Shown: one piece after another, positions 1 to 64,000 of the stretch
Layout of the letters: every line of letters begins with the position of its first letter
Numbering within the stretch: the first letter of the stretch is position 1
From: a virus
DNA length: 64,000 nt
IMG/VR virus record: IMGVR_UViG_3300025929_000013
Location: 44,848 to 108,847 of that record
Reading direction: 5' to 3' (one strand)
The notes under the pieces: generated by a model
What the model was told of the DNA's origin: nothing
What the model saw: the letters and a program-made list of their open reading frames with translations, nothing else
The model's database searches: none
Position numbers and translations under genes: made by a program

Positions 1-1377
1 TCCGAACATGCGCGAGAGGAATCCGGTCTCCGCGCCGCTGGCCGCGCCGCGCTGGCTGACCTTGATCGTGAAGCCCGAGGTGTTCATGTCGCTGCGCAGC
101 TTCAGCAGCCTGCTGATATTCGCGCGGCCCCGCACCGTGCGGGAGTGGTCGCCCCCGCCCAGCAGCTCCTCCTCCCAGCGTTCGCGCAGGTAGTCGGCGG
201 TTTCGTGCTCCAGGATCAGCCGCAGCAGGGCGTCGAGCTGCTCCTCGGTGGACAGGTCGACCGGCACGTCGTACGCGCAGGCCGCCTTGGGTTCGTACTT
301 GGGGCACACGTCTTTGACGTAGCAGGTGTCGCAGGCTCTTAGGGTGCCGCCGGTGTTGCGCAGCAGGGGCAGTTCGCGGATCTCGCGGGCGCCGTCCTCG
401 TCGGTGCGCTCGTGCGCGAACTTCTCGACGCCGATGCCGGGAAGCGGCTCGACGGGGCGCTGGCGGGGGCCTGTAGTAACTATCGGGTTCCGCGCCCCAG
501 GGGGGTCGATCTCAACATCGTCCGGGTCGTTTTCCGTGTTCTGCCCGCAAGGCGTTTCGGGGGTGATGGTTACTTTGTTGACGGCTTCGAGCTGCTTGGT
601 CCATGCCCACAGGGATACCTTCAGTACCTCTGCGGTGTCGTCCTCCAGCACGGCCTGGGCGTCGAAACCGGCCATCTCAATCTCGGTTCGGTGCCGCCGA
701 CGCGCGACGTCCTTCTGCCGGGAGTGGTAGCGGCGCAGCTCCCCGCGGCTCCACACGACGGTGTCGCCGTATTGCGAGGGGCTGAGCCATGAGGTGGAGT
801 GCACGCTGTACCAGGGGATGGCGGCCATCACCGACGGCTTGGTCATCGCCAGTCCGAAGAGCTTGACCCCGTCGCGCGCGAGGGAGACCAGGGTGGGGGT
901 GAGGTCTCTGCCTTCGAGTTCGACGGCGGCCAGGGCGATGTTGCGGTGCCGCTCGGCCATGAGCATCAGCTCGGCGAGCCCGTCCTGGGGGTGCCAGACG
1001 GCGACCGCCTTGTCCCCCGCCAGATCCCTCAGGGTGTCGCGGTGGCTCCTAAGAAGCGCAGGGCCCAGGGCGAGGGCGTCCATCTCCAGGACGTAGTCGA
1101 CGGCGCCGGTGTTGTAGCCCACGAAGTCCTCGTAGCGCTCCACCAGTTCGCGCAGCTCGCTCTCGCCGGGGGGCGTGGGGGAGTTGTTGAGGCTGTAGGC
1201 GCCGGAGTCCAGCAGGATATTCTGGCCCGCGTCGAAATGCTCTGCGATGAGCCACGGCTTGGTGAATTTGACCTTGCGCGCCAGCCCGATGTAGCTCATC
1301 GCGACGTCGGGGATTTCCTGGTCGGCCAATAGCCGCCGCCAGGCGGAGACCTCAGCGCCCGCGAACCAGAGCCTCAT
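1..1377 (-). CDS. TGT/DpdA-like protein with C-terminal Cys cluster (partial)
   Basis: The gene starts at 1377 and runs off the left edge; about 459 codons are visible. The N-terminal half looks like a phage tRNA-guanine-transglycosylase-like (DpdA-type) fold: an AGAEV opening, LLDSGAYS near residue 55, an AVWHPQDG segment, and SVHSTSW near residue 190. DpdA enzymes put 7-deazaguanine bases into DNA. The visible C-terminal part has a CDTC...C...C cluster near residue 350 followed by a helical segment, a module usually seen as a separate phage protein. No queuosine-pathway genes (folE, queC, queD, queE) are seen in this window, so a base-modification role is inference. It follows the 139-aa gene by 2 nt. 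Confidence 0.5.
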   Translation of the reverse strand, partial: MRLWFAGAEVSAWRRLLADQEIPDVAMSYIGLARKVKFTKPWLIAEHFDAGQNILLDSGAYSLNNSPTPPGESELRELVERYEDFVGYNTGAVDYVLEMDALALGPALLRSHRDTLRDLAGDKAVAVWHPQDGLAELMLMAERHRNIALAAVELEGRDLTPTLVSLARDGVKLFGLAMTKPSVMAAIPWYSVHSTSWLSPSQYGDTVVWSRGELRRYHSRQKDVARRRHRTEIEMAGFDAQAVLEDDTAEVLKVSLWAWTKQLEAVNKVTITPETPCGQNTENDPDDVEIDPPGARNPIVTTGPRQRPVEPLPGIGVEKFAHERTDEDGAREIRELPLLRNTGGTLRACDTCYVKDVCPKYEPKAACAYDVPVDLSTEEQLDALLRLILEHETADYLRERWEEELLGGGDHSRTVRGRANISRLLKLRSDMNTSGFTIKVSQRGAASGAETGFLSRMFG

Positions 1378-1379
1378 GA

Positions 1380-1799
1380 TCAGTCTCCGGTGGAGGTGCC
1401 CAGGATCCGCCACGGCGTGGCTGGCGGCGCCGCGGTGATCCAGAAATTCGTCGCGATCGTCGGGTTACGCAGCAGCGCCTCCCACGCAGTGACCAGGGCC
1501 GTGTTGGAGAGGCTGGTGGCGACTTCGTAGTTCACCCGCGCCTGCTGCGGCGCAGGAGGGCGCCCCAGCTCGAAGTCGAGGCACCGTTCGAACTCCTCGT
1601 TCCATTTCTCCTTGTGTTCGGCCGCCTCGAACGCCTCCGGGTCGGCCAGCGCGACGTCGAAGATCGCGGCCAGTTTGCGGGCGACGCAGTCGCAGGCGCA
1701 GGTCGCCTCGGTGTACGGGGAGTCGCAGCAGGCGCAGACATCGCCGCAGGTCTCGACGCCGCGCGCGCAGTCGCAGTCTTCCAGGGTCGTCGCGGTCAT
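1380..1799 (-). CDS. Cys-rich hypothetical protein
   Basis: 139 aa. The first 40 residues hold nine cysteines in CDC, CACC and CACDC spacings, which suggests a zinc- or iron-sulfur-binding head. The rest is an ordinary acidic helical domain. The stop lies 2 nt before the next gene's ATG and the start abuts the previous gene, so it is in one operon with its neighbours. Function unknown. Confidence 0.75.
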   Translation of the reverse strand: MTATTLEDCDCARGVETCGDVCACCDSPYTEATCACDCVARKLAAIFDVALADPEAFEAAEHKEKWNEEFERCLDFELGRPPAPQQARVNYEVATSLSNTALVTAWEALLRNPTIATNFWITAAPPATPWRILGTSTGD

Positions 1800-2279
1800 C
1801 TATTCCTCCGTGGCTTTGGCGGCGCGCGCCATGGCGGACAGGTCGCGCTGGCGGTCCACCTCAGCCTCCAGCAGGTCCCAGGCGCTCGGGGTGGCGTTGA
1901 AGTCCGGGCGCCAGTGCGGGCGGGCGAAGGACGGCGACAGGAACGGCAGCACGGTGAATCCGTCGGCGAACGCGTGCGCGCAGCGGCGGGTGTCGGCGTC
2001 GATGACGAGGTCCAGGACGCCGGTGGTGCGCAGGGCGCCGAGGGTGCGCCGCAGTGTGCCGTCGCGCTGGTCCAGGCCGTGGATCTGGGTCAGCGTGATG
2101 TACCCGGGCAGCGCGTTGTATTTGAGCCAGTCCTCCAGCAGCTTGTCGCGCTGTTCGCTCAGCAGGTGCAGGCGGTGTTCCACCTCGACCAAGGCCTTAT
2201 AGAGGCCGGTTCCGGCGGGGATGGGGGCCTCCGACGAGGGCGCCTTCATGACGCCCTCGACGACCATCGCGATATTCAT
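1800..2279 (-). CDS. hypothetical protein
   Basis: 159 aa, ATG start. A central helical segment (residues 25-60, EVEHRLHLLSEQRDKLL) is likely coiled coil. No recognised domain. It lies 4 nt after the 130-aa gene and directly abuts the Cys-rich gene, so all are probably co-transcribed. Confidence 0.75.
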   Translation of the reverse strand: MNIAMVVEGVMKAPSSEAPIPAGTGLYKALVEVEHRLHLLSEQRDKLLEDWLKYNALPGYITLTQIHGLDQRDGTLRRTLGALRTTGVLDLVIDADTRRCAHAFADGFTVLPFLSPSFARPHWRPDFNATPSAWDLLEAEVDRQRDLSAMARAAKATEE

Positions 2280-2283
2280 GCGT

Positions 2284-2676
2284 CTAGTTCAGGCCGAGCT
2301 CGGTGGCCAGCTGCGCGTCGGCGGCCTGGCGCTGCATGGCGGCGGCGGTCTGCATGGAGGTGGCCACGATGCCCTGGATGAGCATGGAGTCGTGGATGCG
2401 CTCGCGCACATACCCGCAGGCCATGAGCATTTCCTGGATGCTGGCCGGGTGCTGCGGGGAGTACTTGGCCAGCGCGGCGAGGTCCTGGATGGCGACGGCG
2501 ACGCCGGGCTCGGTGACGACGACGAGGAACGCGGTGGGCACGCTCTGCCCGGCGGGGGTGCCGGTGGACTCGGCCAGCGCCTCCAGGTCGCGCCGGTCGC
2601 GCTCGCTCAGGCGCTCGAAGCGGGGGCTGCCGTTGGATCCGCCGCCGAGGGGGACGGCGCCCTGGGTGTTGGGCAT
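2284..2676 (-). CDS. hypothetical protein
   Basis: 130 aa. The ATG at 2676 is chosen over an upstream in-frame start because an AGGAG sits 7 nt before it and the previous gene ends at 2687. The C-terminal 50 residues are alanine- and glutamine-rich and helical. Function unknown. Confidence 0.7.
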   Translation of the reverse strand: MPNTQGAVPLGGGSNGSPRFERLSERDRRDLEALAESTGTPAGQSVPTAFLVVVTEPGVAVAIQDLAALAKYSPQHPASIQEMLMACGYVRERIHDSMLIQGIVATSMQTAAAMQRQAADAQLATELGLN

Positions 2677-2686
2677 GGGGATGCTC

Positions 2687-3187
2687 CTAGTTGTAGAGCC
2701 CTGCCTTGCGGCGGGCTGCTTCGACAACGAGTGAATGAACGGGGCAGAATTCGCAGAGATATCTGCTCAGCGAGCTGCGGAATTTGCCCATGCCCAGCTC
2801 TTTGCGCTCCTGCTGCGTGGCGGGCGTCAGCTTCTTGCGATCAGATTTGTATTCGTTGCACGCCGGGTTGCGGTGGTGCGCGGCCCAGCAGGCGAGGGCG
2901 TCCTCGGTGAAGGTGTCCCGCGTGGTGTAGAACTCCGGGTCCAGGCCCGTGTGTCCGCTGGCCTCGCGGATGCGCGCGACGATCGCCTCACGGGCGCAGG
3001 GGGAGTCCCAGAACCGCTTCTCGACCAGGTAGGTCAGGCCCTTGTGCGTCAGGCCGCTGCGCTCGGTGTGCCGGGTTTCTATCAGGTGCGCGAGGACTTC
3101 GTCCTGCTCAGGCGGCCCTTCATAGTCGGGCAGAGGCTCGACCGTGAGACAGTCGTCGCACCGCAGCAGCCTGATGTTCTCAGCCAT
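2687..3187 (-). CDS. zinc-ribbon-like hypothetical protein
   Basis: 166 aa. Possible metal ligands: CDDC at residues 10-13, CWAAHH...C near residue 100, and CEFCPVH near residue 145. The last pattern looks like an HNH- or zinc-type knuckle but lacks a clear nuclease core. It is the first gene of a unit preceded by a hairpin leader. Function unknown. Confidence 0.7.
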   Translation of the reverse strand: MAENIRLLRCDDCLTVEPLPDYEGPPEQDEVLAHLIETRHTERSGLTHKGLTYLVEKRFWDSPCAREAIVARIREASGHTGLDPEFYTTRDTFTEDALACWAAHHRNPACNEYKSDRKKLTPATQQERKELGMGKFRSSLSRYLCEFCPVHSLVVEAARRKAGLYN

Positions 3188-3258
3188 GTGTCATCCGAGG
3201 GTCGCGAAAGAGAGCGGCGACATTCCCTCGGAGACGGGGCGATTCGAGATCCACTCTA
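3188..3258 (-). promoter_or_regulatory. leader: TAGAGT motif plus hairpin
   Basis: TAGAGT (3253-3258) lies about 66 nt before the start at 3187. A hairpin follows with outer stem CCGAGGG/CCCTCGG (3195-3201 with 3225-3231) and an inner GTCGC/GCGAC stem. This matches the leader design seen before many other genes here. Confidence 0.45.
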
Positions 3259-3270
3259 GCAGCGGTACGG

Positions 3271-4380
3271 CTATGCGGCGGCGGTCAGCTGACCCCAGGT
3301 CACCGGGCCGATCACACCGTCCTGCGCGATCTTGCGCGCGCCCTGGAAGCGCTTGGTCGCGGCGGCGGTGTGCGGGCCGTAGACGCCGTCGATCCCGGCG
3401 GGGTCGAAGCCGAGCAGCCAGAGCATGGCCTGGGCGCGCTGCACGTGGGCGCCCTGGCTCCCGCTGGCCAGGATGAGGCCGGGGTAGTGCAGATCGACAC
3501 GGTGGGCGCCGAGGCAGCCCCAGGTGATCGGGCCGACGACGCCGTCCACGGCCAGGTCCCAGGCGCCCTGCGCGTGCTGCACGGCGGCCAGGGTGCGGAA
3601 GCCGAACTGCCCGTCGATGCCCTGGCTGTCATAGCCCAGGGCCGAGAGCAGACTCTGTGCGGCGCGCACGTCGTCGCCGCCCATGCCGATGCTCAGGGTG
3701 CGGTGCACGCCGGTGGTGTTGGGCACGGCGTCGGTGACCGGCTCGCCGAGCATGGCCGCGAACTCGGCCGCGGTGCCGCGGTAGGCGTTGAAGTCGACCT
3801 TCTGGCCCTGCTCATTGGCGGCGTCGGTGTACTGCCACAGCGCCGGTGTCATGCCGCCGTAGGGATTCCAGCCCACGCCGCCGTCTCCGCCGTCCGCCTC
3901 GTACTGGGACAGGCCCGTGCCCGCGGCGCCGGGGTAGTTGGAGGAGATCAGGAACATCCCGCGATCGCGCAGGGGCTTCAGGTCGACCGAGCCCCAGTAC
4001 TGCTGCCAGTACCATTTGGGCAGGTAGAGCAGCTTGATGCGCAGGCCGCGGGCGTGGGCCTCGTCGATGATGTTGCAGACCAGTGCGAGGCTGGGGGCCT
4101 TGCCTGCCACGACCTCCACGTCCAGCATGCCCGGCAGGCTCTTGTCCCCGACGTGGTTGGCCATGTTCTGGGCCTGGGCTGCGGCGGAGTCGGCGACCGT
4201 GGCGAAGTGGTACCAGATGCCCGGCCTGCCCGCCTTGGTGACCTGCGCCATCCACGCCGGGTAGAACGGATCTACGTAAGACGCGCCCTGCGTCGCCTTG
4301 ACCAGGTAGAAGTCGCCGTCCGGCAGGGGCAGTACGAGTCCCTGCTGGTAGCTGGCGATGTCCGGTCCGCGCAGTGTCAT
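3271..4380 (-). CDS. endolysin: GH25 muramidase with two peptidoglycan-binding domains
   Basis: 369 aa. Residues 5-200 match a glycosyl hydrolase 25 lysozyme: GPDIASYQQG at the N-terminus, the DxE catalytic pair D87/E89 in GMLDVEV, and a late WQYT strand. Two PG_binding_1 repeats follow (about 225-285 and 295-365), each with the GxDGxxGxxT...Q pattern. It should cut the glycan backbone of host peptidoglycan at lysis. No signal peptide is seen, so export would need a holin. The start at 4380 is preferred over an in-frame ATG at 4413 because GGGGG lies 7 nt upstream. That ribosome-binding site sits inside a long hairpin. Confidence 0.93.
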   Translation of the reverse strand: MTLRGPDIASYQQGLVLPLPDGDFYLVKATQGASYVDPFYPAWMAQVTKAGRPGIWYHFATVADSAAAQAQNMANHVGDKSLPGMLDVEVVAGKAPSLALVCNIIDEAHARGLRIKLLYLPKWYWQQYWGSVDLKPLRDRGMFLISSNYPGAAGTGLSQYEADGGDGGVGWNPYGGMTPALWQYTDAANEQGQKVDFNAYRGTAAEFAAMLGEPVTDAVPNTTGVHRTLSIGMGGDDVRAAQSLLSALGYDSQGIDGQFGFRTLAAVQHAQGAWDLAVDGVVGPITWGCLGAHRVDLHYPGLILASGSQGAHVQRAQAMLWLLGFDPAGIDGVYGPHTAAATKRFQGARKIAQDGVIGPVTWGQLTAAA

Positions 4381-4445
4381 GACAAACCCCCGGGCTTGTT
4401 CGAGTCTTTTCATCCATGCTCGAACGATTTCCCGGGGGTCTGTTA
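4381..4445 (-). promoter_or_regulatory. endolysin leader hairpin, RBS-sequestering
   Basis: A TAACAG motif (4440-4445) abuts a hairpin with outer stem 4386-4394 paired to 4431-4439 (9 bp, ACCCCCGGG type) and inner stem 4398-4404 paired to 4419-4425 (GTTCGAG/CTCGAAC). The 3' arm holds the GGGGG ribosome-binding site of the endolysin, so folding should lower translation. Control of lysis timing is inference. Confidence 0.55.
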
Positions 4446-4450
4446 GGTGC

Positions 4451-4627
4451 TTATTGCGGCGGGCGCCGGATACTCCAGCCGGTGCCGACGCCGAGCAGGT
4501 GCACCGCGAGGCAGAAGAGGCCAGCGAGCGCGAGGCTCAGCGGGCTGAACCAGGCGTTGGTCGACGTGCCGCTGCCGTTGATGATGAACGCGACGGCGAA
4601 CAGGATCGCTGCGATCAGTCCGAACAT
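4451..4627 (-). CDS. small membrane protein beside endolysin
   Basis: 58 aa with two hydrophobic segments (residues 1-17 and 28-48) and a short basic tail. The start overlaps the preceding gene's end region (stop at 4630, ATG at 4627). Being next to the endolysin makes a holin or antiholin role possible, but similar small two-TM proteins of unknown role occur elsewhere in actinophages. Confidence 0.65.
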   Translation of the reverse strand: MFGLIAAILFAVAFIINGSGTSTNAWFSPLSLALAGLFCLAVHLLGVGTGWSIRRPPQ

Positions 4628-4629
4628 GC

Positions 4630-4875
4630 TCAGCCCCAGGGGTCGGCGGGCGGGGTGGCGCAGTACGCCTGGGTGCGCACCGGGCCGCGGGTGGGGGCCT
4701 GCTTGACCTCGGCCTCGTGGATGCCGAAATATAGGTCGTGCAGGTCGCTACGGGATTCCTGGGTCATGGCGTCAACCTGGAGGCCGCCGCGGTCGCGCAC
4801 GACCTTCTTGTAGGTCCCGTCGGTCAATCCGCTGTCGAGCTCGCGGTTCATCGAGCGCAGCTGGGGCAGTCCCAT
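4630..4875 (-). CDS. hypothetical protein
   Basis: 81 aa. The ATG at 4875 is chosen because GAAAGGGGG precedes it; the in-frame extension upstream is proline/arginine-rich and reads as a shadow of the neighbouring gene. Mainly helical, no recognised domain. Confidence 0.6.
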   Translation of the reverse strand: MGLPQLRSMNRELDSGLTDGTYKKVVRDRGGLQVDAMTQESRSDLHDLYFGIHEAEVKQAPTRGPVRTQAYCATPPADPWG

Positions 4876-4876
4876 C

Positions 4877-5110
4877 TCACGCCCCCTTTCCAGGAGAGCC
4901 GGGGGCCGCGGGGACCTTGGGTGCGGCGGGCATGCGGGTGGCGATCGCGTGCTCCCCGGCGGCGACCTTGAACGTGGAGGCCTGCGAGACCGCGGCGGTG
5001 CTCGCCTGCTTGGCCCGGGGCCTATGGGTATGAATGGCGAAAGCACCGTTGTCACCGTTGCCTGTGTGGCGCGCGTCGAACGTCCCCTTCGGATGCGGCT
5101 TGACAGCCAT
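4877..5110 (-). CDS. hypothetical protein
   Basis: 77 aa. Its ATG overlaps the preceding stop (ATGTGATG). The protein is basic, histidine-containing and low in complexity, with an alanine/proline-rich end. Function unknown. Confidence 0.5.
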   Translation of the reverse strand: MAVKPHPKGTFDARHTGNGDNGAFAIHTHRPRAKQASTAAVSQASTFKVAAGEHAIATRMPAAPKVPAAPGSPGKGA

Positions 5111-5412
5111 CACATCACCCCCAGGGTCGGGTAGCTAGTGCCGCTGTATCCGGCCTGCGAGCCGGTGTAGTCCACGCGCGGCAGCGGGAACTTGGAGTCC
5201 ACCGCGAGCACGTCCGCGATGGTCGGCTGCTGGCACGGGCCGTATCCGAAGCGGGGCGGCGCGGGCTTGCCGATGTTCGCGATCGGCGGGCGGATCGCCT
5301 CGATCGCCGCGGTCGAGAGCCTGGCCTGGCCGCTCAGTGCGCGGCTGACCTGGTTCTCCTGCAAGCTCTGCCACGGCTTGGTGGTGTCGTAGACCGTATT
5401 CGAGTTCTGCAT
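5110..5412 (-). CDS. hypothetical protein
   Basis: 100 aa, ATG at 5412 (a GTG lies directly before it). Rich in proline, glycine and tyrosine toward the C-terminus, like small virion-associated proteins. It follows the 175-aa gene by 3 nt. Confidence 0.6.
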   Translation of the reverse strand: MQNSNTVYDTTKPWQSLQENQVSRALSGQARLSTAAIEAIRPPIANIGKPAPPRFGYGPCQQPTIADVLAVDSKFPLPRVDYTGSQAGYSGTSYPTLGVM

Positions 5413-5415
5413 CAC

Positions 5416-5943
5416 TTAGCTCCACGCCGGTCGCAGGTGCGCGAGCTGCGCGACCCGCCTGGGATTGGTCTGGCCGAGGGCGTTGGGGTCCTCGGGGTAG
5501 CTCACCTGCTTCATCCGGTACATCTCGGCCGGGCTGGCGGCCGGGACCTTGCCCAGGTGCGCCAGGCGCTCGACCTCGTTGCCGTGCGCGGTCCAGCGCT
5601 CGCCGCCGCGCTGCTGGGCCTCGATGCCGGACATCAGGTTCAGCTCGGGACGCCAGAAATAGTCGTTGAGGTCAATGCGCTCACCCTTGTGCACGCCGCG
5701 CTGGTACTGGCGCTGGGTCAGGCGACCCTGCACGTTGAGCATCACCCGGTCCTGGCGCCGGTCTATCAGGGTACCGATATAACCGTCTGGATACTGTGCC
5801 TGGGGGGCGCGGCCGGTCTGCATCATGCGCCGGGCGTCCTGGATGGAGCGCCCGCCGATCAGCGGCACGCCGCCGTTGGCGTTCTGGACGACAGAGCCCT
5901 GCTGACCCACGCCCATCGGCGGGTTGTACATCCAGTTCGGCAT
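5416..5943 (-). CDS. hypothetical protein
   Basis: 175 aa, ATG start. The N-terminus (MPNWMYNPPMG) and the extended, arginine/glutamine-rich middle suggest a structural or nucleic-acid-associated protein. No catalytic motif seen. Confidence 0.65.
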   Translation of the reverse strand: MPNWMYNPPMGVGQQGSVVQNANGGVPLIGGRSIQDARRMMQTGRAPQAQYPDGYIGTLIDRRQDRVMLNVQGRLTQRQYQRGVHKGERIDLNDYFWRPELNLMSGIEAQQRGGERWTAHGNEVERLAHLGKVPAASPAEMYRMKQVSYPEDPNALGQTNPRRVAQLAHLRPAWS

Positions 5944-5954
5944 GGGTCACCCCC

Positions 5955-6128
5955 TTACATCGAGGACTTGCGGGCCGCCTGGTCGGCGGTCGGCATGGGG
6001 CTGATCGGCGAGGCGCCCGGGGCAGGTGCCGGATGAGCGCGCACGCCCGGCTGGCCCTGTGCGGCGAGCGAGGTGGAGAACTGGTGCGGGCTGATCGGCG
6101 CGGCGCCGGAGGTGTCGTAGCCGGACAT
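5955..6128 (-). CDS. hypothetical protein
   Basis: 57 aa, Pro/Ala/Ser-rich and probably disordered. Its ATG overlaps the stop of the 108-aa gene (TGATG), which supports coupled translation. Confidence 0.5.
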   Translation of the reverse strand: MSGYDTSGAAPISPHQFSTSLAAQGQPGVRAHPAPAPGASPISPMPTADQAARKSSM

Positions 6129-6454
6129 CAGTTCGGCTCCGGACCGAGGCCGTCGAACCCGGCGCGCCAGGTGTCCTTCTGGCCGTGGCTGGAGGGCAGC
6201 ATGTAGACGTTGCGGCCCAGGCCCTCGGCGGGGGCGGGGTAGGCGCGGGTGGCGGTGACCACGTTGCAGGCGCCGGAGGTCTCCTTGGTCTGGGAGCGGC
6301 GGCCGACCGGCTGGCGGGTGGGGTCCTTGGTCTTGCCCGAGCCCTTCTTGGGCACGAGGGTGCCGCCCTTGACCCCGACGGCGCGCGAGGACGTGGCGTC
6401 CGAGGTGCCGATCAAGGGCCCCATCGGCGAGATCTCGTTGCGGCTCTTGGCCAT
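6128..6454 (-). CDS. hypothetical basic protein
   Basis: 108 aa, lysine- and glycine-rich (residues 25-60), probably extended. First gene of a unit that starts after a TATACT-containing gap. Function unknown. Confidence 0.6.
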   Translation of the reverse strand: MAKSRNEISPMGPLIGTSDATSSRAVGVKGGTLVPKKGSGKTKDPTRQPVGRRSQTKETSGACNVVTATRAYPAPAEGLGRNVYMLPSSHGQKDTWRAGFDGLGPEPN

Positions 6455-6519
6455 GGACGTGCCTCCGACATGAGCGGCCTAAGTGCGAGCGGGTGACGAT
6501 CGGCCCTGCCCACAGTATA
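6455..6519 (-). promoter_or_regulatory. candidate promoter, TATACT
   Basis: TATACT (6514-6519, minus strand) lies 60 nt before the start at 6454, the same distance as the TAACAC-like hexamers elsewhere. No good -35 element is seen. Confidence 0.4.
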
Positions 6520-6532
6520 AAGACGTGGATGC

Positions 6533-6850
6533 CTAAGCCGTGAGTGAGGCTTCGCGGCGGCGATCGCTGCCCCAGCCCCCGCCCACGGCCTCCACCCGGA
6601 AGCTCAGGGCGCTGACGCTGCCCTCGGCGACCTGCGCGTCGGTGAACGCGATCGTGGTGATCACTGTGAGGCCCCGCTGGGCGAGGTAGCCCTGGGCGAT
6701 GGGCACGGACTTCGCAGCCTGGTTCACGGCGCTCGGCCCGATGGCGCGCATCTCGACGGTGCGCCCGTCGGCCAGGGCGTGCGCGACCGCGCTGCCCAGC
6801 TCGACGGCGGGGGTTCCGCTCTTGACGCGGAAGACGCGCGGCGCGGCCAT
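6533..6850 (-). CDS. spoVS-like: SpoVS-like protein
   Basis: 105 aa, close to the usual length of stage V sporulation protein S (about 86-90 aa) plus a short tail. It shows the family's core: RVKSGTPAVELGSAVAHAL, then AIGPSAVNQAAKSVPIAQGYL and IAFTDAQV. SpoVS proteins are small Alba-like proteins linked to sporulation and septation control in Bacillus and actinobacteria. In a phage it could alter host development or bind nucleic acid; that role is inference. It has its own hairpin leader. Confidence 0.85.
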   Translation of the reverse strand: MAAPRVFRVKSGTPAVELGSAVAHALADGRTVEMRAIGPSAVNQAAKSVPIAQGYLAQRGLTVITTIAFTDAQVAEGSVSALSFRVEAVGGGWGSDRRREASLTA

Positions 6851-6922
6851 GGTGCTCCAAATCCGGTACTTCAGATACGAGTCCTTGTACTGAAGGTACG
6901 GCCGGGCCCTGCGGCGGTGTTA
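6851..6922 (-). promoter_or_regulatory. leader: TAACAC plus bulged hairpin
   Basis: TAACAC (6917-6922) overlaps the TAA stop of the upstream resolvase gene and lies 67-72 nt before the SpoVS start. A hairpin with CTTCAG/CTGAAG stem, extended by a bulged TAC/GTA stretch, lies between. Confidence 0.45.
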
Positions 6923-7504
6923 CGCCGCCCGCGCGGTGCGCTTCATCTCGGTGTGCGGCGTGAGGGTCTGGCGCATGCGCACGTCGCGCGGCTCGTCGCC
7001 GCGGGTGGACATCGCCTTGGCGATACGGGCGAGCACGTAGGCGTCGGCGGCGTTATCGGCCTGCGCCTTGGTCATCTCCTTGGCGAAGTCGATGCCCCAC
7101 AGGCCCTTGACGGAGGCGATGACGATGTCCTTGGGCGCGCGCCCGGTGCCGGAGACGAACTTCTTGAGCGTGGGCGGAGGCACGAGGGTGGGGTAGCACA
7201 CGGGGGAGTCCAGGGTCATGCGCAGCACGGTCTTGACCACCGCGCCCAGCTCCCCGGCCTCCTCGCGCCCGTGGCTGGCGCCGTAGGCGTAGCCCTCCAT
7301 GCACACGTGGGCGACGTAGTAGCCGTGGCGGGTGTGGGTGATCTGCTCGGTCAGCCAGCGGCCGATCGCGTTGAGCCGGTCGACGCCGCTGCCATAGCTG
7401 CCCGGGGGGAACGCGGTGACCGTGGTGGTGTGCCCGTGAGGCCGCAGGATGCTCAGGCCGAATCCGCTGTAAGACTGGTCGATGCCGATCCAGCACTCGC
7501 TCAC
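6920..7504 (-). CDS. RuvC-like Holliday junction resolvase
   Basis: 194 aa, GTG start overlapping the preceding stop. RNase H-fold motifs are visible in order: IGIDQSYSGFGLSIL at residues 6-20 (first Asp), VCMEGYAYG near residue 70 (Glu), and QADNAADAYVLA near residue 155 (paired Asp). It would resolve branched DNA before packaging, alongside the phage RecA and polymerase. Confidence 0.8.
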   Translation of the reverse strand: MSECWIGIDQSYSGFGLSILRPHGHTTTVTAFPPGSYGSGVDRLNAIGRWLTEQITHTRHGYYVAHVCMEGYAYGASHGREEAGELGAVVKTVLRMTLDSPVCYPTLVPPPTLKKFVSGTGRAPKDIVIASVKGLWGIDFAKEMTKAQADNAADAYVLARIAKAMSTRGDEPRDVRMRQTLTPHTEMKRTARAA

Positions 7505-7797
7505 GGCACGTCCCGGAATTTGGAGACGCTGTGGACGCGCATGTACAGCTCCGGTCCGAAGCGGCTTTCGACCGTGTCGAAATACACCTCGAAGCGCACC
7601 ACACGGCGCCCGAGCAGGCCCGCGCTCTCGTAGGAATGGCTGAGCATGCGCCCCAGGCTGTAGCGCAGGGCGTCGGGCACGCCGAACCGGTCTATGCGGT
7701 CGTCGAGGAACTCGGACGGAAAGACCTCGCGGCACACCATCAGCCCGTGGGGATCATCCTTCTCGGGCATGCGCACGGTGTCGTCGGGCACGATCAC
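7501..7797 (-). CDS. hypothetical protein
   Basis: 98 aa. The GTG at 7797 overlaps the previous stop and has GGAAGG about 8 nt upstream; a GTG at 7806 is also possible. No recognised domain. Confidence 0.6.
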   Translation of the reverse strand: MIVPDDTVRMPEKDDPHGLMVCREVFPSEFLDDRIDRFGVPDALRYSLGRMLSHSYESAGLLGRRVVRFEVYFDTVESRFGPELYMRVHSVSKFRDVP

Positions 7798-8266
7798 GGG
7801 TTCCACCTTCCGGTCCGGGTTTCTCTGTCGTGTCGTGCGGTGCGCCGGGTCAGCTCCCGGGAGACGACGGCGCCGCTGCGTTCGGCGTTGTCGCGCGCCA
7901 CGGCGGCGAATCCGCGGCTGGCGCGCACGAACTGGTGCTCGCCGTCTAGCTGCTCCACGGCCGCGTCCGAGAGGGCGGCGGCCTTCTGGGCGGCGACCGT
8001 GCGCAACTCCGGACGGCGCAGGGACGCGGCGGCCCTCTCCCGGTTCAGCGCCGTCTCCAGATCCTTCTCGTCGCTCTCGTATCGGCGGCGACCGCGGCGG
8101 CGAACGCCGTCCAGGCGCCGTAGACCACCAGCAGGCGCATCAGCTCGTCGTCGGACAGCTCGGTGATGTCCTGCGGCAGCTCGGGCATGTCGCCGTCGGG
8201 CTCGACCGGCAGGCGCAGGCCGCGGTTCTCCACCGCGCGCGCGGCTCTGCGGGTGACCGGCCTCAC
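7794..8266 (-). pseudogene. conserved phage protein interrupted by a -1 frame change
   Basis: The GTG at 8266 overlaps the stop of the nuclease gene (GTGA) and opens a reading frame with TELSDDELMRLLVVYGAWTAF, which stops at 8045. From about 8081 the frame one base back continues with YESDEKDLETALNRERAAAS and ends SRELTRRT...NP at 7794. Joined, the two halves look like one widespread actinophage protein (LSDEELM...W...E...T..K...VSRELTRR). Either the gene is disrupted, the sequence has a one-base error, or it uses a -1 frameshift near GTCGCCGCCGA. Confidence 0.6.
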
Positions 8267-9165
8267 GTGAGGGCCTCGCAGTCGCGGCACGCGCCGGGGA
8301 AGCGGCACGCCGGATCGGGTCCGACGCCGTCCAGAGCCAGCTTGATCTGCGCGGCGCCGGTCAGGATCGGTTTGATCAAGCTCTTGTCGTACTTGACGGA
8401 GAATTCCTTCGCGTCCTGCGACAGCTTGGAGTCGTAGAGGTAGACCATGCGGTCGACCGGGATTCCCATGGTGCGCGCGAGGTAGAGGTAGATCTGGCCC
8501 TGGCGCAGGTGCGCGACGAACGGCTTGTGGATCGCGTCCCACAGGCCCTTGAGGTCCAGGACCGTGCCGCGGGGGGTGTCGTAGGTGTGCCGCTCCAGCA
8601 GGGCGGGGTCGGCGTAGCGCACGGTGCCCTCGCCGACCGTCTTGATCTCCACCAGGCAGTGGCGCTCGGGCACGTATCCGTCGGTGCGCCCCTCGATCAT
8701 CAGGTCGGGGTCTTGCAGGGGCAGCTCGTCGTAGACCAGCAGCGCGCTGCCGCAGTCGCACCATTTCGGGGCGCGCGCGTAGAAGCGCGACTCGCACGCC
8801 AGGCAGCGCCAGTAGCCCTCCAGCAGGCTCATCTGGGTCATCCAGCGCTGCCAGCGGGCGTGCGCGTCGTGTCCGTAGGTGAAGACGGCCTCGCGGGAGA
8901 AGGTCTGGCGCTCGCGGGTGCTCACGCTGCCGCGCAGACGCTCAAGGTTGGCGCGGGGGCACCAGCCGGTGCGGCAGATGTCGCTGGGATGTAGAGCGTG
9001 AGGGTTGCGCTCGGGGTCGGGCTTGCGGGCCGCGTCGAGGACGTGGGCGCGGATGTCGGCGAGCAGGACGGTGGGGATTTTTCGGTTGGCGAGAAGCTCG
9101 GCGAGGCCGCGGGCGCCCCCCGTCGGCGCCGCTTTCGCCGTGTTGGTGCGGTGGGGGGTCGCCAT
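8263..9165 (-). CDS. Cas4-family PD-(D/E)XK exonuclease
   Basis: 300 aa from the ATG at 9165; an ATG at 9171 is also possible. Features: LHPSDICRTGWCPR near residue 60, a zinc-like CLAC...CDC patch near residues 120-140, the nuclease core IEGRTDGY ... LVEIKT near residues 160-175, and a C-terminal CRFPGACRDC that would complete the iron-sulfur cluster with the N-terminal cysteines. Such nucleases act in phage recombination. The first 80 codons overlap the WhiB reading frame by about 244 nt. Confidence 0.8.
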   Translation of the reverse strand: MATPHRTNTAKAAPTGGARGLAELLANRKIPTVLLADIRAHVLDAARKPDPERNPHALHPSDICRTGWCPRANLERLRGSVSTRERQTFSREAVFTYGHDAHARWQRWMTQMSLLEGYWRCLACESRFYARAPKWCDCGSALLVYDELPLQDPDLMIEGRTDGYVPERHCLVEIKTVGEGTVRYADPALLERHTYDTPRGTVLDLKGLWDAIHKPFVAHLRQGQIYLYLARTMGIPVDRMVYLYDSKLSQDAKEFSVKYDKSLIKPILTGAAQIKLALDGVGPDPACRFPGACRDCEALT

Positions 9166-9464
9166 TGCCATTTCTCCGGCTCGTCGGGGTTCTCGCGTTT
9201 GATCGCCTTGCGGTCGTGCTGCTGGAGCCCGCCCCACACACCCCAGGACTCGTTGTTGAGGATCGCTCGCTTCAGGCAGCGCTGGCGCATGGGGCACACC
9301 GGGCCGCCGGAGTCGCCGTTGCAGATCGCCATGGCCTGGGGGGCGGAGTCGAACCAGGGGTCCGCGCCGAAACGGGGGCGAGGGAATTTGCGGCACAGGG
9401 CCTCGCGCAGCGGGTCGTCGCCGCGCGACCAGTCCACCGCGCGATCCCTGGACATCAACACCAT
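8922..9464 (-). CDS. WhiB-like transcription regulator with extended tail
   Basis: 180 aa. Cysteines C24, C48, C57 and C63 and the NNESWGVWGG turn (about residues 70-79) mark a WhiB-like iron-sulfur regulator, followed by a basic RRKRRRR stretch. The C48-X8-C57 spacing is longer than the usual CXXC and is the form found in many phage WhiB proteins. The last 70-80 residues are Ser/Pro/Ala-rich and overlap the nuclease gene in another frame, so they may just be read-through of an open frame. It probably alters host or phage transcription. Confidence 0.75.
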   Translation of the reverse strand: MVLMSRDRAVDWSRGDDPLREALCRKFPRPRFGADPWFDSAPQAMAICNGDSGGPVCPMRQRCLKRAILNNESWGVWGGLQQHDRKAIKRENPDEPEKWQWRPPTAPTRRKRRRRGAPAASPSFSPTEKSPPSCSPTSAPTSSTRPASPTPSATLTLYIPATSAAPAGAPAPTLSVCAAA

Positions 9465-9772
9465 TACCCGCCCCCTGTCAGTTCGAGGAAGTGGTCCTTG
9501 GTGATCACCGCGTACTCGCGGCCCGCGAGGTCGACCATGACCACCGGCTCGCGCCCGTCGAGCAGCGCCTGGCGCTCGACCGTCTCCAGCACGTCGCGGC
9601 GCAGGCTGAAGCTGCGCGACGCGGTCGTCTTGTACTCGAAGGAGTGGTAGCGGTTGCGCGCGTCGTTCTTCGCGACCCAGCCGTTGCCGGAGCCGGGCGT
9701 CAGGGTGCTGCCGGTCTCGCGGGCGCCGTTGCGCTCCTGCTTGCGGCTGCGCCGCTGTCCCGGGGTGCTCAT
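9464..9772 (-). CDS. putative small PD-(D/E)XK-type nuclease
   Basis: 102 aa. The pattern KNDARNRYHSFEYKTT...SL...EKQALL-like, with D, then E-x-K, resembles short Hjc-type phage nucleases (D...ExK). The C-terminal strand REYAVI fits. The stop overlaps the WhiB ATG region. Nuclease activity is inference. Confidence 0.45.
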   Translation of the reverse strand: MSTPGQRRSRKQERNGARETGSTLTPGSGNGWVAKNDARNRYHSFEYKTTASRSFSLRRDVLETVERQALLDGREPVVMVDLAGREYAVITKDHFLELTGGG

Positions 9773-10086
9773 GCCTCGATCCACTTTCCGCCGGTGATCC
9801 AGCCGTGGTTGCCGCAGTGCGGGCACAGCAGCGAGGGCACGACCGTGAGCGGGTCCTGGCACACCAGCTCGTGCTTGGAGCGCGCCAGGTGCCCGGGGAC
9901 GTTGGTGAACCCGATCCACCCGCCGCACCAGTGCTCGTCGGCGGCGTTCCAGTGCCAGGTCATCAGGCCGACGCGGGCGGCGGTGCCGGACTGGGTCTCC
10001 CAGTCGGCGTACTGATCGTCCCCGAGCGGAAAGACGCTCTCGTTGCCGGGCCATGTGGTCGGCGGCGTGTCGTGTTCCCTGATCAT
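9769..10086 (-). CDS. DUF6527-like zinc-binding protein
   Basis: 105 aa. A tryptophan-rich core (MTWHWNAADEHWCGGWIGF) and a C-terminal CPHCGNHGWITGGKW knuckle match a small protein family common in actinophages. Overlaps both neighbours by 4 nt. Function unknown. Confidence 0.6.
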   Translation of the reverse strand: MIREHDTPPTTWPGNESVFPLGDDQYADWETQSGTAARVGLMTWHWNAADEHWCGGWIGFTNVPGHLARSKHELVCQDPLTVVPSLLCPHCGNHGWITGGKWIEA

Positions 10087-10472
10087 CGCGCCACCGCCTC
10101 GGGTGCGTCGGCCGCGGTCAGGTGCACCGGGCGCAGGCCGTCGGGGTGGTCGGTCAGGGTGTCGCGTGCGATGCGCAGCCCGTCCTGGTAGGCGCTCCAG
10201 CGCTGTCCCAGGCCCGGATCGGCGCGCTCCATCTCGGCGTAGCGCCCGGCGGCCTCGTACTCCCGGCACAGCGCGGTGACCGCGCCGTGGTAGCGCGAGC
10301 GCAGCGCCTGGAGCTCGTCGACCAGATAGCCGATCTCGTCGTTGTCGTGGCTCCAGCCGCGTTCGGCGTCCAGCAGCGCGGTGACGACCTCGGCCAGCGA
10401 CGGGTACGCGGGCGAATCCGGGGAGGTGTTGCGCAGGCGGTAGGTCAGGCGGCGCAGGTCGTTCAGGCTCAT
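10083..10472 (-). CDS. hypothetical protein
   Basis: 129 aa, helical, acidic middle. Overlaps both neighbours by about 4 nt, so it is translated with them. No recognised motif. Confidence 0.65.
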   Translation of the reverse strand: MSLNDLRRLTYRLRNTSPDSPAYPSLAEVVTALLDAERGWSHDNDEIGYLVDELQALRSRYHGAVTALCREYEAAGRYAEMERADPGLGQRWSAYQDGLRIARDTLTDHPDGLRPVHLTAADAPEAVAR

Positions 10473-10759
10473 CGCGCGCCCCCCGTGCAGCGCGGGTCGT
10501 TCGCGACCACCGCGATGCCGCCGTAGGGGCTGTCGTTGTGGTAAATGGTGTACACCATGTCGGGGCCGTCGCATTTGCGCGACCAGTTGCTAAAGCCGTC
10601 GGGCATGTTGCCGACGGTCGCCGGGCTGTCGTTCTGCACGCGGGTGCGCTGGGCGTCGTTGTACGGCTGCTGTGCCTTGTTCGAGCAGGCGACCGCGGTC
10701 GACAGGACGGTGCACACGACGCCGATCGCGCCGACAATGAGCGTGGTCTTGGGGATCAT
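10469..10759 (-). CDS. secreted or lipoprotein-like small protein
   Basis: 96 aa. A hydrophobic N-terminus (residues 5-24) ends in AVAC, a weak lipobox, and is followed by a polar domain with CDG...C. Similar short membrane-anchored proteins are common in Streptomyces phages. Superinfection exclusion is one possibility, not shown here. Confidence 0.6.
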   Translation of the reverse strand: MIPKTTLIVGAIGVVCTVLSTAVACSNKAQQPYNDAQRTRVQNDSPATVGNMPDGFSNWSRKCDGPDMVYTIYHNDSPYGGIAVVANDPRCTGGAR

Positions 10760-11799
10760 CGGGTTCCCTCCGGGAAGGCGCGGGTCAGGATCTGCTTGCG
10801 CAGCTGCTCCTGGGCGGTCAGGTCGCCGCGCAGCAGGTCGACGAGCGCGTCCTTGCCCTTCACCCGTACACCGGTGACCGTGTAGTAGGCCCCGGACCGC
10901 TCGATCGCCTCGTAGAGCACGCCCATGGTCACCAGCTCCTTGACCTCGTCGTACTCGCCCTGGCGAAAGCCCAGCAGCGGGGCGTCATCGAAATAAAAAT
11001 CGATGGTTGCGATGCGGTGCGGCGCCGCGCTCTTGTTCTTGATCGTCCTGGCTTTGATCGTCTGGCCGACACGGGCGGCGCCCTTGCCGGGGCGCGTCTC
11101 GTCGATGTACTCCGCCCGCGCCACCTCGACCCGCGCGTAATACGCGTAGTTCTTTGCGTTTCCGCCCGGTGATGTACGGGGGGTGCCCTGGGGGGAGTAG
11201 CCGCCGATCTTGTCGCGCCACTGGTTGATGATCAGCCCGAGCAGCGGGCGCTCCGTGCCGGTCATGGCCCTGGCCGTGGATGTTCCGGCCTTGCGAAAGA
11301 ATTTCCCGGTCAGGCGCGCGCCGAGGGCCACCTGGAGCTCGTCGATGCCCTTCTCCTCCTCCTGGTCGGGGATCAGGGCGGGGTAGGAGTCCAGGACGAT
11401 GGTGTCCACGGCGCGGGAGGCGGCGGCCTCCAGCATCGCCGAGTAGGCCTCTTCCATCGAGTTGGTGGGGTGCAGCAGGACCCTGTGGTTGTCCACGCCG
11501 AGAGCGGCGGCCCAGGCCTCGTCGTATCCCTCGGCGGCGACCCACCAGCAGGTGAATGCGGGGTCGACGCGCTGGTTCTCGGCGATGGTCTTGAGGACGA
11601 CGGCGGTCTTGCCGGAGCTTTCCTGGCCGATGACCTCGGTCCACTGGTTGCCCGGCCAGCCGCCGCCCAGGGCGATGTCCAGGGACAGGGAGCCGCTGGG
11701 GAAGCGGGGGGCCGCGGGGACGTCGGCGGCCAGGACGAGGGTGTTCTCGCCGTACTTCTTGTTGATCTTCGCGATCAGAGCGGTGACGACCGGGTCCAT
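10756..11799 (-). CDS. recA-like: RecA-like recombinase
   Basis: 347 aa, close to bacterial RecA length. Walker A GQESSGKT lies at residues 58-65, Walker B TIVLDSYPAL near 137, and an L2-like segment around GGYSPQGTPRTSPGG near 205. It would drive strand exchange in recombination-dependent replication or repair. It has its own TAACAC leader and sits at the head of the WhiB-nuclease operon. Confidence 0.93.
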   Translation of the reverse strand: MDPVVTALIAKINKKYGENTLVLAADVPAAPRFPSGSLSLDIALGGGWPGNQWTEVIGQESSGKTAVVLKTIAENQRVDPAFTCWWVAAEGYDEAWAAALGVDNHRVLLHPTNSMEEAYSAMLEAAASRAVDTIVLDSYPALIPDQEEEKGIDELQVALGARLTGKFFRKAGTSTARAMTGTERPLLGLIINQWRDKIGGYSPQGTPRTSPGGNAKNYAYYARVEVARAEYIDETRPGKGAARVGQTIKARTIKNKSAAPHRIATIDFYFDDAPLLGFRQGEYDEVKELVTMGVLYEAIERSGAYYTVTGVRVKGKDALVDLLRGDLTAQEQLRKQILTRAFPEGTR

Positions 11800-11866
11800 G
11801 CCTTCTCCGAATCAGAGTTCGAGGAAGGCGTTTCGGCTGCGTACAGGGCCGACGATCCCGGTGTTA
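11800..11866 (-). promoter_or_regulatory. recA leader: TAACAC plus hairpin
   Basis: TAACAC at 11861-11866 lies 62-67 nt before the recA ATG. A bulged hairpin (CCTTC...GAAGG type with an inner CTC-GAA/TTCGGAG stem) lies directly before the start codon. Confidence 0.5.
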
Positions 11867-11906
11867 CGATGCGCTGCGACGATAGTGTACTGCGCCGGGG
11901 GCTAGT

Positions 11907-12290
11907 TCACTTGATCCGGCCGATGATCTGTTGCGGCCGGTAGCCGCCCTCCTTGTTGACCTGCCGGGAGGGCGTGGCGGCGGTGCGGTCGGTGGAGACC
12001 ATGCCGGAGGTCGTGTGCAGCACCGGGTAGCCGCAGGTGTAGCAGCGCGGTTTGGTCTCCGGGGTGGGCTTGAAGTAGTCGCCGGAGGTGCACGCCGGGC
12101 AGCGGTCGACCAGGCTCGCGGACTGCGCCTGGCGCGGCGCCGGAGGGGGCTCCTCGCTCTGCTGCGGCACCGGCGCAGCGGGCGCTGGCGGGGCGAGTGG
12201 GCGCGGCGCCCACCAGGCGTCGAGCGGGGCCTGGTCGCGCGCGGGTGCGGGCGGGGTGGCGGCGCCGACGGCGCGTTCCCAGAAGCCCAT
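11907..12290 (-). CDS. zinc-ribbon protein
   Basis: 127 aa. The Pro/Ala-rich N-terminal half (residues 10-55) is probably disordered; a CPAC...CYTCGYPV zinc ribbon follows. ATG overlaps the preceding stop (TGATG). Function unknown. Confidence 0.7.
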   Translation of the reverse strand: MGFWERAVGAATPPAPARDQAPLDAWWAPRPLAPPAPAAPVPQQSEEPPPAPRQAQSASLVDRCPACTSGDYFKPTPETKPRCYTCGYPVLHTTSGMVSTDRTAATPSRQVNKEGGYRPQQIIGRIK

Positions 12291-12454
12291 CAGGTTCCCT
12301 CCTTCTCGCGTTCGCCCTCCACGGGCCTGGTGTCGAAGAATCCTGCATCGCAGTACTCGCCACCGCCGCGAGGGAAATGGCAGGACAGGAATCCGTTCTT
12401 CTTGATCGGCGTGGACTGCCCGCACAGGGGACAAGTGCCTCGGGGGCGCCTCAT
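12290..12454 (-). CDS. small zinc-finger protein
   Basis: 54 aa. CPLC, then CHF and a further Cys give a C2HC-type finger; the tail is acidic and lysine-rich. Start and stop overlap both neighbours (TGATG at each end). Confidence 0.65.
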   Translation of the reverse strand: MRRPRGTCPLCGQSTPIKKNGFLSCHFPRGGGEYCDAGFFDTRPVEGEREKEGT

Positions 12455-12804
12455 CACTCGCCCCACGCGACCCAGTCGTCCAGCAGGGAGATGCGGCGCA
12501 GCCGCTCATACTTCTCGGCGGTGCTGTGCCCGTCCCACACGGCATCGGCGTTGTGGCGCACGTGGACGAACAGTGGCCAGTCGGCGGGTGCGATGTGCCA
12601 GGTGAGCTGGCCCGCGGGGCTGTAGACGTACACCACGCGCCAGCCGGGGTTGTCCGCGTCGTCGGCCCATTCGCTGGGCCAGCCGCGGGTGAGCAGGGCG
12701 ACGAGTTCGGCGCGTTCGCGGTAGACGGCGTTGAGAGAGGCCAGGGCCTTGTTGCGCTCGGCCTCAAGCTTCGTGAGCTGCACGTAGGCTTCGGGGATGT
12801 CCAT
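12454..12804 (-). CDS. hypothetical protein
   Basis: 116 aa. An N-terminal coiled coil (LTKLEAERNKALASLNAVYRE) is followed by a Trp-rich domain ending in VWDGHSTAEKYERLRRI, a pattern seen in other actinophage unknowns. Confidence 0.7.
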   Translation of the reverse strand: MDIPEAYVQLTKLEAERNKALASLNAVYRERAELVALLTRGWPSEWADDADNPGWRVVYVYSPAGQLTWHIAPADWPLFVHVRHNADAVWDGHSTAEKYERLRRISLLDDWVAWGE

Positions 12805-12805
12805 C

Positions 12806-13099
12806 TCAATCCCATTCCACCGTGTGGTCGTCGATGGTTGTGATGTGCCGCTCCTGCGGCGGATGCCCGAGGGTGCGCACGCAGCGGTGCTCGCGGAAGC
12901 CGTGGGCGTCGTGGGAGCGCAGCTGCACCTCGCAGATCTCGCGCGTCGGTTTGATCCGGAACTCGACGTCGGTGATCCTGTTGGTGCCGTAGCCGATGTG
13001 CACCCCGGCGTCCTCGTCCACGTCCATCCACTGGTGGGTGTGGCCGTTCTTGCCGAGCGTGTAGCGCCACTGATAGACGACCGGCGGTTCGTCGCTCAC
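12806..13099 (-). CDS. hypothetical protein
   Basis: 97 aa, beta-rich and histidine-rich. Overlaps the upstream gene by 4 nt. No recognised domain. Confidence 0.65.
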   Translation of the reverse strand: MSDEPPVVYQWRYTLGKNGHTHQWMDVDEDAGVHIGYGTNRITDVEFRIKPTREICEVQLRSHDAHGFREHRCVRTLGHPPQERHITTIDDHTVEWD

Positions 13100-13272
13100 G
13101 AGGTCAGCTCCTTGCGCAGCTTCGCCGTGATCTCGGCCAGCAGCTTCCAGGCCATGTCGCGCTGCTGCTCGGTGACGTCCTCGCGCCGCTGGTACTCCAT
13201 CAGGGCGTCGCGCAGCACGCGCGTCTCCTCGATGTCCGGCAAGATCTGGATGTAACGCCGTCTAGGGTGCAT
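13096..13272 (-). CDS. hypothetical protein
   Basis: 58 aa, wholly helical (RVLRDALMEYQRRE...AWKLLAEITAKLRKEL), probably a small coiled-coil partner. Located 11 nt after the DNA polymerase stop. Confidence 0.6.
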   Translation of the reverse strand: MHPRRRYIQILPDIEETRVLRDALMEYQRREDVTEQQRDMAWKLLAEITAKLRKELTS

Positions 13273-13283
13273 GGGTTCTCCGG

Positions 13284-15218
13284 TTATTTCGCTTCGGCCC
13301 AGCTGTCGCAGACGACGAGGTCGCTGGTCAGGGGCAAGTTGATCAGTTTCTGGATGTCGGGGCCGAGCATCGCCTCGCGCACGATCGCGGCGCATTCCTC
13401 GGCCAGCGGGGCGGGGGTCTCGGTGACCAGCTCGTCGTGCACGGTCAGCACCAGGCGCATCCCGGAGTGCAGCTGCCGGTGCAGGCGCACCATGGCGAGC
13501 TTGATCAGGTCCCCAGCGGAGCCCTGGATCAGGGAGTTGACGGCCTGGCGTTCGGCCAGGGCGCGCAGCTCGCTGTTGCGATAGCGGATCTCCGGCAGGC
13601 GCCGGTGGCGCCCGAGCAGGGTCACGATGTGCGGGTCCGGACGCGAGCGGCAGGTGCGGATCACGCTCTCGCGGAACCTGTAGATCTCCGGGAACTGGCG
13701 GCGGTGCACTTCGAGCACGCGCTTGGCCTCGGCGAGGGGGATCTTCGCCATCGCGGCCACGCGCGCGGGTCCGGCGCCGAACACGATCGCGAAGGCGATG
13801 GCCTTGGCGACCTGGCGCATGTCCTTGGTGACCTGCTCGGCGGTGACGCCGAACACCTGCATCGCGGTCGCCGTGTGCGCGTCGATGCCCGCCCAGAAAC
13901 CCTCGTACAGGGCCCCCATCCCGAGGTAGTGAGCGAGGATGCGCAGCTCGATCTGGCCGTAGTCGGCAACCACCAGGCGGTAGCCCTCGGTCGCGGTGAA
14001 CAGGGAGCGCACCTGTCTGGCCAGCTTCTCCCCGGGACGCGGCACGTTCTGGAGGTTCGGGTCGCGCGAGGAGAATCTGCCGGTGCGCGTCCCATACTGC
14101 ACGAAATCGGTGTGGATACGGTCATTGATGAGGACCCCGGGCTTGTCGTCGGTGCCGAGGTAGGAGCGCACGTAGGTGGTGTCGATCCGCTCCAGCTCCT
14201 GGTACGCCTCCAGGGCCTGCACGACCGGCTGGTCCGCGTAGGGCTCCAGGGCCTCGGAGCTGGTGGAGTAGTCGCTGATGGTCAGCTTCGCGCCGAGTTT
14301 CGCCTTGGCCTCGCCGCCCTTGGTGGGCAGCAGGGGTTTAAGGCCCAGGCCTCCTTCGGCGGGCTTGGCGTAGAGCAGCTGCTGTTTCTGCGGCACGCTG
14401 TTCAGGTTGAAGATTCTTCCGGCGGCGGCGTAGAGGTTCTCGCGGGCGTTGTCCAGTACCGGGGTGATCTCGTCGGCCAGTCTCTGAAGGGCCGCGGTGT
14501 CCACATGGGCGCCGTCGCGGCGCATGTGCGCGACGACTTCAAGGACCTGCATCTCCAGGTCCATCAGCTCGTCGAACCCCTGCGCGCTCAGTGCCTTGGC
14601 GACGCGGCGATAGAGCAGCCAGTCGTAGCGGGCGTCGAAGAACCCGTAGCGTCCGACGGCGGAGATGGAGTGGCGCTCGACCGCCTTGCCGGTCTCCTCG
14701 CGGTCGTAGGTCACCCCGTACGTATTGGTGATCAGGTCCTTGAGTCTCTTGGAGCGCAGGTTCTCGTCCAGGATCCAGACGCCCACGATGGTGTCGTGGT
14801 AGGGGGGCGCGGGGATCGCCGGGAGGTGCTTGGCGACGGAGACCAGGTCGATCGTGGCGTTGTGCGCGATCTTCGTGCGGCCGGACGCCATCAGGGGGGC
14901 CAGGGCCTCGAACACGCGCTCGCGTTCCAGCTGTTTGGGCGGGGCGTCCCAGAGCGGGGGGTGGGTGACGAATTTCCCGGTGGCGCGGTCCTTGCGGCGC
15001 ACCGCGGGGGCCAGCAGGGTGTCGCCGTTGGGGTGGCCGAACGGGATCGAGCAGGCGAACCCGTAGGTGGCCAGGGAGATCCAGGTGACCTCGTTGTAGA
15101 CCGGGTGCCCGCGCCTGGGGCCGGTGGACTCGATGTCGAACGCGAACGCGTCGGCGGCCTCAAGGCGCGCCACGGTGTCACGCAGTTGTTCTTCGGTGAG
15201 CACGAGCGCGGGGAACAC
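13284..15218 (-). CDS. polA-like: family A DNA polymerase
   Basis: 644 aa, GTG start. The N-terminal 3'-5' exonuclease domain has FDIES at residues 26-30. Polymerase motif A DYGQIELR lies near residue 416, motif B (RQVAKAIAFAIVFG) near 470 and motif C VHDELV near 602. There is no 5' nuclease domain, as is typical of phage Pol I-type replicases. This is the replicative polymerase, preceded by the SSB-like gene and a strong 14-bp hairpin. Confidence 0.95.
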   Translation of the reverse strand: MFPALVLTEEQLRDTVARLEAADAFAFDIESTGPRRGHPVYNEVTWISLATYGFACSIPFGHPNGDTLLAPAVRRKDRATGKFVTHPPLWDAPPKQLERERVFEALAPLMASGRTKIAHNATIDLVSVAKHLPAIPAPPYHDTIVGVWILDENLRSKRLKDLITNTYGVTYDREETGKAVERHSISAVGRYGFFDARYDWLLYRRVAKALSAQGFDELMDLEMQVLEVVAHMRRDGAHVDTAALQRLADEITPVLDNARENLYAAAGRIFNLNSVPQKQQLLYAKPAEGGLGLKPLLPTKGGEAKAKLGAKLTISDYSTSSEALEPYADQPVVQALEAYQELERIDTTYVRSYLGTDDKPGVLINDRIHTDFVQYGTRTGRFSSRDPNLQNVPRPGEKLARQVRSLFTATEGYRLVVADYGQIELRILAHYLGMGALYEGFWAGIDAHTATAMQVFGVTAEQVTKDMRQVAKAIAFAIVFGAGPARVAAMAKIPLAEAKRVLEVHRRQFPEIYRFRESVIRTCRSRPDPHIVTLLGRHRRLPEIRYRNSELRALAERQAVNSLIQGSAGDLIKLAMVRLHRQLHSGMRLVLTVHDELVTETPAPLAEECAAIVREAMLGPDIQKLINLPLTSDLVVCDSWAEAK

Positions 15219-15306
15219 GAGCGGACTCCGAGTGGTGTGGAGCGACGCCCCCGCCGGGGTGTGGATGCGGACACTCGTCCGGCGGGGGCGTCAGATCGGG
15301 GTGCTA
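15219..15306 (-). promoter_or_regulatory. polymerase leader: TAGCAC and 14-bp hairpin
   Basis: TAGCAC (15301-15306) overlaps the SSB stop. A perfect 14-bp stem (15244-15257 with 15279-15292) follows, and the GTG start lies 26 nt beyond. No T-run follows the stem, so it is more like a leader or processing hairpin than a Rho-independent terminator. Confidence 0.5.
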
Positions 15307-15987
15307 TTTGGTGAGCTCGGCGACCAGCTCGCGCAGCTCCTCGACGGTGGGGATGTCCTCGACCGAGGAGCCGATCTCGTAGGCCTGCGCGCGGAACTCG
15401 GCGAGCTGCTCGTCGCTCAGGGCGGTGATGTCCCAGTCGTCCTTCAGGTCGCGCATCTTGATGACCTCGGCCTGGTATTCGGTGTTGGTGCCCTTGCCGG
15501 TGGCGTGGATCGCGACGTACAGCCGGGGGTCGTCCAGGCCCTCGAACCGGCGGTCACCGGCGATGCCCTCCAGCTTGCGCGCCAGGCGTGCTCCGGCCTG
15601 GATGTATTCGAAGCTGGGGTTCTCCGGGTCCGCGAAGCTCACGACGTTGAAGCACACCGCCATGGCGGCGGGCTGGTCTCCGAACGGATCGCAGAGCGGA
15701 CAGTCGCCGGACAGGTGCCGGTAGCTCTTGCGCCCGGTCTTCTCGATCCAGTGGCTTCGATAGCTGTCGAACGGTTCGGCATCCAAGAACTTGACGACAA
15801 TCGGCTCTTCGCCGTCGGTGAATTTCAGGGGCCGCGCGAACCCGCCGCCCTCGGCCAGGGTGCTCTTCATCCCGCCCCATCCGCCGGATCCGCCGCCGCT
15901 GGGGCGCTTGGCGGGTGCGGTGTTACGGCGGCCCGGGGTCTCCTGCGGTTCAGCCTCGGGCAGTGCGCGGCGGCGCTTGGTTTCCAT
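15304..15987 (-). CDS. single-stranded DNA-binding protein-like
   Basis: 227 aa. A disordered glycine-rich start (residues 20-45) is followed by an OB-type domain with HLSGDCPLCD (H-x4-C-x2-C, gp32-like zinc site) near residue 95 and an acidic C-terminus. Position before the polymerase fits an SSB. AGGAGATCAC precedes the ATG. Confidence 0.65.
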   Translation of the reverse strand: METKRRRALPEAEPQETPGRRNTAPAKRPSGGGSGGWGGMKSTLAEGGGFARPLKFTDGEEPIVVKFLDAEPFDSYRSHWIEKTGRKSYRHLSGDCPLCDPFGDQPAAMAVCFNVVSFADPENPSFEYIQAGARLARKLEGIAGDRRFEGLDDPRLYVAIHATGKGTNTEYQAEVIKMRDLKDDWDITALSDEQLAEFRAQAYEIGSSVEDIPTVEELRELVAELTK

Positions 15988-16222
15988 GTGATCTCCTGCT
16001 CAGCGCGGGATGGGCGTGAAGCACCGAGTTGTCCTCGGTGGTAAGGCCCTGATAGCGCTCGCGTTCCGGCCGAAGCAGGCGATCGATGGCGTTGCGGAAG
16101 TACTCGACGGGGTCCACGTCCCCGTCTTCGAAGTCAGCTGTCACCGTGGCCGAATATTCGGCCCATTCATAGGAGCCCAGGTTCACGTGCTCGGTGACCG
16201 TGCGCGTGATCTGGATCTTCAC
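15950..16222 (-). CDS. hypothetical protein
   Basis: 90 aa. The first 70 residues (beta-rich, VTEHVNLGSYEWAEYSATV) look real; the last 12 overlap the SSB start by 38 nt. Overlaps the upstream HTH gene by 4 nt. Confidence 0.55.
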   Translation of the reverse strand: MKIQITRTVTEHVNLGSYEWAEYSATVTADFEDGDVDPVEYFRNAIDRLLRPERERYQGLTTEDNSVLHAHPALSRRSHGNQAPPRTARG

Positions 16223-16704
16223 TGGTCCGCCTTGGCGGCCTGGGCCTCGGCGTTGGCGGTGCGCACGAACAGCTCGTAGATGCGCGCGCGGAAGTTGGTC
16301 TTGTGGATGTTGCGGCCGTGGGGGCTCAGGACCCCCTCCTCCCGCGCTATCTCGATCATCGCCTCGATCAGCGCGCGGGAATAAAGGCGCTGCCTTCCGC
16401 GCACGTCGGTGGACGGCGAGCGCCAGAAGGTGACCGGCAGGATGCCGTCCTGCTCCCAGCGCCGCACGGTGGTGACCTTGCGGTTAAGGGCCTTGGCCAA
16501 GGCGCCGATCGGAAAGAACTCGACCGTCTTGCCGCGCACCATGTACTTGCGCGGGTAGGAGTCCCAGCGCTCGCGGGAGGCGACGGGGGCGGCCAGCTCG
16601 GTCGGGCGCGAGGCCACGATCTGGCGGTTGGTGCCGGGGTACAGCCCGGTTTCCGGGTCGGGCGTGCGGATGAACGGGCCACCGGCGCAAGAGCTCTTGG
16701 TCAC
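16219..16704 (-). CDS. MerR-like helix-turn-helix protein
   Basis: 161 aa, GTG overlapping the previous stop (GTGA). Residues 65-120 (FPIGALAKALNRKVTTVRRWEQDGILP...RLYSRALIEAMIEIA) form a MerR/excisionase-type winged helix. Common in actinophage early regions, where it probably binds DNA or regulates early genes. Confidence 0.75.
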   Translation of the reverse strand: MTKSSCAGGPFIRTPDPETGLYPGTNRQIVASRPTELAAPVASRERWDSYPRKYMVRGKTVEFFPIGALAKALNRKVTTVRRWEQDGILPVTFWRSPSTDVRGRQRLYSRALIEAMIEIAREEGVLSPHGRNIHKTNFRARIYELFVRTANAEAQAAKADQ

Positions 16705-17165
16705 AGCGCCTCCGCCTCCGGCTTGAACGCCCAGCTGACCCGGGTGTCGAACAGGTCGTCGATCTCGCGCTCGGTCAGCAGGCCCTGCTGGTAGAGGACG
16801 TAGAGCTCGTCCTGATCGAAGGTGGGCCTCGCCGGGAACAGCCGACCGACCACGCCCTTGGCCATGGCCAGGGCCTCGGCGCGCTCCTCGTTGACCAGGC
16901 GTGAGACGCGCCGCTCGCGCTTGATGCCCTCGTAGCGGCGCCCGGCGTACTCGAAGGGGCGCCCGATCGCCAGGCGCAGGTGCCCGGACTCGTCGCTCTC
17001 GCCGTAGCGCTCGACGTCCGCGCTGATGTCGTCTCGCAATTGGTTGAGCTGGCTCGTGAGGCGGTCGACCTGGGCCTTGAGATAGACCCACATTTTCAGC
17101 TTCTCGGTAAGCTCCTTACCCGGCACCGTGCCGGGGTCGTCACACTGCATCACAGATGTCTCCAC
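16701..17165 (-). CDS. hypothetical coiled-coil protein
   Basis: 154 aa. Residues 20-50 (LKMWVYLKAQVDRLTSQLNQLRDDI) are coiled coil, followed by a compact basic domain. First gene after a structured leader. Function unknown. Confidence 0.7.
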   Translation of the reverse strand: METSVMQCDDPGTVPGKELTEKLKMWVYLKAQVDRLTSQLNQLRDDISADVERYGESDESGHLRLAIGRPFEYAGRRYEGIKRERRVSRLVNEERAEALAMAKGVVGRLFPARPTFDQDELYVLYQQGLLTEREIDDLFDTRVSWAFKPEAEAL

Positions 17166-17231
17166 GGTTGTATCCGCGCAGCCTGATAGAAGCGGTCTGA
17201 GAAGACCGTGCTGCTATCGGGGGAACTGCTA
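17166..17231 (-). promoter_or_regulatory. leader: TAGCAG plus GAGA-loop hairpin
   Basis: TAGCAG (17226-17231) lies 61 nt before the start. The nested hairpin has CGGTCT/AGACCG closing a TCTC loop and an outer CGATAG/CTATC(A)G stem. Confidence 0.45.
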
Positions 17232-17299
17232 GCGACCGTAGGTCCACCCGGCCAAGAAGCCAAGGGTTGGCGCACTGCAAGTGACTATGGATTTGATGT

Positions 17300-17315
17300 G
17301 GTCAACTAATCGACC
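17300..17315. promoter_or_regulatory. operator-like palindrome
   Basis: Interrupted palindrome GGTCAACTAATCGACC in an AT-richer gap of about 115 nt between the DUF2637 gene and the 17165 leader. Half sites GGTCRA/TYGACC suggest a dimeric repressor site; no protein is assigned. Confidence 0.35.
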
Positions 17316-17348
17316 AATTGTTGGGGGGACGCACCCTCATCTGGACGT

Positions 17349-17969
17349 TTAAGCGGTGGCCTGGCGGTAAATGTTGCGCAGGCTTCCCTCGGAGCGCTCC
17401 AGGCCGCGCTCGGTGAGCCAGGGGGCGGCGATCTGGCGCGCGAAGGCGACGCCGGTTGCGTTCGGGTTGGCCGCGTACGCGACGGCGAGCTTCTCCAGCT
17501 CCTGGCGCACGGCGCTGCGCGGCTTCGTGGCACCCTTGGCGCGGGCGGGCTTGGTCTTCGTCGCGGGCTTCACCTCGGGCTCCTCGCGGTGCGCCGAGAA
17601 GTGCGACAGCAGGGTGTTGACGACGAAGGCGGCGCTGGGCAGCACGGCGACGAAGTATCCGACCAGGTCGTGCACGGGTGCGTCGAACAGGTTCGCCGCG
17701 AGGGAGATGCCGCAGAAGAGGGCGAACACGAACCACGCGAGCATGCGCACGCCGCCGGACAGGGTGCGGTCCAGGACCTTGCGCAGGGCGTACACGGTGA
17801 CCGCGTCGACCGCGACGGGGTAGAGGTCGGCCTGCCACTGGCCCTGTCCGGCGCGCAGGGCCAGGTCCCTGATGTGGCTGAAGCTCAGGGCGCCGGTCAC
17901 GACGGCCAGGAACACGGTCGCGCCGTGCTCGGCGATTTTCTGCGTGATCTCGCTCAGCCAGCGCATCAT
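17349..17969 (-). CDS. DUF2637 membrane protein (SpdB-like)
   Basis: 206 aa. Four hydrophobic segments lie in residues 15-120, with the family signature LSFSHIRDLALRAGQGQWQ...YPVAVDAV. A Lys/Ala-rich linker (135-155) and a helix-turn-helix-like tail follow. DUF2637 proteins are typical of Streptomyces plasmids and integrative elements, often near transfer (spd) genes. A role in host membrane takeover or exclusion is inference. Confidence 0.75.
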   Translation of the reverse strand: MMRWLSEITQKIAEHGATVFLAVVTGALSFSHIRDLALRAGQGQWQADLYPVAVDAVTVYALRKVLDRTLSGGVRMLAWFVFALFCGISLAANLFDAPVHDLVGYFVAVLPSAAFVVNTLLSHFSAHREEPEVKPATKTKPARAKGATKPRSAVRQELEKLAVAYAANPNATGVAFARQIAAPWLTERGLERSEGSLRNIYRQATA

Positions 17970-18048
17970 TTCCCCACCCGATTCCCTGAATCAGTGCACC
18001 GTATTTCGACAGGGTAGGAGAGTGCTGCGCATTGTGCAAACTATTCTA
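17970..18048 (-). promoter_or_regulatory. candidate promoter TAGAAT and leader
   Basis: TAGAAT (18043-18048) lies about 74 nt before the DUF2637 start. The leader has a CCCTG/CAGGG stem and a GGGTGGGG ribosome-binding site. Confidence 0.4.
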
Positions 18049-18060
18049 CCGCTTGTGAAC

Positions 18061-19039
18061 TTGTGCACCCTGTGTGGGATCGTGGTGTGTGCACATCTGG
18101 GCGGTTCGTGCACGCACGTCATTCACCCGTTCGGCCCCACGCCGGTGTGCGTGATGCGTGCAGGTGTGCGGTGAGTGATCCGCGTTTGTGCGTGCGCTTG
18201 TGTGCACGGTCGTCGACCGAGGCGAGCATGACCTGTTGTGCACCGAGCATCCGTGCATGCACGTGCTCCTCGATGCTGTGCACGGTGACCATGTCGTCCA
18301 CGTGCACGGTGCGGTGCACCGAGGATGCACGGGTGTGCCGGGTGCAGCGCTGCATCCATGCACCCACCCCGCCGGGCGCGTCGTAGTTGATCACGTGGGA
18401 GGCGACGGGCAGGTCGACGCCGCTGCCCCCGGCGTCCGTGCTCAGGAACACCCGGCACGTGAAGCTGGTGCAGAAGCGGGCCACGGCCGCGGCGCGGGCC
18501 GCCGCGTCAAGCTCTCCGTGGTACAGGACGCTCTGATAGGCCCCCAGGGCTTCTTGCAGCAGCGGGAGCATCTCACGGAACGCGGTGAACACCACGACCT
18601 TGTGGGAGGGCTCGACGAGGGCTGCGTCGACCAGCTGGAGCAGGACGTCGAGCTTCTCCCCGCCCGCCTGCTCGGGAATCGCGCCCGCGTCGACCAGCTT
18701 GCGGGCGTAGGCGCTGCCGATGCCCTTGCCCTTGCCCTTGCCCGCGCTGCGGTGTTTGGCCGCGGAGACGTGCAGCAACCGCGGGTCGCACAGCAGCAGC
18801 CGCGCGGCGAGCATGCACGCGCTGACCCGGCCGAGCGCCGCGCTGCCGTGCTGTGCACCGCCCGCGTACAGTGCGGCGACGTCCACGTGCGCACGACCCT
18901 CGTCGCGGGCACGCTCCAGTGCATGCTCCAGGTCGCGTTCGATACGTGCATACACCGCGCGGGTGTGCACACCCAGATGCACCGGGACCGTACGGTGCAC
19001 GACGGCGGGCATGCACGCGGCCACGTCCGGATCGTGCAC
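18061..19039. repeat. cluster of GTGCAC palindromes
   Basis: Twelve GTGCAC hexamers lie at 18063, 18089, 18108, 18202, 18238, 18278, 18302, 18314, 18853, 18965, 18995 and 19034. Many sit in the longer frame GTGCACGGTG, with extra TGCATGCAC variants between. Three are in the gap beyond the helicase stop; the rest are inside the helicase gene, where they encode repeated Val-His and Thr-Val-His. Confidence 0.6.
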
Positions 19040-19753
19040 GGTGCGCCGGTGCATCGCCGGGGCGAGCGTGTCGTGCATGACGTCGAGGTTCCGGTAGGCC
19101 ACGGGGCGCCCGTACTCGTTGCGCACGACGTAGGCGCGGTCGTATAGGTCCCACCGGCCGAACACGGACGGGTCGACCCACTGCATGACGCTGTAGATCT
19201 CCTCGGGCCTGCCGTTGTCCATGGGCGTACCGGTCAGGGCGTACCGGTACGGAGCTGTCAAATCCTTGATCTTCTTGGTGCGCTGCGCCCCGGCGTTCTT
19301 GATCGCCTGCGCCTCGTCCAGGACGATCCCCTCGAAAGCCAGGCGTCGCAGGGCCCCCGCGTCGGCGCACGCGGTCTCGTAGGAGACGATCACGTAGTCC
19401 GGGCGCCCGTCGCGCTGCATCGCGGCGTATAGCTCGGCACGCTTGGCCGGGGCGGCGTCGATCACCGCGCAGTGTTCCGCGGCCGGGACGCGCAGCGTCA
19501 CATTCTTGAGCCGGATCCCGCGCGTGCGAACGTCGGCGAAGGCCGCGATCTTCTCGGCCCACTGCCAGCGCAGCGCCGCCGGGACGATGATCAGGGCGCT
19601 GTCGACCTCGCCGCGCATGAAGAGTTCTTCGATCACGGCGAGGGCGACCAGGGTCTTGCCGGTGCCCATCCCGTGCGCGATCAGCATGCTGCGGCGCTCG
19701 ACGGCGGCGCTCACGGCCTGTTCCTGGTAGCCGTGCAGATTTCCGCAGAACAT
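18119..19753 (-). CDS. SNF2/DEAD-type DNA helicase
   Basis: 544 aa. Walker A GMGTGKT at residues 28-34, LDEAQAIK near 162, LTGTPMDN near 195, and helicase C-terminal motifs KVVVFTAF, STDAGGSGVDL and the RC.RHTRA box. A remodelling/translocating helicase of phage replication forks. The C-terminal third is unusually rich in His and Val (three VHRTV repeats), matching the GTGCAC cluster in the DNA. Confidence 0.88.
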   Translation of the reverse strand: MFCGNLHGYQEQAVSAAVERRSMLIAHGMGTGKTLVALAVIEELFMRGEVDSALIIVPAALRWQWAEKIAAFADVRTRGIRLKNVTLRVPAAEHCAVIDAAPAKRAELYAAMQRDGRPDYVIVSYETACADAGALRRLAFEGIVLDEAQAIKNAGAQRTKKIKDLTAPYRYALTGTPMDNGRPEEIYSVMQWVDPSVFGRWDLYDRAYVVRNEYGRPVAYRNLDVMHDTLAPAMHRRTVHDPDVAACMPAVVHRTVPVHLGVHTRAVYARIERDLEHALERARDEGRAHVDVAALYAGGAQHGSAALGRVSACMLAARLLLCDPRLLHVSAAKHRSAGKGKGKGIGSAYARKLVDAGAIPEQAGGEKLDVLLQLVDAALVEPSHKVVVFTAFREMLPLLQEALGAYQSVLYHGELDAAARAAAVARFCTSFTCRVFLSTDAGGSGVDLPVASHVINYDAPGGVGAWMQRCTRHTRASSVHRTVHVDDMVTVHSIEEHVHARMLGAQQVMLASVDDRAHKRTHKRGSLTAHLHASRTPAWGRTGE

Positions 19754-20683
19754 TTACAGACGCTCCAAATACCGCGCGAGGCGCGAGTAGGCGCCGTCGT
19801 AGGCGTCGGCGATCTCTTTGTCGCTCATCTCGCCGGGGTCTTTGACGGTGCGCCGCGGGTAGCGGAAAAAAGTGACGCGGGTGCGGCGGCGCAGCCGGGC
19901 CTCGACCAGGTCCGCGTTCGAGATCCCCGGCTCGTCGTTGTCCAGGGCGATCACGACCCGGTCGGCCAGGCGCACCAGCAGGTCGATCTGGGCGTCCGAG
20001 ACAACCGCGCCGAAGGAGGCGAGCGCGCCGGGGATTCCGGCGGCCCACAGCCGGGCGCAGTCCAGGGGGGACTCGACCAGGACCGCGGTGTCGCCGTCGA
20101 AGGCGTGCGCCCCGAACAGGGTGGAGGCCTTGGCGATGCCGCGGGGGCGGTTGCGCACGAACTTGCCGCGCTTGTACTGGTAGCCGAGCAGCGCGCCGCG
20201 CGGGTCGCGGATCGGCAGGACGAAGCCGCCGGACTCCTCGTCCCACAGCAGGCCGTAGCGGGCGGCGCCCTCGTCGTCGATGCCGCGTTTGGCAAGCGCC
20301 TCGGCCGGGGGGAAGGCGTAGCCTGCCAGGCTCGGCTCCGGCGGGGGCGCCGATGGTACGCAGGGTCCGCGCAGGATCCGTGCGGCGCGCTCCAACGACC
20401 CGTAGCGCGCGGTCCAGGTGTGCGCGGCGACCGGGTCCAGGCCCAGGCGGTCCATGACCAGGGTGGGAAACGAACCCTGATAGCCGCAGCTGAAGCAGAG
20501 GAACAGACCGCGCTCCTCGTTGACACTGAACGAAGGGTGCCGGTCCTCTTTCCCGGTGCGCGCGAGATGGGCGGGGCAGTGCGCCCACACCTCCCCGCCC
20601 TCGACGCGCACGATCTCGATCCCCAGCTCCCGCAGCGCGCCCTGTACGTCGCCGGGCACCGGCGGGGCGGTCAGATCCCACAT
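19754..20683 (-). CDS. DNA primase (zinc finger plus TOPRIM)
   Basis: 309 aa. Zinc ligands C36, H39, C63 and C66 (CPAH...CFSC) are followed by a TOPRIM domain with VLVESPLDC near residue 207 and ALDNDEPG near 251. Makes RNA primers for the DnaB-like helicase encoded just upstream. Abuts the SNF2 gene (TAAATG). Confidence 0.87.
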   Translation of the reverse strand: MWDLTAPPVPGDVQGALRELGIEIVRVEGGEVWAHCPAHLARTGKEDRHPSFSVNEERGLFLCFSCGYQGSFPTLVMDRLGLDPVAAHTWTARYGSLERAARILRGPCVPSAPPPEPSLAGYAFPPAEALAKRGIDDEGAARYGLLWDEESGGFVLPIRDPRGALLGYQYKRGKFVRNRPRGIAKASTLFGAHAFDGDTAVLVESPLDCARLWAAGIPGALASFGAVVSDAQIDLLVRLADRVVIALDNDEPGISNADLVEARLRRRTRVTFFRYPRRTVKDPGEMSDKEIADAYDGAYSRLARYLERL

Positions 20684-20692
20684 ACCGGCGCC

Positions 20693-21970
20693 CTACCAGC
20701 GTGAGGTCGCGCTCGTGCCGCCGGTGGTGGCCTCGAATGGGCTCTGCGCCAGCTCCTCGCACGCCCCGCGACTCCAGTCGATGCGGATGTGGCTCTGCAC
20801 GTTGGGGCAGTTGCGCGAGGCGACGATCTTGAGCAGCTTGACCGCGTCGTCGTCGGTGGGATCGAGCGCCATGGCGATGTCGGCGTCCATTTCGAAGCTC
20901 GACGCCCAACCGAACGAGCCGCCGTCGGCGCCCTTCTTGCGGTCGACCTTGGAGCGCAGCAGCTGGCTGGTGATGATCACCGGGATCGCCCAGGTGTCGG
21001 CGAGACGCTTGAAGGACTGCGTGAGAGAGGTGATGGCCTGGGGTGTGCCCACGTCCCCGGTCAACTCGTCGCGCATCAGGTAGATGCCATCGACCGCGAG
21101 CAAATCGGGGCGGTTGCGCTCGATCGACGCGGCGATCTGTGTAATCGTGGCCTGATGTGCGATCCCCTTGTGGATGTGGAAGGACGCCATGCCTCCCACG
21201 CGGGCGATCGCGCGTTCCAAGCGAATCCATTCGGCCTGGTTAAGCGTGCCGCTGCGCAGCTTCTGGACGTCGATCCCGGCGAACGAGGCGTCGAGGCGCT
21301 CGGCGATCTCCATGACGCCCATCTCGATCGTGTAGAGCAGCGGAACCAGCTCGCTGCCGTTGGCGTAGGCGTCCTCGTAGGCGTAGCGGGTGATGGCGCT
21401 CAGGACAGTGGTCTTGCCCCCCTTGGGCAGGCCGCCGAGCACGACGAGCTGTCCCGGTTGCAGGCCTTGGGTGGCTCGGTCGACGGTGGGGAACCCGGTG
21501 GGGATCCCGCGCAGGCCCTCGATGCTCTCGCGGTAGGCGCGATACTGCCCCAGGCGCTCGTCGCCGCTCTTGAGCAGTTCCAGCATCGCCGCGCGACGGC
21601 TCGGGCGCATCAAGGAGCGCAGGGTGGTGGCGAGTACGCCCTCGCTGGCGTCCAGGTCCCCGGCCTCCAGCGCCTCGACCGCGCGCACCACGCCCACAGC
21701 GAGCACCTCGCGGTTGCGCTGCTCGACCAGGCGGTCGAGGTAGACGGCGATCGGCTCGGGCGGGGTGTCGAAGGTGTAGCCGGGGAACTGGGCCGCGAGG
21801 GTCTCGGCGCTCGGGACGCGGCCGTAGCGCGTCTGGTGGCCGAGGATCGCCTTGTACACCTTGGCGTGCACGGGGGTGGGGAAGTATTCGGCGGTGATCT
21901 GGGCGTCGGTCAGGGCGTGGGTCGAGCCCTCGGCCACGACCGCGCACAGGACCCTGTGTTCGATGTCCAT
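20693..21970 (-). CDS. dnaB-like: DnaB-like replicative helicase
   Basis: 425 aa. An N-terminal helical domain (1-100) precedes a RecA-type motor with Walker A GGLPKGGKT at 179-187, an LLAVDGIYLM Walker B, and a late IIITSQLLRSK motif. The main fork helicase, in an operon with the loader, primase and SNF2 helicase. Confidence 0.9.
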   Translation of the reverse strand: MDIEHRVLCAVVAEGSTHALTDAQITAEYFPTPVHAKVYKAILGHQTRYGRVPSAETLAAQFPGYTFDTPPEPIAVYLDRLVEQRNREVLAVGVVRAVEALEAGDLDASEGVLATTLRSLMRPSRRAAMLELLKSGDERLGQYRAYRESIEGLRGIPTGFPTVDRATQGLQPGQLVVLGGLPKGGKTTVLSAITRYAYEDAYANGSELVPLLYTIEMGVMEIAERLDASFAGIDVQKLRSGTLNQAEWIRLERAIARVGGMASFHIHKGIAHQATITQIAASIERNRPDLLAVDGIYLMRDELTGDVGTPQAITSLTQSFKRLADTWAIPVIITSQLLRSKVDRKKGADGGSFGWASSFEMDADIAMALDPTDDDAVKLLKIVASRNCPNVQSHIRIDWSRGACEELAQSPFEATTGGTSATSRW

Positions 21971-22426
21971 CTAGAGCCGTCCGATCTGGTCCGCGCGGTC
22001 GGGGGGAAGATGCTGGCCGCGCTGCCCGAATGTCAATAGGTTGGCCCGGTCGGGGAAGTAGACCCGCTGCACGTCCGGGCGCCGCGCCAGCTCGCGGGCG
22101 ACACCGGCGGGGGTGCGGCTCAGGACCGGGGCGTAGATGTTCTGCTCGTAGCCGAGCGTCTCGGCCAGCTCCAGGGCGAAGCCGTCCCCGAGGAAGGTGA
22201 GCACTTCCAGGTGCCAGTGGTCGCGCACCATCGTGCGGTAGATCGCGGCGGCGGCCAGCTCGTTGACCGAGAAGTCCGCGGGGGACAGCGCCCTGGGGGG
22301 CGTACGGCGGCGCCAGGGGCCCTTGCGCGGTGCGCTTGGGGTCTCGGGCCGCCGCAGCCCCACCAGGCCCTCGTAGACCACCCAGAGCCGCTGCGGGGGG
22401 TCGTCTGAGATGTCGCCGTGCTGCAT
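21971..22426 (-). CDS. hypothetical protein, possibly HAD-like
   Basis: 151 aa. Residues 70-140 (HLEVLTFLGDGFALELAETLGYE...TPAGVARELARRPDVQRVYFPD) suggest a Rossmann-type alpha/beta fold, which in other phages is sometimes called HAD-like. A catalytic DxD is not evident, so enzymatic activity is uncertain. Abuts both neighbours. Confidence 0.55.
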   Translation of the reverse strand: MQHGDISDDPPQRLWVVYEGLVGLRRPETPSAPRKGPWRRRTPPRALSPADFSVNELAAAAIYRTMVRDHWHLEVLTFLGDGFALELAETLGYEQNIYAPVLSRTPAGVARELARRPDVQRVYFPDRANLLTFGQRGQHLPPDRADQIGRL

Positions 22427-23115
22427 CAGGACCGGTGCCGCGGGATGGTGACCGGCAGCTGTGTGAAGCCGCGCAGGAACTCGACCAGGTGCTCGGGGTA
22501 GGCAGCGATCATCTGGGGCAGCCCCACGCCGGTGACGGCGATGGTGACCAGGCCGCGGCGGCGGCGGGAGGCAAGGACGCGGTACAGCTCGTCGTAGGAC
22601 GCACCGGAGGCGGTGATGCGCTCGCGCCCGATGTCGTCGATCACGATCAGCGAGTCGTGCATGACGCGATCCATGGAGGCGTCCAGGCTCTCCAGGTCGT
22701 CCTCGTGCTCGATGCCCCGGCCCTCGCGCCAGGCGTGACGCTCGTTGAAGAAATGGATGTAGTCCGGCCAGGGCACGTAGAGCACGGTGATCCCGTCGTA
22801 CCGGCGCCCCAGCACGATCTCGGTCAGCACCGTGCAGGCGATCTCAGTCTTGCCGATCTTCGGAGGCCCGCTCACGAACAGGCCGACCCCGATCAGGCTG
22901 CGATCGTCGGGGAACTCGGATAGGGGCGTGCGCTCGGGCACGTAGCGCACTGCGAACGTCTCGATGAAGTCCCGGGCGATCTGGAGCGTGGCCTCAGGAT
23001 GGGCGAGGTCCTCCAGGACGCGGCCCCAGGTGCCCACGGGGAATCGGGCGGCGTTCCACACGGAGGCGGGCGGCATTGTCTCGGTCACGGGGTTCCAATC
23101 AGGATACGAATTCAT
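22426..23115 (-). CDS. dnaC-like: DnaC-like helicase loader ATPase
   Basis: 229 aa. AAA+ motor with Walker A GPPKIGKT at 83-90 and Walker B LIVIDDIG near 160. Expected to load the DnaB-like helicase encoded two genes downstream. Overlaps the initiator-like gene by 17 nt. Confidence 0.83.
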   Translation of the reverse strand: MNSYPDWNPVTETMPPASVWNAARFPVGTWGRVLEDLAHPEATLQIARDFIETFAVRYVPERTPLSEFPDDRSLIGVGLFVSGPPKIGKTEIACTVLTEIVLGRRYDGITVLYVPWPDYIHFFNERHAWREGRGIEHEDDLESLDASMDRVMHDSLIVIDDIGRERITASGASYDELYRVLASRRRRGLVTIAVTGVGLPQMIAAYPEHLVEFLRGFTQLPVTIPRHRS

Positions 23116-24019
23116 AGGTGGTCGGGGTCGAGGTCCGCTCCGGCCAGCGCACGTAGGCGTCGGGGTCGTCGCGGTACAGGGCGCGCTGCTCGGCCTCGCG
23201 GATCTTGGACAGCAGCAGGTGGCGCTGGAAGAGGAAGTGCCTCCAGGGGGCCACGCTCGGATTGCGCAGGCCTCCGGCCTCGGCGTACAGGTTCGTCATC
23301 GCGCGGATCTGCGCGGGGGTGACGCCCTCGTCGAGCAGCACCCGGAACAAGCGTGCCAATGCCTTGACATTGGTGTCGAGGGCTCCGGCGATCCGGGCCT
23401 CCTGCATCCGCGCGCGCCACGCCAGGGCCAGGCCCATCGGGCTGTCGGCCGAGGGCGAGCGCCGCGGGCCGTGGGAGCCCCAGCTCTCCCGCGAGGCCCC
23501 GGCGCTCGCGCTCGCCGGGTGCGTCTGCCACAGATCCAGAGCCTTCGCCGGATCCAGGGCGTCCTCCCGGTCCCTGGCCGCCTTCGCCTCCCGGCGTACC
23601 GCCGCGCGCCGCGGCGGTGAAGGAAGACACGAAGTGTCTTTCTTCTCTGGCTCTGGTTCTATTGGCTCTCGTTCATTGAGGGCCCCCATCCGTGATGGGT
23701 CGGTGTCCCGCACCGGTGATGGGTCGCTTGCAGGGTTCTGCGATGGTGCGGGCTTCCCGATGCCGAGGAGATATTCGACGCCGTGGATGACGCCGCGGCG
23801 CTTGACGGTGATCCACCCGGTCTCGCGAAGCTCGCGCACCGCCCGCTCGATCGTGGGTACCGAGCACTTGAGATCGGCGGCGAGCGTGGCCTGGCGCGGC
23901 CAGCACCGCCGCGCGTCGCCCGCGTAGCGCAGCAGCATCCCGTAGACCGTGATCGCCCGCGGAGACAGACCGCTTCGCAGCAGCTCTTCGGGCAACGGTG
24001 CCCAGTACCCCTCGTTCAT
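23099..24019 (-). CDS. helix-turn-helix replication initiator-like protein
   Basis: 306 aa; ATG at 24019 overlaps the preceding stop (TGATG). The N-terminal winged helix (GLSPRAITVYGMLLRYA...TLAADLKCSVPTIERAVREL) is of the HTH_36 type. A charged linker (105-190) precedes a DnaD-like helical C-terminus. Layout and position before the loader fit an origin-binding or primosome protein. Confidence 0.75.
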   Translation of the reverse strand: MNEGYWAPLPEELLRSGLSPRAITVYGMLLRYAGDARRCWPRQATLAADLKCSVPTIERAVRELRETGWITVKRRGVIHGVEYLLGIGKPAPSQNPASDPSPVRDTDPSRMGALNEREPIEPEPEKKDTSCLPSPPRRAAVRREAKAARDREDALDPAKALDLWQTHPASASAGASRESWGSHGPRRSPSADSPMGLALAWRARMQEARIAGALDTNVKALARLFRVLLDEGVTPAQIRAMTNLYAEAGGLRNPSVAPWRHFLFQRHLLLSKIREAEQRALYRDDPDAYVRWPERTSTPTTYEFVS

Positions 24020-24267
24020 CAGTACCCCGTCATCCATGTGGACTTGGTCATCAGCTCGTTTAGGAACAGCACCGCGTCCGTCCTGTCCAGGCCGAGCAGT
24101 TCGGCCATCTCCCCGGCTTCGGGACGCCGCTCAAGCACGAACCACAGCGCCGCGATCAGCCGTGCTCCGGTGCTGAGCGAGGTATCGAGGATGATCTTGG
24201 CTGGCATGCAGAAGATGCGCTGGTCGACCAAGACGCGGATCGGCTCGTCGGCCTCGGTGGCGGGCAC
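24019..24267 (-). CDS. small helix-turn-helix protein
   Basis: 82 aa, GTG start. A winged-helix pattern (STGARLIAALWFVLERRPEAGEMAELLGLDRTDAVLFLNEL) resembles the N-terminus of the next gene, so it may be a partner or duplicate initiator domain. Confidence 0.65.
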   Translation of the reverse strand: MPATEADEPIRVLVDQRIFCMPAKIILDTSLSTGARLIAALWFVLERRPEAGEMAELLGLDRTDAVLFLNELMTKSTWMTGY

Positions 24268-24270
24268 GGC

Positions 24271-25413
24271 CTAGTCCACCGGGACTTCGCGGGTCTGCAC
24301 GTTCTTGCGCGGGCGCCCGCGGCCCTTGGGGCGCCACTGCCCGGCCTCCTCGTCGAACCACTCGGTGCGGGTGCGCTGCGCCATCTGCACCGCGACCGTC
24401 ACCGACGGCTCGGCCTGCTCGGGGATCTCCTGCGGCTGGGGCACCGCGTCCGCGATCGCCTCCAGCTCCTGCGCCGCGTCCGTCGGGGCCACCCCGAGCA
24501 GGTGCTGGAGGATCACGTGCAGGCGCAGCAGCTCGTCGGTGACCGGGCTGCCCGGACCGTCGGTGACCCCGGTGTAGTCCATCCGCGTGACCAGGTCGGT
24601 GGCGATGTGGTACTCAAGCAGCTTGTCCAGGGTGGAGAACACGTTCGCGACCGGATCGCCCTCCAGCTCCCGGCCCAGGTCCAGCTGCGTGGTGCGGGTG
24701 ATCGCGTGGGTGATGGTCACCGGGCCGTCCCCCGCGCCCGCCATGACCGCGTCGCGCAGCTTGGCGCCGAACGGGCGGCGCGCCAGGACCTCCGGGTCGA
24801 CCTTCAGGGCGCCGCGCGAGGCCAGCGCCCCGCGGATGCGCTCGTCGTCCAGCTCGATCTCCGCAAGCTGCGGCTCGGGCAGCTCCTGCTGCCCGAACAC
24901 CTGCGGCGCCGGGGGCTCGATCGGGGCCAGCCCGTAGGACAGGTTCAGCACCGTGCGCACCCCGCGCTCGAATGCGGATTCGATCAGCGCCCGGGTCTCC
25001 TCGTCCGGGTCGGTGTCCTCGTGCAGCACCAGCAGCACGACCTCGTCCGCCGGGTCCGCCTCGGCCAGCAGCTCGGCGATGCGCCCGTAGACGTCGGACG
25101 CGGCCTCCAGGTTGTCCGTCTCGCCCTTGGCGCCCTTCACGTCCCGGCGCGTGGGCGGGTTGGTCACCGAGATCACACCGGTGAAGTCCAGGTTCGCCAG
25201 GGCCGACCACTGGTGCACCATCGCGACGCCGGGGGTGAAGTGCTCGTCGGTCAGCGGCAGGATCAGCCGGATCTCGTCGTACTTGACGCCCTCGCCGGTG
25301 TAGTAGCCCTCCTCGTCCTTGGCGCCGAAGCCCAGCCAGTCGTTGAGCAGCTCGTAGATGTTGTCCCGGTTCGCGGGCCCGTTCCCGGCCACCGCAAAGG
25401 TCAATGTCCCCAT
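24271..25413 (-). CDS. Rossmann-like protein with C-terminal AT-hook
   Basis: 380 aa. The N-terminal 170 residues alternate strands and helices (LTFAVAGNG..., VVLLVLHEDTDPDEE, RTVLNLSYGLAP) like a Rossmann-type fold. The C-terminus ends in KGRGRPRKN, an AT-hook that should bind the DNA minor groove. First gene of the replication operon. No catalytic motif recognised. Confidence 0.65.
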   Translation of the reverse strand: MGTLTFAVAGNGPANRDNIYELLNDWLGFGAKDEEGYYTGEGVKYDEIRLILPLTDEHFTPGVAMVHQWSALANLDFTGVISVTNPPTRRDVKGAKGETDNLEAASDVYGRIAELLAEADPADEVVLLVLHEDTDPDEETRALIESAFERGVRTVLNLSYGLAPIEPPAPQVFGQQELPEPQLAEIELDDERIRGALASRGALKVDPEVLARRPFGAKLRDAVMAGAGDGPVTITHAITRTTQLDLGRELEGDPVANVFSTLDKLLEYHIATDLVTRMDYTGVTDGPGSPVTDELLRLHVILQHLLGVAPTDAAQELEAIADAVPQPQEIPEQAEPSVTVAVQMAQRTRTEWFDEEAGQWRPKGRGRPRKNVQTREVPVD

Positions 25414-25513
25414 GAAAGTTCCCTTATGTCCATCCGCCGCGAGTGCGCCGGGAGCCCCCATACAAGCCGCCCGCACCGCATCCGGGTAGTCCCTACCCGA
25501 CCCCTGATTGTTA
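25414..25513 (-). promoter_or_regulatory. replication-operon leader
   Basis: TAACAATC (25506-25513), then a CGGGTAG/CTACCCG hairpin with a GGA loop at about 25485-25502, then about 70 nt to the start. Distance is longer than in the other leaders, so this is a weaker case. Confidence 0.3.
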
Positions 25514-25567
25514 GCACTTGCGACGCTCTGACCTGCGGGAACGTGCAAACGGGTGAATCTTTCCGGC

Positions 25568-25924
25568 CTACGGCTTGACAGGGGCCGCAACGCCGGTGTC
25601 TTCGAGCCCTGCGATCCCCTTCTCGGCGATCGGGACGACGTCGTGGACGAACACGGACTCCAGCTTGGCCAGCGCGCCGGTCGGCTTCCAGGTGCCCGCG
25701 GCCACCGCGGCGCCACTGATGAACGCGAGGGCGGCGTTGGCCGCAAGGTCGCGGTAGCTCACCCCGGCGGGGTTCTCCAGCGCGGAGCCGACGCCGGTCG
25801 CCGCGGAGAACAGGGCGAGCAGCAGCGCCTTGACGCCCTCGGGCCAGGAGCCCTTGGAGACGGCGGCCACCAGCAGCGGCAGCACGCTGCCGACCAGCAG
25901 GGACAGAAGCGACAAGCGATCCAT
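25568..25924 (-). CDS. holin-like membrane protein
   Basis: 118 aa. Hydrophobic segments at about residues 5-22, 32-50 and 62-78, then a charged tail. The opening MDRLSLLSLLVGSVLPLLV is typical of actinophage holins placed after tail-fibre genes. The nearest endolysin is 21 kb away, so other holin candidates are also listed. Confidence 0.65.
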   Translation of the reverse strand: MDRLSLLSLLVGSVLPLLVAAVSKGSWPEGVKALLLALFSAATGVGSALENPAGVSYRDLAANAALAFISGAAVAAGTWKPTGALAKLESVFVHDVVPIAEKGIAGLEDTGVAAPVKP

Positions 25925-25957
25925 GTGCGGTCTCCGAAGATCACTGCCACGAGCTAT

Positions 25958-27607
25958 TTACGTATCGGGTTGTGCATACATGATCTGGTACGGAACCCCG
26001 AGGGGGACCGCCTGGCTTACAAGGCCGTTTAGACGGTATTGCAGGGCGCGGAAGTCGCGGTAGTAGTGCGAGCGCGAGCGGTACGCGGCGGCTTCCCACA
26101 GGTAGTCCGGTGAGGGTTCGGCGGCGTCGAAGTAGGGGTTGAGCAGAGGCGAGCGCTCGATCATCGCGTCGTCGACCCACCAGGTCACGTTCGCCGCATG
26201 CGCGTCCCAGTCGGCCTGCGCGACATAGATCCAGACCCCCACGTCCCCGGACGCCGACAGCGGCACGGTGAAGGTGACCCACAGCCGGTACCAGCCGCCC
26301 TCGATCACGGTCGTGGTGGCGGTGGAGTTTCCCAACACGATGTCGGCGCTGTTGCCGCCGATCGCGGCGTACAGGTTGATCGCCGGGCTGCCCGCCTGGG
26401 GCAGGATGTACACGCTCATGGTGTAGGTCGCGCCGGGCCGCAGCTGCGCGGTGCCGGAGGTGGGCTGCCCCAGGGTGCCGGTGCCGGGCGCCAGGGAGCC
26501 GCCGCTGTAGTGCGCGTCGATCTTCGCGGCGCCCACGTGGGTGCGCCCGACCCCGGCGTCCACGCCATAGGTGGTCCCGGCCCCGCCGCCCTGCTGGTAC
26601 CAGCCGTAGGTGTCCACGTCGAAGCTGGGATTGAGGACCTCGTTGACGCGGTTGGCGGCGACGGTGACGATCTGCTCGCGCGCCGGTTGGAACGCGCTGG
26701 GCGCGATGCGTGCGGCGATGTTGTTGCAGGTGATGCGGTGCACGTCGACATACGCGATCTCGCCGTCGCCGATCGCGGCGGGGGTGATGTGCGGTACGAC
26801 CGCGACGTACGCGGTGCCGGAGGGGGCGGTGGCGGTGGCGGTGGACTGCTGGTAGACGTAGCCGCCGGGGTGGGTGGCGTACGCGGTGTAGCTCCAGGTG
26901 CCGATGATGTTGAAGCTGGAGTCGTAGAAGTGGATCCCGGCGGTCCACTGCGCGTTGGCGCGCGGCAGGGCGACGTACACGGACCCGGTGATCTCCTGGC
27001 CCGGCGCGCAGGTCGCCATCGCCGCCTGGTTCGGCTTCATCGAGTACTGCGGCAGTCCGCCGTTGTTGGTCAGCTTTCCGCACCAGGCGCCGGTCAGCGG
27101 GCGGTCCTGGCTGCGGTCGACCGTCGCGTCGAAGATCGTCATGCCGGAGAAGACCGCGTCGCGCGAGTACACCAGCTTGGTGCGGTAGTCCGCGGCGTCG
27201 GCGGACAGCAGGTTGCCGAGGTTGATGCTCTCGACCTGCGCGGCGGTGATCGCGGCGGCGGTCGGCGCGGTCCAGGTGGCGCGGATCGCGGCGTTCACGG
27301 CCCCGTTCCACAAGGTCCCCAGGGCGGTGGTGTAGGTGATCGGGGCGGTCGCGGCGGCGTAGGCGCGCGAGTTGGGGGCGCCGGTGCCCAGCGCGAGCAG
27401 GCAGCTGACGGCGGGGTCGACCGCGGTCGCGTCCCAGATCCCGAAGTCGTTGATCGCGCCGACCGGCAGCACGATCGTGTCGGCGGCGGACCCGGAGGAC
27501 TGGCTCAGCCCCCGCGCGGACAGCGCGCCGGGCACGCGCAGCAGGGGGGTGGCGGCGTTGCCGGTGCTGTGCGAGGCGCCGGAGGCGGTGTCCGCGATCG
27601 TGGGCAT
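25958..27607 (-). CDS. tail fibre with carbohydrate-binding-type domains
   Basis: 549 aa. A LamG/CBM-like beta domain lies at about residues 160-300 and another (NPSFDVDTYGWYQQGG...VDDAMIE) at about 320-480. The spacing and the VNPSFD...WWVDDA pattern fit CBM4/CBM6-type jelly rolls. Likely contacts cell-wall polysaccharide during adsorption. Last gene of the tail operon. Confidence 0.7.
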   Translation of the reverse strand: MPTIADTASGASHSTGNAATPLLRVPGALSARGLSQSSGSAADTIVLPVGAINDFGIWDATAVDPAVSCLLALGTGAPNSRAYAAATAPITYTTALGTLWNGAVNAAIRATWTAPTAAAITAAQVESINLGNLLSADAADYRTKLVYSRDAVFSGMTIFDATVDRSQDRPLTGAWCGKLTNNGGLPQYSMKPNQAAMATCAPGQEITGSVYVALPRANAQWTAGIHFYDSSFNIIGTWSYTAYATHPGGYVYQQSTATATAPSGTAYVAVVPHITPAAIGDGEIAYVDVHRITCNNIAARIAPSAFQPAREQIVTVAANRVNEVLNPSFDVDTYGWYQQGGGAGTTYGVDAGVGRTHVGAAKIDAHYSGGSLAPGTGTLGQPTSGTAQLRPGATYTMSVYILPQAGSPAINLYAAIGGNSADIVLGNSTATTTVIEGGWYRLWVTFTVPLSASGDVGVWIYVAQADWDAHAANVTWWVDDAMIERSPLLNPYFDAAEPSPDYLWEAAAYRSRSHYYRDFRALQYRLNGLVSQAVPLGVPYQIMYAQPDT

Positions 27608-27608
27608 G

Positions 27609-28700
27609 TCAGAACACCTGGTCGTAAATGCCGTGGCGCACGGCGGTGGAGTTGAACGAGTCGCTAACGGTGGTCACCAGCGTCGGCGCACCCGAGGAGC
27701 CGGGGTAGGCGTATACGCGGATGGTCGAGCCGACCGCCTGCACGTAATAGCGGCTGCCGGTCGGCAGCCGGGTGTAGGTGGCCGCGGTGGACAGGACCCC
27801 GGCGGTCATCTTCTGCACCTTGGAGCGTGAGCACATCCAGTAATTGCTGGCATCCGAGAGCCGGAACAGGATGCCGTTGTCCTCGACCGAGGGGTTGGTC
27901 ACGTCCGACTGGGCGGTCTGCCCGACGCAGCAGTCCGCGCGGGTGTCGGCGACGTAGAGGAGTTTGATTTTCTGGGCGCCGGACCAGGAGGGGTTCTTCA
28001 CCAGCACCCCGCCGGTGATCTGCCAGTACCCGACCGGGTTCGCCGTCCAGGTAAGTCCGAGGGTGTTGCCGCTGCTCGCGTTCATCTCCGGGATCGGCGC
28101 GGCCAGGCGCTGATAGCAGGGCAGTGCGACCACCGCGCCGCCGGGGGTCATCCCGCCGGGCACCGCGATCAGGCTGCCGCCCGCGTCGTACCATTCGATG
28201 CCCGCGTACACGGTGGCGGCGTACGGGCTTCCGGCGACGTAGAAGCTGGCCAGCTGCCCGGTGAACCCCGCGCCGGTGGAGAACTCCCACGCGCTGTTGC
28301 TGTCCGGGGTCGGCGGCGGTGCGGCGCCCTGGGATCCGGCGGGGGCGATGAACTGGTTGGGGCCGTAGTTCACCACCGCGCCGGGCGCGAACACCGTGGA
28401 GGCGTCCCACGCCGGGATGTAGGGCAGCGGGATGGCGCTGGCCGCGACCAGCCCCTTGTCCGGGCTCGTATACGCACTGAACGCCCAGGTGCCCGGCGCG
28501 GGCGGGGAGACGTTGGTGTTGGCGAGCAGCGCCTGGTACTGGCGGGTGTCCGTACCGGTCACGATCGCCCCCGCGGAGTATGCGGTGGCCGAGCTCCAGG
28601 AGGTGATCAGCGGGTATTCGGCGCTGGAGAGGGCCGCGACGCCGCTGGTGGTGGGGGTGGCGATCAGCCAGATCTGGTTCGCGATCGGAACGGTGGTCAT
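27609..28700 (-). CDS. tail fibre with chitin-binding-like and LamG-like domains
   Basis: 363 aa. Two AY.AGAIV...YQAL / WDAST.FAPGAVV.Y units (residues 30-75 and 95-145) resemble CBM5/12 modules. The C-terminus (GILFRLSDASNYWMC ... RHGIYDQ) resembles a LamG/3-keto-disaccharide hydrolase-type sandwich. Probably receptor binding. Confidence 0.68.
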   Translation of the reverse strand: MTTVPIANQIWLIATPTTSGVAALSSAEYPLITSWSSATAYSAGAIVTGTDTRQYQALLANTNVSPPAPGTWAFSAYTSPDKGLVAASAIPLPYIPAWDASTVFAPGAVVNYGPNQFIAPAGSQGAAPPPTPDSNSAWEFSTGAGFTGQLASFYVAGSPYAATVYAGIEWYDAGGSLIAVPGGMTPGGAVVALPCYQRLAAPIPEMNASSGNTLGLTWTANPVGYWQITGGVLVKNPSWSGAQKIKLLYVADTRADCCVGQTAQSDVTNPSVEDNGILFRLSDASNYWMCSRSKVQKMTAGVLSTAATYTRLPTGSRYYVQAVGSTIRVYAYPGSSGAPTLVTTVSDSFNSTAVRHGIYDQVF

Positions 28701-28702
28701 GC

Positions 28703-30343
28703 TCAGGCCCCCAGGTATCCGGTGGCCAGGGTGGTGCTGACGCCGACCGCGCTCCAGGTGCCCATGCCGCCGGTGACCGGGTTGAGGTAGGTGACCGAGT
28801 CGGTGTACGCCTGGGAGGAGGACCACTGCGCCGCGGACGTGCTCGCGCCGGTGGGCGGGTTGCCGGGCGCGTAGATCAAGGGGTTCTCGTTGAAGGTGAT
28901 GGTGGAGAACAGCAGGTCGTACGCGGAGGCGGAGGCGTTCTTGGAGGCGACGCTCAGGGTCAGGGTGTGCGCGCCCGCGATCAGCGCCACCGGCGTGGTG
29001 CCCAGGGTGACCGAGCCGTTGGACGCCTTGTACAGGTCGTAGGACGCCTGGTAGGTGGTGGGCTGGGTCTGTCCGCGCAGCAGGTTGAGCTTGCCCACCT
29101 GCACCGCGGCGCCGTCGATCGCGGCGGTCAAGATGCCGCTGTCCGCGCCGGTGCCCAGCACCAGGACCGCGGTGACCGAGCCGTTGCCCAGGACCGTGAA
29201 CGGGACGCTGACCACGGTGGTGGGCCCCGCGGCGTTGGTCTCCTTCACATACGAGACGCTGGACACCGTCACCACGCTCAGGGCGTTGGGTGCGCCGGTC
29301 ACCGCGTCGGCGACGTAGTTGCCGGTGTTGACGGTGCTCACGGAGGACACGCAGGTGTAGCGCACGCCCAGGTAGATCACTTCGTCGCCGGGTTTGTACG
29401 CCCCGGCGGGGTTCCACGGTGTGGGCGGCGGGGAGTAGAACGCGGACTGGTCCTGGGTGAGCACCTCGTTCACCCCGGTCGCCACCGTGGCCTTGAGGCC
29501 CGTGGCGGCGTGCACGCTGTCGGCCAGGCCCGCGGCGGTGCCCTTCTCCTGGTTCAGGCGGGCGGCGCGCTGGGTGCGCAGGCGCTGGTAGCGCGCGGAG
29601 GACGCGAGCTCGGGGTTGATGCCCAGGCCCTGGCCCAGCTCGTAGAGCCGGTCCTGGCGGGTGGTGAGGATCGCGTCGACTTCGAGCAGGTCGTCGAGCT
29701 CGGTGTGCATCTGCGCGAAACCGAATCCGAGGATGGACAGAAAAGCGGTCAGATCCGCGTTGGGGTCGGAGACGTCGGTGCTGGTGCCCGGCAGAGCCTT
29801 GTAGGGCGCGGGCACCAGGGATTCGAGCAGCGCGGTGTAGCCGTAGTCGCGCACACTGAGGCACGCGACGGATCCGGCGGCGCGGTAGAGGGTGGTCTCG
29901 AAGCTGACGGACCACACGGTGGAATCCGTGCCGGGGGTCACGTTCAGGGTGTAGGGCACCAGGCAGGACCACACCGATCCGCCGTGCGCGACCCGGTCCC
30001 CGGTGCCGTAGGTCAGCGCCGCCGACCACGCCGGGAAGGGTGTGGCGAGGAAGAACGTGTAGTACCAGTAGCCGGGCGGCAAGTCGGTGTCGGCGTAGTC
30101 GCTGCGCAGCGTGCTGACGGGGAAGCTGGCCAGCTGTACGCCGTCGGTGATCGCGACGGGGTAGCCGTAGCCGGAGCGCACGAGGGTGAGCTGTGTCCAG
30201 TCGGCCAGGGGCGGGGTGTCCCAGGACAGGGTGATGCGCCCGTAGTCGCTCTGGACGGCGGTCAGGTTGGTGACGTGGTAGTCCAGGTCCTGGGGCGCGC
30301 CGTAGAGGGTCTTGCCGTAGACGTCGATGCCGTAGGTGGCCAC
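28703..30343 (-). CDS. tail protein I-type baseplate/fibre protein
   Basis: 546 aa. The N-terminal beta domain (1-110) and the middle (LLESLVPAPYKALPG...LYELGQGLGIN, residues 180-260) match the gpI tail-protein pattern that joins fibres to the baseplate. A CBM5/12-like unit (AYKPGDEVIYLGVRYTC) lies near residue 320, followed by an extended beta region. Confidence 0.7.
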   Translation of the reverse strand: MATYGIDVYGKTLYGAPQDLDYHVTNLTAVQSDYGRITLSWDTPPLADWTQLTLVRSGYGYPVAITDGVQLASFPVSTLRSDYADTDLPPGYWYYTFFLATPFPAWSAALTYGTGDRVAHGGSVWSCLVPYTLNVTPGTDSTVWSVSFETTLYRAAGSVACLSVRDYGYTALLESLVPAPYKALPGTSTDVSDPNADLTAFLSILGFGFAQMHTELDDLLEVDAILTTRQDRLYELGQGLGINPELASSARYQRLRTQRAARLNQEKGTAAGLADSVHAATGLKATVATGVNEVLTQDQSAFYSPPPTPWNPAGAYKPGDEVIYLGVRYTCVSSVSTVNTGNYVADAVTGAPNALSVVTVSSVSYVKETNAAGPTTVVSVPFTVLGNGSVTAVLVLGTGADSGILTAAIDGAAVQVGKLNLLRGQTQPTTYQASYDLYKASNGSVTLGTTPVALIAGAHTLTLSVASKNASASAYDLLFSTITFNENPLIYAPGNPPTGASTSAAQWSSSQAYTDSVTYLNPVTGGMGTWSAVGVSTTLATGYLGA

Positions 30344-30344
30344 G

Positions 30345-31109
30345 TCAGATCCCCGGCACCGGGCGCACGTAGGTGGCCGTGAGCGTCGCGACGCCGCTGC
30401 ACGTGCCGTTGTACTGCCCGATCTGCACCGTGAGGACGTCGCCCTGGTGCAGCGGCCCGTCGTAGGACACGGTGGGCAGGTGGGTGGCCAGGTACACCGG
30501 CTGATACGGGATGTGCGAGGCGTGCTGCTTGACCAGGGAGCCGTTGACGTGGAAGCGCACGATGACGTCCTGGAACGCGATCGGCACCGGCAGCAGCGCG
30601 GAGGCGTTCAGGACGTTCTGCGCGGAGGACAGGGCGACCTCGTCGACCGCCGCGGAGAAGCCGACGTCGATGTGGTACCAGCCGCCGAGCACGCTGGTGA
30701 TGTGCGAGCCGCCGGACCACATCCGGAACGGGTCCTGCACCGGGACGCTGGTCCAGTTGATCAGCCCGAAGTTCGCCGGGCCGGGCAGCGTGAGCCGGTT
30801 GGGGGTCACCCCGCCCTGGCTCAGGCTCAAGACCGGGGTGTTCCAGCCGTTCGCGGACGCGGTGACCAGGTTGCTGATCTGGGTCTGAAGGCTGAGCAGG
30901 GTGGTGTCGTGGTGGTCCAGGCGCGCGCCGACGTTGGCGTAGACCACCGCGGAGGAGCCGACGGGGGCGTAGATGTGGGGGTTGACGCCCAGGGTCTGCT
31001 GGGTGGCGCCCAGCTCGTCCTGGAGGGCGTTGACGTCGTTGGCGTCGACCGTGGTGATCTGGTCGCGTTTGGTGGAGTAGGTGCGCACCGCGCCCGGGTA
31101 GACCGCCAT
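30345..31109 (-). CDS. minor tail protein
   Basis: 254 aa. A short helical head (residues 15-45 and 65-85) then a beta-rich domain (GWYHIDVGFSAAVDEVALS...). The pattern suits a trimeric fibre or baseplate appendage. ATG overlaps the baseplate J stop (TAATG). Confidence 0.7.
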   Translation of the reverse strand: MAVYPGAVRTYSTKRDQITTVDANDVNALQDELGATQQTLGVNPHIYAPVGSSAVVYANVGARLDHHDTTLLSLQTQISNLVTASANGWNTPVLSLSQGGVTPNRLTLPGPANFGLINWTSVPVQDPFRMWSGGSHITSVLGGWYHIDVGFSAAVDEVALSSAQNVLNASALLPVPIAFQDVIVRFHVNGSLVKQHASHIPYQPVYLATHLPTVSYDGPLHQGDVLTVQIGQYNGTCSGVATLTATYVRPVPGI

Positions 31110-32611
31110 TACACGCCTCCCGTGGCGTTGATCGTGAAGGTTCCGGCGGCCGGGCACTCCCAGGCGCGGAAGAACGCGTCGAAGGTCCCGGTCTGGGGCA
31201 GGTCGCTGCGCGCGAACACGGGGATGTTGACCAGCGACACCCCGGGTACGGCGTCGACCGCGGCGTAGATCGCGGACAGCGGCACCAGCTCGCCGAAGTC
31301 GACCGCGTCCGGCGCGAACACCGCCTGGAGCGCGGCCGTCACCGCGCCGAGGGTGGCGGCGCGGTTGTAGGAGGGCTGCACGTAGAGCTGCACCGGGGAC
31401 GCCGAGGTGCCGATGTTGACGCTCACCACCGTGCCCGCCTGCACGCTCACGCTCATCCCGGCCACCACCAGGGGCGCGAGGGTGTTCTGGACCTGGGTGA
31501 TCAGGGCGGTGGTGGGGGCCGAGCGCTGGGCGGCCAGGATGTACACGGTCACCGCGCCGGTGCCGGAGCTGATCGCGGAGGCCTTGGACACGGCGGACAG
31601 CGAGAGTGCGGCGTCGGCGTAGTCGGCGAGGGTGACGCAGCGTTTCTGGGTGCGCCACGCGCGCGGGGCGTTGATGCGGATCGAGTCAAGGGACTCGGCG
31701 TCGGCGCCGCCGAGGGTCTGGCTGGAGGACTGCACGGTGACCCCGGTGACCGCGTGCGCCAGGTCGGTGATGGAGCCCGCGGCCAGGTTGCCGTAGGCGC
31801 CGCCGCCGACGCGGTAGGACGCGGAGATAACGACCCCGCTCGGCGGGACCATCCCGTTGACGCCGTCGCCGAAGACGATGGTGGACGCGCCGGTGGCGTC
31901 GGTGGCCACGCTGTAGACGGTGTCGGTGGGGCCCGCGTCCAGCAGGCTGTCGGTCGCGCTCCACACCGCGGGGCCGCCGGGCAGCTGCACGATCACGACC
32001 AGGGTCGGGGGCAATAGCGGCGCGGTCGGCAGCGCGAAGGACTGCCCGGCCACCCCCGTGCTGGTGCCCAGGTCCAGCACCTGGTAGGTGGTCGCGGACG
32101 CGACGCCGATCGAGACGGTCAGGGCGTAGTGGCCCTGGTCCTTGCCCTGGGTGACGTTCGCGGTGACGCTGCCCCCGGCGGCCGGGACGGTGGTGTCGGC
32201 GTCCAGCTCGAAGGTGATGTTCCCGTCCACGCTGGCCTGGTAGCCGGTGATCAGCTGGGTGGCGGCGGGCAGCAGGATGGAGCCGGTCGTGCCGGGGTCC
32301 GAGACCAGGGTGACCGTGCCCGTCGCGGGCAGGGCTGGCGAGGGGGTGTATCCGATCAGGGCGGCCAAGTTCAGCACGCTGGCGCGCTGGGTGGCGGTAG
32401 CCAGGAAGGCCTCGTTGGCGATGCGGTCCTGGTAGTAGGACAGGATGTCGCCCACGTAGCTGATCATGTCCGTGAACAGGACGCCGAAGTCCCCGGTGTC
32501 CCGCGACGTCCACTGGGGCATCGCAAGGTCCGCATACGCGAAGAGCGACTGCTGGAACCCGGTGAAGTCCTTGCTGATGTAGTCGACGACGTTCGGCAGC
32601 GGCGTGCCCAC
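31109..32611 (-). CDS. baseplate J-like wedge protein
   Basis: 500 aa, GTG start. N-terminus (DYISKDFTGFQQSLFAYADL...MISYVGDILSYYQDRIANEAFL), GGADAESLDSIRINAPRAWRTQKRCVTLADY near residue 300, and a C-terminal Val/Ala sheet are all characteristic of gpJ/gp6-type wedge proteins of contractile tails. Preceded by a hairpin leader. Confidence 0.9.
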   Translation of the reverse strand: MGTPLPNVVDYISKDFTGFQQSLFAYADLAMPQWTSRDTGDFGVLFTDMISYVGDILSYYQDRIANEAFLATATQRASVLNLAALIGYTPSPALPATGTVTLVSDPGTTGSILLPAATQLITGYQASVDGNITFELDADTTVPAAGGSVTANVTQGKDQGHYALTVSIGVASATTYQVLDLGTSTGVAGQSFALPTAPLLPPTLVVIVQLPGGPAVWSATDSLLDAGPTDTVYSVATDATGASTIVFGDGVNGMVPPSGVVISASYRVGGGAYGNLAAGSITDLAHAVTGVTVQSSSQTLGGADAESLDSIRINAPRAWRTQKRCVTLADYADAALSLSAVSKASAISSGTGAVTVYILAAQRSAPTTALITQVQNTLAPLVVAGMSVSVQAGTVVSVNIGTSASPVQLYVQPSYNRAATLGAVTAALQAVFAPDAVDFGELVPLSAIYAAVDAVPGVSLVNIPVFARSDLPQTGTFDAFFRAWECPAAGTFTINATGGV

Positions 32612-32673
32612 GCGGCGGAGCCTCCCGTCCCAAAATGCGGTTACGAGCAGGCTCCGAATGGTGTGGTGCTTAC
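32612..32673 (-). promoter_or_regulatory. leader: TAAGCAC plus hairpin with RBS
   Basis: TAAGCAC (32667-32673) lies 62 nt before the GTG. A GGAGCCT/AGGCTCC stem (32617-32623 with 32649-32655) has GGGAGG at its 3' arm. Confidence 0.45.
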
Positions 32674-32690
32674 ATCAGTCTAGAAGGTGC

Positions 32691-33116
32691 TCAGGGCTGC
32701 GTGGTGCTGGCGTAGTCGGTCACGGTGCCCCCGACGCCGACGCGCACGGTGGTGTGCGCGCTGGGCCGGGCCAGGGCGTCGTCCTTGCGCGCGGCGTCCG
32801 CGATCACGCCCGCGATGCCCGTGCCGGTGGCGTCCATGACCGGGGTGATGCTTTTGAGCACGGCGGTCGGCTCGTACACGGTCATCGCCTGCTGTACGTC
32901 GTGCCCGATCTCCGTGACCGCCATGGGGTCGCGGAAGGTGAACAGCAGGTGCGCGGTCGCCACCCCGAAGCCGACGGCGGCCACGCGCTGGCCGGGCTGG
33001 GTGGAGGCCAGGGCGGTGACCCGGTCGCGCAGCTGCGCGGTGGCCGAGGGCTGGACGCCGACCGCGCCGCTCTGGTCGATCGCGAACGGCAGCGACACGG
33101 CGACGGGCTGGGCCAT
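32691..33116 (-). CDS. gp25-like baseplate wedge protein (gpW family)
   Basis: 141 aa. Matches the gpW/gp25 lysozyme-like fold: LPFAIDQSGAVG...AQLRDRVTALASTQPGQRV...FGV...LLF, then IGHDVQQAMTVYEP. Sheath-assembly initiator in contractile tails. The TGA stop sits 18 nt before the TAAGCAC leader. Confidence 0.82.
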   Translation of the reverse strand: MAQPVAVSLPFAIDQSGAVGVQPSATAQLRDRVTALASTQPGQRVAAVGFGVATAHLLFTFRDPMAVTEIGHDVQQAMTVYEPTAVLKSITPVMDATGTGIAGVIADAARKDDALARPSAHTTVRVGVGGTVTDYASTTQP

Positions 33117-33126
33117 GACAGCCTCC

Positions 33127-33684
33127 TCACAAAGTCGAGTAACTGAGTGTATTGAGGAACAGTTGCGCGGTGCCGGTGTAGGACACCGCGCCGCCGACCC
33201 AGGTCAGGTTTCCCGAGGTGTCGGCCAGCAGCGTGTCCAGCACCGGCGTGGGGGTCAGCAGCACCACCCCGGCGTACGCGGGCACCGCGGGCACGGGCAG
33301 GGCGCCGGTGAGTACGGCGGTGCTGGCGCCGAACACGACGCTGCTGGTGGCCAGCGCCCCGCGCCACTGCACCTGCCCGCCGGGCCCGAGCCGGTACTGA
33401 GCGGTGCCCGCGCTCCACCCGGCCGCGAGCCACGCGGCGGCGGGGGCGGCCCAGGGGCTGTAGACGGGCCCCGCATGGTAGACGGGCTTTGAGGCGTCGC
33501 CGACGTCCAGGGAGACCCACACGGTGGATCCGGGGATGGGGGCGGGGCCGTGGGTGCGCACGGTGGGCGCGGCCCACGCGGACACGGCGCCCCCGGCGAC
33601 CTGCGGGATCAGGACTTTGATGCGGCCCTGGCCGAGCGGGTCGGTGGTGGCCGCGACGTGCGCCTCGTAGATCTCGCCGCTCAT
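33127..33684 (-). CDS. gp5/VgrG-type baseplate hub spike protein
   Basis: 185 aa. The N-terminal OB fold (YEAHVAATTDPLGQGRIKVLIP...VWVSLDVGDASKPVYHA) is the gp5/gpV type that carries the tail needle. Overlaps the hub gene by 4 nt. Confidence 0.75.
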   Translation of the reverse strand: MSGEIYEAHVAATTDPLGQGRIKVLIPQVAGGAVSAWAAPTVRTHGPAPIPGSTVWVSLDVGDASKPVYHAGPVYSPWAAPAAAWLAAGWSAGTAQYRLGPGGQVQWRGALATSSVVFGASTAVLTGALPVPAVPAYAGVVLLTPTPVLDTLLADTSGNLTWVGGAVSYTGTAQLFLNTLSYSTL

Positions 33685-34898
33685 GCGCCGCTGCCGTAGA
33701 ACGCCGCCCGCCACGCCGAGCCGCTGAGCACCATCGCGCCGGGCGCCGGGGCCACCGGGCGCGGGCTGGTCAGGTTCAGGGCGCCCTCCTGGTCGCGGCC
33801 GAGCTCAAGGTCGATGTGGTAGGTGTTGTGGGCTTTGAGCAGCGGGTCGAGGGTGATGCGGTGGGTGGCCTGGCAGATGCGCCACAGGCCCTGGTCGGCG
33901 CCGGGCAGCGCGCGCCCGGCCAGGCGCACGGTGCGTCCCGGGCGCAGGCGGGTGTCGCCGTCGCAGCTCGCGCAGGCGCTGACCCAGTAGCGCTGGGTGG
34001 ACATCGCCGCGTTGGCGATGTCCTGGGCCTCGGCGTAGGAGGAGGCCACGGAGCCCTTGACCACCCGGGCGAACGCGGGCGGCGCGCTGGCGCCGGGTGA
34101 GGTGCGCGTCGGGATGGCGGAGGCGGTGGCCAGCTGCCCCGAGGAGCTGCGCAGGGTGTTGGCGCTGTACGAGGTCAGATACGAGCCGCTCGGGTCGGTC
34201 TCGCCCACGGTGGACTCGAACGCGCTCAGGGTGTCCCACACCCCGGGCTGCATGTCGCGGCGCAGCACCGGCGCGGAGAAACCCGCGGGGTCGATCGAGA
34301 CGGCCGGGTCGACGAAGTACACCAGGGAGTTGTCCACCCAGCACTGGAAGCCCACCTGGGCGGCGAGGTCCTGGAGGAAGGAGAAGTCCGAGACGGCGGC
34401 CTGGGTCTTGGCCGGGAAGATGCGGGGGCTGGGGGTGACGTAGGCGGCCAGCTGGTTCGCGGCGGCGATCTGGCGCGCGATCGCGGAGCCGGTGGTGTTC
34501 AGGAAGGAGCGGCTCACCGCGTTCTGCATCGGCATCGAGGACCCGGTCAGGGTGTACTGCACCGGCAGGGTCACCATCCCGGCGATGCGCGAGACGCCCT
34601 GGGTGCTCAGTTTCCGATGGCTCGCGACATACCCGTAGAAGTCGTAGGAGTCCGCGGGCGAGGAGGCGTAGGTGAAGTGCACCGGGGTGCGGTCCGCGAT
34701 GATCATCGAGGAGGGTACTGACTGCTCCAGCGCCTGGCGGTCCGCGGTGACCGGGGTCAGGACCGTGAGCTGCGCGATCGCGTGCTCGCCGACCGCGAGG
34801 CGGATCTGGGCGGCGACCGGCAGCCGGTGCGAGTCCAGCGCGGGGCTGCGCACGGTGAGGGCCGGGGCGAACGCGGGGGCGGGCAGGATGCTAGGCAT
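33681..34898 (-). CDS. gp27/gpD-like baseplate hub protein
   Basis: 405 aa. Late-control-D type layout: N-terminal beta barrel (IRLAVGEHAIAQLTVL), ARQIAAANQLAAYVTP...DFSFLQDLAAQVGFQCWVDN near residues 145-185, and a C-terminal WRICQATHRITLDPLLKAHNTYHIDLELGR. Forms the tail tube-tip hub. Confidence 0.78.
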   Translation of the reverse strand: MPSILPAPAFAPALTVRSPALDSHRLPVAAQIRLAVGEHAIAQLTVLTPVTADRQALEQSVPSSMIIADRTPVHFTYASSPADSYDFYGYVASHRKLSTQGVSRIAGMVTLPVQYTLTGSSMPMQNAVSRSFLNTTGSAIARQIAAANQLAAYVTPSPRIFPAKTQAAVSDFSFLQDLAAQVGFQCWVDNSLVYFVDPAVSIDPAGFSAPVLRRDMQPGVWDTLSAFESTVGETDPSGSYLTSYSANTLRSSSGQLATASAIPTRTSPGASAPPAFARVVKGSVASSYAEAQDIANAAMSTQRYWVSACASCDGDTRLRPGRTVRLAGRALPGADQGLWRICQATHRITLDPLLKAHNTYHIDLELGRDQEGALNLTSPRPVAPAPGAMVLSGSAWRAAFYGSGA

Positions 34899-35166
34899 CG
34901 GGGATCCTGATCACGGTGCCCTGCGGGACGCTGAGCCAGTTCGCGATCTGGGGGTTGGCGTCCGCGAACACCCACCACAGCGCCTCCGCGCCGTAGAAGC
35001 GCTTGGCGACCAGGTCGACGCGGTCGTGCGCACCCCAGGTGTAGTACTGCACCGTGTAGGTCACGCCCTGCGGGGTCAGCGGCAGGATCGTGGGACGGGT
35101 GGTGCCCGCGGCGTCGGTGAGCGGGACGACGGTGTTGCGCGTGTAGCGCGAGGAGGAGGAGATCAT
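34891..35166 (-). CDS. LysM-type baseplate protein (gpX/gp53-like)
   Basis: 91 aa. YTVQYYTWGAHDRVDLVAKRFYGAEALWWVFADANPQI...LSVPQGTVIRIP is a LysM fold of the kind that joins hub and wedge. Start at 35166 overlaps the next gene's end (ATGAT); the open frame extends upstream but without a ribosome-binding site. Confidence 0.78.
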   Translation of the reverse strand: MISSSSRYTRNTVVPLTDAAGTTRPTILPLTPQGVTYTVQYYTWGAHDRVDLVAKRFYGAEALWWVFADANPQIANWLSVPQGTVIRIPDA

Positions 35167-35915
35167 GCCGGGCTCGCCTGGGGCAGCAGGGTGAAGGACA
35201 GCGCCACGGCGCAGCGCATCGGCGTCATATTGGCCGAGAAATGAGTGTATTGAACATCGATACCTGATATGTAGCCGTAATAGGACAGGGAGTTCTGCGC
35301 GTACGCCGCGCCGAAATGGACCCACGCCGGGACCTGCTGCATGGGCCCGGTGACGTTGCTCTTCTGCGGATTGTTGTTGGCGTCGGTCCAGCTCACGCTC
35401 GCAACCTGCGTGGTGATCCCGGAAATCCTTTTCAGCGCGTTGACGTCGGCCAGGACGCCGATCTGGCGCGGGTCCTCCGCGGCGAACCGCCCGCCCGGCA
35501 GCGGGAACTGGTCAGGATAACTGTTCGGCAGGTTGGGGCCCTGCGGGATGCCCGTGTTGACTTCGAACGTGCGGTCGAACAGCAGGCTGAAGCTGAGGGT
35601 GGAGGCCAGCCCGATCAGGTAGACCCCGTTGTCCAGGGGGCTGCGGTTGTACTGCGGCAGGGTCAGGTTGGTGGCCGAGGAGTCGATCGTGTACGTGGTC
35701 TCCACCATCGACGGGTTGTATAAGAAAGCACATGCATATACGGGCGCGTTGTCTCCCGAGTAGTAGCTCTTGTCCTGTTTGATGTAGCCGCGCTGGAGGT
35801 TGTTGATCTCCTGCGGGAACAGGGTGCCCTTGGGCTGGACCGCGGTGGTGCCGATCAGCGGCAGCTGCAAGATCCTCGGGTCGAACGCCGCTTGCGGCCA
35901 GGCGTCCTCGATCAC
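35163..35915 (-). CDS. baseplate/tail tube-associated protein
   Basis: 250 aa, GTG start preceded by GAGGTGACA. Beta-rich, with an ISGIDVQYTHFSANMTPMRCAVALSFTLL C-terminus like tube-initiator proteins. Directly between the tape measure and the LysM protein, so baseplate assembly is likely. Confidence 0.65.
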   Translation of the reverse strand: MIEDAWPQAAFDPRILQLPLIGTTAVQPKGTLFPQEINNLQRGYIKQDKSYYSGDNAPVYACAFLYNPSMVETTYTIDSSATNLTLPQYNRSPLDNGVYLIGLASTLSFSLLFDRTFEVNTGIPQGPNLPNSYPDQFPLPGGRFAAEDPRQIGVLADVNALKRISGITTQVASVSWTDANNNPQKSNVTGPMQQVPAWVHFGAAYAQNSLSYYGYISGIDVQYTHFSANMTPMRCAVALSFTLLPQASPA

Positions 35916-35928
35916 GCTGTCACCTCGC

Positions 35929-38900
35929 TCACAGTCCCACCGCCATCTGCTTGATCCGCGGGTCGTTCGCGATCGCGGTGACGAACTGGTTCGCGGCGGC
36001 ATTCGCGGCCTGTGCGGTGGCGTTCGGGATGGTGACCTGCACGCTGCCGGGCGCGAACTGCAACACGACCCCGCCCGCTGATTTCCCGCCGCCGGTGCCG
36101 GGGGAGTAGAGGCTGTTTTTCAGCAGCTCGTCGCGAATCGTGCTGGCGGGGTCGGCGGGCACCACCATCTCGCCCTTGTGCAGTGCGGCGGTCTGGTCTT
36201 CCGGTACTGACCAGGCCCCGCTCTTGTATCCGACATAGCCGCGCCCCGCGTTGACGGCGACCACCCCGGGCACTTTGTCCAGGCTGCCGTAGCGGGCGAT
36301 GGCGTATTTGGCGCCCGCGATGATGTTGTCGACCGGGTTCCAAATATCCGTATGTCCGGCCATGGCGTAGCTCTTGAACGTCGAGGGGATCGTCTGCATG
36401 ATCCCCTCGCTCGGGTGCCCCGCCATGGCGTTGCTGTCCGTCAAGTTGATGGACCAGGGGTCGCCGCCGCTCTCGTGCTGGGCGATGATGTTGATGTCGC
36501 TCGCGTCCGAGGTCGGCAGCCCGGCGATCGCGAGGGCGGTGTTGATCCAGGAGGCCAGGGTGCCCGGCGGTTTGGCGCCGGTGGGGACGGCGTAGCTGTG
36601 CCCGAACTTGTCGGTCACCTTCCCGTTCACGGCGCCGGGTCCGAGGTTCGCGCCGGATTGCGGGTCGACGTTGTTCGTGCCCGCGGAGTTGTTCTGGGTC
36701 TTGGTCGGCGGCGCGTACTTACCCGACAGGGCGGTCGAGAGGGCGTCGACCTCGTTGATCGAGCCGTTGGGGCCGACCAGCTGTGGGGCCGCGGTGCCGG
36801 TGGCGCCGTTGCCGCCGGTGGCCGCCGCGTTCTGCCCGGCGCTGTCGCCGCCCCCGCCCACCACCCGCCGCATGGTGGGGAACTCCTTGGGCGAATAGGC
36901 GCGCCGGTTGACGTTCACCCCCGAGTGTGGGGCTTCGACCAGCATCCCGCCCCCGACGCACATGGCGACATGGCCGGGTTCCGGGAACATCAGGTCGCCG
37001 GGTGCCTCGGCGCCGGGGGTGACCGGGGAGCCGATGGTCATCTGCGCCTGGCTGGTGCGCGGGATCGAGACCCCGCCGCTCTTGTACGCCGCCTGCGTCA
37101 GGCCCGAGCAGTCATAAGCGTCCGGCCCTGTGGCGCCCCACTGATACGGCTTGCCGACCTGCGCGAGGACGAAGGACACGGCGGCGCGCGCGGCACCGGC
37201 GCCCGCGGTGGATGCGCCCTTGGCCGGGGTCACCCCGCTGGGGGCGCCGCCGACGGGCGTGCTGGTCGACGCGCCGGAACCCAGCCCGTAGGTGGTGATG
37301 CCCGGGTTCAGTCCGTTGCTGGTGTTCAGGGGGTTGGTCTGGGCGGTACTGAACGCCTGGGGGTTGGTCGGGGTGTTGACACGGTCCTTGTGCCAGTCCC
37401 ACAGCGACTGGGCCAGGCCGACCGTGCCACCGATGACGCCGCCGACCACGGTGCCTTCGGGTCCGAACATCGACCCGATCAGCGCCCCGGACCCGGCCAT
37501 GCCCGCGATGTTGACCCCGGTGCGCGCCAGTTCGCGGCCGTTGCTTGCGCCCGGCCCGGCGTGGGAGATGCCCTGCGCGAGCTGCCCGGTGGCGTATGCA
37601 CCGCCGAGTCCGGCCCCGATGACGCCGAGCGCGCCGAGCCCGGCCGCGCCCTCGGACAGGCCCATCATCCCGAAGCGGCTGGCGAAGGTGTCGCCCATGC
37701 CCTGGAACAAACCCCCGGCGCCGAGCCGTCCCAGGCCCCCGCGCAGGAACCCTGCCCCGCCGCGCCACGCCGCTCCTCCGAGCGCCAGGCCGCCGAGCTG
37801 GGTGGCCGTGCCCGCGACCCCGCCGAGGATGCCCCCCACGCCCCCGCCGCCACCGCCCAGGCGCCCGGCGGTGTAACCGCCCGACAGGGCTCCTAGGCCG
37901 TTGGTGAACCCGGGGAACGTGGACGCGAAACCCCCCGCGGTGGCCAAACCGGAACCCACGCCGGTGTCGTTCAGGATCGTGCTCAGGGCCTGGTTGAAGG
38001 AGTTCAGGAGGTTGACCGAGTCCTGGAGCGAGGAGTTGAAGTCACCGTACTGATCAGCGGTGCGCCCGGCCTTGGTCGCCTGGAGGTTCTTGATGTCCTG
38101 CACGGTGGTGGCGCCCATGCCGTACTGCGAGAGCTGCGACATCGCGCCCTTGTCGCCGCGCGACGCCTTGGTCATCAGGTCGTTGAGCTGCCCGGGGGTG
38201 GCGCCCTTGCCGATCGCGGTGTTGTACTGCTGCAAATAGCCGGTCAGCATCTGGGTCGTGCCCGGCGCCCACCCCGCCTGCGCCCCCAGGTAGCTCAGGT
38301 TGGCGTTGAGCGACCCGCCGGGGCCCAGGGCGGCGGCCAGGGTGCCGGGGGACACCGACTTCTGGCCGCGGAAGGTGCGCGAGAAGACGTTCTGCGCCAG
38401 GGCGAGGGGGTCGGCCTGCACGCCGCCCGCGCCGATCGGCTGCTGGTAGCCCAGTTGCAGCGCGGCCATGTTCGAGCGCGGCGAGTAGATCGACGCGAGG
38501 GAGGTGGCGACCTGCGTCTGCGACATGTAGGGGTTGGCGTAACCCATCTTGTACATGCCGGACTGCGCGGTGAACCACGCCTTGTTCGCGGTGCCGTCGG
38601 TGTTCTGCATCGTCGCGCCCGAGTAGTAGTTCAGGATCGACGCGGCGCTCGCGGCGTCGCCGATGCTGGACGCGGTGACGTTGAGGTTCGTGCCCGAGGT
38701 GCCGTAGATCGCGGACACCGCGCGCTGGGCGGTTGCGGCGTAGCCCCCGGGGCCGATCCCGGAGTTGAGGACCCCCTGGTAGGCGGCGCGGTCCATGGTC
38801 AGGATGTTGGGCGTGGTGCGCTGGGCGTACCCGGTCAGCATGTGGAAGCCGCCGGTGACCGCCATGCCCGCGGCCATGCCGCGCATCGACGGCCCGCCGT

Positions 38901-39264
38901 CGCCCCCGCCGTTGCCGCCCCCGGGCTGTCCGCCGCCCAGGCGGTAGCCGATGTTCTCGAAGACGTTGCCCATGGTGCGCATGGGCTGCCCGCTGGGGGC
39001 GCGCGGCGCATAGCCCCCGCCGGTCGCGCCGGAGGACGGGTTGGTCGCGCGCACCCCGGAGGAGGACGCGGAGGAGGAGGCGCGCCGGTAGTCGGCCATG
39101 GCGTCGGTGATCAGGCCGCCCAGTCCCCGGAGGAACCCGGAGAAGCTGCGGTCGGCCTGGTCCACGGTGCGCTGGAAGTTGTTGCTGCCCGCGCCCACCG
39201 CGTTCGCCGCGACCGGTGCCTCGGGGGTCAGGCGCGGGTCGGGGACGATCGGCTGCTCGCTCAC
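35929..39264 (-). CDS. tape measure protein with NlpC/P60 and transglycosylase domains
   Basis: 1111 aa, alanine/glycine-rich with hydrophobic stretches (residues 455-620). An NlpC/P60 cysteine peptidase domain is centred on DCSGL near residue 720, with the histidine in GHVAMC near 765. An SLT-type lysozyme domain follows at AQHESGGDPWSINL...SEGIMQTIPSTF near residue 930. It sets tail length and probably cuts the wall during infection. Both catalytic cores look intact. Confidence 0.9.
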   Translation of the reverse strand: MSEQPIVPDPRLTPEAPVAANAVGAGSNNFQRTVDQADRSFSGFLRGLGGLITDAMADYRRASSSASSSGVRATNPSSGATGGGYAPRAPSGQPMRTMGNVFENIGYRLGGGQPGGGNGGGDGGPSMRGMAAGMAVTGGFHMLTGYAQRTTPNILTMDRAAYQGVLNSGIGPGGYAATAQRAVSAIYGTSGTNLNVTASSIGDAASAASILNYYSGATMQNTDGTANKAWFTAQSGMYKMGYANPYMSQTQVATSLASIYSPRSNMAALQLGYQQPIGAGGVQADPLALAQNVFSRTFRGQKSVSPGTLAAALGPGGSLNANLSYLGAQAGWAPGTTQMLTGYLQQYNTAIGKGATPGQLNDLMTKASRGDKGAMSQLSQYGMGATTVQDIKNLQATKAGRTADQYGDFNSSLQDSVNLLNSFNQALSTILNDTGVGSGLATAGGFASTFPGFTNGLGALSGGYTAGRLGGGGGGVGGILGGVAGTATQLGGLALGGAAWRGGAGFLRGGLGRLGAGGLFQGMGDTFASRFGMMGLSEGAAGLGALGVIGAGLGGAYATGQLAQGISHAGPGASNGRELARTGVNIAGMAGSGALIGSMFGPEGTVVGGVIGGTVGLAQSLWDWHKDRVNTPTNPQAFSTAQTNPLNTSNGLNPGITTYGLGSGASTSTPVGGAPSGVTPAKGASTAGAGAARAAVSFVLAQVGKPYQWGATGPDAYDCSGLTQAAYKSGGVSIPRTSQAQMTIGSPVTPGAEAPGDLMFPEPGHVAMCVGGGMLVEAPHSGVNVNRRAYSPKEFPTMRRVVGGGGDSAGQNAAATGGNGATGTAAPQLVGPNGSINEVDALSTALSGKYAPPTKTQNNSAGTNNVDPQSGANLGPGAVNGKVTDKFGHSYAVPTGAKPPGTLASWINTALAIAGLPTSDASDINIIAQHESGGDPWSINLTDSNAMAGHPSEGIMQTIPSTFKSYAMAGHTDIWNPVDNIIAGAKYAIARYGSLDKVPGVVAVNAGRGYVGYKSGAWSVPEDQTAALHKGEMVVPADPASTIRDELLKNSLYSPGTGGGKSAGGVVLQFAPGSVQVTIPNATAQAANAAANQFVTAIANDPRIKQMAVGL

Positions 39265-39410
39265 GACGCGCTCGCCCTCCTTTCGGCGTCGTACCTGGCC
39301 AGGGACATCCAGTAGCGGCGCTCACGCGCGGTGAGCGCCTTGATCTCCGTCAGCGTCCAGCCCGGGTGGACCCGGGCGAGGATCGAGGTGGTGCGGTAGA
39401 CCTCTGCCAC
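39261..39410 (-). CDS. small protein before tape measure
   Basis: 49 aa from a GTG at 39410, 4 nt after the preceding stop. Content (VYRTTSILARVHPGWTLTEIKALTARERRYW) is typical of the short second tail-assembly-chaperone-like gene found before tape measures. No slippery site is evident. Confidence 0.6.
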   Translation of the reverse strand: MAEVYRTTSILARVHPGWTLTEIKALTARERRYWMSLARYDAERRASAS

Positions 39411-39414
39411 CGAG

Positions 39415-40263
39415 CTAGATGCGAAACAGATCGCCCGCGGAGACGGGGACGGCAACCTCCTGTCCGCACTCCTGGTGCGTCATGGTGATCTCGTCGTAGC
39501 GGGGCCCGTAGGTGTTCTCGGTGACCGCGTCCAGCAGGGCCTTGCGATCCGCCAGGCCGAGCGAGCGCGCCAGGGCCATCGACCCGGACACCGCGCTCTT
39601 GCCGGGCAGCTCGCAGGACACGATCACCCGCGAGAGCAGCAGCGTGTTCTGCTCCGGCACGGTCAGCTCGCGCCCGTCGAACTCCATCTGGTCGTGGCCG
39701 GTGGGCTGGCGCAGCTGCGCGTGCCCGCCGCCGCGCAGCTCGACCTCGAACACCCGGCACACCGGGTCCTCGGGGCCTTTGATCTCCACCTGGCCCAGGT
39801 GCACCGTCAGGTCCGAGAGCGCGCTGCACTGCGGGCAGCGAAAGCGCGGTACTGAGAGCGTGTCGCCGTAGGTCGCCATCCGGATCGCCAGCAGCAGGGT
39901 GTCGCGGTCCGCGGCTGTGAGCTCGCGCAGCAGCTCCTTGGTCGCCGGGGTGTCGCCGATCTCGACGGTGCCGAGCGAGACGACGGTGTCCATCCAGCGC
40001 AGGTAGCTGCCCGAGACCCTGGCCAGGGCCTCGTCGTCCGCGCCCGTCAGCTCCCGCACCCGCGCGGTGCGCAGCGCCCGCCCGTCCTGCAAGCGCCCGA
40101 AGGGCAGGCGCACGGTGGTGTCCGGCGGCGCCGCGAGCTCCGGCTCGGTGGCCGGGCCGAACGCGCTCTCGATCGCCGCCGCGATGCCGCCGGGGTTCTC
40201 GCTCGCCTTGAAGGCGGTGGCCTGCCCCCCGAAGGCGTCGAAACTCCCGCGGTCGTAGTCCAT
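39415..40263 (-). CDS. tail assembly chaperone / baseplate hub assembly protein
   Basis: 282 aa. Residues 60-200 hold the T4 gp26/51-type pattern (RELTGADDEALARVSGS...DRDTLLLAIRMATYGDTL...FRCPQCSALS), with CPQC and a later Cys that may bind zinc. Lies between tube and tape measure, the usual chaperone slot. Confidence 0.7.
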   Translation of the reverse strand: MDYDRGSFDAFGGQATAFKASENPGGIAAAIESAFGPATEPELAAPPDTTVRLPFGRLQDGRALRTARVRELTGADDEALARVSGSYLRWMDTVVSLGTVEIGDTPATKELLRELTAADRDTLLLAIRMATYGDTLSVPRFRCPQCSALSDLTVHLGQVEIKGPEDPVCRVFEVELRGGGHAQLRQPTGHDQMEFDGRELTVPEQNTLLLSRVIVSCELPGKSAVSGSMALARSLGLADRKALLDAVTENTYGPRYDEITMTHQECGQEVAVPVSAGDLFRI

Positions 40264-40283
40264 GTCGGTTCCCTTGTTCTAGG

Positions 40284-40871
40284 TCAGTTGGGCGGCGCGA
40301 CGGAGTCACCGGATCCGGGCTTCTGGGCGAAGTTGACGTCCCACCCCTCATGGGCGAGTGTCATCTGGCTGACAAGGAACCCGTTCCCTGCCGCGTCAAG
40401 GTCCGTAAATGAAACCTGTGTTGGCCAAGCGTTGTATACGCGGAAAGCGGCCTTGACCGTGACGTTCGCCGCGGTGACCGGGTGGTCCAGCACGAGGATG
40501 TCGATGTTCGAGCGGAAGTCCTGGTCGTTGGTCCAGTTGCCGGTGCCCTGCTGAACCAGGAACAGGGCCTTGATCCAGTCGAGCGCCGGGGCGTCCCCGA
40601 GGATCACGCCTTTCTGCAACACCAACGGCCCAAAATCGCTCTGACCTGGCATCTTTTGCGTAGTCACGTTATACGCACCTTGACGGTAAGCAATGATGTC
40701 CGTCTGCATCCCGAGCCCGGACACGCTCATGAAGCCGATCGGAACCGGCGTCGCGCTGCCCCCTGAACCGAAGACAGGGTGGTTAATTATGACGTGGAAT
40801 TTAAAATTCCGAAGCGGGTCGCTAGCGTAATTCGCGAAGGACGGCGACTGGGTGACCGTGCTGGTGGCCAT
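40284..40871 (-). CDS. tail tube protein
   Basis: 195 aa, T4 gp19 type: NFKFHVIIN...VSGLGMQTDIIAYRQGAYN...QKMPGQSDFGPLVLQKGV, ending WDVNFAQKPGSGD. Forms the inner tube of the contractile tail. Its ribosome-binding site lies in a hairpin that separates it from the sheath gene. Confidence 0.9.
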   Translation of the reverse strand: MATSTVTQSPSFANYASDPLRNFKFHVIINHPVFGSGGSATPVPIGFMSVSGLGMQTDIIAYRQGAYNVTTQKMPGQSDFGPLVLQKGVILGDAPALDWIKALFLVQQGTGNWTNDQDFRSNIDILVLDHPVTAANVTVKAAFRVYNAWPTQVSFTDLDAAGNGFLVSQMTLAHEGWDVNFAQKPGSGDSVAPPN

Positions 40872-40876
40872 CTGCT

Positions 40877-40917
40877 CCCCCTCTCGGGGATCATGCGACG
40901 ATCAGGGACCGAGGGGG
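40877..40917 (-). promoter_or_regulatory. hairpin masking tail-tube RBS
   Basis: Stem of 7 bp (40877-40883 with 40911-40917) plus 2 bp after a bulge. The GGGGGAG ribosome-binding site of the tube gene is in its 3' arm. No T-run follows. Confidence 0.45.
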
Positions 40918-40920
40918 TTG

Positions 40921-42456
40921 TCATGCCAGGTTGGAGGCGACCTGGGTCGTGCTGTCGAAGAGGCCGATCGAGATCACGACGTACTCCGCCGGATTCGAGA
41001 GGGCAACGCCGACCGAGACGTTGACCTGCCCGACCGAGCTGGTCGCCGGGGTGTTGTTGGTCTGGTCGCACACCACCCAGTACGCCGTGCTGGCCTGGGT
41101 GGAGGCGAAGTAGCCCGCCTGCATCAAGGCACTGAGCTGCTGGTTCACCACCGAGTTGATCTTGCCCCACAGGATGTAGTTGTTGGGCTGGGCGATCGCG
41201 AATTGCAGGGAGCGCTTGAACAGGTTCTCGATGTACATCAGGGTGCGGCGCACCGAGATGTAGCGGCTCGGCATCCCATAAGCCAGTGTACGTACACCCA
41301 TGATGCAGTAGCCGTACTGGGGGACCTGGCGGATGATGTTGATGCCGTCGGTGTTGAGGGTGTCCAGGTCCGCCGCGGCGAACACGGTGTCCACGCTCAC
41401 GGTGTTGGCCAGCGCCGTGGTCACCCCGCCCGGCGAGAGATAGGTCCCCTTGGCGGCGTCCGCGGCGGCGAACTGCCCGAGCACCGCTCCGCCCGGCGGC
41501 AGCGTGCGCACCGCGCCCACGGCCAGGGAGCTGGGGTCGTTGACCACGAGCCAGGGCCCGTACGCCGCGGCGTAGGAGGTCTGGGTGAACGGGGTGCCGG
41601 ACCCCGCGTTCGGGGCCAGCGCCTCGTAGGCGGCCACCGTCGCCGAGTAGGTGGAGCTGGCCTGCGGCATGTCCACGACCAGGAACACGTTGCCCTGCGC
41701 CGCCGCCCAGGAGGTCAGCGAGTTGATCGTCGCCGCGGTACTGATGCCGGGCAGGTTCAGGTTGATGATGCCCTGCACGCTGGCCAGCTGTTCGGCCGCC
41801 GTGACCAGGTTCGGGGTCGCGACCCCGTCCGCGCCGGAGGCGAGGGGGGTGTTGGCCTGCACCGCGGGGGTCTGCGCCGTGGTCCACGGGCTCACGCTGG
41901 AGGTGTAGGCCATTGTGATCGTCTGCGACCCGGAGACCGGCGAGTTGATCAGGGGGATGATGTAGCGGGGGTCGGCCGGGTTGAAGGTGACCGCGGTGTA
42001 GCGCTCCACGACGTTGCCCGTGGTCCCGACCGCGACGCTCATGTCGAAGAACCCGCTCGACGCCGCGCCGGAGGCCGTGATGGAGATCCAGATGTTGTTG
42101 CTGGAGACCCCCACCGACTTGGCGGTGATGGTCACCAGCGACGCCGGGGTGCCCTGCTGGTCCATCAGCGTGACGTGCCCGGCGACCGCGTCCGACGCGG
42201 TGGCGCGCACGATCCAGCAGCCGTTCCCGCCATTGGTGAAATATTGATACACGGCGAAGGGCAGCAGGTCGATACCGTTGCCGAACCCGCCGTACGCGGC
42301 GGAGTACTGACCCCAGGAGGTCACCAGCTGCGGGGTGCTGGGGCCGTAGGTGCAGGTGCCGCAGAAGGCCGCGAGCGCGGCGCCGCTGTCCTCCACGCCC
42401 GCCGGAAGCGGGGTGAGGGTCTCCTGGATGTAAACCCCGGGACGACCGAGGGCCAT
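40921..42456 (-). CDS. tail sheath protein
   Basis: 511 aa. N-terminus ALGRPGVYIQETLTPLP...GTCTYGPSTPQLVTSW, and the C-terminal sheath domain YISVRRTLMYIENLFKRSLQFAIAQPNN...WVVCDQTNNTPA are both classical. Contracts to drive the tube through the envelope; the clearest sign that this phage is a myovirus. Confidence 0.95.
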   Translation of the reverse strand: MALGRPGVYIQETLTPLPAGVEDSGAALAAFCGTCTYGPSTPQLVTSWGQYSAAYGGFGNGIDLLPFAVYQYFTNGGNGCWIVRATASDAVAGHVTLMDQQGTPASLVTITAKSVGVSSNNIWISITASGAASSGFFDMSVAVGTTGNVVERYTAVTFNPADPRYIIPLINSPVSGSQTITMAYTSSVSPWTTAQTPAVQANTPLASGADGVATPNLVTAAEQLASVQGIINLNLPGISTAATINSLTSWAAAQGNVFLVVDMPQASSTYSATVAAYEALAPNAGSGTPFTQTSYAAAYGPWLVVNDPSSLAVGAVRTLPPGGAVLGQFAAADAAKGTYLSPGGVTTALANTVSVDTVFAAADLDTLNTDGINIIRQVPQYGYCIMGVRTLAYGMPSRYISVRRTLMYIENLFKRSLQFAIAQPNNYILWGKINSVVNQQLSALMQAGYFASTQASTAYWVVCDQTNNTPATSSVGQVNVSVGVALSNPAEYVVISIGLFDSTTQVASNLA

Positions 42457-42466
42457 GGTGGTGCTC

Positions 42467-43081
42467 CTACTCTGGGCTCGCCCCGATGGGCTCGACGGTC
42501 AGGTTCAGGTCGGTCGCCGGGACGGGAGTGTCGATCGGGGCCCAGAGCAGCTCGGCGACGGTGCGGATGCGCCAGACCGCGCGCAGCAGGCGCTTGCCCT
42601 GCTCGTCGCGCACGGCGTCGGTGTCGGGGCCGCCTACGACATCCAGGCGGCGCACCGTGTTGTCCTGCGGAACGACCAGGTAGCCGTAGCGCGGAGGCAG
42701 GAGATCGAAGGTGGTCAGCTGCGCGAGCAGCGCGGTGAGATGCAGCGCCTTGCGACACAGCAGGGTGACCGAGTAGTCCAAGAACATGGGGATCGGGAAC
42801 TCGCTCCAGTAGGGCGAGGCCGCCATCCCCGGCGCCCCGGGGTAGGAGCGGTAGCCCTCGGGGACGTAGGGGATCTGGATGTACCCGGTGTGCGCCCGCG
42901 CCGGATCGAAGACCTCGTCGACCCGGTCCAGGATGATCAGTGGGAAGCTCTGGTCGGCGTATGCGTTCTCCGGCGCGCGGTAGCGCACGGTGACCGGGCG
43001 CGCGTCGTCGTTGACGTCGGCGACCGTCAGGCCCTGGAGCTTGGCCTTGACCGCCATGTCCTCGTTGCGGAACAGGGGCAT
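42467..43081 (-). CDS. neck/tail terminator-region protein
   Basis: 204 aa. Position between head-tail connectors and sheath suits a tail terminator or neck protein. Contains the strand-rich AVKAKLQGLTVADVN...RYRAPENAY...FPLIILDRVDEVFDPA and IPMFLDYSVTLLCRKALHLTAL, where MFLDYSVTL resembles tail-completion proteins. ATG at 43081 overlaps the stop of a 12-codon leader peptide. Confidence 0.65.
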   Translation of the reverse strand: MPLFRNEDMAVKAKLQGLTVADVNDDARPVTVRYRAPENAYADQSFPLIILDRVDEVFDPARAHTGYIQIPYVPEGYRSYPGAPGMAASPYWSEFPIPMFLDYSVTLLCRKALHLTALLAQLTTFDLLPPRYGYLVVPQDNTVRRLDVVGGPDTDAVRDEQGKRLLRAVWRIRTVAELLWAPIDTPVPATDLNLTVEPIGASPE

Positions 43082-43119
43082 CAGCGCCGCCCGACTCGAA
43101 GGCGCGCGCGTGCGAACAT
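43081..43119 (-). CDS. 12-codon leader peptide
   Basis: ATG with a strong GAAGGAGG 5 nt upstream opens MFARARLRVGRR and stops at a TGA that overlaps the next ATG (TGATG). The downstream gene has no ribosome-binding site of its own, so translational coupling is likely. Confidence 0.5.
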   Translation of the reverse strand: MFARARLRVGRR

Positions 43120-43193
43120 GGCGGCCTCCTTCAGGCGTATAGGCGGTTGTCCTGCGCACTTCCAGGATCCGCTGTATACGTGAAGGAGTGTTA
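43120..43193 (-). promoter_or_regulatory. leader: TAACACTCC motif
   Basis: TAACAC (43188-43193) in the exact string CTAACACTCCT lies about 70 nt before the leader ATG. A TCCTG/CAGGA hairpin (about 43150-43167) follows. Confidence 0.5.
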
Positions 43194-43218
43194 GATGCTG
43201 TACATAGAGGGAGGCATG

Positions 43219-43258
43219 AAAAAGAGGGCGGCCCCCGCTCCAACAGGGACCGCCCTCT
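43219..43258 (-). terminator. Rho-independent terminator
   Basis: GC-rich stem GAGGGCGGTCCC paired with GGGGGCCGCCCTC, then TTTTT (43219-43223). Ends the head-gene transcript just before the tail transcript's TAACAC leader. Confidence 0.78.
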
Positions 43259-43315
43259 ACGCCCGGTGCGTGCCCGACAACGCCACCGTCTCCTCGGCGA
43301 TCACCCTACCAGCGT

Positions 43316-43849
43316 CTAGGACCCCAGGGCGTTCGGGTCGATCGCGTACGGCGCGAACTGCGCGTCGTCGACCAGCTCGTCCGCCTTGAGCTGGGTTCCC
43401 TCGATCTGGAGGATCAGGTCGGCGCGGCGGATCTGGCCCAGCGCCGTCATCCTCTCGATACGGAAGACCTTCTCGTCGTACACGATCCTGTCGCGCAGAT
43501 ACGCGTTGGTGCGCACGTCGGTACGGGTGAGGCCCACCCGGGCCATCTGCCGCCAGCCCGCGGTGACCGCGAGGGTGTCGTTGGTGTAGAAGCCCTGGGT
43601 TCCCCCGGCGCGGTCGTCGCCCTGAAGATGCACCACATGCAGCACCGGCACCGAGAACGGGCCGTGGAAGACGCGCCCCACGCCGGTGCCCTCGTCGTAG
43701 ACGGGGTCCTCCACCGACAGCTCGTGGTGGAAGCGGTAGTAGTCGACGCTGTCCCCGGCGACGCTCTGGTAGCCGCGCAGCCCCTTCTCGATCGAGCGCG
43801 TCTCGGCGCCGACGGTGAACCGGCCGCGCTTGAAGTCGAGGCGCCCCAT
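43316..43849 (-). CDS. head-tail connector protein
   Basis: 177 aa. ATG overlaps the previous stop (TGATG). Beta-rich with VGRVFHGPFSVPVLHVVHLQGDD and AYLRDRIVYDEKVFRIERM; position among neck genes gives the function. Confidence 0.6.
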   Translation of the reverse strand: MGRLDFKRGRFTVGAETRSIEKGLRGYQSVAGDSVDYYRFHHELSVEDPVYDEGTGVGRVFHGPFSVPVLHVVHLQGDDRAGGTQGFYTNDTLAVTAGWRQMARVGLTRTDVRTNAYLRDRIVYDEKVFRIERMTALGQIRRADLILQIEGTQLKADELVDDAQFAPYAIDPNALGS

Positions 43850-44676
43850 CACCACCACCCGCCCGCGGTGCCGGGATCGGGGATGTCGCTGGTGTCGTCG
43901 TCGCGGTGGTCGACCTCCGGCAGCAGCCGCTGCGGCAGCGAGTAGTCGTCGTACTCGCGCTCCTTGTACAGGGGGATGAGTCGGCCGGTGGTGCGCGAGA
44001 CACGGCGCAGGTTGCCCATCTCGATGCGGTAAAAACCCACGTTGAGCTGCTCGCACAGCTCTTTGTACCGGGCGGAGACCGCGTCGATCATGCTCATCAG
44101 TTGCGCGAAGCGCTGGCCGCGGTGCACCTGCGTGCCCTCGGCGGTACTGATGTCGATGTCCGAGCTGGCGTCGGTGGCCATCGCCCACAACGCGTTCACG
44201 GTCGCCAGCAGGGACAGCGGCAGCATCTCGATCTCGGGCAGCGTGGCCAGCGTCATCGGGGTCTCCACATAGTGGATGAACCCGTTGCTGTCGCGGTTGC
44301 GGGAGGTCAGGCGACGGTCCTTGCAGTGCATGAGCACCGCTTCGTCCACGAAGACTTCAAGCTCCGCGTCGCTGAACATCCCGGTCGCGGTGCCGGTGAC
44401 GATGAGGGTCGCGTTGTCCGGCAGCGGGTTGTAGGCGCCCAGCAGCAGGACGCGCCCCTCCTCTTGCAGCAGGTTGTAGTCGCGGTCCTGGACCAGGGTC
44501 GTGGTCACCCCGCCCAGGACGTAGGTGACCTGGGCCTGCGCGATCGAGGACTCGCTCAGGTCGAATTCGCCGACCTCGCCGACGCCGCCGAAGGAGTCGC
44601 GAAACGGCGTGGGAAGGTCCCCGAGCTCCGCGCGGACCCGGGCGATGACGTCCTGAAGGGGTACCGGGCCGCTCAC
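43849..44676 (-). CDS. head-tail adaptor protein
   Basis: 275 aa, GTG start. N-terminal beta domain (about 40-105) and long helical part with EVFVDEAVLMHCKDR and SARYKELCEQLN. Fits a gp6/gp15-type adaptor. Between capsid-associated and connector genes. Confidence 0.6.
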   Translation of the reverse strand: MSGPVPLQDVIARVRAELGDLPTPFRDSFGGVGEVGEFDLSESSIAQAQVTYVLGGVTTTLVQDRDYNLLQEEGRVLLLGAYNPLPDNATLIVTGTATGMFSDAELEVFVDEAVLMHCKDRRLTSRNRDSNGFIHYVETPMTLATLPEIEMLPLSLLATVNALWAMATDASSDIDISTAEGTQVHRGQRFAQLMSMIDAVSARYKELCEQLNVGFYRIEMGNLRRVSRTTGRLIPLYKEREYDDYSLPQRLLPEVDHRDDDTSDIPDPGTAGGWW

Positions 44677-44686
44677 CTAAGTCACC

Positions 44687-45127
44687 TCATGCCAGGCTCA
44701 TCGTCAAGGCGTTCGCGGCCAGCTGGAGCGAGTCGTTCTGTGCCGCGGCCCCGGGGGTGTCCAGCGTCCAGAGCATCAGGGGGATGCCGGAGGTGCCGGT
44801 GGACACGGTCACCAGGGCGCACATGGTCGCGGCCGGTCCGATGCCCAGGGCGCCGGTGAACGGGCCGAACAGCACCGGCGAGGAGTTCGCGACCTGATAC
44901 GTCCCGGAGCTCAGCGCAGCGGCGGCGAAGGTGACGCTCTGGCGTGCGTATCCGGCGGCGGACACCTCGTTGTAGGTGGGCAGCGAGGACGGGTCGGACG
45001 GGGACGCGGTCAGCAGCATCAGGTACACCGTGCGCGACGGCGCGGAGACCACCAGCGTGGTCGCCATCGAGCCGTCCAGGTAATCGAGGCAGTACGCCGC
45101 CCCGATCGGGGTGAAGTTGCCGCTCAC
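44687..45127 (-). CDS. minor structural protein
   Basis: 146 aa, GTG start. The pattern NYLDGSMATTLVVSAPSRTVYLMLLTASP...EVSAAGYARQSVTF...FGPFTG... is shared by small actinophage virion proteins sometimes called tail fibre or decoration proteins. Confidence 0.6.
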   Translation of the reverse strand: MSGNFTPIGAAYCLDYLDGSMATTLVVSAPSRTVYLMLLTASPSDPSSLPTYNEVSAAGYARQSVTFAAAALSSGTYQVANSSPVLFGPFTGALGIGPAATMCALVTVSTGTSGIPLMLWTLDTPGAAAQNDSLQLAANALTMSLA

Positions 45128-45139
45128 CGCGTCCCCCTC

Positions 45140-45385
45140 CTACTTCTGCTGCGGATGCGCGGCGGCGCGCACGAAGGCGTCCTTGGCTTCCAGGAGCTTG
45201 TGCAGCCCGGTGGTGAGCATCGGGCCGTCGAGCTTCTCGGCCATCTCGTGCGCCAGGTCGTGGACCTTCTTGGAGATCGCCGCCAGGTGCTCGGGCAGGT
45301 GGTCGAAGGAGAAGTGCCTCAGCACCTCGGCGACCGCCGGGTGGTGTTGCGGCGCGGGAGCGGCGGGCTCGGCCGGGGTGGTCAC
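45140..45385 (-). CDS. conserved phage protein
   Basis: 81 aa, GTG overlapping the previous stop. Contains HFSFDHLPEHLAAISKKVHDLAHEMAEKLDG...TGLHKLLEAKDAFVRAA, a helical protein common in actinophages near head genes; role unknown. Confidence 0.7.
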   Translation of the reverse strand: MTTPAEPAAPAPQHHPAVAEVLRHFSFDHLPEHLAAISKKVHDLAHEMAEKLDGPMLTTGLHKLLEAKDAFVRAAAHPQQK

Positions 45386-45666
45386 GACGCACCCTCCGCA
45401 TCGGTGGTGGTCTCCGATTCGAGCGGCAGGTAGAGCCCGCGCATCATGATGTTGAGGTTGCCGTTCTCCGTGTCGAGGTGGCCGTTGGCGTCGACCAGCA
45501 GGCCGCGCTTGAAGGCCGCCTTGTCCAGGTGCATGGTGATCAGGTCGATGACGGCCTCCGGCTGGGAGGTGTCGTTGCTCGCCCAGGACTGCATCGTTTT
45601 GAGCTGGCTGTCCAGCTGGCGGCGCACCTGGTCCGGAGTTCCGGCGGCGACGAGGCTGAAACTCAT
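45382..45666 (-). CDS. hypothetical protein
   Basis: 94 aa. N-terminal helix (AAGTPDQVRRQLDSQLKTMQSW) matches small phage proteins that start FSLVAAGTPDQV. Overlaps both neighbours. Confidence 0.62.
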   Translation of the reverse strand: MSFSLVAAGTPDQVRRQLDSQLKTMQSWASNDTSQPEAVIDLITMHLDKAAFKRGLLVDANGHLDTENGNLNIMMRGLYLPLESETTTDAEGAS

Positions 45667-45944
45667 GAAGGGGTGTCCTCACAGGGTTCGAAGTTCTCGG
45701 TGAAACGCGACTCGGGGAATCCCAGGCGCCGGGTGTGGGTGTCGGTGACCCACTCGCCGCCGCGCAGGACCGCGGCCTCATAGGCGTGCTCGACGATCAC
45801 GACGGGCTCCGCGCTGGTCTCGACACCCGCGGCGCCGGGCTCGGCGATCTCGACGATCGTGAACACCGAGCCGGGGGGAAGGGCGTGCTCGCCCTCGCCG
45901 AAGGGGACCAGGGAGCGTGCGTGCGCGCCGACGCTCAGTGCCAC
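45663..45944 (-). CDS. hypothetical protein
   Basis: 93 aa, beta-rich, Pro/Val-rich. Overlaps both neighbours by 4-10 nt. No recognised motif. Confidence 0.6.
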   Translation of the reverse strand: MALSVGAHARSLVPFGEGEHALPPGSVFTIVEIAEPGAAGVETSAEPVVIVEHAYEAAVLRGGEWVTDTHTRRLGFPESRFTENFEPCEDTPS

Positions 45945-46282
45945 ACGAACCCCTTGCCATCCAGGTGGTCCGCGAAGTCGGTCGCGAGCTTGTAGGTGCG
46001 TCCGGCCTCGAAGTCGTAGTGCTTGCCCGCGCCGTAGGTCACGTCCTTCATGTCTTCCTTGATGCGCACCGTGCGGTACGGCTGGCGCACCTCGACCGCG
46101 GCGCTCGGCTCGACGGCCTTGGGCGTGACGTAGTCGACGACCTCGCTCTTGACCTCGCGCGCGGCGTCCTGCGCCATCGTGATCTCGGCGGCGCGCTCGA
46201 CGGCGGCCTCGTCGCGCTCCTTGGCCAGGCGGTCCGCCTCCTTGCCCGTGAAATCCTGCGCCCGGCGCCGTTGCGTCGGCAT
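45935..46282 (-). CDS. hypothetical protein
   Basis: 115 aa. Helical charged N-terminal half (KEADRLAKERDEAAVERAAE) and a C-terminal YRTVRIKEDMKDVTYG...YDFEAGRTYKL...HLDGKGFVW unit seen in capsid-adjacent phage proteins. Confidence 0.65.
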   Translation of the reverse strand: MPTQRRRAQDFTGKEADRLAKERDEAAVERAAEITMAQDAAREVKSEVVDYVTPKAVEPSAAVEVRQPYRTVRIKEDMKDVTYGAGKHYDFEAGRTYKLATDFADHLDGKGFVWH

Positions 46283-46317
46283 GTCAGCTCCTTGTGGTTG
46301 TGCGAGTCATGGGCACG

Positions 46318-46347
46318 GCGGCGGCAGTGACTGGGACCTGCCGCCGC
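46318..46347 (-). terminator. hairpin after capsid gene
   Basis: Perfect 10-bp stem GCGGCGGCAG/CTGCCGCCGC with a 10-nt loop, 34 nt after the capsid stop. No T-run, so it may limit or protect the capsid mRNA rather than terminate fully. Confidence 0.45.
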
Positions 46348-46380
46348 ATACTCATGCAGAAAAACAGCCGAGAGATCGGG

Positions 46381-47647
46381 TCAGTTGGTGTTGACGACCA
46401 CGACGGACTGATCGGTGATCAGGCCCATACCGAGGATCGCGTACCAAGCCAGTGCATGTTCACGTCCGAAGTCCAAGACGCCGCCGTCGCGCAATTCCAC
46501 TGGTAGAGAGATCGCGTGGCCGTAGGCGTTGTCGCCGATGAACGTTGAGGAGTACACATCGACCGGAACGGTGTTCTGTGTCTTCGTGACCTGAGTCGTC
46601 TCGATGAAGATCACGTCGAACAGACGTCCCACCTCACCAAGCATGAAATTCCCCGGAGCCGCATATTTAGTGACCTCGATGAACTCGGGCGCTTCACGCA
46701 AATGGCGCGATTGGTGCGGATGGATGAATCCGACGTAAGTCTCCCCAATCCGGGGCACATTCTTCGTCGCCAGGGTCTCCGCGACGTCGCGGATGGCGGC
46801 CGGGGTGAGGTTGTACGTCCCGGTCAGTCCGTTGGTGGAGGTGCCCACGGTGCCGAAGTCGTACGGGCTCTTGTTGGTGATCGAGCCGCTGGGGTTGGAG
46901 TACCCGAACAGCAGGCTGCTGGCCGTCTGCAACGTTGATTGGGCCAGATTATCAAGGTATTGAGCCATGTTGCGGCCCAGGAGACGGCTGGCCGAGGCCA
47001 TGACGTCGTCGAAGGACGCGTTGAGCAACAGCTCGGTGACAGCCACCGCATATCCATGCTCGGCGACTGTGATCGAGAACTGCGACGCCGTGAGGGCGTT
47101 GGTCTGCATGCGAACACCCTCGACGAGCTGCGCCGCAGCGCCCAGGTTGTTGTATCGCATGAAGTTGATGGTAAGACCTGGAGATACACCCAGTTCTGTC
47201 TTCTTCACAGCGAACTGCTCGAAGCGCAGAATCGGCATGGCCTGGAAGCAAGTTGTTACCCAGCAGTTACCCACTAGGGCCAGGTCGTTTCCGCCTGGCT
47301 CTGCACCTTTTCCATCGGTGCAGATCGGACTGTATCTTCGGCTCCAGTCCCGGTCGGCTATACCGGCCTTCCGGTCCTGTTGGAGTCGCCTCGCGTGCAG
47401 TCTCTACGGCGTCCCCGGTACGGGTTCCCTCGGTATTCCCCGTGCCACGAGTCATGTTCTACGAGCGTCGGTGGGGTTCACCGATACAGCGTGGTGTTTA
47501 CTCGCCGGTCACCCGACGAGGTCCCCTGGTGTCGAGGATTTCCTTCGACCATATAGTTTGGATCGCCTGCGACAGCTGGTTGTTGGACCCGCTGTAGTTC
47601 GTCGGCGAACCCGACAAGTTGGGTGTACCCGTGATCGCATTGGCCAT
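46381..47647 (-). CDS. major capsid protein, split by a group I intron
   Basis: Two exons: 47535-47647 and 46381-47248 (326 aa spliced). Exon 1 reads MANAITGTPNLSG...TIWSKEI; exon 2 resumes LFQAMPILRFEQFAVKKTELG. The join, ATC-CT|C-TTC, is in frame and restores the WSKE-LFQAMP-FEQFA segment typical of this HK97-fold capsid family. An AGGAG lies 9 nt before the ATG at 47647. Without splicing, translation stops after 49 codons (47498). A start called at about 47274 inside the intron would be wrong. Confidence 0.92.
47249..47534 (-). ncRNA. group I self-splicing intron
   Basis: 286 nt. Exon 1 ends in U and the intron ends in G, as expected. The internal guide AGGGGA (intron nt 8-13) pairs GGGA with exon UCCU, with a U-G wobble at the splice site, and its AG pairs with the CU of exon 2 (P10). 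The P7 strands AGACTGCAC (47395-47403) and GATACAGTCC (within 47327-47338) match the group I core, and P9-type hairpins lie near the 3' end. No homing endonuclease is encoded. Confidence 0.9.
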
Positions 47648-47683
47648 GGTCGGCCGCTCCTATCTCGGGCGTGCTTGTCCAGC

Positions 47684-48466
47684 TCAGCGGTAGAGACCGC
47701 CCTGCCGGACCTGGTTGGAGGCTGCCGCGAGTAGTTGCTGCCGATGCGTCGCGTACTCCGCCATGGACATCTCGGAGATGTCTTTCGGAGTCAGCGTGCG
47801 CTGTGCCGGGTCTGTGTCCATCGGGCCGATGTTGGGGCGTCCGGTGGCGGACACCCCGCGCAGGCTGGCCTGACGCGCCTGCGCCTGTGCTCCCGAGATC
47901 GCGTCAACGATCGCGGAGGATTTGGCCGTGAGCATCGCGATCGAGGCGTCGATCTCCTCACGGGTATTGCCGGTCACCAGGTCCAGAAGCTCCGGGGCGA
48001 TCGCATCACGCGCCTCGTCGACCTTCGCCTGGGTGTACGACTTCAGCTCGTTGTACTGCCGTTCCTTGTCGAAGATCGCCCGCTCTTCCAGCCGCTGGCG
48101 CTCCATCTCCGCCATCTGGGCCTGCCAGCGCTCGGACTCCTGGCGAACGAAGTCCTTGGCGGACATCTCCGCCTCTTCCCGCGCCTTCTGCGCCGCGTCC
48201 GCGTCCGCCTTCGCCTTGGCGATCGCGTCGGCCTCGGCCTGGCGCTCGGTCTCCAGCGCCGCGAGCTTGGACTGGATCGAGTTGATCGTCTCGGACTGCT
48301 CGCTCAGGCGGCCGTAGAGCTTGTCGCGCTCGTCCTGGCGGGCCTTCTGAAGCGCCGCCTCGGTGAACATGCGCTCGGCGGCGGGGTCTGCGGACGGCGG
48401 GGGAGTGGGCACCGGCACCGGGATGGTGATGGTGCCTGCGGGGTCGGTGGTCGGATCGAGGTCCAC
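47684..48466 (-). CDS. scaffolding protein
   Basis: 260 aa. A long coiled coil (about residues 35-150, many AEADAIAKAKADADAAQK repeats), Pro-rich start and helical C-terminal part that would bind the capsid shell. Between portal and capsid genes. Confidence 0.82.
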   Translation of the reverse strand: MDLDPTTDPAGTITIPVPVPTPPPSADPAAERMFTEAALQKARQDERDKLYGRLSEQSETINSIQSKLAALETERQAEADAIAKAKADADAAQKAREEAEMSAKDFVRQESERWQAQMAEMERQRLEERAIFDKERQYNELKSYTQAKVDEARDAIAPELLDLVTGNTREEIDASIAMLTAKSSAIVDAISGAQAQARQASLRGVSATGRPNIGPMDTDPAQRTLTPKDISEMSMAEYATHRQQLLAAASNQVRQGGLYR

Positions 48467-48469
48467 GTG

Positions 48470-50167
48470 TCACGTCTCCGAAGACTTGTTGGTGTCCGGA
48501 TTTCGCCACTGGGCCAATTTCGTCCCTGCGGCGAGTGCCACGAGTTCGTCCTGTATTTTCTTCGTGTCCTCGCTCAGCCCGCCCACGCCGGGAAGGCCGG
48601 GGAGCGGAGCGGGGTCGCCGGACGCGGGGCCCGGCGGTGGTGCGGGCGGCTCTACCCCCTCTGGGGGAAGGCCGGTCATGTCGAGGATAACACTGGCTAT
48701 CTGAGCCTTTAGTAGGTCCAGTACACCCTGGTGTTTGGTCTCCTCAAGCTGCTCGTCGAAGATCTCGGCCAGTGCGTCGGCCGGGAACTCCTCGCCCAAT
48801 TCTCGCAGCGCCCCGCGCTTGGACGTGAGCCCCAGCTGCAACTTAACCATCAGCTCGTTGAGTTTGACCAGGACGTCGACCGGCAGCGGCGGCGGGAAGT
48901 CGGCGACCGTGCGGTAGACGAGGGGGTCGGTGGGGTCGAGCACGTCGGCCTGGCTGGGATCTGTCTTGAGTCCCTCGGTGTCCGGGTCGTAGTTCAGGGT
49001 CTGCGGCTCGAACAGGAACAGCGTGCGCAGGGCGAGCTCGTTGATGCGCGCGAACCCCGCGGAGTACTGGATGATCTTGCGGTGGTAGCGCAACATCATG
49101 GGCTGATATTGAATGCTGAGTGCCACGCCACTGGTGTTGCTGACCGGCTGCTCCTGGCCGAGCGCGTTCTCCGGCACGCCCGTCATCTCGTGCATCGCGG
49201 TCTTCAAAAACTGGAGGTACTGGAGCGCCCACTCCAGCTCGATGTTGTTCTCCAGGTTGTAGACCTTGGCGTCCTTGGGCAGCCCGCCCCACACCTTGCG
49301 AGGGCCCTTCTCAAGATTCGAAGCTTTGGCCCCTGAGATAATCGTCACCGGCGCCGCGTGGTAGTCGATGATCTCGCTGATGTTCGTGGCTTGCTCGTTG
49401 AGTTCCCTGTTCAGCGAGATGATGTCCGCGATGTCGGACAGCCCCCAGGGCGACCCGGGCACCTCGATATTCGTGATCGGCACGATCGGGATCTCGCCGA
49501 GCCCGTTGGGGTGCGAGTCGATCAGCTCATCGTTGATGTACTCCTCGACATACTCGTCCGTGATGATCTCAGTGTATGTATATACCTGCCGCGTGCCCTC
49601 TGTAGAGGTACCCCAAAAGCGGTATTTTAGCTTAAAACGGACAAGTCGCTCAGGATCGTGTGGATGATATTCAGGGAATGCGAAGCTCGGGTTGATCGCC
49701 AGCAGCCGCACGCGGCCGGGGTGCTGCATCCCCGCGGCGTCCGTCCACGCGGGCTCATACGCCACCTTCACGAAGACGTCCCCGCAGACCCCGGCGAGCT
49801 CGCCGATCTGCATCAGGAGCTTGTCCTTGCGGTTGTCGACCTCCCACACCCTTTTGAGCAGGGCGGGGACGATGTGCTCGGTGGCCTTGTCGCTGGCGAA
49901 GTGCACGCCGCGCGAGAAAGTGAAGGAGGTGATGAAGCGGGAGAACGCCGCCGTGTAGTTGAAGGTGAGCTGCGTTTCGCCCGATTCGCGACGATATCCC
50001 CAGTGATGTCCCAAAAACCACGCCAGATTCTGGGCATAACGGTTCAAACGTGGACCATGCACCTCAAATTCCTCGTCGGCCAATTCGACGAGTCCGAGGG
50101 GTGATATAGCAACGGTGAGATCCGACGCCGCGGCCCGCATGGAGGGGGACGGGAACGACATCGACAC
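48470..50167 (-). CDS. portal protein
   Basis: 565 aa, GTG at 50167 (ATG at 50161 also possible; GGGAGG upstream). SPP1-gp6/DUF-type portal: WFLGHHWGYRR, KVAYEPAW, DIISLNRELNEQATNISEIIDYHAAPV, LQFLKTAMHEMTGVPENALGQEQPVSNTSGVAL, typical of portal clip and stem regions. C-terminal Pro-rich tail. Confidence 0.9.
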   Translation of the reverse strand: MSMSFPSPSMRAAASDLTVAISPLGLVELADEEFEVHGPRLNRYAQNLAWFLGHHWGYRRESGETQLTFNYTAAFSRFITSFTFSRGVHFASDKATEHIVPALLKRVWEVDNRKDKLLMQIGELAGVCGDVFVKVAYEPAWTDAAGMQHPGRVRLLAINPSFAFPEYHPHDPERLVRFKLKYRFWGTSTEGTRQVYTYTEIITDEYVEEYINDELIDSHPNGLGEIPIVPITNIEVPGSPWGLSDIADIISLNRELNEQATNISEIIDYHAAPVTIISGAKASNLEKGPRKVWGGLPKDAKVYNLENNIELEWALQYLQFLKTAMHEMTGVPENALGQEQPVSNTSGVALSIQYQPMMLRYHRKIIQYSAGFARINELALRTLFLFEPQTLNYDPDTEGLKTDPSQADVLDPTDPLVYRTVADFPPPLPVDVLVKLNELMVKLQLGLTSKRGALRELGEEFPADALAEIFDEQLEETKHQGVLDLLKAQIASVILDMTGLPPEGVEPPAPPPGPASGDPAPLPGLPGVGGLSEDTKKIQDELVALAAGTKLAQWRNPDTNKSSET

Positions 50168-50233
50168 CGCTGGCCCCTCCCTTCAGTGAGTTGATCTACA
50201 CCTAGACTTACCGAGCTGTGCGCAGGAGTGTTA
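50168..50233 (-). promoter_or_regulatory. portal leader: TAACACTCC
   Basis: TAACACTCCT (50224-50233) begins with the TAA stop of the upstream gene and lies about 66 nt before the portal start. A small TCTA/TAGA hairpin follows. Confidence 0.5.
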
Positions 50234-51376
50234 GTGGCCTACTTCGCGCTGCATGTGTTTGATCAGTTCGTCGCTGCCGGTGTGGAAGAGCTCGGCGAAG
50301 TTCTTCGCGGCGCGCGCGATGTGCTCGCGGCGCTCGCGCACCGGATCGCGGTGGGCGTGGCCGGTGCGCGCCTCCTGCTCCTGCGGGTTGGCGGCGGCGT
50401 GCGCGTGGATCTTCGCGATCGCAATACGCTGCTCGCCGCCGCGTACCGCCTCGTGGGCCTGGTCGGCGCGTGCGTGCGCGGCCTGCGCCTCGTTCTCGGC
50501 CCGCGCGCTCTCCTCGGCGGTCTCGGCCCGCGCGGTCTTGGCGTGCGCGATGTGGACTTTCTCCTCGGCGAAGTGCGTCTTTTCGATGTTCGCGTGGTGG
50601 GCGACCTGCGCGCGTTGCGCGGCGACCTCCGCCAGGGCCATGCCGTGCTCGACGCTGCCCTTGCCCCGGTTCGGGTCCGCGGCGACCTCCTCGGCCTTGC
50701 GCTTGGCCGTCAGGACGTCCGCAGCCGCGGCAGCCCGCGCGACACCGGCGCGGTTGGCCAGCATCCGCGAATGCGAGGCCCTCTCCATGTGCATGGAGAC
50801 CTCGGGATTGCTGCGCCCCTCATCGACACTCGCGGCCCCGGGATGCGTCTCCAGCGTCTTGCGCAGCGCCGCCGCCTTCTGCTCGTGGACAGCCGCCGAG
50901 CGTGCGTCGCCCTCCGCGATGAGTCTGCGGTGCTGCTGCTCGTGCCACCCGGCGAGCGCGGTCATCTGCTGCGGGGTGTGCTGGACCTGCGGCTGTGGCG
51001 TCGGCGCGGCCTTTTTCGCGGCGGGCGCAGGGCCCTGATGCAGGTGCGCGTGCGCCGCGGTGTACGCCGCAGCCGCAGAGGGCGCAGGGGGAGAGGGGGC
51101 CGCGCGCTGCGCATCCGCCGGGGGGGAGGAGGCGGCTGCCTTCTTCGCAGCGCGCGGCGGCTTGGGGGCGGACGACTTCGGCCGGATCGGCACCGTAGCG
51201 CGCCGGTTCTCCGGGTCTGCCCGCGCTGCGAGCGCGTGATTCGGGCCACCCGGCAGATCGGTCACATCACCCGAATGCTTGCGAAGCTGCTCCTGGTGGT
51301 GTGCGCGCGCCTCGTCGCTCAGGCCCGGACTTGCCAGGGCGCGCCGGTGGAACGCCGCCTTCGGGTTGTCCGCCAT
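50231..51376 (-). CDS. Ala/His-rich coiled-coil protein
   Basis: 381 aa. Ala, His, Glu and Lys dominate; long coiled-coil region from about residue 130 to the end, after a Pro/Ala-rich linker. Between terminase and portal, so a virion-internal or assembly role is possible. No recognised domain. Confidence 0.65.
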   Translation of the reverse strand: MADNPKAAFHRRALASPGLSDEARAHHQEQLRKHSGDVTDLPGGPNHALAARADPENRRATVPIRPKSSAPKPPRAAKKAAASSPPADAQRAAPSPPAPSAAAAYTAAHAHLHQGPAPAAKKAAPTPQPQVQHTPQQMTALAGWHEQQHRRLIAEGDARSAAVHEQKAAALRKTLETHPGAASVDEGRSNPEVSMHMERASHSRMLANRAGVARAAAAADVLTAKRKAEEVAADPNRGKGSVEHGMALAEVAAQRAQVAHHANIEKTHFAEEKVHIAHAKTARAETAEESARAENEAQAAHARADQAHEAVRGGEQRIAIAKIHAHAAANPQEQEARTGHAHRDPVRERREHIARAAKNFAELFHTGSDELIKHMQREVGH

Positions 51377-51385
51377 GGCGATGCC

Positions 51386-51778
51386 TCAGTCGTTGATGAC
51401 TTCGGCGGCGGTGCGGTTCTGGTGGCGCCCGTTGCGGATCACCGCTTCGTACTTGACCTCCGCAATGTGCGAAGTTCCATGTGCGAACTCACCCAAGAAG
51501 CTCGGGGCGTCCGGCCACGCGGCACTGCCCAGGTGGGCGCGCTCGCGCATGGTCTCCTCCGGTGGCTTCTCATAGACATTCATGTTGTGATTCGGTCGAC
51601 CGGGAGGGGTCTTGTACCCCTGCATGGCGCCGACCGACAGCTCGCGGGGAACGTCCGTATTTGTACTGATTCCTTCCTCGAACCGCAAAACGCCGCGGCG
51701 GGAAGGGTTTGACGTTTGAACGGCCTCGTAGTGGACCGGCGAGCGCTCGTCGAACTGCGGAGCGGGAGACAAGCCCAT
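51386..51778 (-). CDS. hypothetical protein
   Basis: 130 aa from the ATG at 51778, which has AGGAGG within a hairpin. C-terminal part (SHIAEVKYEAVIRNGRHQNRTAAEVI) is basic. Function unknown. Confidence 0.65.
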   Translation of the reverse strand: MGLSPAPQFDERSPVHYEAVQTSNPSRRGVLRFEEGISTNTDVPRELSVGAMQGYKTPPGRPNHNMNVYEKPPEETMRERAHLGSAAWPDAPSFLGEFAHGTSHIAEVKYEAVIRNGRHQNRTAAEVIND

Positions 51779-51836
51779 GATGGAAACCTCCTGGTAGGTC
51801 GTTTCCAGTCTCGGGCCGGTTGCCGCGCATGTGTTA
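51779..51836 (-). promoter_or_regulatory. leader: TAACAC plus RBS-in-loop hairpin
   Basis: TAACAC (51831-51836) begins with the stop of the upstream gene. A TGGAAAC/GTTTCCA stem (51781-51787 with 51801-51807) has the AGGAGG ribosome-binding site in its loop and 3' arm. Confidence 0.5.
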
Positions 51837-52154
51837 GTCGCCGTCGTCGCGCGCGACCAGCGCGTCATGCTGCACGACCCAGATCACCGCGAGGCGCCAC
51901 AGCGTGATCGCGGACACCAGGAAGAGGCTGCCGCCGTAGTACCACGCGAACCAGGGGTAACTGACGTTGAGCCCGAACAGCAGATGCAGCGCGCTGGGCA
52001 GCAGGGCGAGCAGCAACGCCATGTCGAGCGAGGCCACCGCGCGCCCGACCGGGCTGCGCCACCACGGCGCCAGCAGGCTGTAGCCGACCAGGAAGGTCAG
52101 CGTGCTGAAAAACGCCACGATCGCGCTGACGTGATCGAAACTAACCGCGGTCAT
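51834..52154 (-). CDS. membrane protein, holin-like
   Basis: 106 aa with three hydrophobic segments (about residues 8-30, 40-62 and 66-95) and polar ends. Clustered with two further small membrane or coiled-coil genes, so a lysis or exclusion role is plausible. Confidence 0.6.
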   Translation of the reverse strand: MTAVSFDHVSAIVAFFSTLTFLVGYSLLAPWWRSPVGRAVASLDMALLLALLPSALHLLFGLNVSYPWFAWYYGGSLFLVSAITLWRLAVIWVVQHDALVARDDGD

Positions 52155-52377
52155 GCCGATGCCCCTCTGCCTCGCTCAGCATCAGGACAATGCGAGTGCT
52201 GAAGTGGTTTTCCGCGCGCAGTTTGCGCAGCTGTGCCCCCAGGGCGTGGACCTCCACGGCGCGCTCCTTCGTCGCCGCCAGGGCGCGCTCGGACTCGGCG
52301 ACGGCGTCGGCGGCCTGGCGCAGTCCCTCGTCGTCCGGGCGGTTGGGCGGACGCCGCTTACGCCACATGCGTGCCAT
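52141..52377 (-). CDS. small coiled-coil protein
   Basis: 78 aa, basic start then a coiled coil (AVAESERALAATKERAVEVHALGAQLRKLRAENHF). Overlaps both membrane-protein neighbours by 14-20 nt. Possibly a partner or regulator of the membrane proteins. Confidence 0.6.
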   Translation of the reverse strand: MARMWRKRRPPNRPDDEGLRQAADAVAESERALAATKERAVEVHALGAQLRKLRAENHFSTRIVLMLSEAEGHRHDRG

Positions 52378-52696
52378 CGGGACGGTTCACCTCGATCTCA
52401 AGCACCGCGGGCTCCGCCGAGGGCAGAGAATTAAGGACCTGGGTGGTGGTGCGTGCGACCTCCATCAGCTCGCCGACATGGCTGTCGGCCAGGTGCCGCG
52501 AGACCACCGCCGTCTCATACGCGTGCTGCCACATGTCGGACTGCTTCTGAAGCGCGCTGATGCGCTCGTTGCGGTCCTCAAGCCGGTCGCGCATCGTGCG
52601 CCGGGGCACCAGCTGGCCGGTGAGGATCAGCAGCACCACGATGCCGAGCAGGACCGCGGCGCTGGTCTGGAGCTCGGGCAGCCCGAAGATCGTCAT
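52358..52696 (-). CDS. single-TM protein
   Basis: 112 aa. One N-terminal TM segment (residues 10-30, VLLGIVVLLILTGQLV) followed by a coiled coil (RDRLEDRNERISALQKQSDMW), a layout common in spanin-like or holin-partner proteins. Confidence 0.6.
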   Translation of the reverse strand: MTIFGLPELQTSAAVLLGIVVLLILTGQLVPRRTMRDRLEDRNERISALQKQSDMWQHAYETAVVSRHLADSHVGELMEVARTTTQVLNSLPSAEPAVLEIEVNRPDGTHVA

Positions 52697-52974
52697 CGGG
52701 CCTCCGGGTCCTGCTCGGCGTGGGCGGCCAGGACGTCGGCGTGCGACGGGGCGCCGTCGGGATGGTGCTTGCGGCACACCACGTACGCGGTCCCGGCGAC
52801 CGGATGCCGCCCGACCCGCCAGCATTTATCGACGTGGCAGTTGTGCTTGCGCACGATCGCGACCAGGCCGCCGACCATCGCCAGCTCGCCGATGTCGGAG
52901 CCGCTGCCGGACCAGAATCCGTAGTAGGGCCCTGACAGGTTGTCCATGCCGAGCACGTGCGCGAGCCAGCTCAC
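52693..52974 (-). CDS. conserved small protein
   Basis: 93 aa, GTG overlapping the upstream stop. Pattern WLAHVLGMDN...FWSGSGSDIGELAMVGGLVAIVRKHNCHVDKCWRVGRH is widespread in actinophages, next to holin-type genes: one TM segment and a His/Cys-rich end. Confidence 0.68.
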   Translation of the reverse strand: MSWLAHVLGMDNLSGPYYGFWSGSGSDIGELAMVGGLVAIVRKHNCHVDKCWRVGRHPVAGTAYVVCRKHHPDGAPSHADVLAAHAEQDPEAR

Positions 52975-53417
52975 GGCGTGATGTCCTTCGCCGGGATGAA
53001 CTCGGCCGGGGATGCAACACCGGCCTTCTTGTACCTCACCGCCTGCCACAGCGGCTCGGGCAGCACGTGGATCCCGTAGTGGGTGCGGTGGTGCACTTCG
53101 CAGAGCACTTCCAGGTTCCCGGGGCTCTCGATCCACTGCTGGAACTGCTCGTCGGTGTCGAAGTGCAGGCCCAGCGCGCGCCCCACCTTGCCCGGGTCCG
53201 CTGCGTTCGCCTCGGAGAACTCGATCACCGAGTGGTGCAGCTCCGGCTGGCCGTCACACAGCTCGTCGTCGACCACGCATTTGAACAGGCCCTGGCGCTT
53301 GAGCTGCGACTTCGCGGCCTCGAACAGGTGGTAGTGCGGGTCGTCGGCGCGCGGCGCGTGCGCCTCGACGTGCTGGCGCAGGTGCAGTGTGAGCATCTGG
53401 TCATGCGCGGCGGTCAT
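52971..53417 (-). CDS. HNH-like endonuclease or decayed relative
   Basis: 148 aa, GGGAGAG upstream of the ATG. CVVDDELCDGQPELHHSVIEF and NLEVLCEVHHRTHYG give an HNH-type zinc core (C...H-H...C..HH) like those near terminase genes, where they assist packaging. Not inside an intron. Confidence 0.62.
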   Translation of the reverse strand: MTAAHDQMLTLHLRQHVEAHAPRADDPHYHLFEAAKSQLKRQGLFKCVVDDELCDGQPELHHSVIEFSEANAADPGKVGRALGLHFDTDEQFQQWIESPGNLEVLCEVHHRTHYGIHVLPEPLWQAVRYKKAGVASPAEFIPAKDITP

Positions 53418-53478
53418 CGTTCTCTCCCGGCGAGGTGGTTTCATCGCCAGCGTAAAGAGAACACACGCACGAGTGTTA
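53418..53478 (-). promoter_or_regulatory. leader: TAACACTCG plus hairpin
   Basis: TAACAC (53473-53478) lies 61 nt before the HNH gene. A long hairpin with GTTCTCT/AGAGAAC outer and CTGGCGA/TCGCCGG inner stems hides the GGGAGAG ribosome-binding site. Confidence 0.5.
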
Positions 53479-53493
53479 AGGTGCGGACATCAA

Positions 53494-53579
53494 TGGGGCG
53501 GGTGGGAGGATTCGAACCTCGCAGTGCGCCCGGGGGTATAAACCAAGACGCGCCCGGAACCCGACTCCGGTGCACCCGC
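53494..53579 (-). tRNA. tRNA-like element with abnormal anticodon arm
   Basis: 86 nt including an encoded CCA. A perfect 7-bp acceptor (GCGGGTG/CACCCGC), a D arm of CCGG/CCGG with GG in the loop, and a T arm of GAGG-TTCGAAT-CCTC are present. The middle 32 nt do not form a 5-bp anticodon stem in any register I tried; they instead contain a second copy of CCGGGCGC. A degenerate or unusual tRNA; no anticodon is assigned. Confidence 0.45.
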
Positions 53580-53587
53580 ACGCTCAA

Positions 53588-53675
53588 CGCTCCGGCGGGG
53601 TCTGGCCCAAGAGCCGGTTAAAAACAGAGCCGCTTGCGCGGCCCTCCTGAGGTGGGTTAACACCCCGCCGGAGCG
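53588..53675 (-). terminator. 14-bp inverted repeat enclosing a Rho-independent terminator
   Basis: Outer perfect stem 53588-53601 with 53662-53675. Inside, on the minus strand, a GGCCGC-GCAA-GCGGCT hairpin followed by TTTTT (53620-53624) forms a Rho-independent terminator (53620-53644). Confidence 0.6.
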
Positions 53676-53700
53676 GCAGCAGCCTAGCACCTGTATAAGA

Positions 53701-53880
53701 AGCCGGGCGGCCCACCAATGAAGGATGGACCGCCCGAGGACGGCGGGACTACGCTATAGGGCAGACCATCTCTGGTCCGCACGCCGCGTGAAGCGGCCTT
53801 TAAGCGGGCGGTTGCCGCCGCCGGACAGTGAACAAGGCCGAAGCCATGTCAACTTAACCGGGACCAGACTACGCCCTGCC
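53701..53880 (-). ncRNA. candidate structured non-coding RNA
   Basis: A long-range stem (GGCAG with CTGCC, 53760-53764 and 53876-53880; TCTGGTCC with GGACCAGA, 53771-53778 and 53861-53868) closes a domain with three hairpins: GCCGC/GCGGC (53783-53797), GGCGG/CCGCC (53807-53819) and GGC-UUCG-GCC (53836-53845). The C(UUCG)G tetraloop forms on the minus strand. A strong hairpin at 53703-53736 follows. No ORF here looks coding. Confidence 0.5.
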
Positions 53881-53882
53881 GG

Positions 53883-54302
53883 TCAGCGGTTCCAGGCGAC
53901 CATGTAGACGCTGGTGGTGAAGGTGGGCGTCCCGGTGCCGCCGACTGTGAAGCTCAGGCGCCCGCCGTTGAAGACGGGGCCGGAGGCGACGGCGGTGTAC
54001 GTGATCCCGGTGGCGTTGAGCGCGGTCGTGGTCAGGGCCGCGGTCCCGTTGTAGGTGGCGCCGCCGTCGATCGACTCCGCGTACGCGACGGTCAAGGTCG
54101 GCGAGGACCCGCCGGTCAGGGCGCTGATGTTCACCACCAGCTTGACCTTGCCGCCCACTGCCATGTACGGCAGGGTGAAATAGGCGGTGGTGTCGGTGAC
54201 GGTGATCGGCTGCGCGCTGACGAGCGTCTGGACCCACCCGTCGAGGTAGGCACCGACATTGCCGTCGACCGGAGCGGTGGACGAGGCGAGGGTGACGGCC
54301 AT
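53883..54302 (-). CDS. small beta-rich virion protein
   Basis: 139 aa, Thr/Val/Gly-rich, no charge-rich helices, Ig-like pattern (LTVAYAESIDGGATYNGTAALTTTALN...GRLSFTVGGTGTPTFTTSVYM). Like capsid decoration or fibre proteins. Own hairpin leader upstream. Confidence 0.6.
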   Translation of the reverse strand: MAVTLASSTAPVDGNVGAYLDGWVQTLVSAQPITVTDTTAYFTLPYMAVGGKVKLVVNISALTGGSSPTLTVAYAESIDGGATYNGTAALTTTALNATGITYTAVASGPVFNGGRLSFTVGGTGTPTFTTSVYMVAWNR

Positions 54303-54367
54303 GGAGGCGTCCTTCCGTAGCGGTGTCCCGATGCGGCGAGCGGGCTACGGACAGGACTTAAGTGTTG
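54303..54367 (-). promoter_or_regulatory. leader: CAACACTT plus hairpin
   Basis: CAACACTT (54360-54367), a variant of the TAACAC element, lies 58-65 nt before the start. Hairpin TCCGTAGC/GCTACGGA (54314-54321 with 54344-54351) precedes GGAAGGA. Confidence 0.45.
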
Positions 54368-54535
54368 GTCTCTGGGTGGTTCGATCCCAGGATAGACAAC
54401 GCATGGAGAAGTGGGTTAGGTGCGGGTTTGCAGCGACGCTGCGTGTGTGGTGGGATTGCCCAAGCCTCTTCTAGCGCTGGGGCGGATACCGAGATGCCAA
54501 CCTTTTAGTCGGGGTGCAGCACTCGGATGGCGTGG
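54368..54535. other. gap without a recognised gene
   Basis: 168 nt between the terminase terminator and the next leader. No ORF with a ribosome-binding site. A TTCGATCC string resembles a tRNA T loop, but no matching acceptor stem was found. Confidence 0.5.
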
Positions 54536-54563
54536 CCCCTCCCCGGTCTGAACATGGGAGGGG
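54536..54563 (-). terminator. hairpin after terminase
   Basis: 8-bp stem CCCCTCCC/GGGAGGGG with a 12-nt loop, 6 nt after the terminase stop. No T-run. Confidence 0.45.
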
Positions 54564-54569
54564 TCATTG

Positions 54570-56144
54570 CTATCGGCGGAACAGGTCGCCGCTCTCCTCG
54601 ACCTCCGGCATCACGGCGTCGGCTGTGAGGGCGACCGCGTTGGCCAGGGAGTCCACGTAGTCGTCATGCGCCTCGGCCGCCTTCGGCGCCGCGACGATGA
54701 TGTTCGGGCCCTCATAGCGCAGCTCGGCGTCCTCCATCTGCGCCCTGAAACGTCGCCAGGTGCGCAGCCGCCGGGTCTTCGCGTGGCCCGGCCAGGCGAT
54801 ATTCCCCGAGGACATCAGGGCCATCAGGTGCTTCCAGCGCTTGGACTGGGCGCCGCGGTCGCTGGGCATGTCCACCACATCCACTCCGGGCAATAGGACG
54901 CGAAGGCGCGACGCGACGACGTCGCCGACGCCGCCGGAGTCGATCCCGACGGCCAGCACGCTGTAATTGGCGAGGAACTCGACGATCCGGAAATACTGGA
55001 CCTCCCAGTCCAGGCCCGTCAGGTCCAGCCAATTAAGCACACGGTGTTCGTAGGCTCCGAACTCATCAGGGTACGACCAGTTGACCCAGACGATCGTGAC
55101 GATCGTGCTGTCCTGCTTGCGCGCGCAGTCGATGCCGACCAGGCACGGGCTCTTGTGGTAGGACTGCACGACCTGCATGGACGTGTCGGAGAGCTCGTCC
55201 ATCTTCTCGCTGGTGGTGAACTGCCCCTGCTCCAGCAGCCAGAGCAGCCTATACGAGAGCTTAAATTCGTCACTGTCCTCGCCGATGCGCAGGATCTCCT
55301 TGGAGACGAATTTCTTGTAGTTGCCGTTGCTGCGGCTGACCAGCTTCCAGTCCGCTTCGAAGTGGTTGACCCGTCCGCGCCGGGAGCCCGCGGTGCGCTT
55401 GTTGTGCTGGATCTGGCGGTAAAACACCCCCTTGGTGTACGTGGGCGTCCCGGTCCACACCATCGTCGCGTTCGTAGACGCACCCATGGGTGTAATTGAC
55501 TTGTTCACCACGCGCTCGTCGGCGTCCTGGGCCTCGTCGATCAAGATCAAATGGTAGGTTCTTCCTTCGATCTTGGCCCGCGGGTGGCAGGTGGTCTTGC
55601 GCACCAGAGAGCCGGAGCGCAGCAGCCGCAGCTCGCGCCCCTTGACGATGACCTTCTCGTCGATCTCCGGGTCCGCCATGATCGCCATCGCGCGGTCCGA
55701 GGTCAGGCGCTCCACGATTCGGCCGAATAGGTTGTCTGCCTGTTCATCAACGGGGGCGAATGCTCCGACCCACATACCCTCGGCGAACTTCTCCAGCAGG
55801 TCGGGAAATACGATCGCGAGCAGCGGCAGCATGATCATGCACGCGGCAACCACATTAGCTACGGTCTCTGATTTTCCACTTTGGCGGCTGAACAGGGCGG
55901 TTATCGTCTCGCCGTCGCCGATGACGAGCGACTCGATCACGCGCCTGGCGAACACGACCTGGTAGGGGCGCAGCGGATGGCCGGACAGCTCATCTACCAC
56001 GATCAGCATGCGGGCCACGATGTGGTCGACGGCCTCGCGCGAGAGCGGGTCGAGCACGACCTCGGAGGCCATTCGGGCGGCGCGCTCGGCGAGAGTCTCG
56101 TCGGAGTACTCCTGCGCCATCCCCTCCAGAAGCGCCTCGTCCAC
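54570..56144 (-). CDS. terminase large subunit
   Basis: 524 aa from the GTG at 56144 (GAGAGGAGACGG upstream); a TTG at 56159 would add five residues. ATPase: FSRQSGKSE (residues 85-93) as Walker A and LILIDEAQDA near 199-208 as Walker B. RNase H-type nuclease: GIDCARKQDS, AVGIDSGGVGD and HDDYVDSLANAV. Packages phage DNA into proheads. No small terminase subunit is recognised in this window. Confidence 0.93.
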   Translation of the reverse strand: MDEALLEGMAQEYSDETLAERAARMASEVVLDPLSREAVDHIVARMLIVVDELSGHPLRPYQVVFARRVIESLVIGDGETITALFSRQSGKSETVANVVAACMIMLPLLAIVFPDLLEKFAEGMWVGAFAPVDEQADNLFGRIVERLTSDRAMAIMADPEIDEKVIVKGRELRLLRSGSLVRKTTCHPRAKIEGRTYHLILIDEAQDADERVVNKSITPMGASTNATMVWTGTPTYTKGVFYRQIQHNKRTAGSRRGRVNHFEADWKLVSRSNGNYKKFVSKEILRIGEDSDEFKLSYRLLWLLEQGQFTTSEKMDELSDTSMQVVQSYHKSPCLVGIDCARKQDSTIVTIVWVNWSYPDEFGAYEHRVLNWLDLTGLDWEVQYFRIVEFLANYSVLAVGIDSGGVGDVVASRLRVLLPGVDVVDMPSDRGAQSKRWKHLMALMSSGNIAWPGHAKTRRLRTWRRFRAQMEDAELRYEGPNIIVAAPKAAEAHDDYVDSLANAVALTADAVMPEVEESGDLFRR

Positions 56145-56204
56145 CCCGTCTCCTCTCAAGCCCCGGATATTCCGAGGCTATGAGCGGTTCCGGGAGGAGT
56201 GTTA
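56145..56204 (-). promoter_or_regulatory. terminase leader: TAACACTCCTCC
   Basis: TAACACTCCT (56195-56204) lies 60 nt before the GTG. Hairpin CCCGGA/TCCGGG spans most of the leader and precedes the ribosome-binding site. Confidence 0.5.
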
Positions 56205-56233
56205 GGGTCCCGCCCCGGCCGCTGAGCTGCGTA

Positions 56234-56239
56234 TATACT
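56234..56239 (+). promoter_or_regulatory. candidate -10 element, plus strand
   Basis: TATACT, 29 nt before the GTG at 56268, in the divergent gap with the terminase. No clear -35. Confidence 0.3.
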
Positions 56240-56267
56240 CCAAGGACTCGGAGCTTGGAGGTAATTG

Positions 56268-56531
56268 GTGATCACCGTGGAGTACGTGGACGACGGGACA
56301 CTGCCCGCTCTGCTCAAGCCACAGATCGTTGCTCAGATCCCCGAATACCCCGGAGTTGAGATGCACGTCATCCGCTTCGAGCCGCGCCCGGGTGATGTCG
56401 CGTATTGTTTTCGCCACTACTTCATCCGGGAAGAGCGATGGCAGGGCTCGTTCGCCACCACCATCGCCGCCGCCGGTGACCTCGGACAGGTGCTCTGCGA
56501 CAACGCGGTCTCCCCACGGCAGACCCTGTGA
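56268..56531 (+). CDS. hypothetical protein
   Basis: 87 aa, GTG (or TTG at 56265) after GGAGG. Mixed alpha/beta with FRHYFIREERWQGSF. Overlaps the next start by 4 nt. Function unknown. Confidence 0.55.
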   Translation: MITVEYVDDGTLPALLKPQIVAQIPEYPGVEMHVIRFEPRPGDVAYCFRHYFIREERWQGSFATTIAAAGDLGQVLCDNAVSPRQTL

Positions 56532-56773
56532 AGACCCCGTACGTCTACTGCGCCATGTGCGCGGTGCCCCTGGGCACCGGCCGTCAACGCGACATCTACT
56601 TCTGCGGCGACTACTGCAAGCTGTTCTGGCCGGGCCGCAAGCTCTACTACATGACCGACCGCGACGAGGTCGTCCGTTTCCTGTTCCACGGGGCGCAGTA
56701 CGACACGAGCGAGCTTGGATCCCTGTATGGACGCAGCCGACAGGCCATGGAAGCGATCATAAAGGGCAAGTAG
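56528..56773 (+). CDS. zinc-finger protein
   Basis: 81 aa, GTG start. CAMC...CGDYC suggests a zinc site; a C-terminal helix-turn-helix-like stretch (SELGSLYGRSRQAMEAIIKG) may bind DNA. Confidence 0.6.
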   Translation: MKTPYVYCAMCAVPLGTGRQRDIYFCGDYCKLFWPGRKLYYMTDRDEVVRFLFHGAQYDTSELGSLYGRSRQAMEAIIKGK

Positions 56774-56802
56774 TACCCTGGTAGTAACTAAGGGGAGGAA
56801 TC

Positions 56803-57012
56803 ATGGGACTGATCTTCGAGATCTTTCTCGCGTGGCGCGGCTTCCTGCTCGGCGCCGCCGCCAAGGAGCGTAGTGACGCGCGCGCCGCACGCAACCCCGG
56901 GCGTGAAAGCCTGCGCCGGGTGCTTACCCGGGTCGCCGGGATCGCCTTCGTGGTATGGCTGCTTGGCTTCCATGGCCTGCACATGATCGAGACCACGCTC
57001 AGCGGTCGCTAG
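56803..57012 (+). CDS. small membrane protein
   Basis: 69 aa with two hydrophobic segments (residues 1-20 and 42-60) and an arginine-rich loop. GGGGAGG lies upstream. Converges with the minus-strand gene ending at 57009. Confidence 0.55.
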   Translation: MGLIFEIFLAWRGFLLGAAAKERSDARAARNPGRESLRRVLTRVAGIAFVVWLLGFHGLHMIETTLSGR

Positions 57013-57242
57013 AGCTTCGCCTGCTTGAACTGGCGGCGCAGCCCCTCGGTCAGCGCCGCCTTCGCGCGTAGCCTCGCCTCGACCTCGTCGAGCGCGTGCG
57101 GGGAGTGACTGCGCTCGAACTCCTTCCACGCCGCGGTGAAGCCCATGATCTCCTGGCTCATCCAGGCCCGCATCGTGGGCTCGTCCATGCGCGACACCCG
57201 CCTGCGCATACGTGTATCGCGCAGGCCCTCCAGGATTCTCAC
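57009..57242 (-). CDS. hypothetical protein
   Basis: 77 aa, GTG overlapping the previous stop. Basic, helical (SRMDEPTMRAWMSQEIMGFTAAWKEFERSH). Overlaps the convergent gene by 4 nt. Confidence 0.55.
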   Translation of the reverse strand: MRILEGLRDTRMRRRVSRMDEPTMRAWMSQEIMGFTAAWKEFERSHSPHALDEVEARLRAKAALTEGLRRQFKQAKL

Positions 57243-57505
57243 GCGTTCTCCTCGATCAGGGTACGTACGTCGTGTTCGATGCGCTCGTGTCCGCGGAACC
57301 CGAGCGAGCGCATCGCCTGCTCCTCGTCGGTGAATCCGGTCTCGCGCCACCAGCCGAGCACCAGCGCCCAGCCGAACCCGAGGCGCAGCACCAGCGCCGC
57401 CGGGTCCGCGCGGTACGGCGGGTCCATGTCCTGGCAGCGCACCCGGTAGGCCAGGGGGAACCCGGGCAGCACCCGGGTCCACTGCACCAGCGGGCGCGGC
57501 CTCAC
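57239..57505 (-). CDS. hypothetical protein
   Basis: 88 aa, GTG overlapping the KTSC gene stop. Trp- and Arg-rich middle. No recognised motif. Confidence 0.55.
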   Translation of the reverse strand: MRPRPLVQWTRVLPGFPLAYRVRCQDMDPPYRADPAALVLRLGFGWALVLGWWRETGFTDEEQAMRSLGFRGHERIEHDVRTLIEENA

Positions 57506-58089
57506 TCCTCCACCTGGAAGAAACGGGTGGGGCGGAACGCCTCGTCGACCGACGCGTAGGGGTAGGTGTCCAGCACGCGGTCGATGTAGCGGCCCGGGGA
57601 GTTGCTGCGCTGGAGGTTGCGCCACACGCTGCGCGGCACGTTGTAGTACTCGTAGACGGCCCCGTTCGGGAACATCTTGTCCGCGCCGACGCGAAAGCGG
57701 ATGCGCACGGTCTGGGAGCGCGAATCGTATCCGGCGGCCTCGGCGCGCGGACGGCGCGGGTTGCTCGGGCTCTCCGGGCGGTCCGGGTGCTTGAGCGTCC
57801 ACGAGGACTGGGCGCGCAGGTCCTGAGTGAACAGCGCCGTATCGTCGCCGCCGATCGCGTCGGCGAGCGCGTTGCGGGTGCGCTTGCGCTGGCGGTACTC
57901 GGCCCGCTCCTGCTCGCGCCCGACGATCTCCTGCTGGATCTCGACCGGGTAGCTGCGGATCTGGCGTCCCGTGCCCGGCGCCCCGAAGACGCCGGAGGCC
58001 ACATGCCGGTCGTACGCGGACGTCGCGATGCCCGAGCGCCGCGGTGACGGCGCCTTGATCTGCGGGATGCTGGGTCGGCGGCGCGGCAT
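57502..58089 (-). CDS. KTSC-domain protein
   Basis: 195 aa. The basic N-terminal half (residues 1-110) is probably extended. The C-terminus (VRIRFRVGADKMFPNGAVYEYYNVPRSVWRNLQRSNSPGRYIDRVL) is a KTSC domain, found in bacterial and phage proteins often linked to RNA- or DNA-modifying partners. Role here unknown. Confidence 0.7.
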   Translation of the reverse strand: MPRRRPSIPQIKAPSPRRSGIATSAYDRHVASGVFGAPGTGRQIRSYPVEIQQEIVGREQERAEYRQRKRTRNALADAIGGDDTALFTQDLRAQSSWTLKHPDRPESPSNPRRPRAEAAGYDSRSQTVRIRFRVGADKMFPNGAVYEYYNVPRSVWRNLQRSNSPGRYIDRVLDTYPYASVDEAFRPTRFFQVEE

Positions 58090-58090
58090 G

Positions 58091-58258
58091 TCAGCCCGCC
58101 GTGATCCGCGCCCGGGTCGCCTCGTACCGCTTCCAGCACGCCGCGCAATAGTTGATCATCTCGTGCACACCGCCGCCGTCGGTCTGCGCGACGGCTTTCT
58201 CGTCCGGGTGGTTGGCGCACATCCCGAGCTCCGGCGCCGGGGCGCTGCGGCTGGCCAT
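58091..58258 (-). CDS. small zinc-binding protein
   Basis: 55 aa. CANH...CAAC zinc ligands with a helical end. Follows a hairpin leader with AAAGGGG. Function unknown. Confidence 0.6.
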   Translation of the reverse strand: MASRSAPAPELGMCANHPDEKAVAQTDGGGVHEMINYCAACWKRYEATRARITAG

Positions 58259-58316
58259 GACAGACCCCTTTCCTACGGTTGTTTCCACCGTAGGACGCCG
58301 TACGCCGGGGGTGTTA
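58259..58316 (-). promoter_or_regulatory. leader: TAACACCCC plus hairpin
   Basis: TAACAC (58311-58316) overlaps the stop of the upstream gene and lies 58 nt before the ATG. Perfect 8-bp hairpin CCTACGGT/ACCGTAGG (58272-58279 with 58287-58294), then AAAGGGG. Confidence 0.5.
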
Positions 58317-58709
58317 CCCCATCGGCAGCGACACCAGCCCGCTCGCGCGCACCGGCTTGTACTCGGCGTCGCCGCTCACCGCGGACATCCGCGCGGCGTG
58401 CGCGCGCTCGACGATCTCGTTGAACCGGGTCAGGCCCAGCAGGACCGCGTCGCCGTACAGCTCCAGCACCGCGTGGGCGAACGCGACCGACGCGTCCTCG
58501 AAGCCCGCCAGGACGACCTCGTCGCTCGCACCGGCCTCCAGATCGGACAGCAGCTTCCACACCGCGCCGAGCAGCTCCTTGGTGTTCTCCGCGATCACCG
58601 CGGAGCGCTGCGTCAGAACGCTGACGGCGACTACCCGGTCGCGCAGGTCGACGGGCTCGATCCCGTACGCCGCGCAAAACTCCGCGGCCGAGTCCATCGG
58701 GTCGTTCAT
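58314..58709 (-). CDS. hypothetical protein
   Basis: 131 aa, wholly helical. Possible regulatory or structural helix bundle. No domain recognised. Confidence 0.6.
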   Translation of the reverse strand: MNDPMDSAAEFCAAYGIEPVDLRDRVVAVSVLTQRSAVIAENTKELLGAVWKLLSDLEAGASDEVVLAGFEDASVAFAHAVLELYGDAVLLGLTRFNEIVERAHAARMSAVSGDAEYKPVRASGLVSLPMG

Positions 58710-58798
58710 GTGCGCTCCTCGGCTCGAACCGGCCCTGGTCCGAACCTAAGCCCGCCGCGGGCGCCTATATGAGGGCTACATGAGGACCCAAATGAGCT

Positions 58799-59263
58799 CT
58801 ACTCGACCGGCTCGGGCTCCTCGGCGTCATGCCCGCGGTTCTCCACCACCCGGCCGTTGATTTTCGCCAGTTCTTCGGGACTGAAGATCTCTTCTCGCCG
58901 GACTCTGTCGAGCAGGTCGGGGAACTCGCCGTAGAGCCAGATGAACTGCATAAGCGCATCGTTGCGCAGCGGGCCTGAGTGCTTGGCGACGACCTCCGAC
59001 CCGGCTGCGCGCAGTACTCTGCGGACATACGTGGTCTCGACGAGCCGCCCGTCCGGTGCCTCGGTGGGCGGATACTTGCGCCATTGCGCAACCTCCGCAC
59101 CCGCGAGGAACAGAGTGCGCATCCGGTCTTTGCACGCGGGACACAGCAGCGGTGCGAACGCTTGTGCGTTCAGGGCGACATAGGTCGCCTGGGTACCTGG
59201 TACCGGATTTTCACACTTTCGGCCGTCAGGAAACTTGCCTATACATCTGCCGAGAGGCTCCAT
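58799..59263 (-). CDS. zinc-ribbon hypothetical protein
   Basis: 154 aa. CIGKFPDGRKC and CPAC near the N-terminus suggest a zinc site, then FLAGAEVAQWRKYPP, a motif that also opens the TGT-like protein at the window's left end (AGAEVSAWRR). Helical C-terminal half. Confidence 0.6.
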   Translation of the reverse strand: MEPLGRCIGKFPDGRKCENPVPGTQATYVALNAQAFAPLLCPACKDRMRTLFLAGAEVAQWRKYPPTEAPDGRLVETTYVRRVLRAAGSEVVAKHSGPLRNDALMQFIWLYGEFPDLLDRVRREEIFSPEELAKINGRVVENRGHDAEEPEPVE

Positions 59264-59297
59264 CAACGCTCCAGGGTTGGATTCGAGATAGACGAGA

Positions 59298-59480
59298 CTA
59301 CCAAGTCGTCTGCGCGCCACCACCACCCTCCGGAGAATTCTCAGTGTCCGGTGCCCCAAGCAACCGCAGGCAGCGCGTGCAGACCGGGAGTTGAACCTCG
59401 CCGGTCGCCAGCAGCTCCAGGATCGCGCGAAGCAGCTCGGCGTCCTCGATGTCATCCCAAATGCCCGTCTCCTCCGCCAT
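59298..59480 (-). CDS. hypothetical protein
   Basis: 60 aa, GGAGG before the ATG. Short acidic helix plus CTRC. Function unknown. Confidence 0.5.
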   Translation of the reverse strand: MAEETGIWDDIEDAELLRAILELLATGEVQLPVCTRCLRLLGAPDTENSPEGGGGAQTTW

Positions 59481-59654
59481 CAGGCCTCCTCGTACGCGCG
59501 CTGTGACGTGATCACCCTGCCCTACGAACGCTTGAACACCGGCACGGTTCCCGCCCATTGGGCCATCCGAGTGACACCGCAGGAATCATTTCCATCTGCA
59601 CTTGCACCGGGATTACTTTCTGTGCGGGGAGACGTACGAAATCTGGGAGCTGAC

Positions 59655-60017
59655 ATGCCGAGAACCCGTCCGTGCGAGAGGTGCGGAATCGACTCCGACG
59701 TGGTGCGCGAACTCGAACGCGCATATGCGATGCAACTGTCCTGGCGCACCGTATGCGACAACTTGGACACCGAGCTGCACGGCGCCGCGGCGACCGTCAA
59801 ATATCTCAATACCCGCGGGTTCGCCCCGAGCCGCCGCATCCCGGGCACCTGGCTGCTGATCACCGATACCGGCGGTTTCGCGGTGCGCGTGCCGGAGCCG
59901 GACGCCGAGGACTGGGCCGAGACGATGGCCGACCTGGTCCTGGTGCTTGCCGTGCAGTACCGCAAGGGCGAGCTGGGCATCCTGGCCGACATCGAACGCT
60001 GCGGTGACGACGCATGA
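59655..60017 (+). CDS. helix-turn-helix-like small protein
   Basis: 120 aa; GGGAG lies 7 nt before the ATG. CERCG zinc-like start, then LSWRTVCDNLDTELHGAAATVKYLNTRGF, which could be a helix-turn-helix. First gene of a plus-strand run. Confidence 0.6.
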   Translation: MPRTRPCERCGIDSDVVRELERAYAMQLSWRTVCDNLDTELHGAAATVKYLNTRGFAPSRRIPGTWLLITDTGGFAVRVPEPDAEDWAETMADLVLVLAVQYRKGELGILADIERCGDDA

Positions 60018-60283
60018 CCGACCGGTGCCCACACTGCGCGGCCAGCCTCATCGGAGACCCGATCCCCCAGGCGTCACGTGACCGCGGCTACCTGGGCGAC
60101 CGGACGCATTACCGGCGCGAGATCGGCATCGAGATCCGCGGGGTCTACGACGGAGTCCTGTACTGGCAGTGCCCCGACTGCGGACGGGCGTGGAACCGGT
60201 GGTCCCCGAAGGACGGCCACATCTACACCGCCGCCCAGGAACGCGTCGAGCGGGTGAACGCGCGCGTGGAGGAAGCCTTGTGA
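60014..60283 (+). CDS. zinc-ribbon protein
   Basis: 89 aa. CPHC ... CPDCGRAW gives a two-knuckle zinc ribbon. ATG overlaps the previous stop (ATGA). Confidence 0.68.
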   Translation: MTDRCPHCAASLIGDPIPQASRDRGYLGDRTHYRREIGIEIRGVYDGVLYWQCPDCGRAWNRWSPKDGHIYTAAQERVERVNARVEEAL

Positions 60284-60684
60284 GGCGCGCCGCCCAGCAC
60301 AAGGCGCGCGTCGTACGCCCCGCCGCGCCACCGGCGCCGGACGGGTACTGCGAGACCGTCCTGCGCATCTACAACCGCGCCGACAATTTCGACGGCCTGC
60401 TCTGGGCTTGCGGTCCCGGGGGCATCCGGTTCTTCGCCCGCTGCCCCAACCTCTTCCGCTGGGCCGACGAGGACGCCGAGCTGATCGGGCCGCACGACAT
60501 CGAGCTGCTGGAGCAGTGCCTGGCAGACCTCGGGCCGTGGACCGGCTTCCTGAGTGAACTGTTCACCGTGCGCAAGCGCGGCGCCCGGCCGCTGTGGATG
60601 TGGCTCGCGGAGAACCCCAACGTCGCGGACATCTTCGAGAAGGCTGTCCGCCCCGACAGTACGGAGCATGATGACCAAGTCTGA
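60280..60684 (+). CDS. hypothetical protein
   Basis: 134 aa, GTG start overlapping the previous stop. Basic start, then LRIYNRADNFDGLLWACGPGGIRFFARC and a helical end. Function unknown. Confidence 0.6.
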   Translation: MRRAAQHKARVVRPAAPPAPDGYCETVLRIYNRADNFDGLLWACGPGGIRFFARCPNLFRWADEDAELIGPHDIELLEQCLADLGPWTGFLSELFTVRKRGARPLWMWLAENPNVADIFEKAVRPDSTEHDDQV

Positions 60685-60874
60685 GGAATTCGAGGCGGCC
60701 CAGCGCGCCCGGCTCGAAACCCCGCTGAGCGATGAAGAGCTCGACGAGTACCGCGACGAGGACGCCAGACGTGGAACGGACGACGTCGCTCCACCGCTGA
60801 CCAAACTCCAAGAGCAGCGGCGCCGCCTTCTGCGCTACATCGACGGCCTTCTCAAGCAGCTGGGGGAGAAGTGA
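60671..60874 (+). CDS. small acidic coiled-coil protein
   Basis: 67 aa from the ATG at 60671 (ATG at 60668 is also possible; GGAG upstream). Acidic helix then LQEQRRRLLRYIDGLLKQL. Overlaps both neighbours. Confidence 0.58.
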   Translation: MTKSEEFEAAQRARLETPLSDEELDEYRDEDARRGTDDVAPPLTKLQEQRRRLLRYIDGLLKQLGEK

Positions 60875-61623
60875 GCTTCAACCCGATCTCCGCCGCGGAG
60901 CTGGCCGACGTACGCCGGATCCTCGCGGACCCCGACCAGAAGGACGCCGCGTTCTTCCCGCGCGCGATCGTCGAGGGACTGCTCGGCGCGCTCGACGAGG
61001 ACCGCTCGCCGGACGACCTCGACCGCTTCATACGCGAGCAGGCCGAGAAAGACCCGGCGTTCGCCCAGGAGTACATGCGCCTGCACGCGGTCGCCCTGCT
61101 GCGCGCCGTGCGCGCACTGCACGAGCCCTACCGCTGCTCCGGCGACGAGGTCGACTACTGCGCGCATTGCAGCCGGATCGCCATCCACCCCGTGCGCTAC
61201 CCGTGCGACACGATCGCGGCGATCGGCGGCGAGGACGAGATGGACCACATGCTCGCCGCCAGCTCCTTCGGATCGCCGCGCGCCCGCGCGATCGCCGCGA
61301 TGACCCCGCCCGAGATCGAGGCGCACGTCGCCTACGCCCTGATGAACGGCGGCGTCCCGATGGACCTAAGGAGCGTCTACGCCGACCGGGAGGGCGCGTT
61401 GTGGATGTGCCAGGGCGTGTTCCAGTTCTGGGACGCGGACCGCTCGCAGATCCCGCTGATGGTCTCGCTCGACCAACACGGCGCCCCGCTCACCCTCGGC
61501 TCCCTGCTCCAGGGCCGCGGCCCGCTCACCGTCGTGCAGGACGGCGTCCCCACGGACCGCGCGAAGGCCTACGAGAACATGATGCGCAACGTGCGCCGGA
61601 TGCTGCGCCTGCCGGGGAACTGA
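60871..61623 (+). CDS. conserved hypothetical protein
   Basis: 250 aa, GTG start. N-terminal helices; CAHC...YPCDTI near residue 100 is a motif shared with many Streptomyces-phage unknowns. The C-terminal domain is beta-rich. No catalytic residues are evident. Confidence 0.65.
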   Translation: MSFNPISAAELADVRRILADPDQKDAAFFPRAIVEGLLGALDEDRSPDDLDRFIREQAEKDPAFAQEYMRLHAVALLRAVRALHEPYRCSGDEVDYCAHCSRIAIHPVRYPCDTIAAIGGEDEMDHMLAASSFGSPRARAIAAMTPPEIEAHVAYALMNGGVPMDLRSVYADREGALWMCQGVFQFWDADRSQIPLMVSLDQHGAPLTLGSLLQGRGPLTVVQDGVPTDRAKAYENMMRNVRRMLRLPGN

Positions 61624-61624
61624 C

Positions 61625-61846
61625 GTGGACAAGGAACGCCTCACCTACGCCGTCGCAGTCGATCCCGCACTGCCGCCGAAGGACGTCGAAATACTCGTAG
61701 CCACCGTCCAGTCCCTGCACGGGGTCAAATTCGTGCGCAAGATCGAGCCGGTCGACGCCGCGGCGCTGGACAACGCCCGGAACGTGGCGGGCCTCCAGTG
61801 GCGCGGCGCGCTGGCGACCCTGCTCGCGAGCAAGGAGCTGCCCTGA
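61625..61846 (+). CDS. hypothetical protein
   Basis: 73 aa, GTG start 1 nt after the previous stop. Compact alpha/beta. Function unknown. Confidence 0.58.
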   Translation: MDKERLTYAVAVDPALPPKDVEILVATVQSLHGVKFVRKIEPVDAAALDNARNVAGLQWRGALATLLASKELP

Positions 61847-62037
61847 TGTACGCGGAACACATGGCGCGCCTGGCGCGCGAGCGCGGCGACGAGAACAGCG
61901 CCAAGTACTGGGACTACGTCAAGGCCGTGGTCGACGGGTGTCCGCCGCTGAGCGACGAGCAGCGCTCCGCGCTCGCGGTCCTGCTGCGGCCCGTGCGCCT
62001 GACCGAGCGCGCCGTCCAGGGGGGAGGAAGCGGCTGA
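61846..62037 (+). CDS. hypothetical protein
   Basis: 63 aa, ATG overlapping the previous stop (TGATG). Helical. Function unknown. Confidence 0.58.
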   Translation: MYAEHMARLARERGDENSAKYWDYVKAVVDGCPPLSDEQRSALAVLLRPVRLTERAVQGGGSG

Positions 62038-62339
62038 TGCACTATTTCGGCGAGAAGTGGGAACCGGCCGTGGACACGCTGACCGTCCCGGTCGCGACCC
62101 CCGTCGGCGCGCGCTGCGACACCTGCCGCACCCCTATATACGACGGCGACCGCGGCTACATCACCGGCGACATCACAACGACCCCCTACGGCAGCCTCGA
62201 CATCGACCACCGCGAGTGCGTGGTCATGCTCAGGGTCGGGCACGGGCACGGCGCCTGCGGATGCAACGGCCCGCGCGAACCCGAACAGATGCGCGCCGAC
62301 GCCGTCGAGCTCTGGGCACGCCTGTACCCGGGACACTAG
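62037..62339 (+). CDS. zinc-binding hypothetical protein
   Basis: 100 aa; GGGGGAGGAAGC upstream. CDTC, then H-REC and GACGC suggest a zinc site. Last gene of the plus-strand run. Confidence 0.6.
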   Translation: MHYFGEKWEPAVDTLTVPVATPVGARCDTCRTPIYDGDRGYITGDITTTPYGSLDIDHRECVVMLRVGHGHGACGCNGPREPEQMRADAVELWARLYPGH

Positions 62340-62355
62340 GTAAATTGTTTTCCAA

Positions 62356-62399
62356 GCGGGCCCCGCGGCAGGAACAAATATGCAGACCACGGGGCCCGC
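62356..62399. terminator. inverted repeat between convergent genes
   Basis: 10-bp stem GCGGGCCCCG/CGGGGCCCGC with a 24-nt loop, placed between the converging genes at 62339 and 62582. No T-run on either strand. Between 62400 and 62581 no gene is seen. Confidence 0.5.
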
Positions 62400-62581
62400 A
62401 AGCCGCCAAACGGGTGACACCGCGCCAGGGGCGCCGCTCTATGCGCCGATCCGCCGATTGCGCTAATCTCGCCGACGTGGCGCCCGATCAAGCGATCCTT
62501 CGCGGCATAATCGCCGCCCTGCGCAGGCTACGCCGGAAGCCGGGGCCGAATACTCCTGCCCCGGCTGGGTCTACGACCCCC

Positions 62582-62929
62582 CTACGCGGCGGCGGGCTGA
62601 CCGTATCCGAGCTGGCGAAGGGTCCTGGGCCGTCGGAAGCCCACCATCCCCTCCAGCACCGGCACCACGCTGGTCTCCATCACCCGCGTCGGCCGGTCCC
62701 AGCCGACCGCCACCATGCCTGCCTTCACCGCGGCGTTGGCGAGACCACCCGCCTCAAGGAAGTCCACGCACAGGACGTCTGCGGAGATGCACACGCGTCC
62801 CGGCGTGGGCGGCTCCACCTGGAACGCGCCCAAGTGCTTGTTCTTCCCCAACGCCTCTTCCATCGTGGTCACGAACCCGCGGGGGGCATGCCCGCTGAAT
62901 TCGATGATCGTGACCGTGGCGAACCTCAC
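62582..62929 (-). CDS. hypothetical protein
   Basis: 115 aa. Mixed alpha/beta (RFATVTIIEFSGHAP...VCISADVLCVDFLEAGGLANAAVKAGMVAVGW). Overlaps the next upstream gene by 4 nt. Function unknown. Confidence 0.55.
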   Translation of the reverse strand: MRFATVTIIEFSGHAPRGFVTTMEEALGKNKHLGAFQVEPPTPGRVCISADVLCVDFLEAGGLANAAVKAGMVAVGWDRPTRVMETSVVPVLEGMVGFRRPRTLRQLGYGQPAAA

Positions 62930-63198
62930 GGCACCTCCAATATTCTCAAGCGGATCTCCGTCGCGCGCCGCAGAAGCGGGGCCTGCCCGAGCCCAGCCTG
63001 AAGCGCACAGCTTATTTCCAGGTACGTCCCGAACGCACTGCTACCCATGCATGCGAGCGAAACGTCCACGTCACCGGTGTCGGGCACGATCTGGGTCTCC
63101 CGAATACCGGCGACACCCGCCAACGCCGCACGAAGCAGCGCGACGTCTTCCAAGGACGGGCACAGCAGCCCGCCCGGCGTGTACAGCCGCATCCCCAC
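62926..63198 (-). CDS. hypothetical protein
   Basis: 90 aa from a GTG at 63198, with GGGGAGG 9 nt upstream; ATG at 63192 is also possible. Alpha/beta, no recognised domain. Confidence 0.5.
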   Translation of the reverse strand: MGMRLYTPGGLLCPSLEDVALLRAALAGVAGIRETQIVPDTGDVDVSLACMGSSAFGTYLEISCALQAGLGQAPLLRRATEIRLRILEVP

Positions 63199-63576
63199 GG
63201 CGTACAGCCTCCCCTGCCCAGTCACCCCGCGGGCGTGAAAACGCGCCGCACACCGCGTCTGACCCTGACGCGGGCCCTATGACTGTTCCAGGGCATACCA
63301 AACCCCCTTGCATCGCGCCCGATGCTGGCACCGGGCTACTCAACTAACGCCGCAACCGTTAGCACGTGCAAGATTACTCGCTCCTGACGCTCTGTCGAGT
63401 AGTTGGAGGACTCTGGTGGGCCCGCATTCTGTAACTTGCACTGTGATGTTCGCAGAACCCTCCCAAAAGAACATGTTCCAGGGCAACTCCGGCCCCCAAA
63501 AGGCGCTCTAGCGCTATGTCGACTATTACAATGCGCTATCGTCGCAGGTCAGAAGCCATTCGCACCCGTATTTAGG

Positions 63577-63612
63577 GCTACTGAGGTACTGAAAACCGCC
63601 GTGGGGTACTGA
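63577..63612 (+). repeat. three TACTGA repeats, operator-like
   Basis: GCTACTGA and GGTACTGA are tandem (63577-63592), and a second GGTACTGA starts at 63605, exactly 20 nt after the first GGTACTGA, so on the same face of the helix. Confidence 0.45.
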
Positions 63613-63688
63613 TTTTTGGTGCACCCAGGGCACATTTGTGGGAGTTGCCAGGCCCCCGGCCCCGCATGATCATTTTTAAAGGTGGGGG

Positions 63689-63706
63689 GTGTCAATTTCT
63701 TGACAC
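63689..63706. promoter_or_regulatory. perfect inverted repeat, operator-like
   Basis: GTGTCAA-TTTC-TTGACAC, 7-bp arms with a 4-nt spacer; the right arm holds a TTGACA -35-like hexamer. A dimeric repressor bound here would cover that hexamer. Confidence 0.45.
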
Positions 63707-64000
63707 ATATAAGCCACAGTACACACACGTGCTGCACGCAGGGGCTGTGTATACGCGCTGCGAGTCGCTGACGTGCGGATGTTAGCAGTTTGCCCCTTTT
63801 GGTATACCGATAATACCTGTTATCAGTATGCCTGACCAGGGAAAACGTGCCGTAGGCACCTGGACAGAGCGTCTCAGGATGCGATACGCCTCATCTTCAC
63901 ACCTGCGCAGGCGTTGTATGTCAAGCAATATACACGTGAAGCCCGTATGAGGCAGTGGATACAGGGTGCTCCGAGTATCAAGAGCTTGAGGGGCCTGATG

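Follow-up and report, generated by a model that had tools for sequence, protein, structure and literature searches.

The window analyzed here is a 64,000-nt stretch of viral DNA, corresponding to positions 44848-108847 of a 108,847-base viral record. Its structural genes all lie on the minus strand, in the order portal gene, gene in the scaffolding position and major capsid gene, and the last of these is found in two exons (Table 1). The capsid frame starts at the ATG at 47647, with AGGAG at 47661-47657. As the initial annotation of this DNA had claimed, removing 286 nt joins WSKEI to LFQAMP in frame: the joined exons yield an open frame of 326 amino acids (...WSKEI-L-FQAMP...) whose product matches phrog_1357 (major head protein; E 8e-65). 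This joined protein is 70-71% identical (tblastn) to the capsids of the Streptomyces phages Alone3, LuckySocke, BRock, pSt2308 and GiJojo, and the segment WSKEILFQAMP is unbroken in all three of the Streptomyces phage capsids that were aligned (Alone3, pSt2308 and BRock). The virus hosting the intron is a large actinophage-like virus of the Streptomyces phage BRock/Alone3 type.

Table 1. Features of the capsid locus and of the intron RNA in the window.
Feature	Position	Strand	Remarks
Portal gene, upstream neighbour	48470..50167	-	phrog_64, E 1e-36; intron-free in the window
Gene in scaffolding gene position	47684-48466	-	between portal and capsid genes
Exon 1, major capsid gene	47535..47647	-	113 nt, 37 codons + 2 nt; ends ...ATCCT
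Group I intron	47249..47534	-	286 nt; starts CGACACC, ends ACTTG; exact empty site, covariance model and RF00028
P1	47522..47538	-	exon UCCU (47538-47535) with guide GGGA (47525-47522); U.G at splice site
P2 hairpin	47501..47520	-	GUGA loop; from fold; same hairpin in relatives
P3	47389..47494	-	47494-47489 with 47394-47389; 4/6 pairs change on both sides in 39 introns
P4 and P5	47430..47484	-	P4 47484-47480/47434-47430; P5 47476-47473/47441-47438; invariant, 100% paired in 39 introns
P6 and P6a	47408..47429	-	hexaloop L6 GUACCG (47421-47416); 99.6% paired
P7	47328..47402	-	47402-47398 with 47332-47328; 98.5% paired; both partners changed in two pairs
P8	47340..47387	-	extended stem, 7-nt loop L8 containing CGGUAU (47365-47360); basal pairs covary
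L6-L8 kissing pair	47360..47421	-	GUACCG (47421-47416) with CGGUAU (47365-47360); 6 bp
P9, P9.1 and P9.2 hairpins	47259..47323	-	from fold; layout conserved in relatives
Exon 2, major capsid gene	46381..47248	-	starts C-TTC-CAG; 89% amino acid identity to L005

The boundaries of the insert were defined against L005, an IMG/VR contig with an intron-less sibling capsid gene (90% amino acid identity). BLAST aligned the window to this contig in two pieces, one ending at 47534 and the other resuming at 47248, which meet at a single L005 base; the insertion is therefore exact. The best 80 capsid relatives are all uninterrupted, in a ranking that itself favours uninterrupted genes. The 5' exon ends in U (47535) and the intron in G (47249), and the guide pairs with the end of the 5' exon, all as originally described. 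The same intron was found in L088, but this contig matches the window without a single difference along 4905 nt and does not constitute independent evidence. We detected no endonuclease ORF in the 286-nt intron and no match to the HNH, GIY-YIG and LAGLIDADG_3 profiles across the 108.8-kb record, in agreement with the earlier description of an intron devoid of homing endonuclease.

The length of the intron is not a multiple of three and the unspliced capsid frame reads WSKEILDTRGPRRVTGE followed by a stop, soon past the proposed splice site. The longest downstream ORF begins at GTG 47274, within the intron, so that gene callers would drop the N-terminus of the capsid, as had been anticipated. 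Exon 1 presents 97% amino acid identity to L005 (residues 1-38), and its codon differences (20 synonymous and one non-synonymous) indicate that it is translated now or was until recently.

We gathered relatives of the intron with two collection scans using core patterns and one scan of bacterial genomes. Together, the three scans yielded about 70 distinct relatives, of which 39, including the window intron, were aligned. The core was assigned from this alignment rather than from the minimum free energy fold, because the latter cannot show the P3/P7 pseudoknot. Across the 39 introns, the pairs of the named structure are formed in 95.9% of cells, and 19 of the 38 show changes in both partners. 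The core covariation score reached 0.273, relative to 0.106 for shuffled data and at most 0.061 when partners were slid. In the window intron, P3 contains one A.A mismatch, P4 (UCGGU/ACCGA) and P5 (CCCC/GGGG) are separated by the joints GAA and AAU. One pair of P6/P6a is swapped between GC and CG in 17 of the 39 introns. The P7 strands that had been announced are present (GACUG/CAGUC), with J8/7 (AAGAUA) just ahead of the 3' strand, and the hallmark motif AAGATACAGTCC has a single match in the 64-kb window. Five of the six basal pairs of P8 change on both sides (85% paired in the 39 introns), and P10 is short (about 2 bp). P7.1/P7.2 are absent, which we take to speak against subgroup IA. The loop L5 is extended to ~31 nt (47441-47473, minus strand), a length similar to that of introns inserted after capsid residue 47 (site 47) and much greater than that of most others.

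One additional contact emerged from the alignment: the loops L6 and L8 form a kissing pair. Each of the six pairs shows changes in both partners, and 97.4% of the cells are paired across the 39 introns; when the loops of each intron were compared with permuted loops, none of 10000 permutations reached the observed score. The intron of mycobacteriophage BAKA possesses an equivalent pair (GCACAU/AUGUGU), and relatives with a short P8 are without it. To our knowledge, this contact lies outside the standard long-range pairings of group I introns (P11, P13 and P14), and we know of no such kissing pair in other group I introns; a narrow literature search likewise returned no description of an L6-L8 contact.

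We built a covariance model from the 39 introns. The window intron scored 153.9 bits (E 7e-34), with one match in the window and one in the whole record; because this intron is one of the 39 rows of the model, its score is partly high by construction. BAKA, LittleE and Rfam constitute tests that are independent of the model rows. Outside these rows, the model detected the introns of the mycobacteriophages BAKA (116.3 bits; E 2.5e-26) and LittleE (99.6 bits; E 1.8e-22), and it found no match in 83 intron-less loci. These results exclude chance. BLAST of the window intron against cultured phages gave no match; with a family member as query, it retrieved 29 mycobacteriophage records, BAKA and LittleE among them. 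In the comparison with group I profiles that the initial annotation had recommended, Rfam returned no group I match on the window, either at threshold or with E up to 10, and the single-record search with RF00028 (Intron_gpI) aligned the window intron over its full length at 17.1 bits (E 0.0028), under the gathering threshold of 50, which is a database cut-off and not a biological definition. The RF00028 model under-represents phage types (PMC11878797). An intron inserted at the same site in contig L115 clears the threshold (56.7 bits), and Rfam at threshold misses most of the family copies checked.

Splicing of the BAKA and LittleE introns was proven by Pope and colleagues in 2013 using RT-PCR, complemented for the LittleE capsid by N-terminal sequencing (PMC3706429). 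The authors did not settle on a type for these introns ('most likely a group I'), and they reported 98% identity between the two over 156 bp (PMC3706429). Three lines of evidence support the insert of the major capsid gene being a group I intron, namely its exact empty site, a full core that covaries across 39 introns and its kinship with LittleE and BAKA, and the initial annotation was correct in place, kind and detail. We hold with high confidence that it is a splicing intron of the LittleE/BAKA family. Its splicing, which we infer for this copy and which is proven in relatives, is near certain. In the expected reaction, the exon end UCCU would pair with the guide GGGA to form P1, a guanosine bound in P7 would attack after U47535, and the freed exon would then attack after the terminal G47249. 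The exons would be joined as ATC-CT^C-TTC (I-L-F), restoring the full-length capsid.

We then examined where the members of this family are inserted. In capsid genes of the window type, the approximate residues that precede an intron are 34, 38 (the site of the window), 47, 52, 70, 99, 230 and 251, and the portal gene of the relative L089 carries a family intron after residue 36. At all nine verified sites, the joined exons give back the intact protein in frame. Gaps and RF00028 matches indicate further capsid sites near residues 139, 237 and 306, for a total of about 11 sites. Based on tblastn gaps, the capsid genes of L122 and L105 apparently contain five introns each and that of L119 four, and one contig presents five introns across its capsid and portal genes; some of these introns were read solely from gaps. 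These capsid genes (L122:5600-8014, minus strand; L105:1600-4178, minus strand; L119:4322-6490, plus strand) are apparently divided into five or six exons, some of them only about 12-14 codons long. A 3-kb actinobacterial contig also contains four such introns within 2 kb (L148:519-2471). The exon ends in GGU at eight of the nine verified sites and in CCU in the window, and the guides match accordingly. Pairing of introns with their own exons scored 9.8, relative to 8.35 for permuted combinations, and only 12 of 5000 permutations were as high (20 introns at 10 sites).

Elsewhere, the host genes of the family were classified for 29 fragments: 24 encode a major head protein, one a major tail protein and four were without head or tail assignment. 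The major-head hosts best match phrog_10, 2263, 752, 29, 1357 and 14242 (weakly in the case of L123). The scans relied on RNA motifs alone and the gene bias was not built into the query; introns at the same site can nevertheless share descent, distant relationships exist among some of the PHROG capsid families, and the search motif was derived from a single intron lineage. When whole viral records were scanned, the matches to the model clustered in one place in each record, with the exception of the portal copy. Judging from these sequences, major capsid genes appear to be the main residence of the family and to represent at least six protein families, which would be a new observation.

Several other introns were encountered during these searches. 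A second group I lineage occupies the same capsid and portal genes (L119:5612-5864 and 6112-6375, L085:504-758 and L089:2884-3131); its members score above the RF00028 threshold, are unmatched by our model and are repeatedly found near capsid residue 306. Group I introns of Patescibacteria (CPR), located in or beside rRNA genes (L150-L153 and L155-L157), have the P4-P5 core motif in common with the phage introns. Finally, a capsid intron at site 47 was identified in the genome of Streptomyces diastatochromogenes ATCC 21481 (L154:1050-1236; about 6.177 Mb in the record), and this cultured strain may hold the phage.

How these introns reached so many sites can be explained in several ways. The initial annotation considered that the intron would need help in trans to move or is fixed. 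This is incomplete, since the relatives, which occupy numerous positions and capsid genes that are unrelated to each other, point to ectopic movement. Insertion at the RNA level appears to be the most likely route, and we would place it only a little short of an even chance: the family of small actinophage introns, to which those of LittleE and BAKA belong, has reached numerous positions in the genes of capsid and other virion proteins, and it would have done so by reverse splicing into abundant late mRNA, followed by reverse transcription and recombination. Reverse splicing fits the data because the target is short and the bias is toward abundant mRNA. The presence of related copies at many guide-matched sites without shared flanks is what this route leads one to expect, which makes it compatible and does not constitute proof. 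The GGU pattern could also arise by selection for splicing-competent sites under any route. In one record, the introns at portal site 36 and capsid site 34 are mutual nearest relatives (85% identity) and their flanks are unrelated, which suggests copying within a genome. The RVT_1 profile detected no reverse transcriptase in the record of the window.

DNA homing, mediated by an endonuclease acting in trans or encoded by an intron ORF that was later lost, with the intron now inherited along with the capsid gene, is a possible though rather doubtful explanation. LAGLIDADG-like ORFs do exist in a minority of the family (L131, L096 and LittleE), most copies being without one. Homing or descent predicts that introns at the same site group together, and those at site 47 do so in a single clade with good support; at least seven other distinct introns occupy the site of the window. 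However, the nearest relatives of the window intron sit at other sites, the endonuclease profiles were empty across its record, and the approximately 11 sites in one gene type together with six PHROG capsid families would each require a new endonuclease specificity. Homing or descent accounts for shared sites such as 47 but does not easily account for many sites per gene or for transfer between unrelated capsid genes. Support in the intron-core tree is too weak to tell whether the introns descend by site or by genome.

Alternatively, resident introns could have come to resemble each other across sites by recombining or by gene conversion, without new insertions, which we consider unlikely. Two capsid introns of L091 share an identical 3' stretch of ~90 nt and have different 5' halves, and in the window intron the P8 region is closest to that of a site-70 intron, the guide and P2 being closest to those of site-38 introns. 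Conversion cannot account for how a new site was first occupied, however, and at many sites the intron is the only one in its genome. The L091 mosaic (9700-10300, minus strand), whose differing 5' halves include a changed P4 helix, indicates that resident introns do also undergo conversion.

That the insert is not spliced at all, with the capsid translated from GTG 47274, exon 1 being a dead remnant, or the ribosome bypassing the insert, is highly improbable: the long ORF does begin at that codon, but this start has no clear ribosome site and drops 37 residues that are nearly all conserved in the closest relative, the insert is out of frame and leads to an early stop, the ribozyme core covaries, and the differences in exon 1 are almost exclusively synonymous. 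An intein, translational bypass and a pseudogene were rejected based on the frame, the stops and the conserved exon 1.

Returning to RNA-level spread, we tentatively propose, somewhat less firmly than the route itself, that these tiny and mostly endonuclease-free introns specialise on major capsid mRNAs and spread by RNA from one unrelated capsid gene to another, which would give rise to capsid genes with as many as about five introns, with the L6-L8 contact holding the core. In the literature searched, which covered few subscription journals, neither the extent of the invasion nor the preference for capsid genes nor the kissing contact seems to have been described. The debate over RNA-level spread of group I introns in nature has so far drawn mainly on rRNA phylogenies, and this family offers a natural system in which to address it; a bias toward a highly expressed late gene is predicted by RNA-level spread and not by homing. 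Cultured carriers are available, namely cluster J mycobacteriophages and the S. diastatochromogenes genome. For annotation, such capsid genes come out split or N-terminally shortened.

Group I introns that interrupt a capsid gene are already known; the intron of the window is a new member of the LittleE/BAKA family at a new site. The LittleE intron (about 819 nt) similarly interrupts a major capsid gene and belongs to the same family by the covariance model (PMC3706429), but it contains an endonuclease gene, and the capsid gene concerned is unrelated to that of the window and is interrupted at a different site. The minor-tail intron of BAKA, a cluster J mycobacteriophage (265 nt; PMC3706429), resembles that of the window in being small, lacking an endonuclease, residing in a virion gene, matching the same model and forming the L6-L8 pair. 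It differs in its gene (minor tail), its site and the genus of its host, and its identity to the closest of the family members tested is only ~74%. The closest parallel in terms of mobility is found among the reverse-splicing group I introns of fungal rDNA, which also occupy many ectopic sites with a short match between guide and target and often without an endonuclease (PMC1299323). Those introns reside in rRNA genes of eukaryotes, whereas the family described here is inserted in protein genes of phages, mostly of a single gene class.
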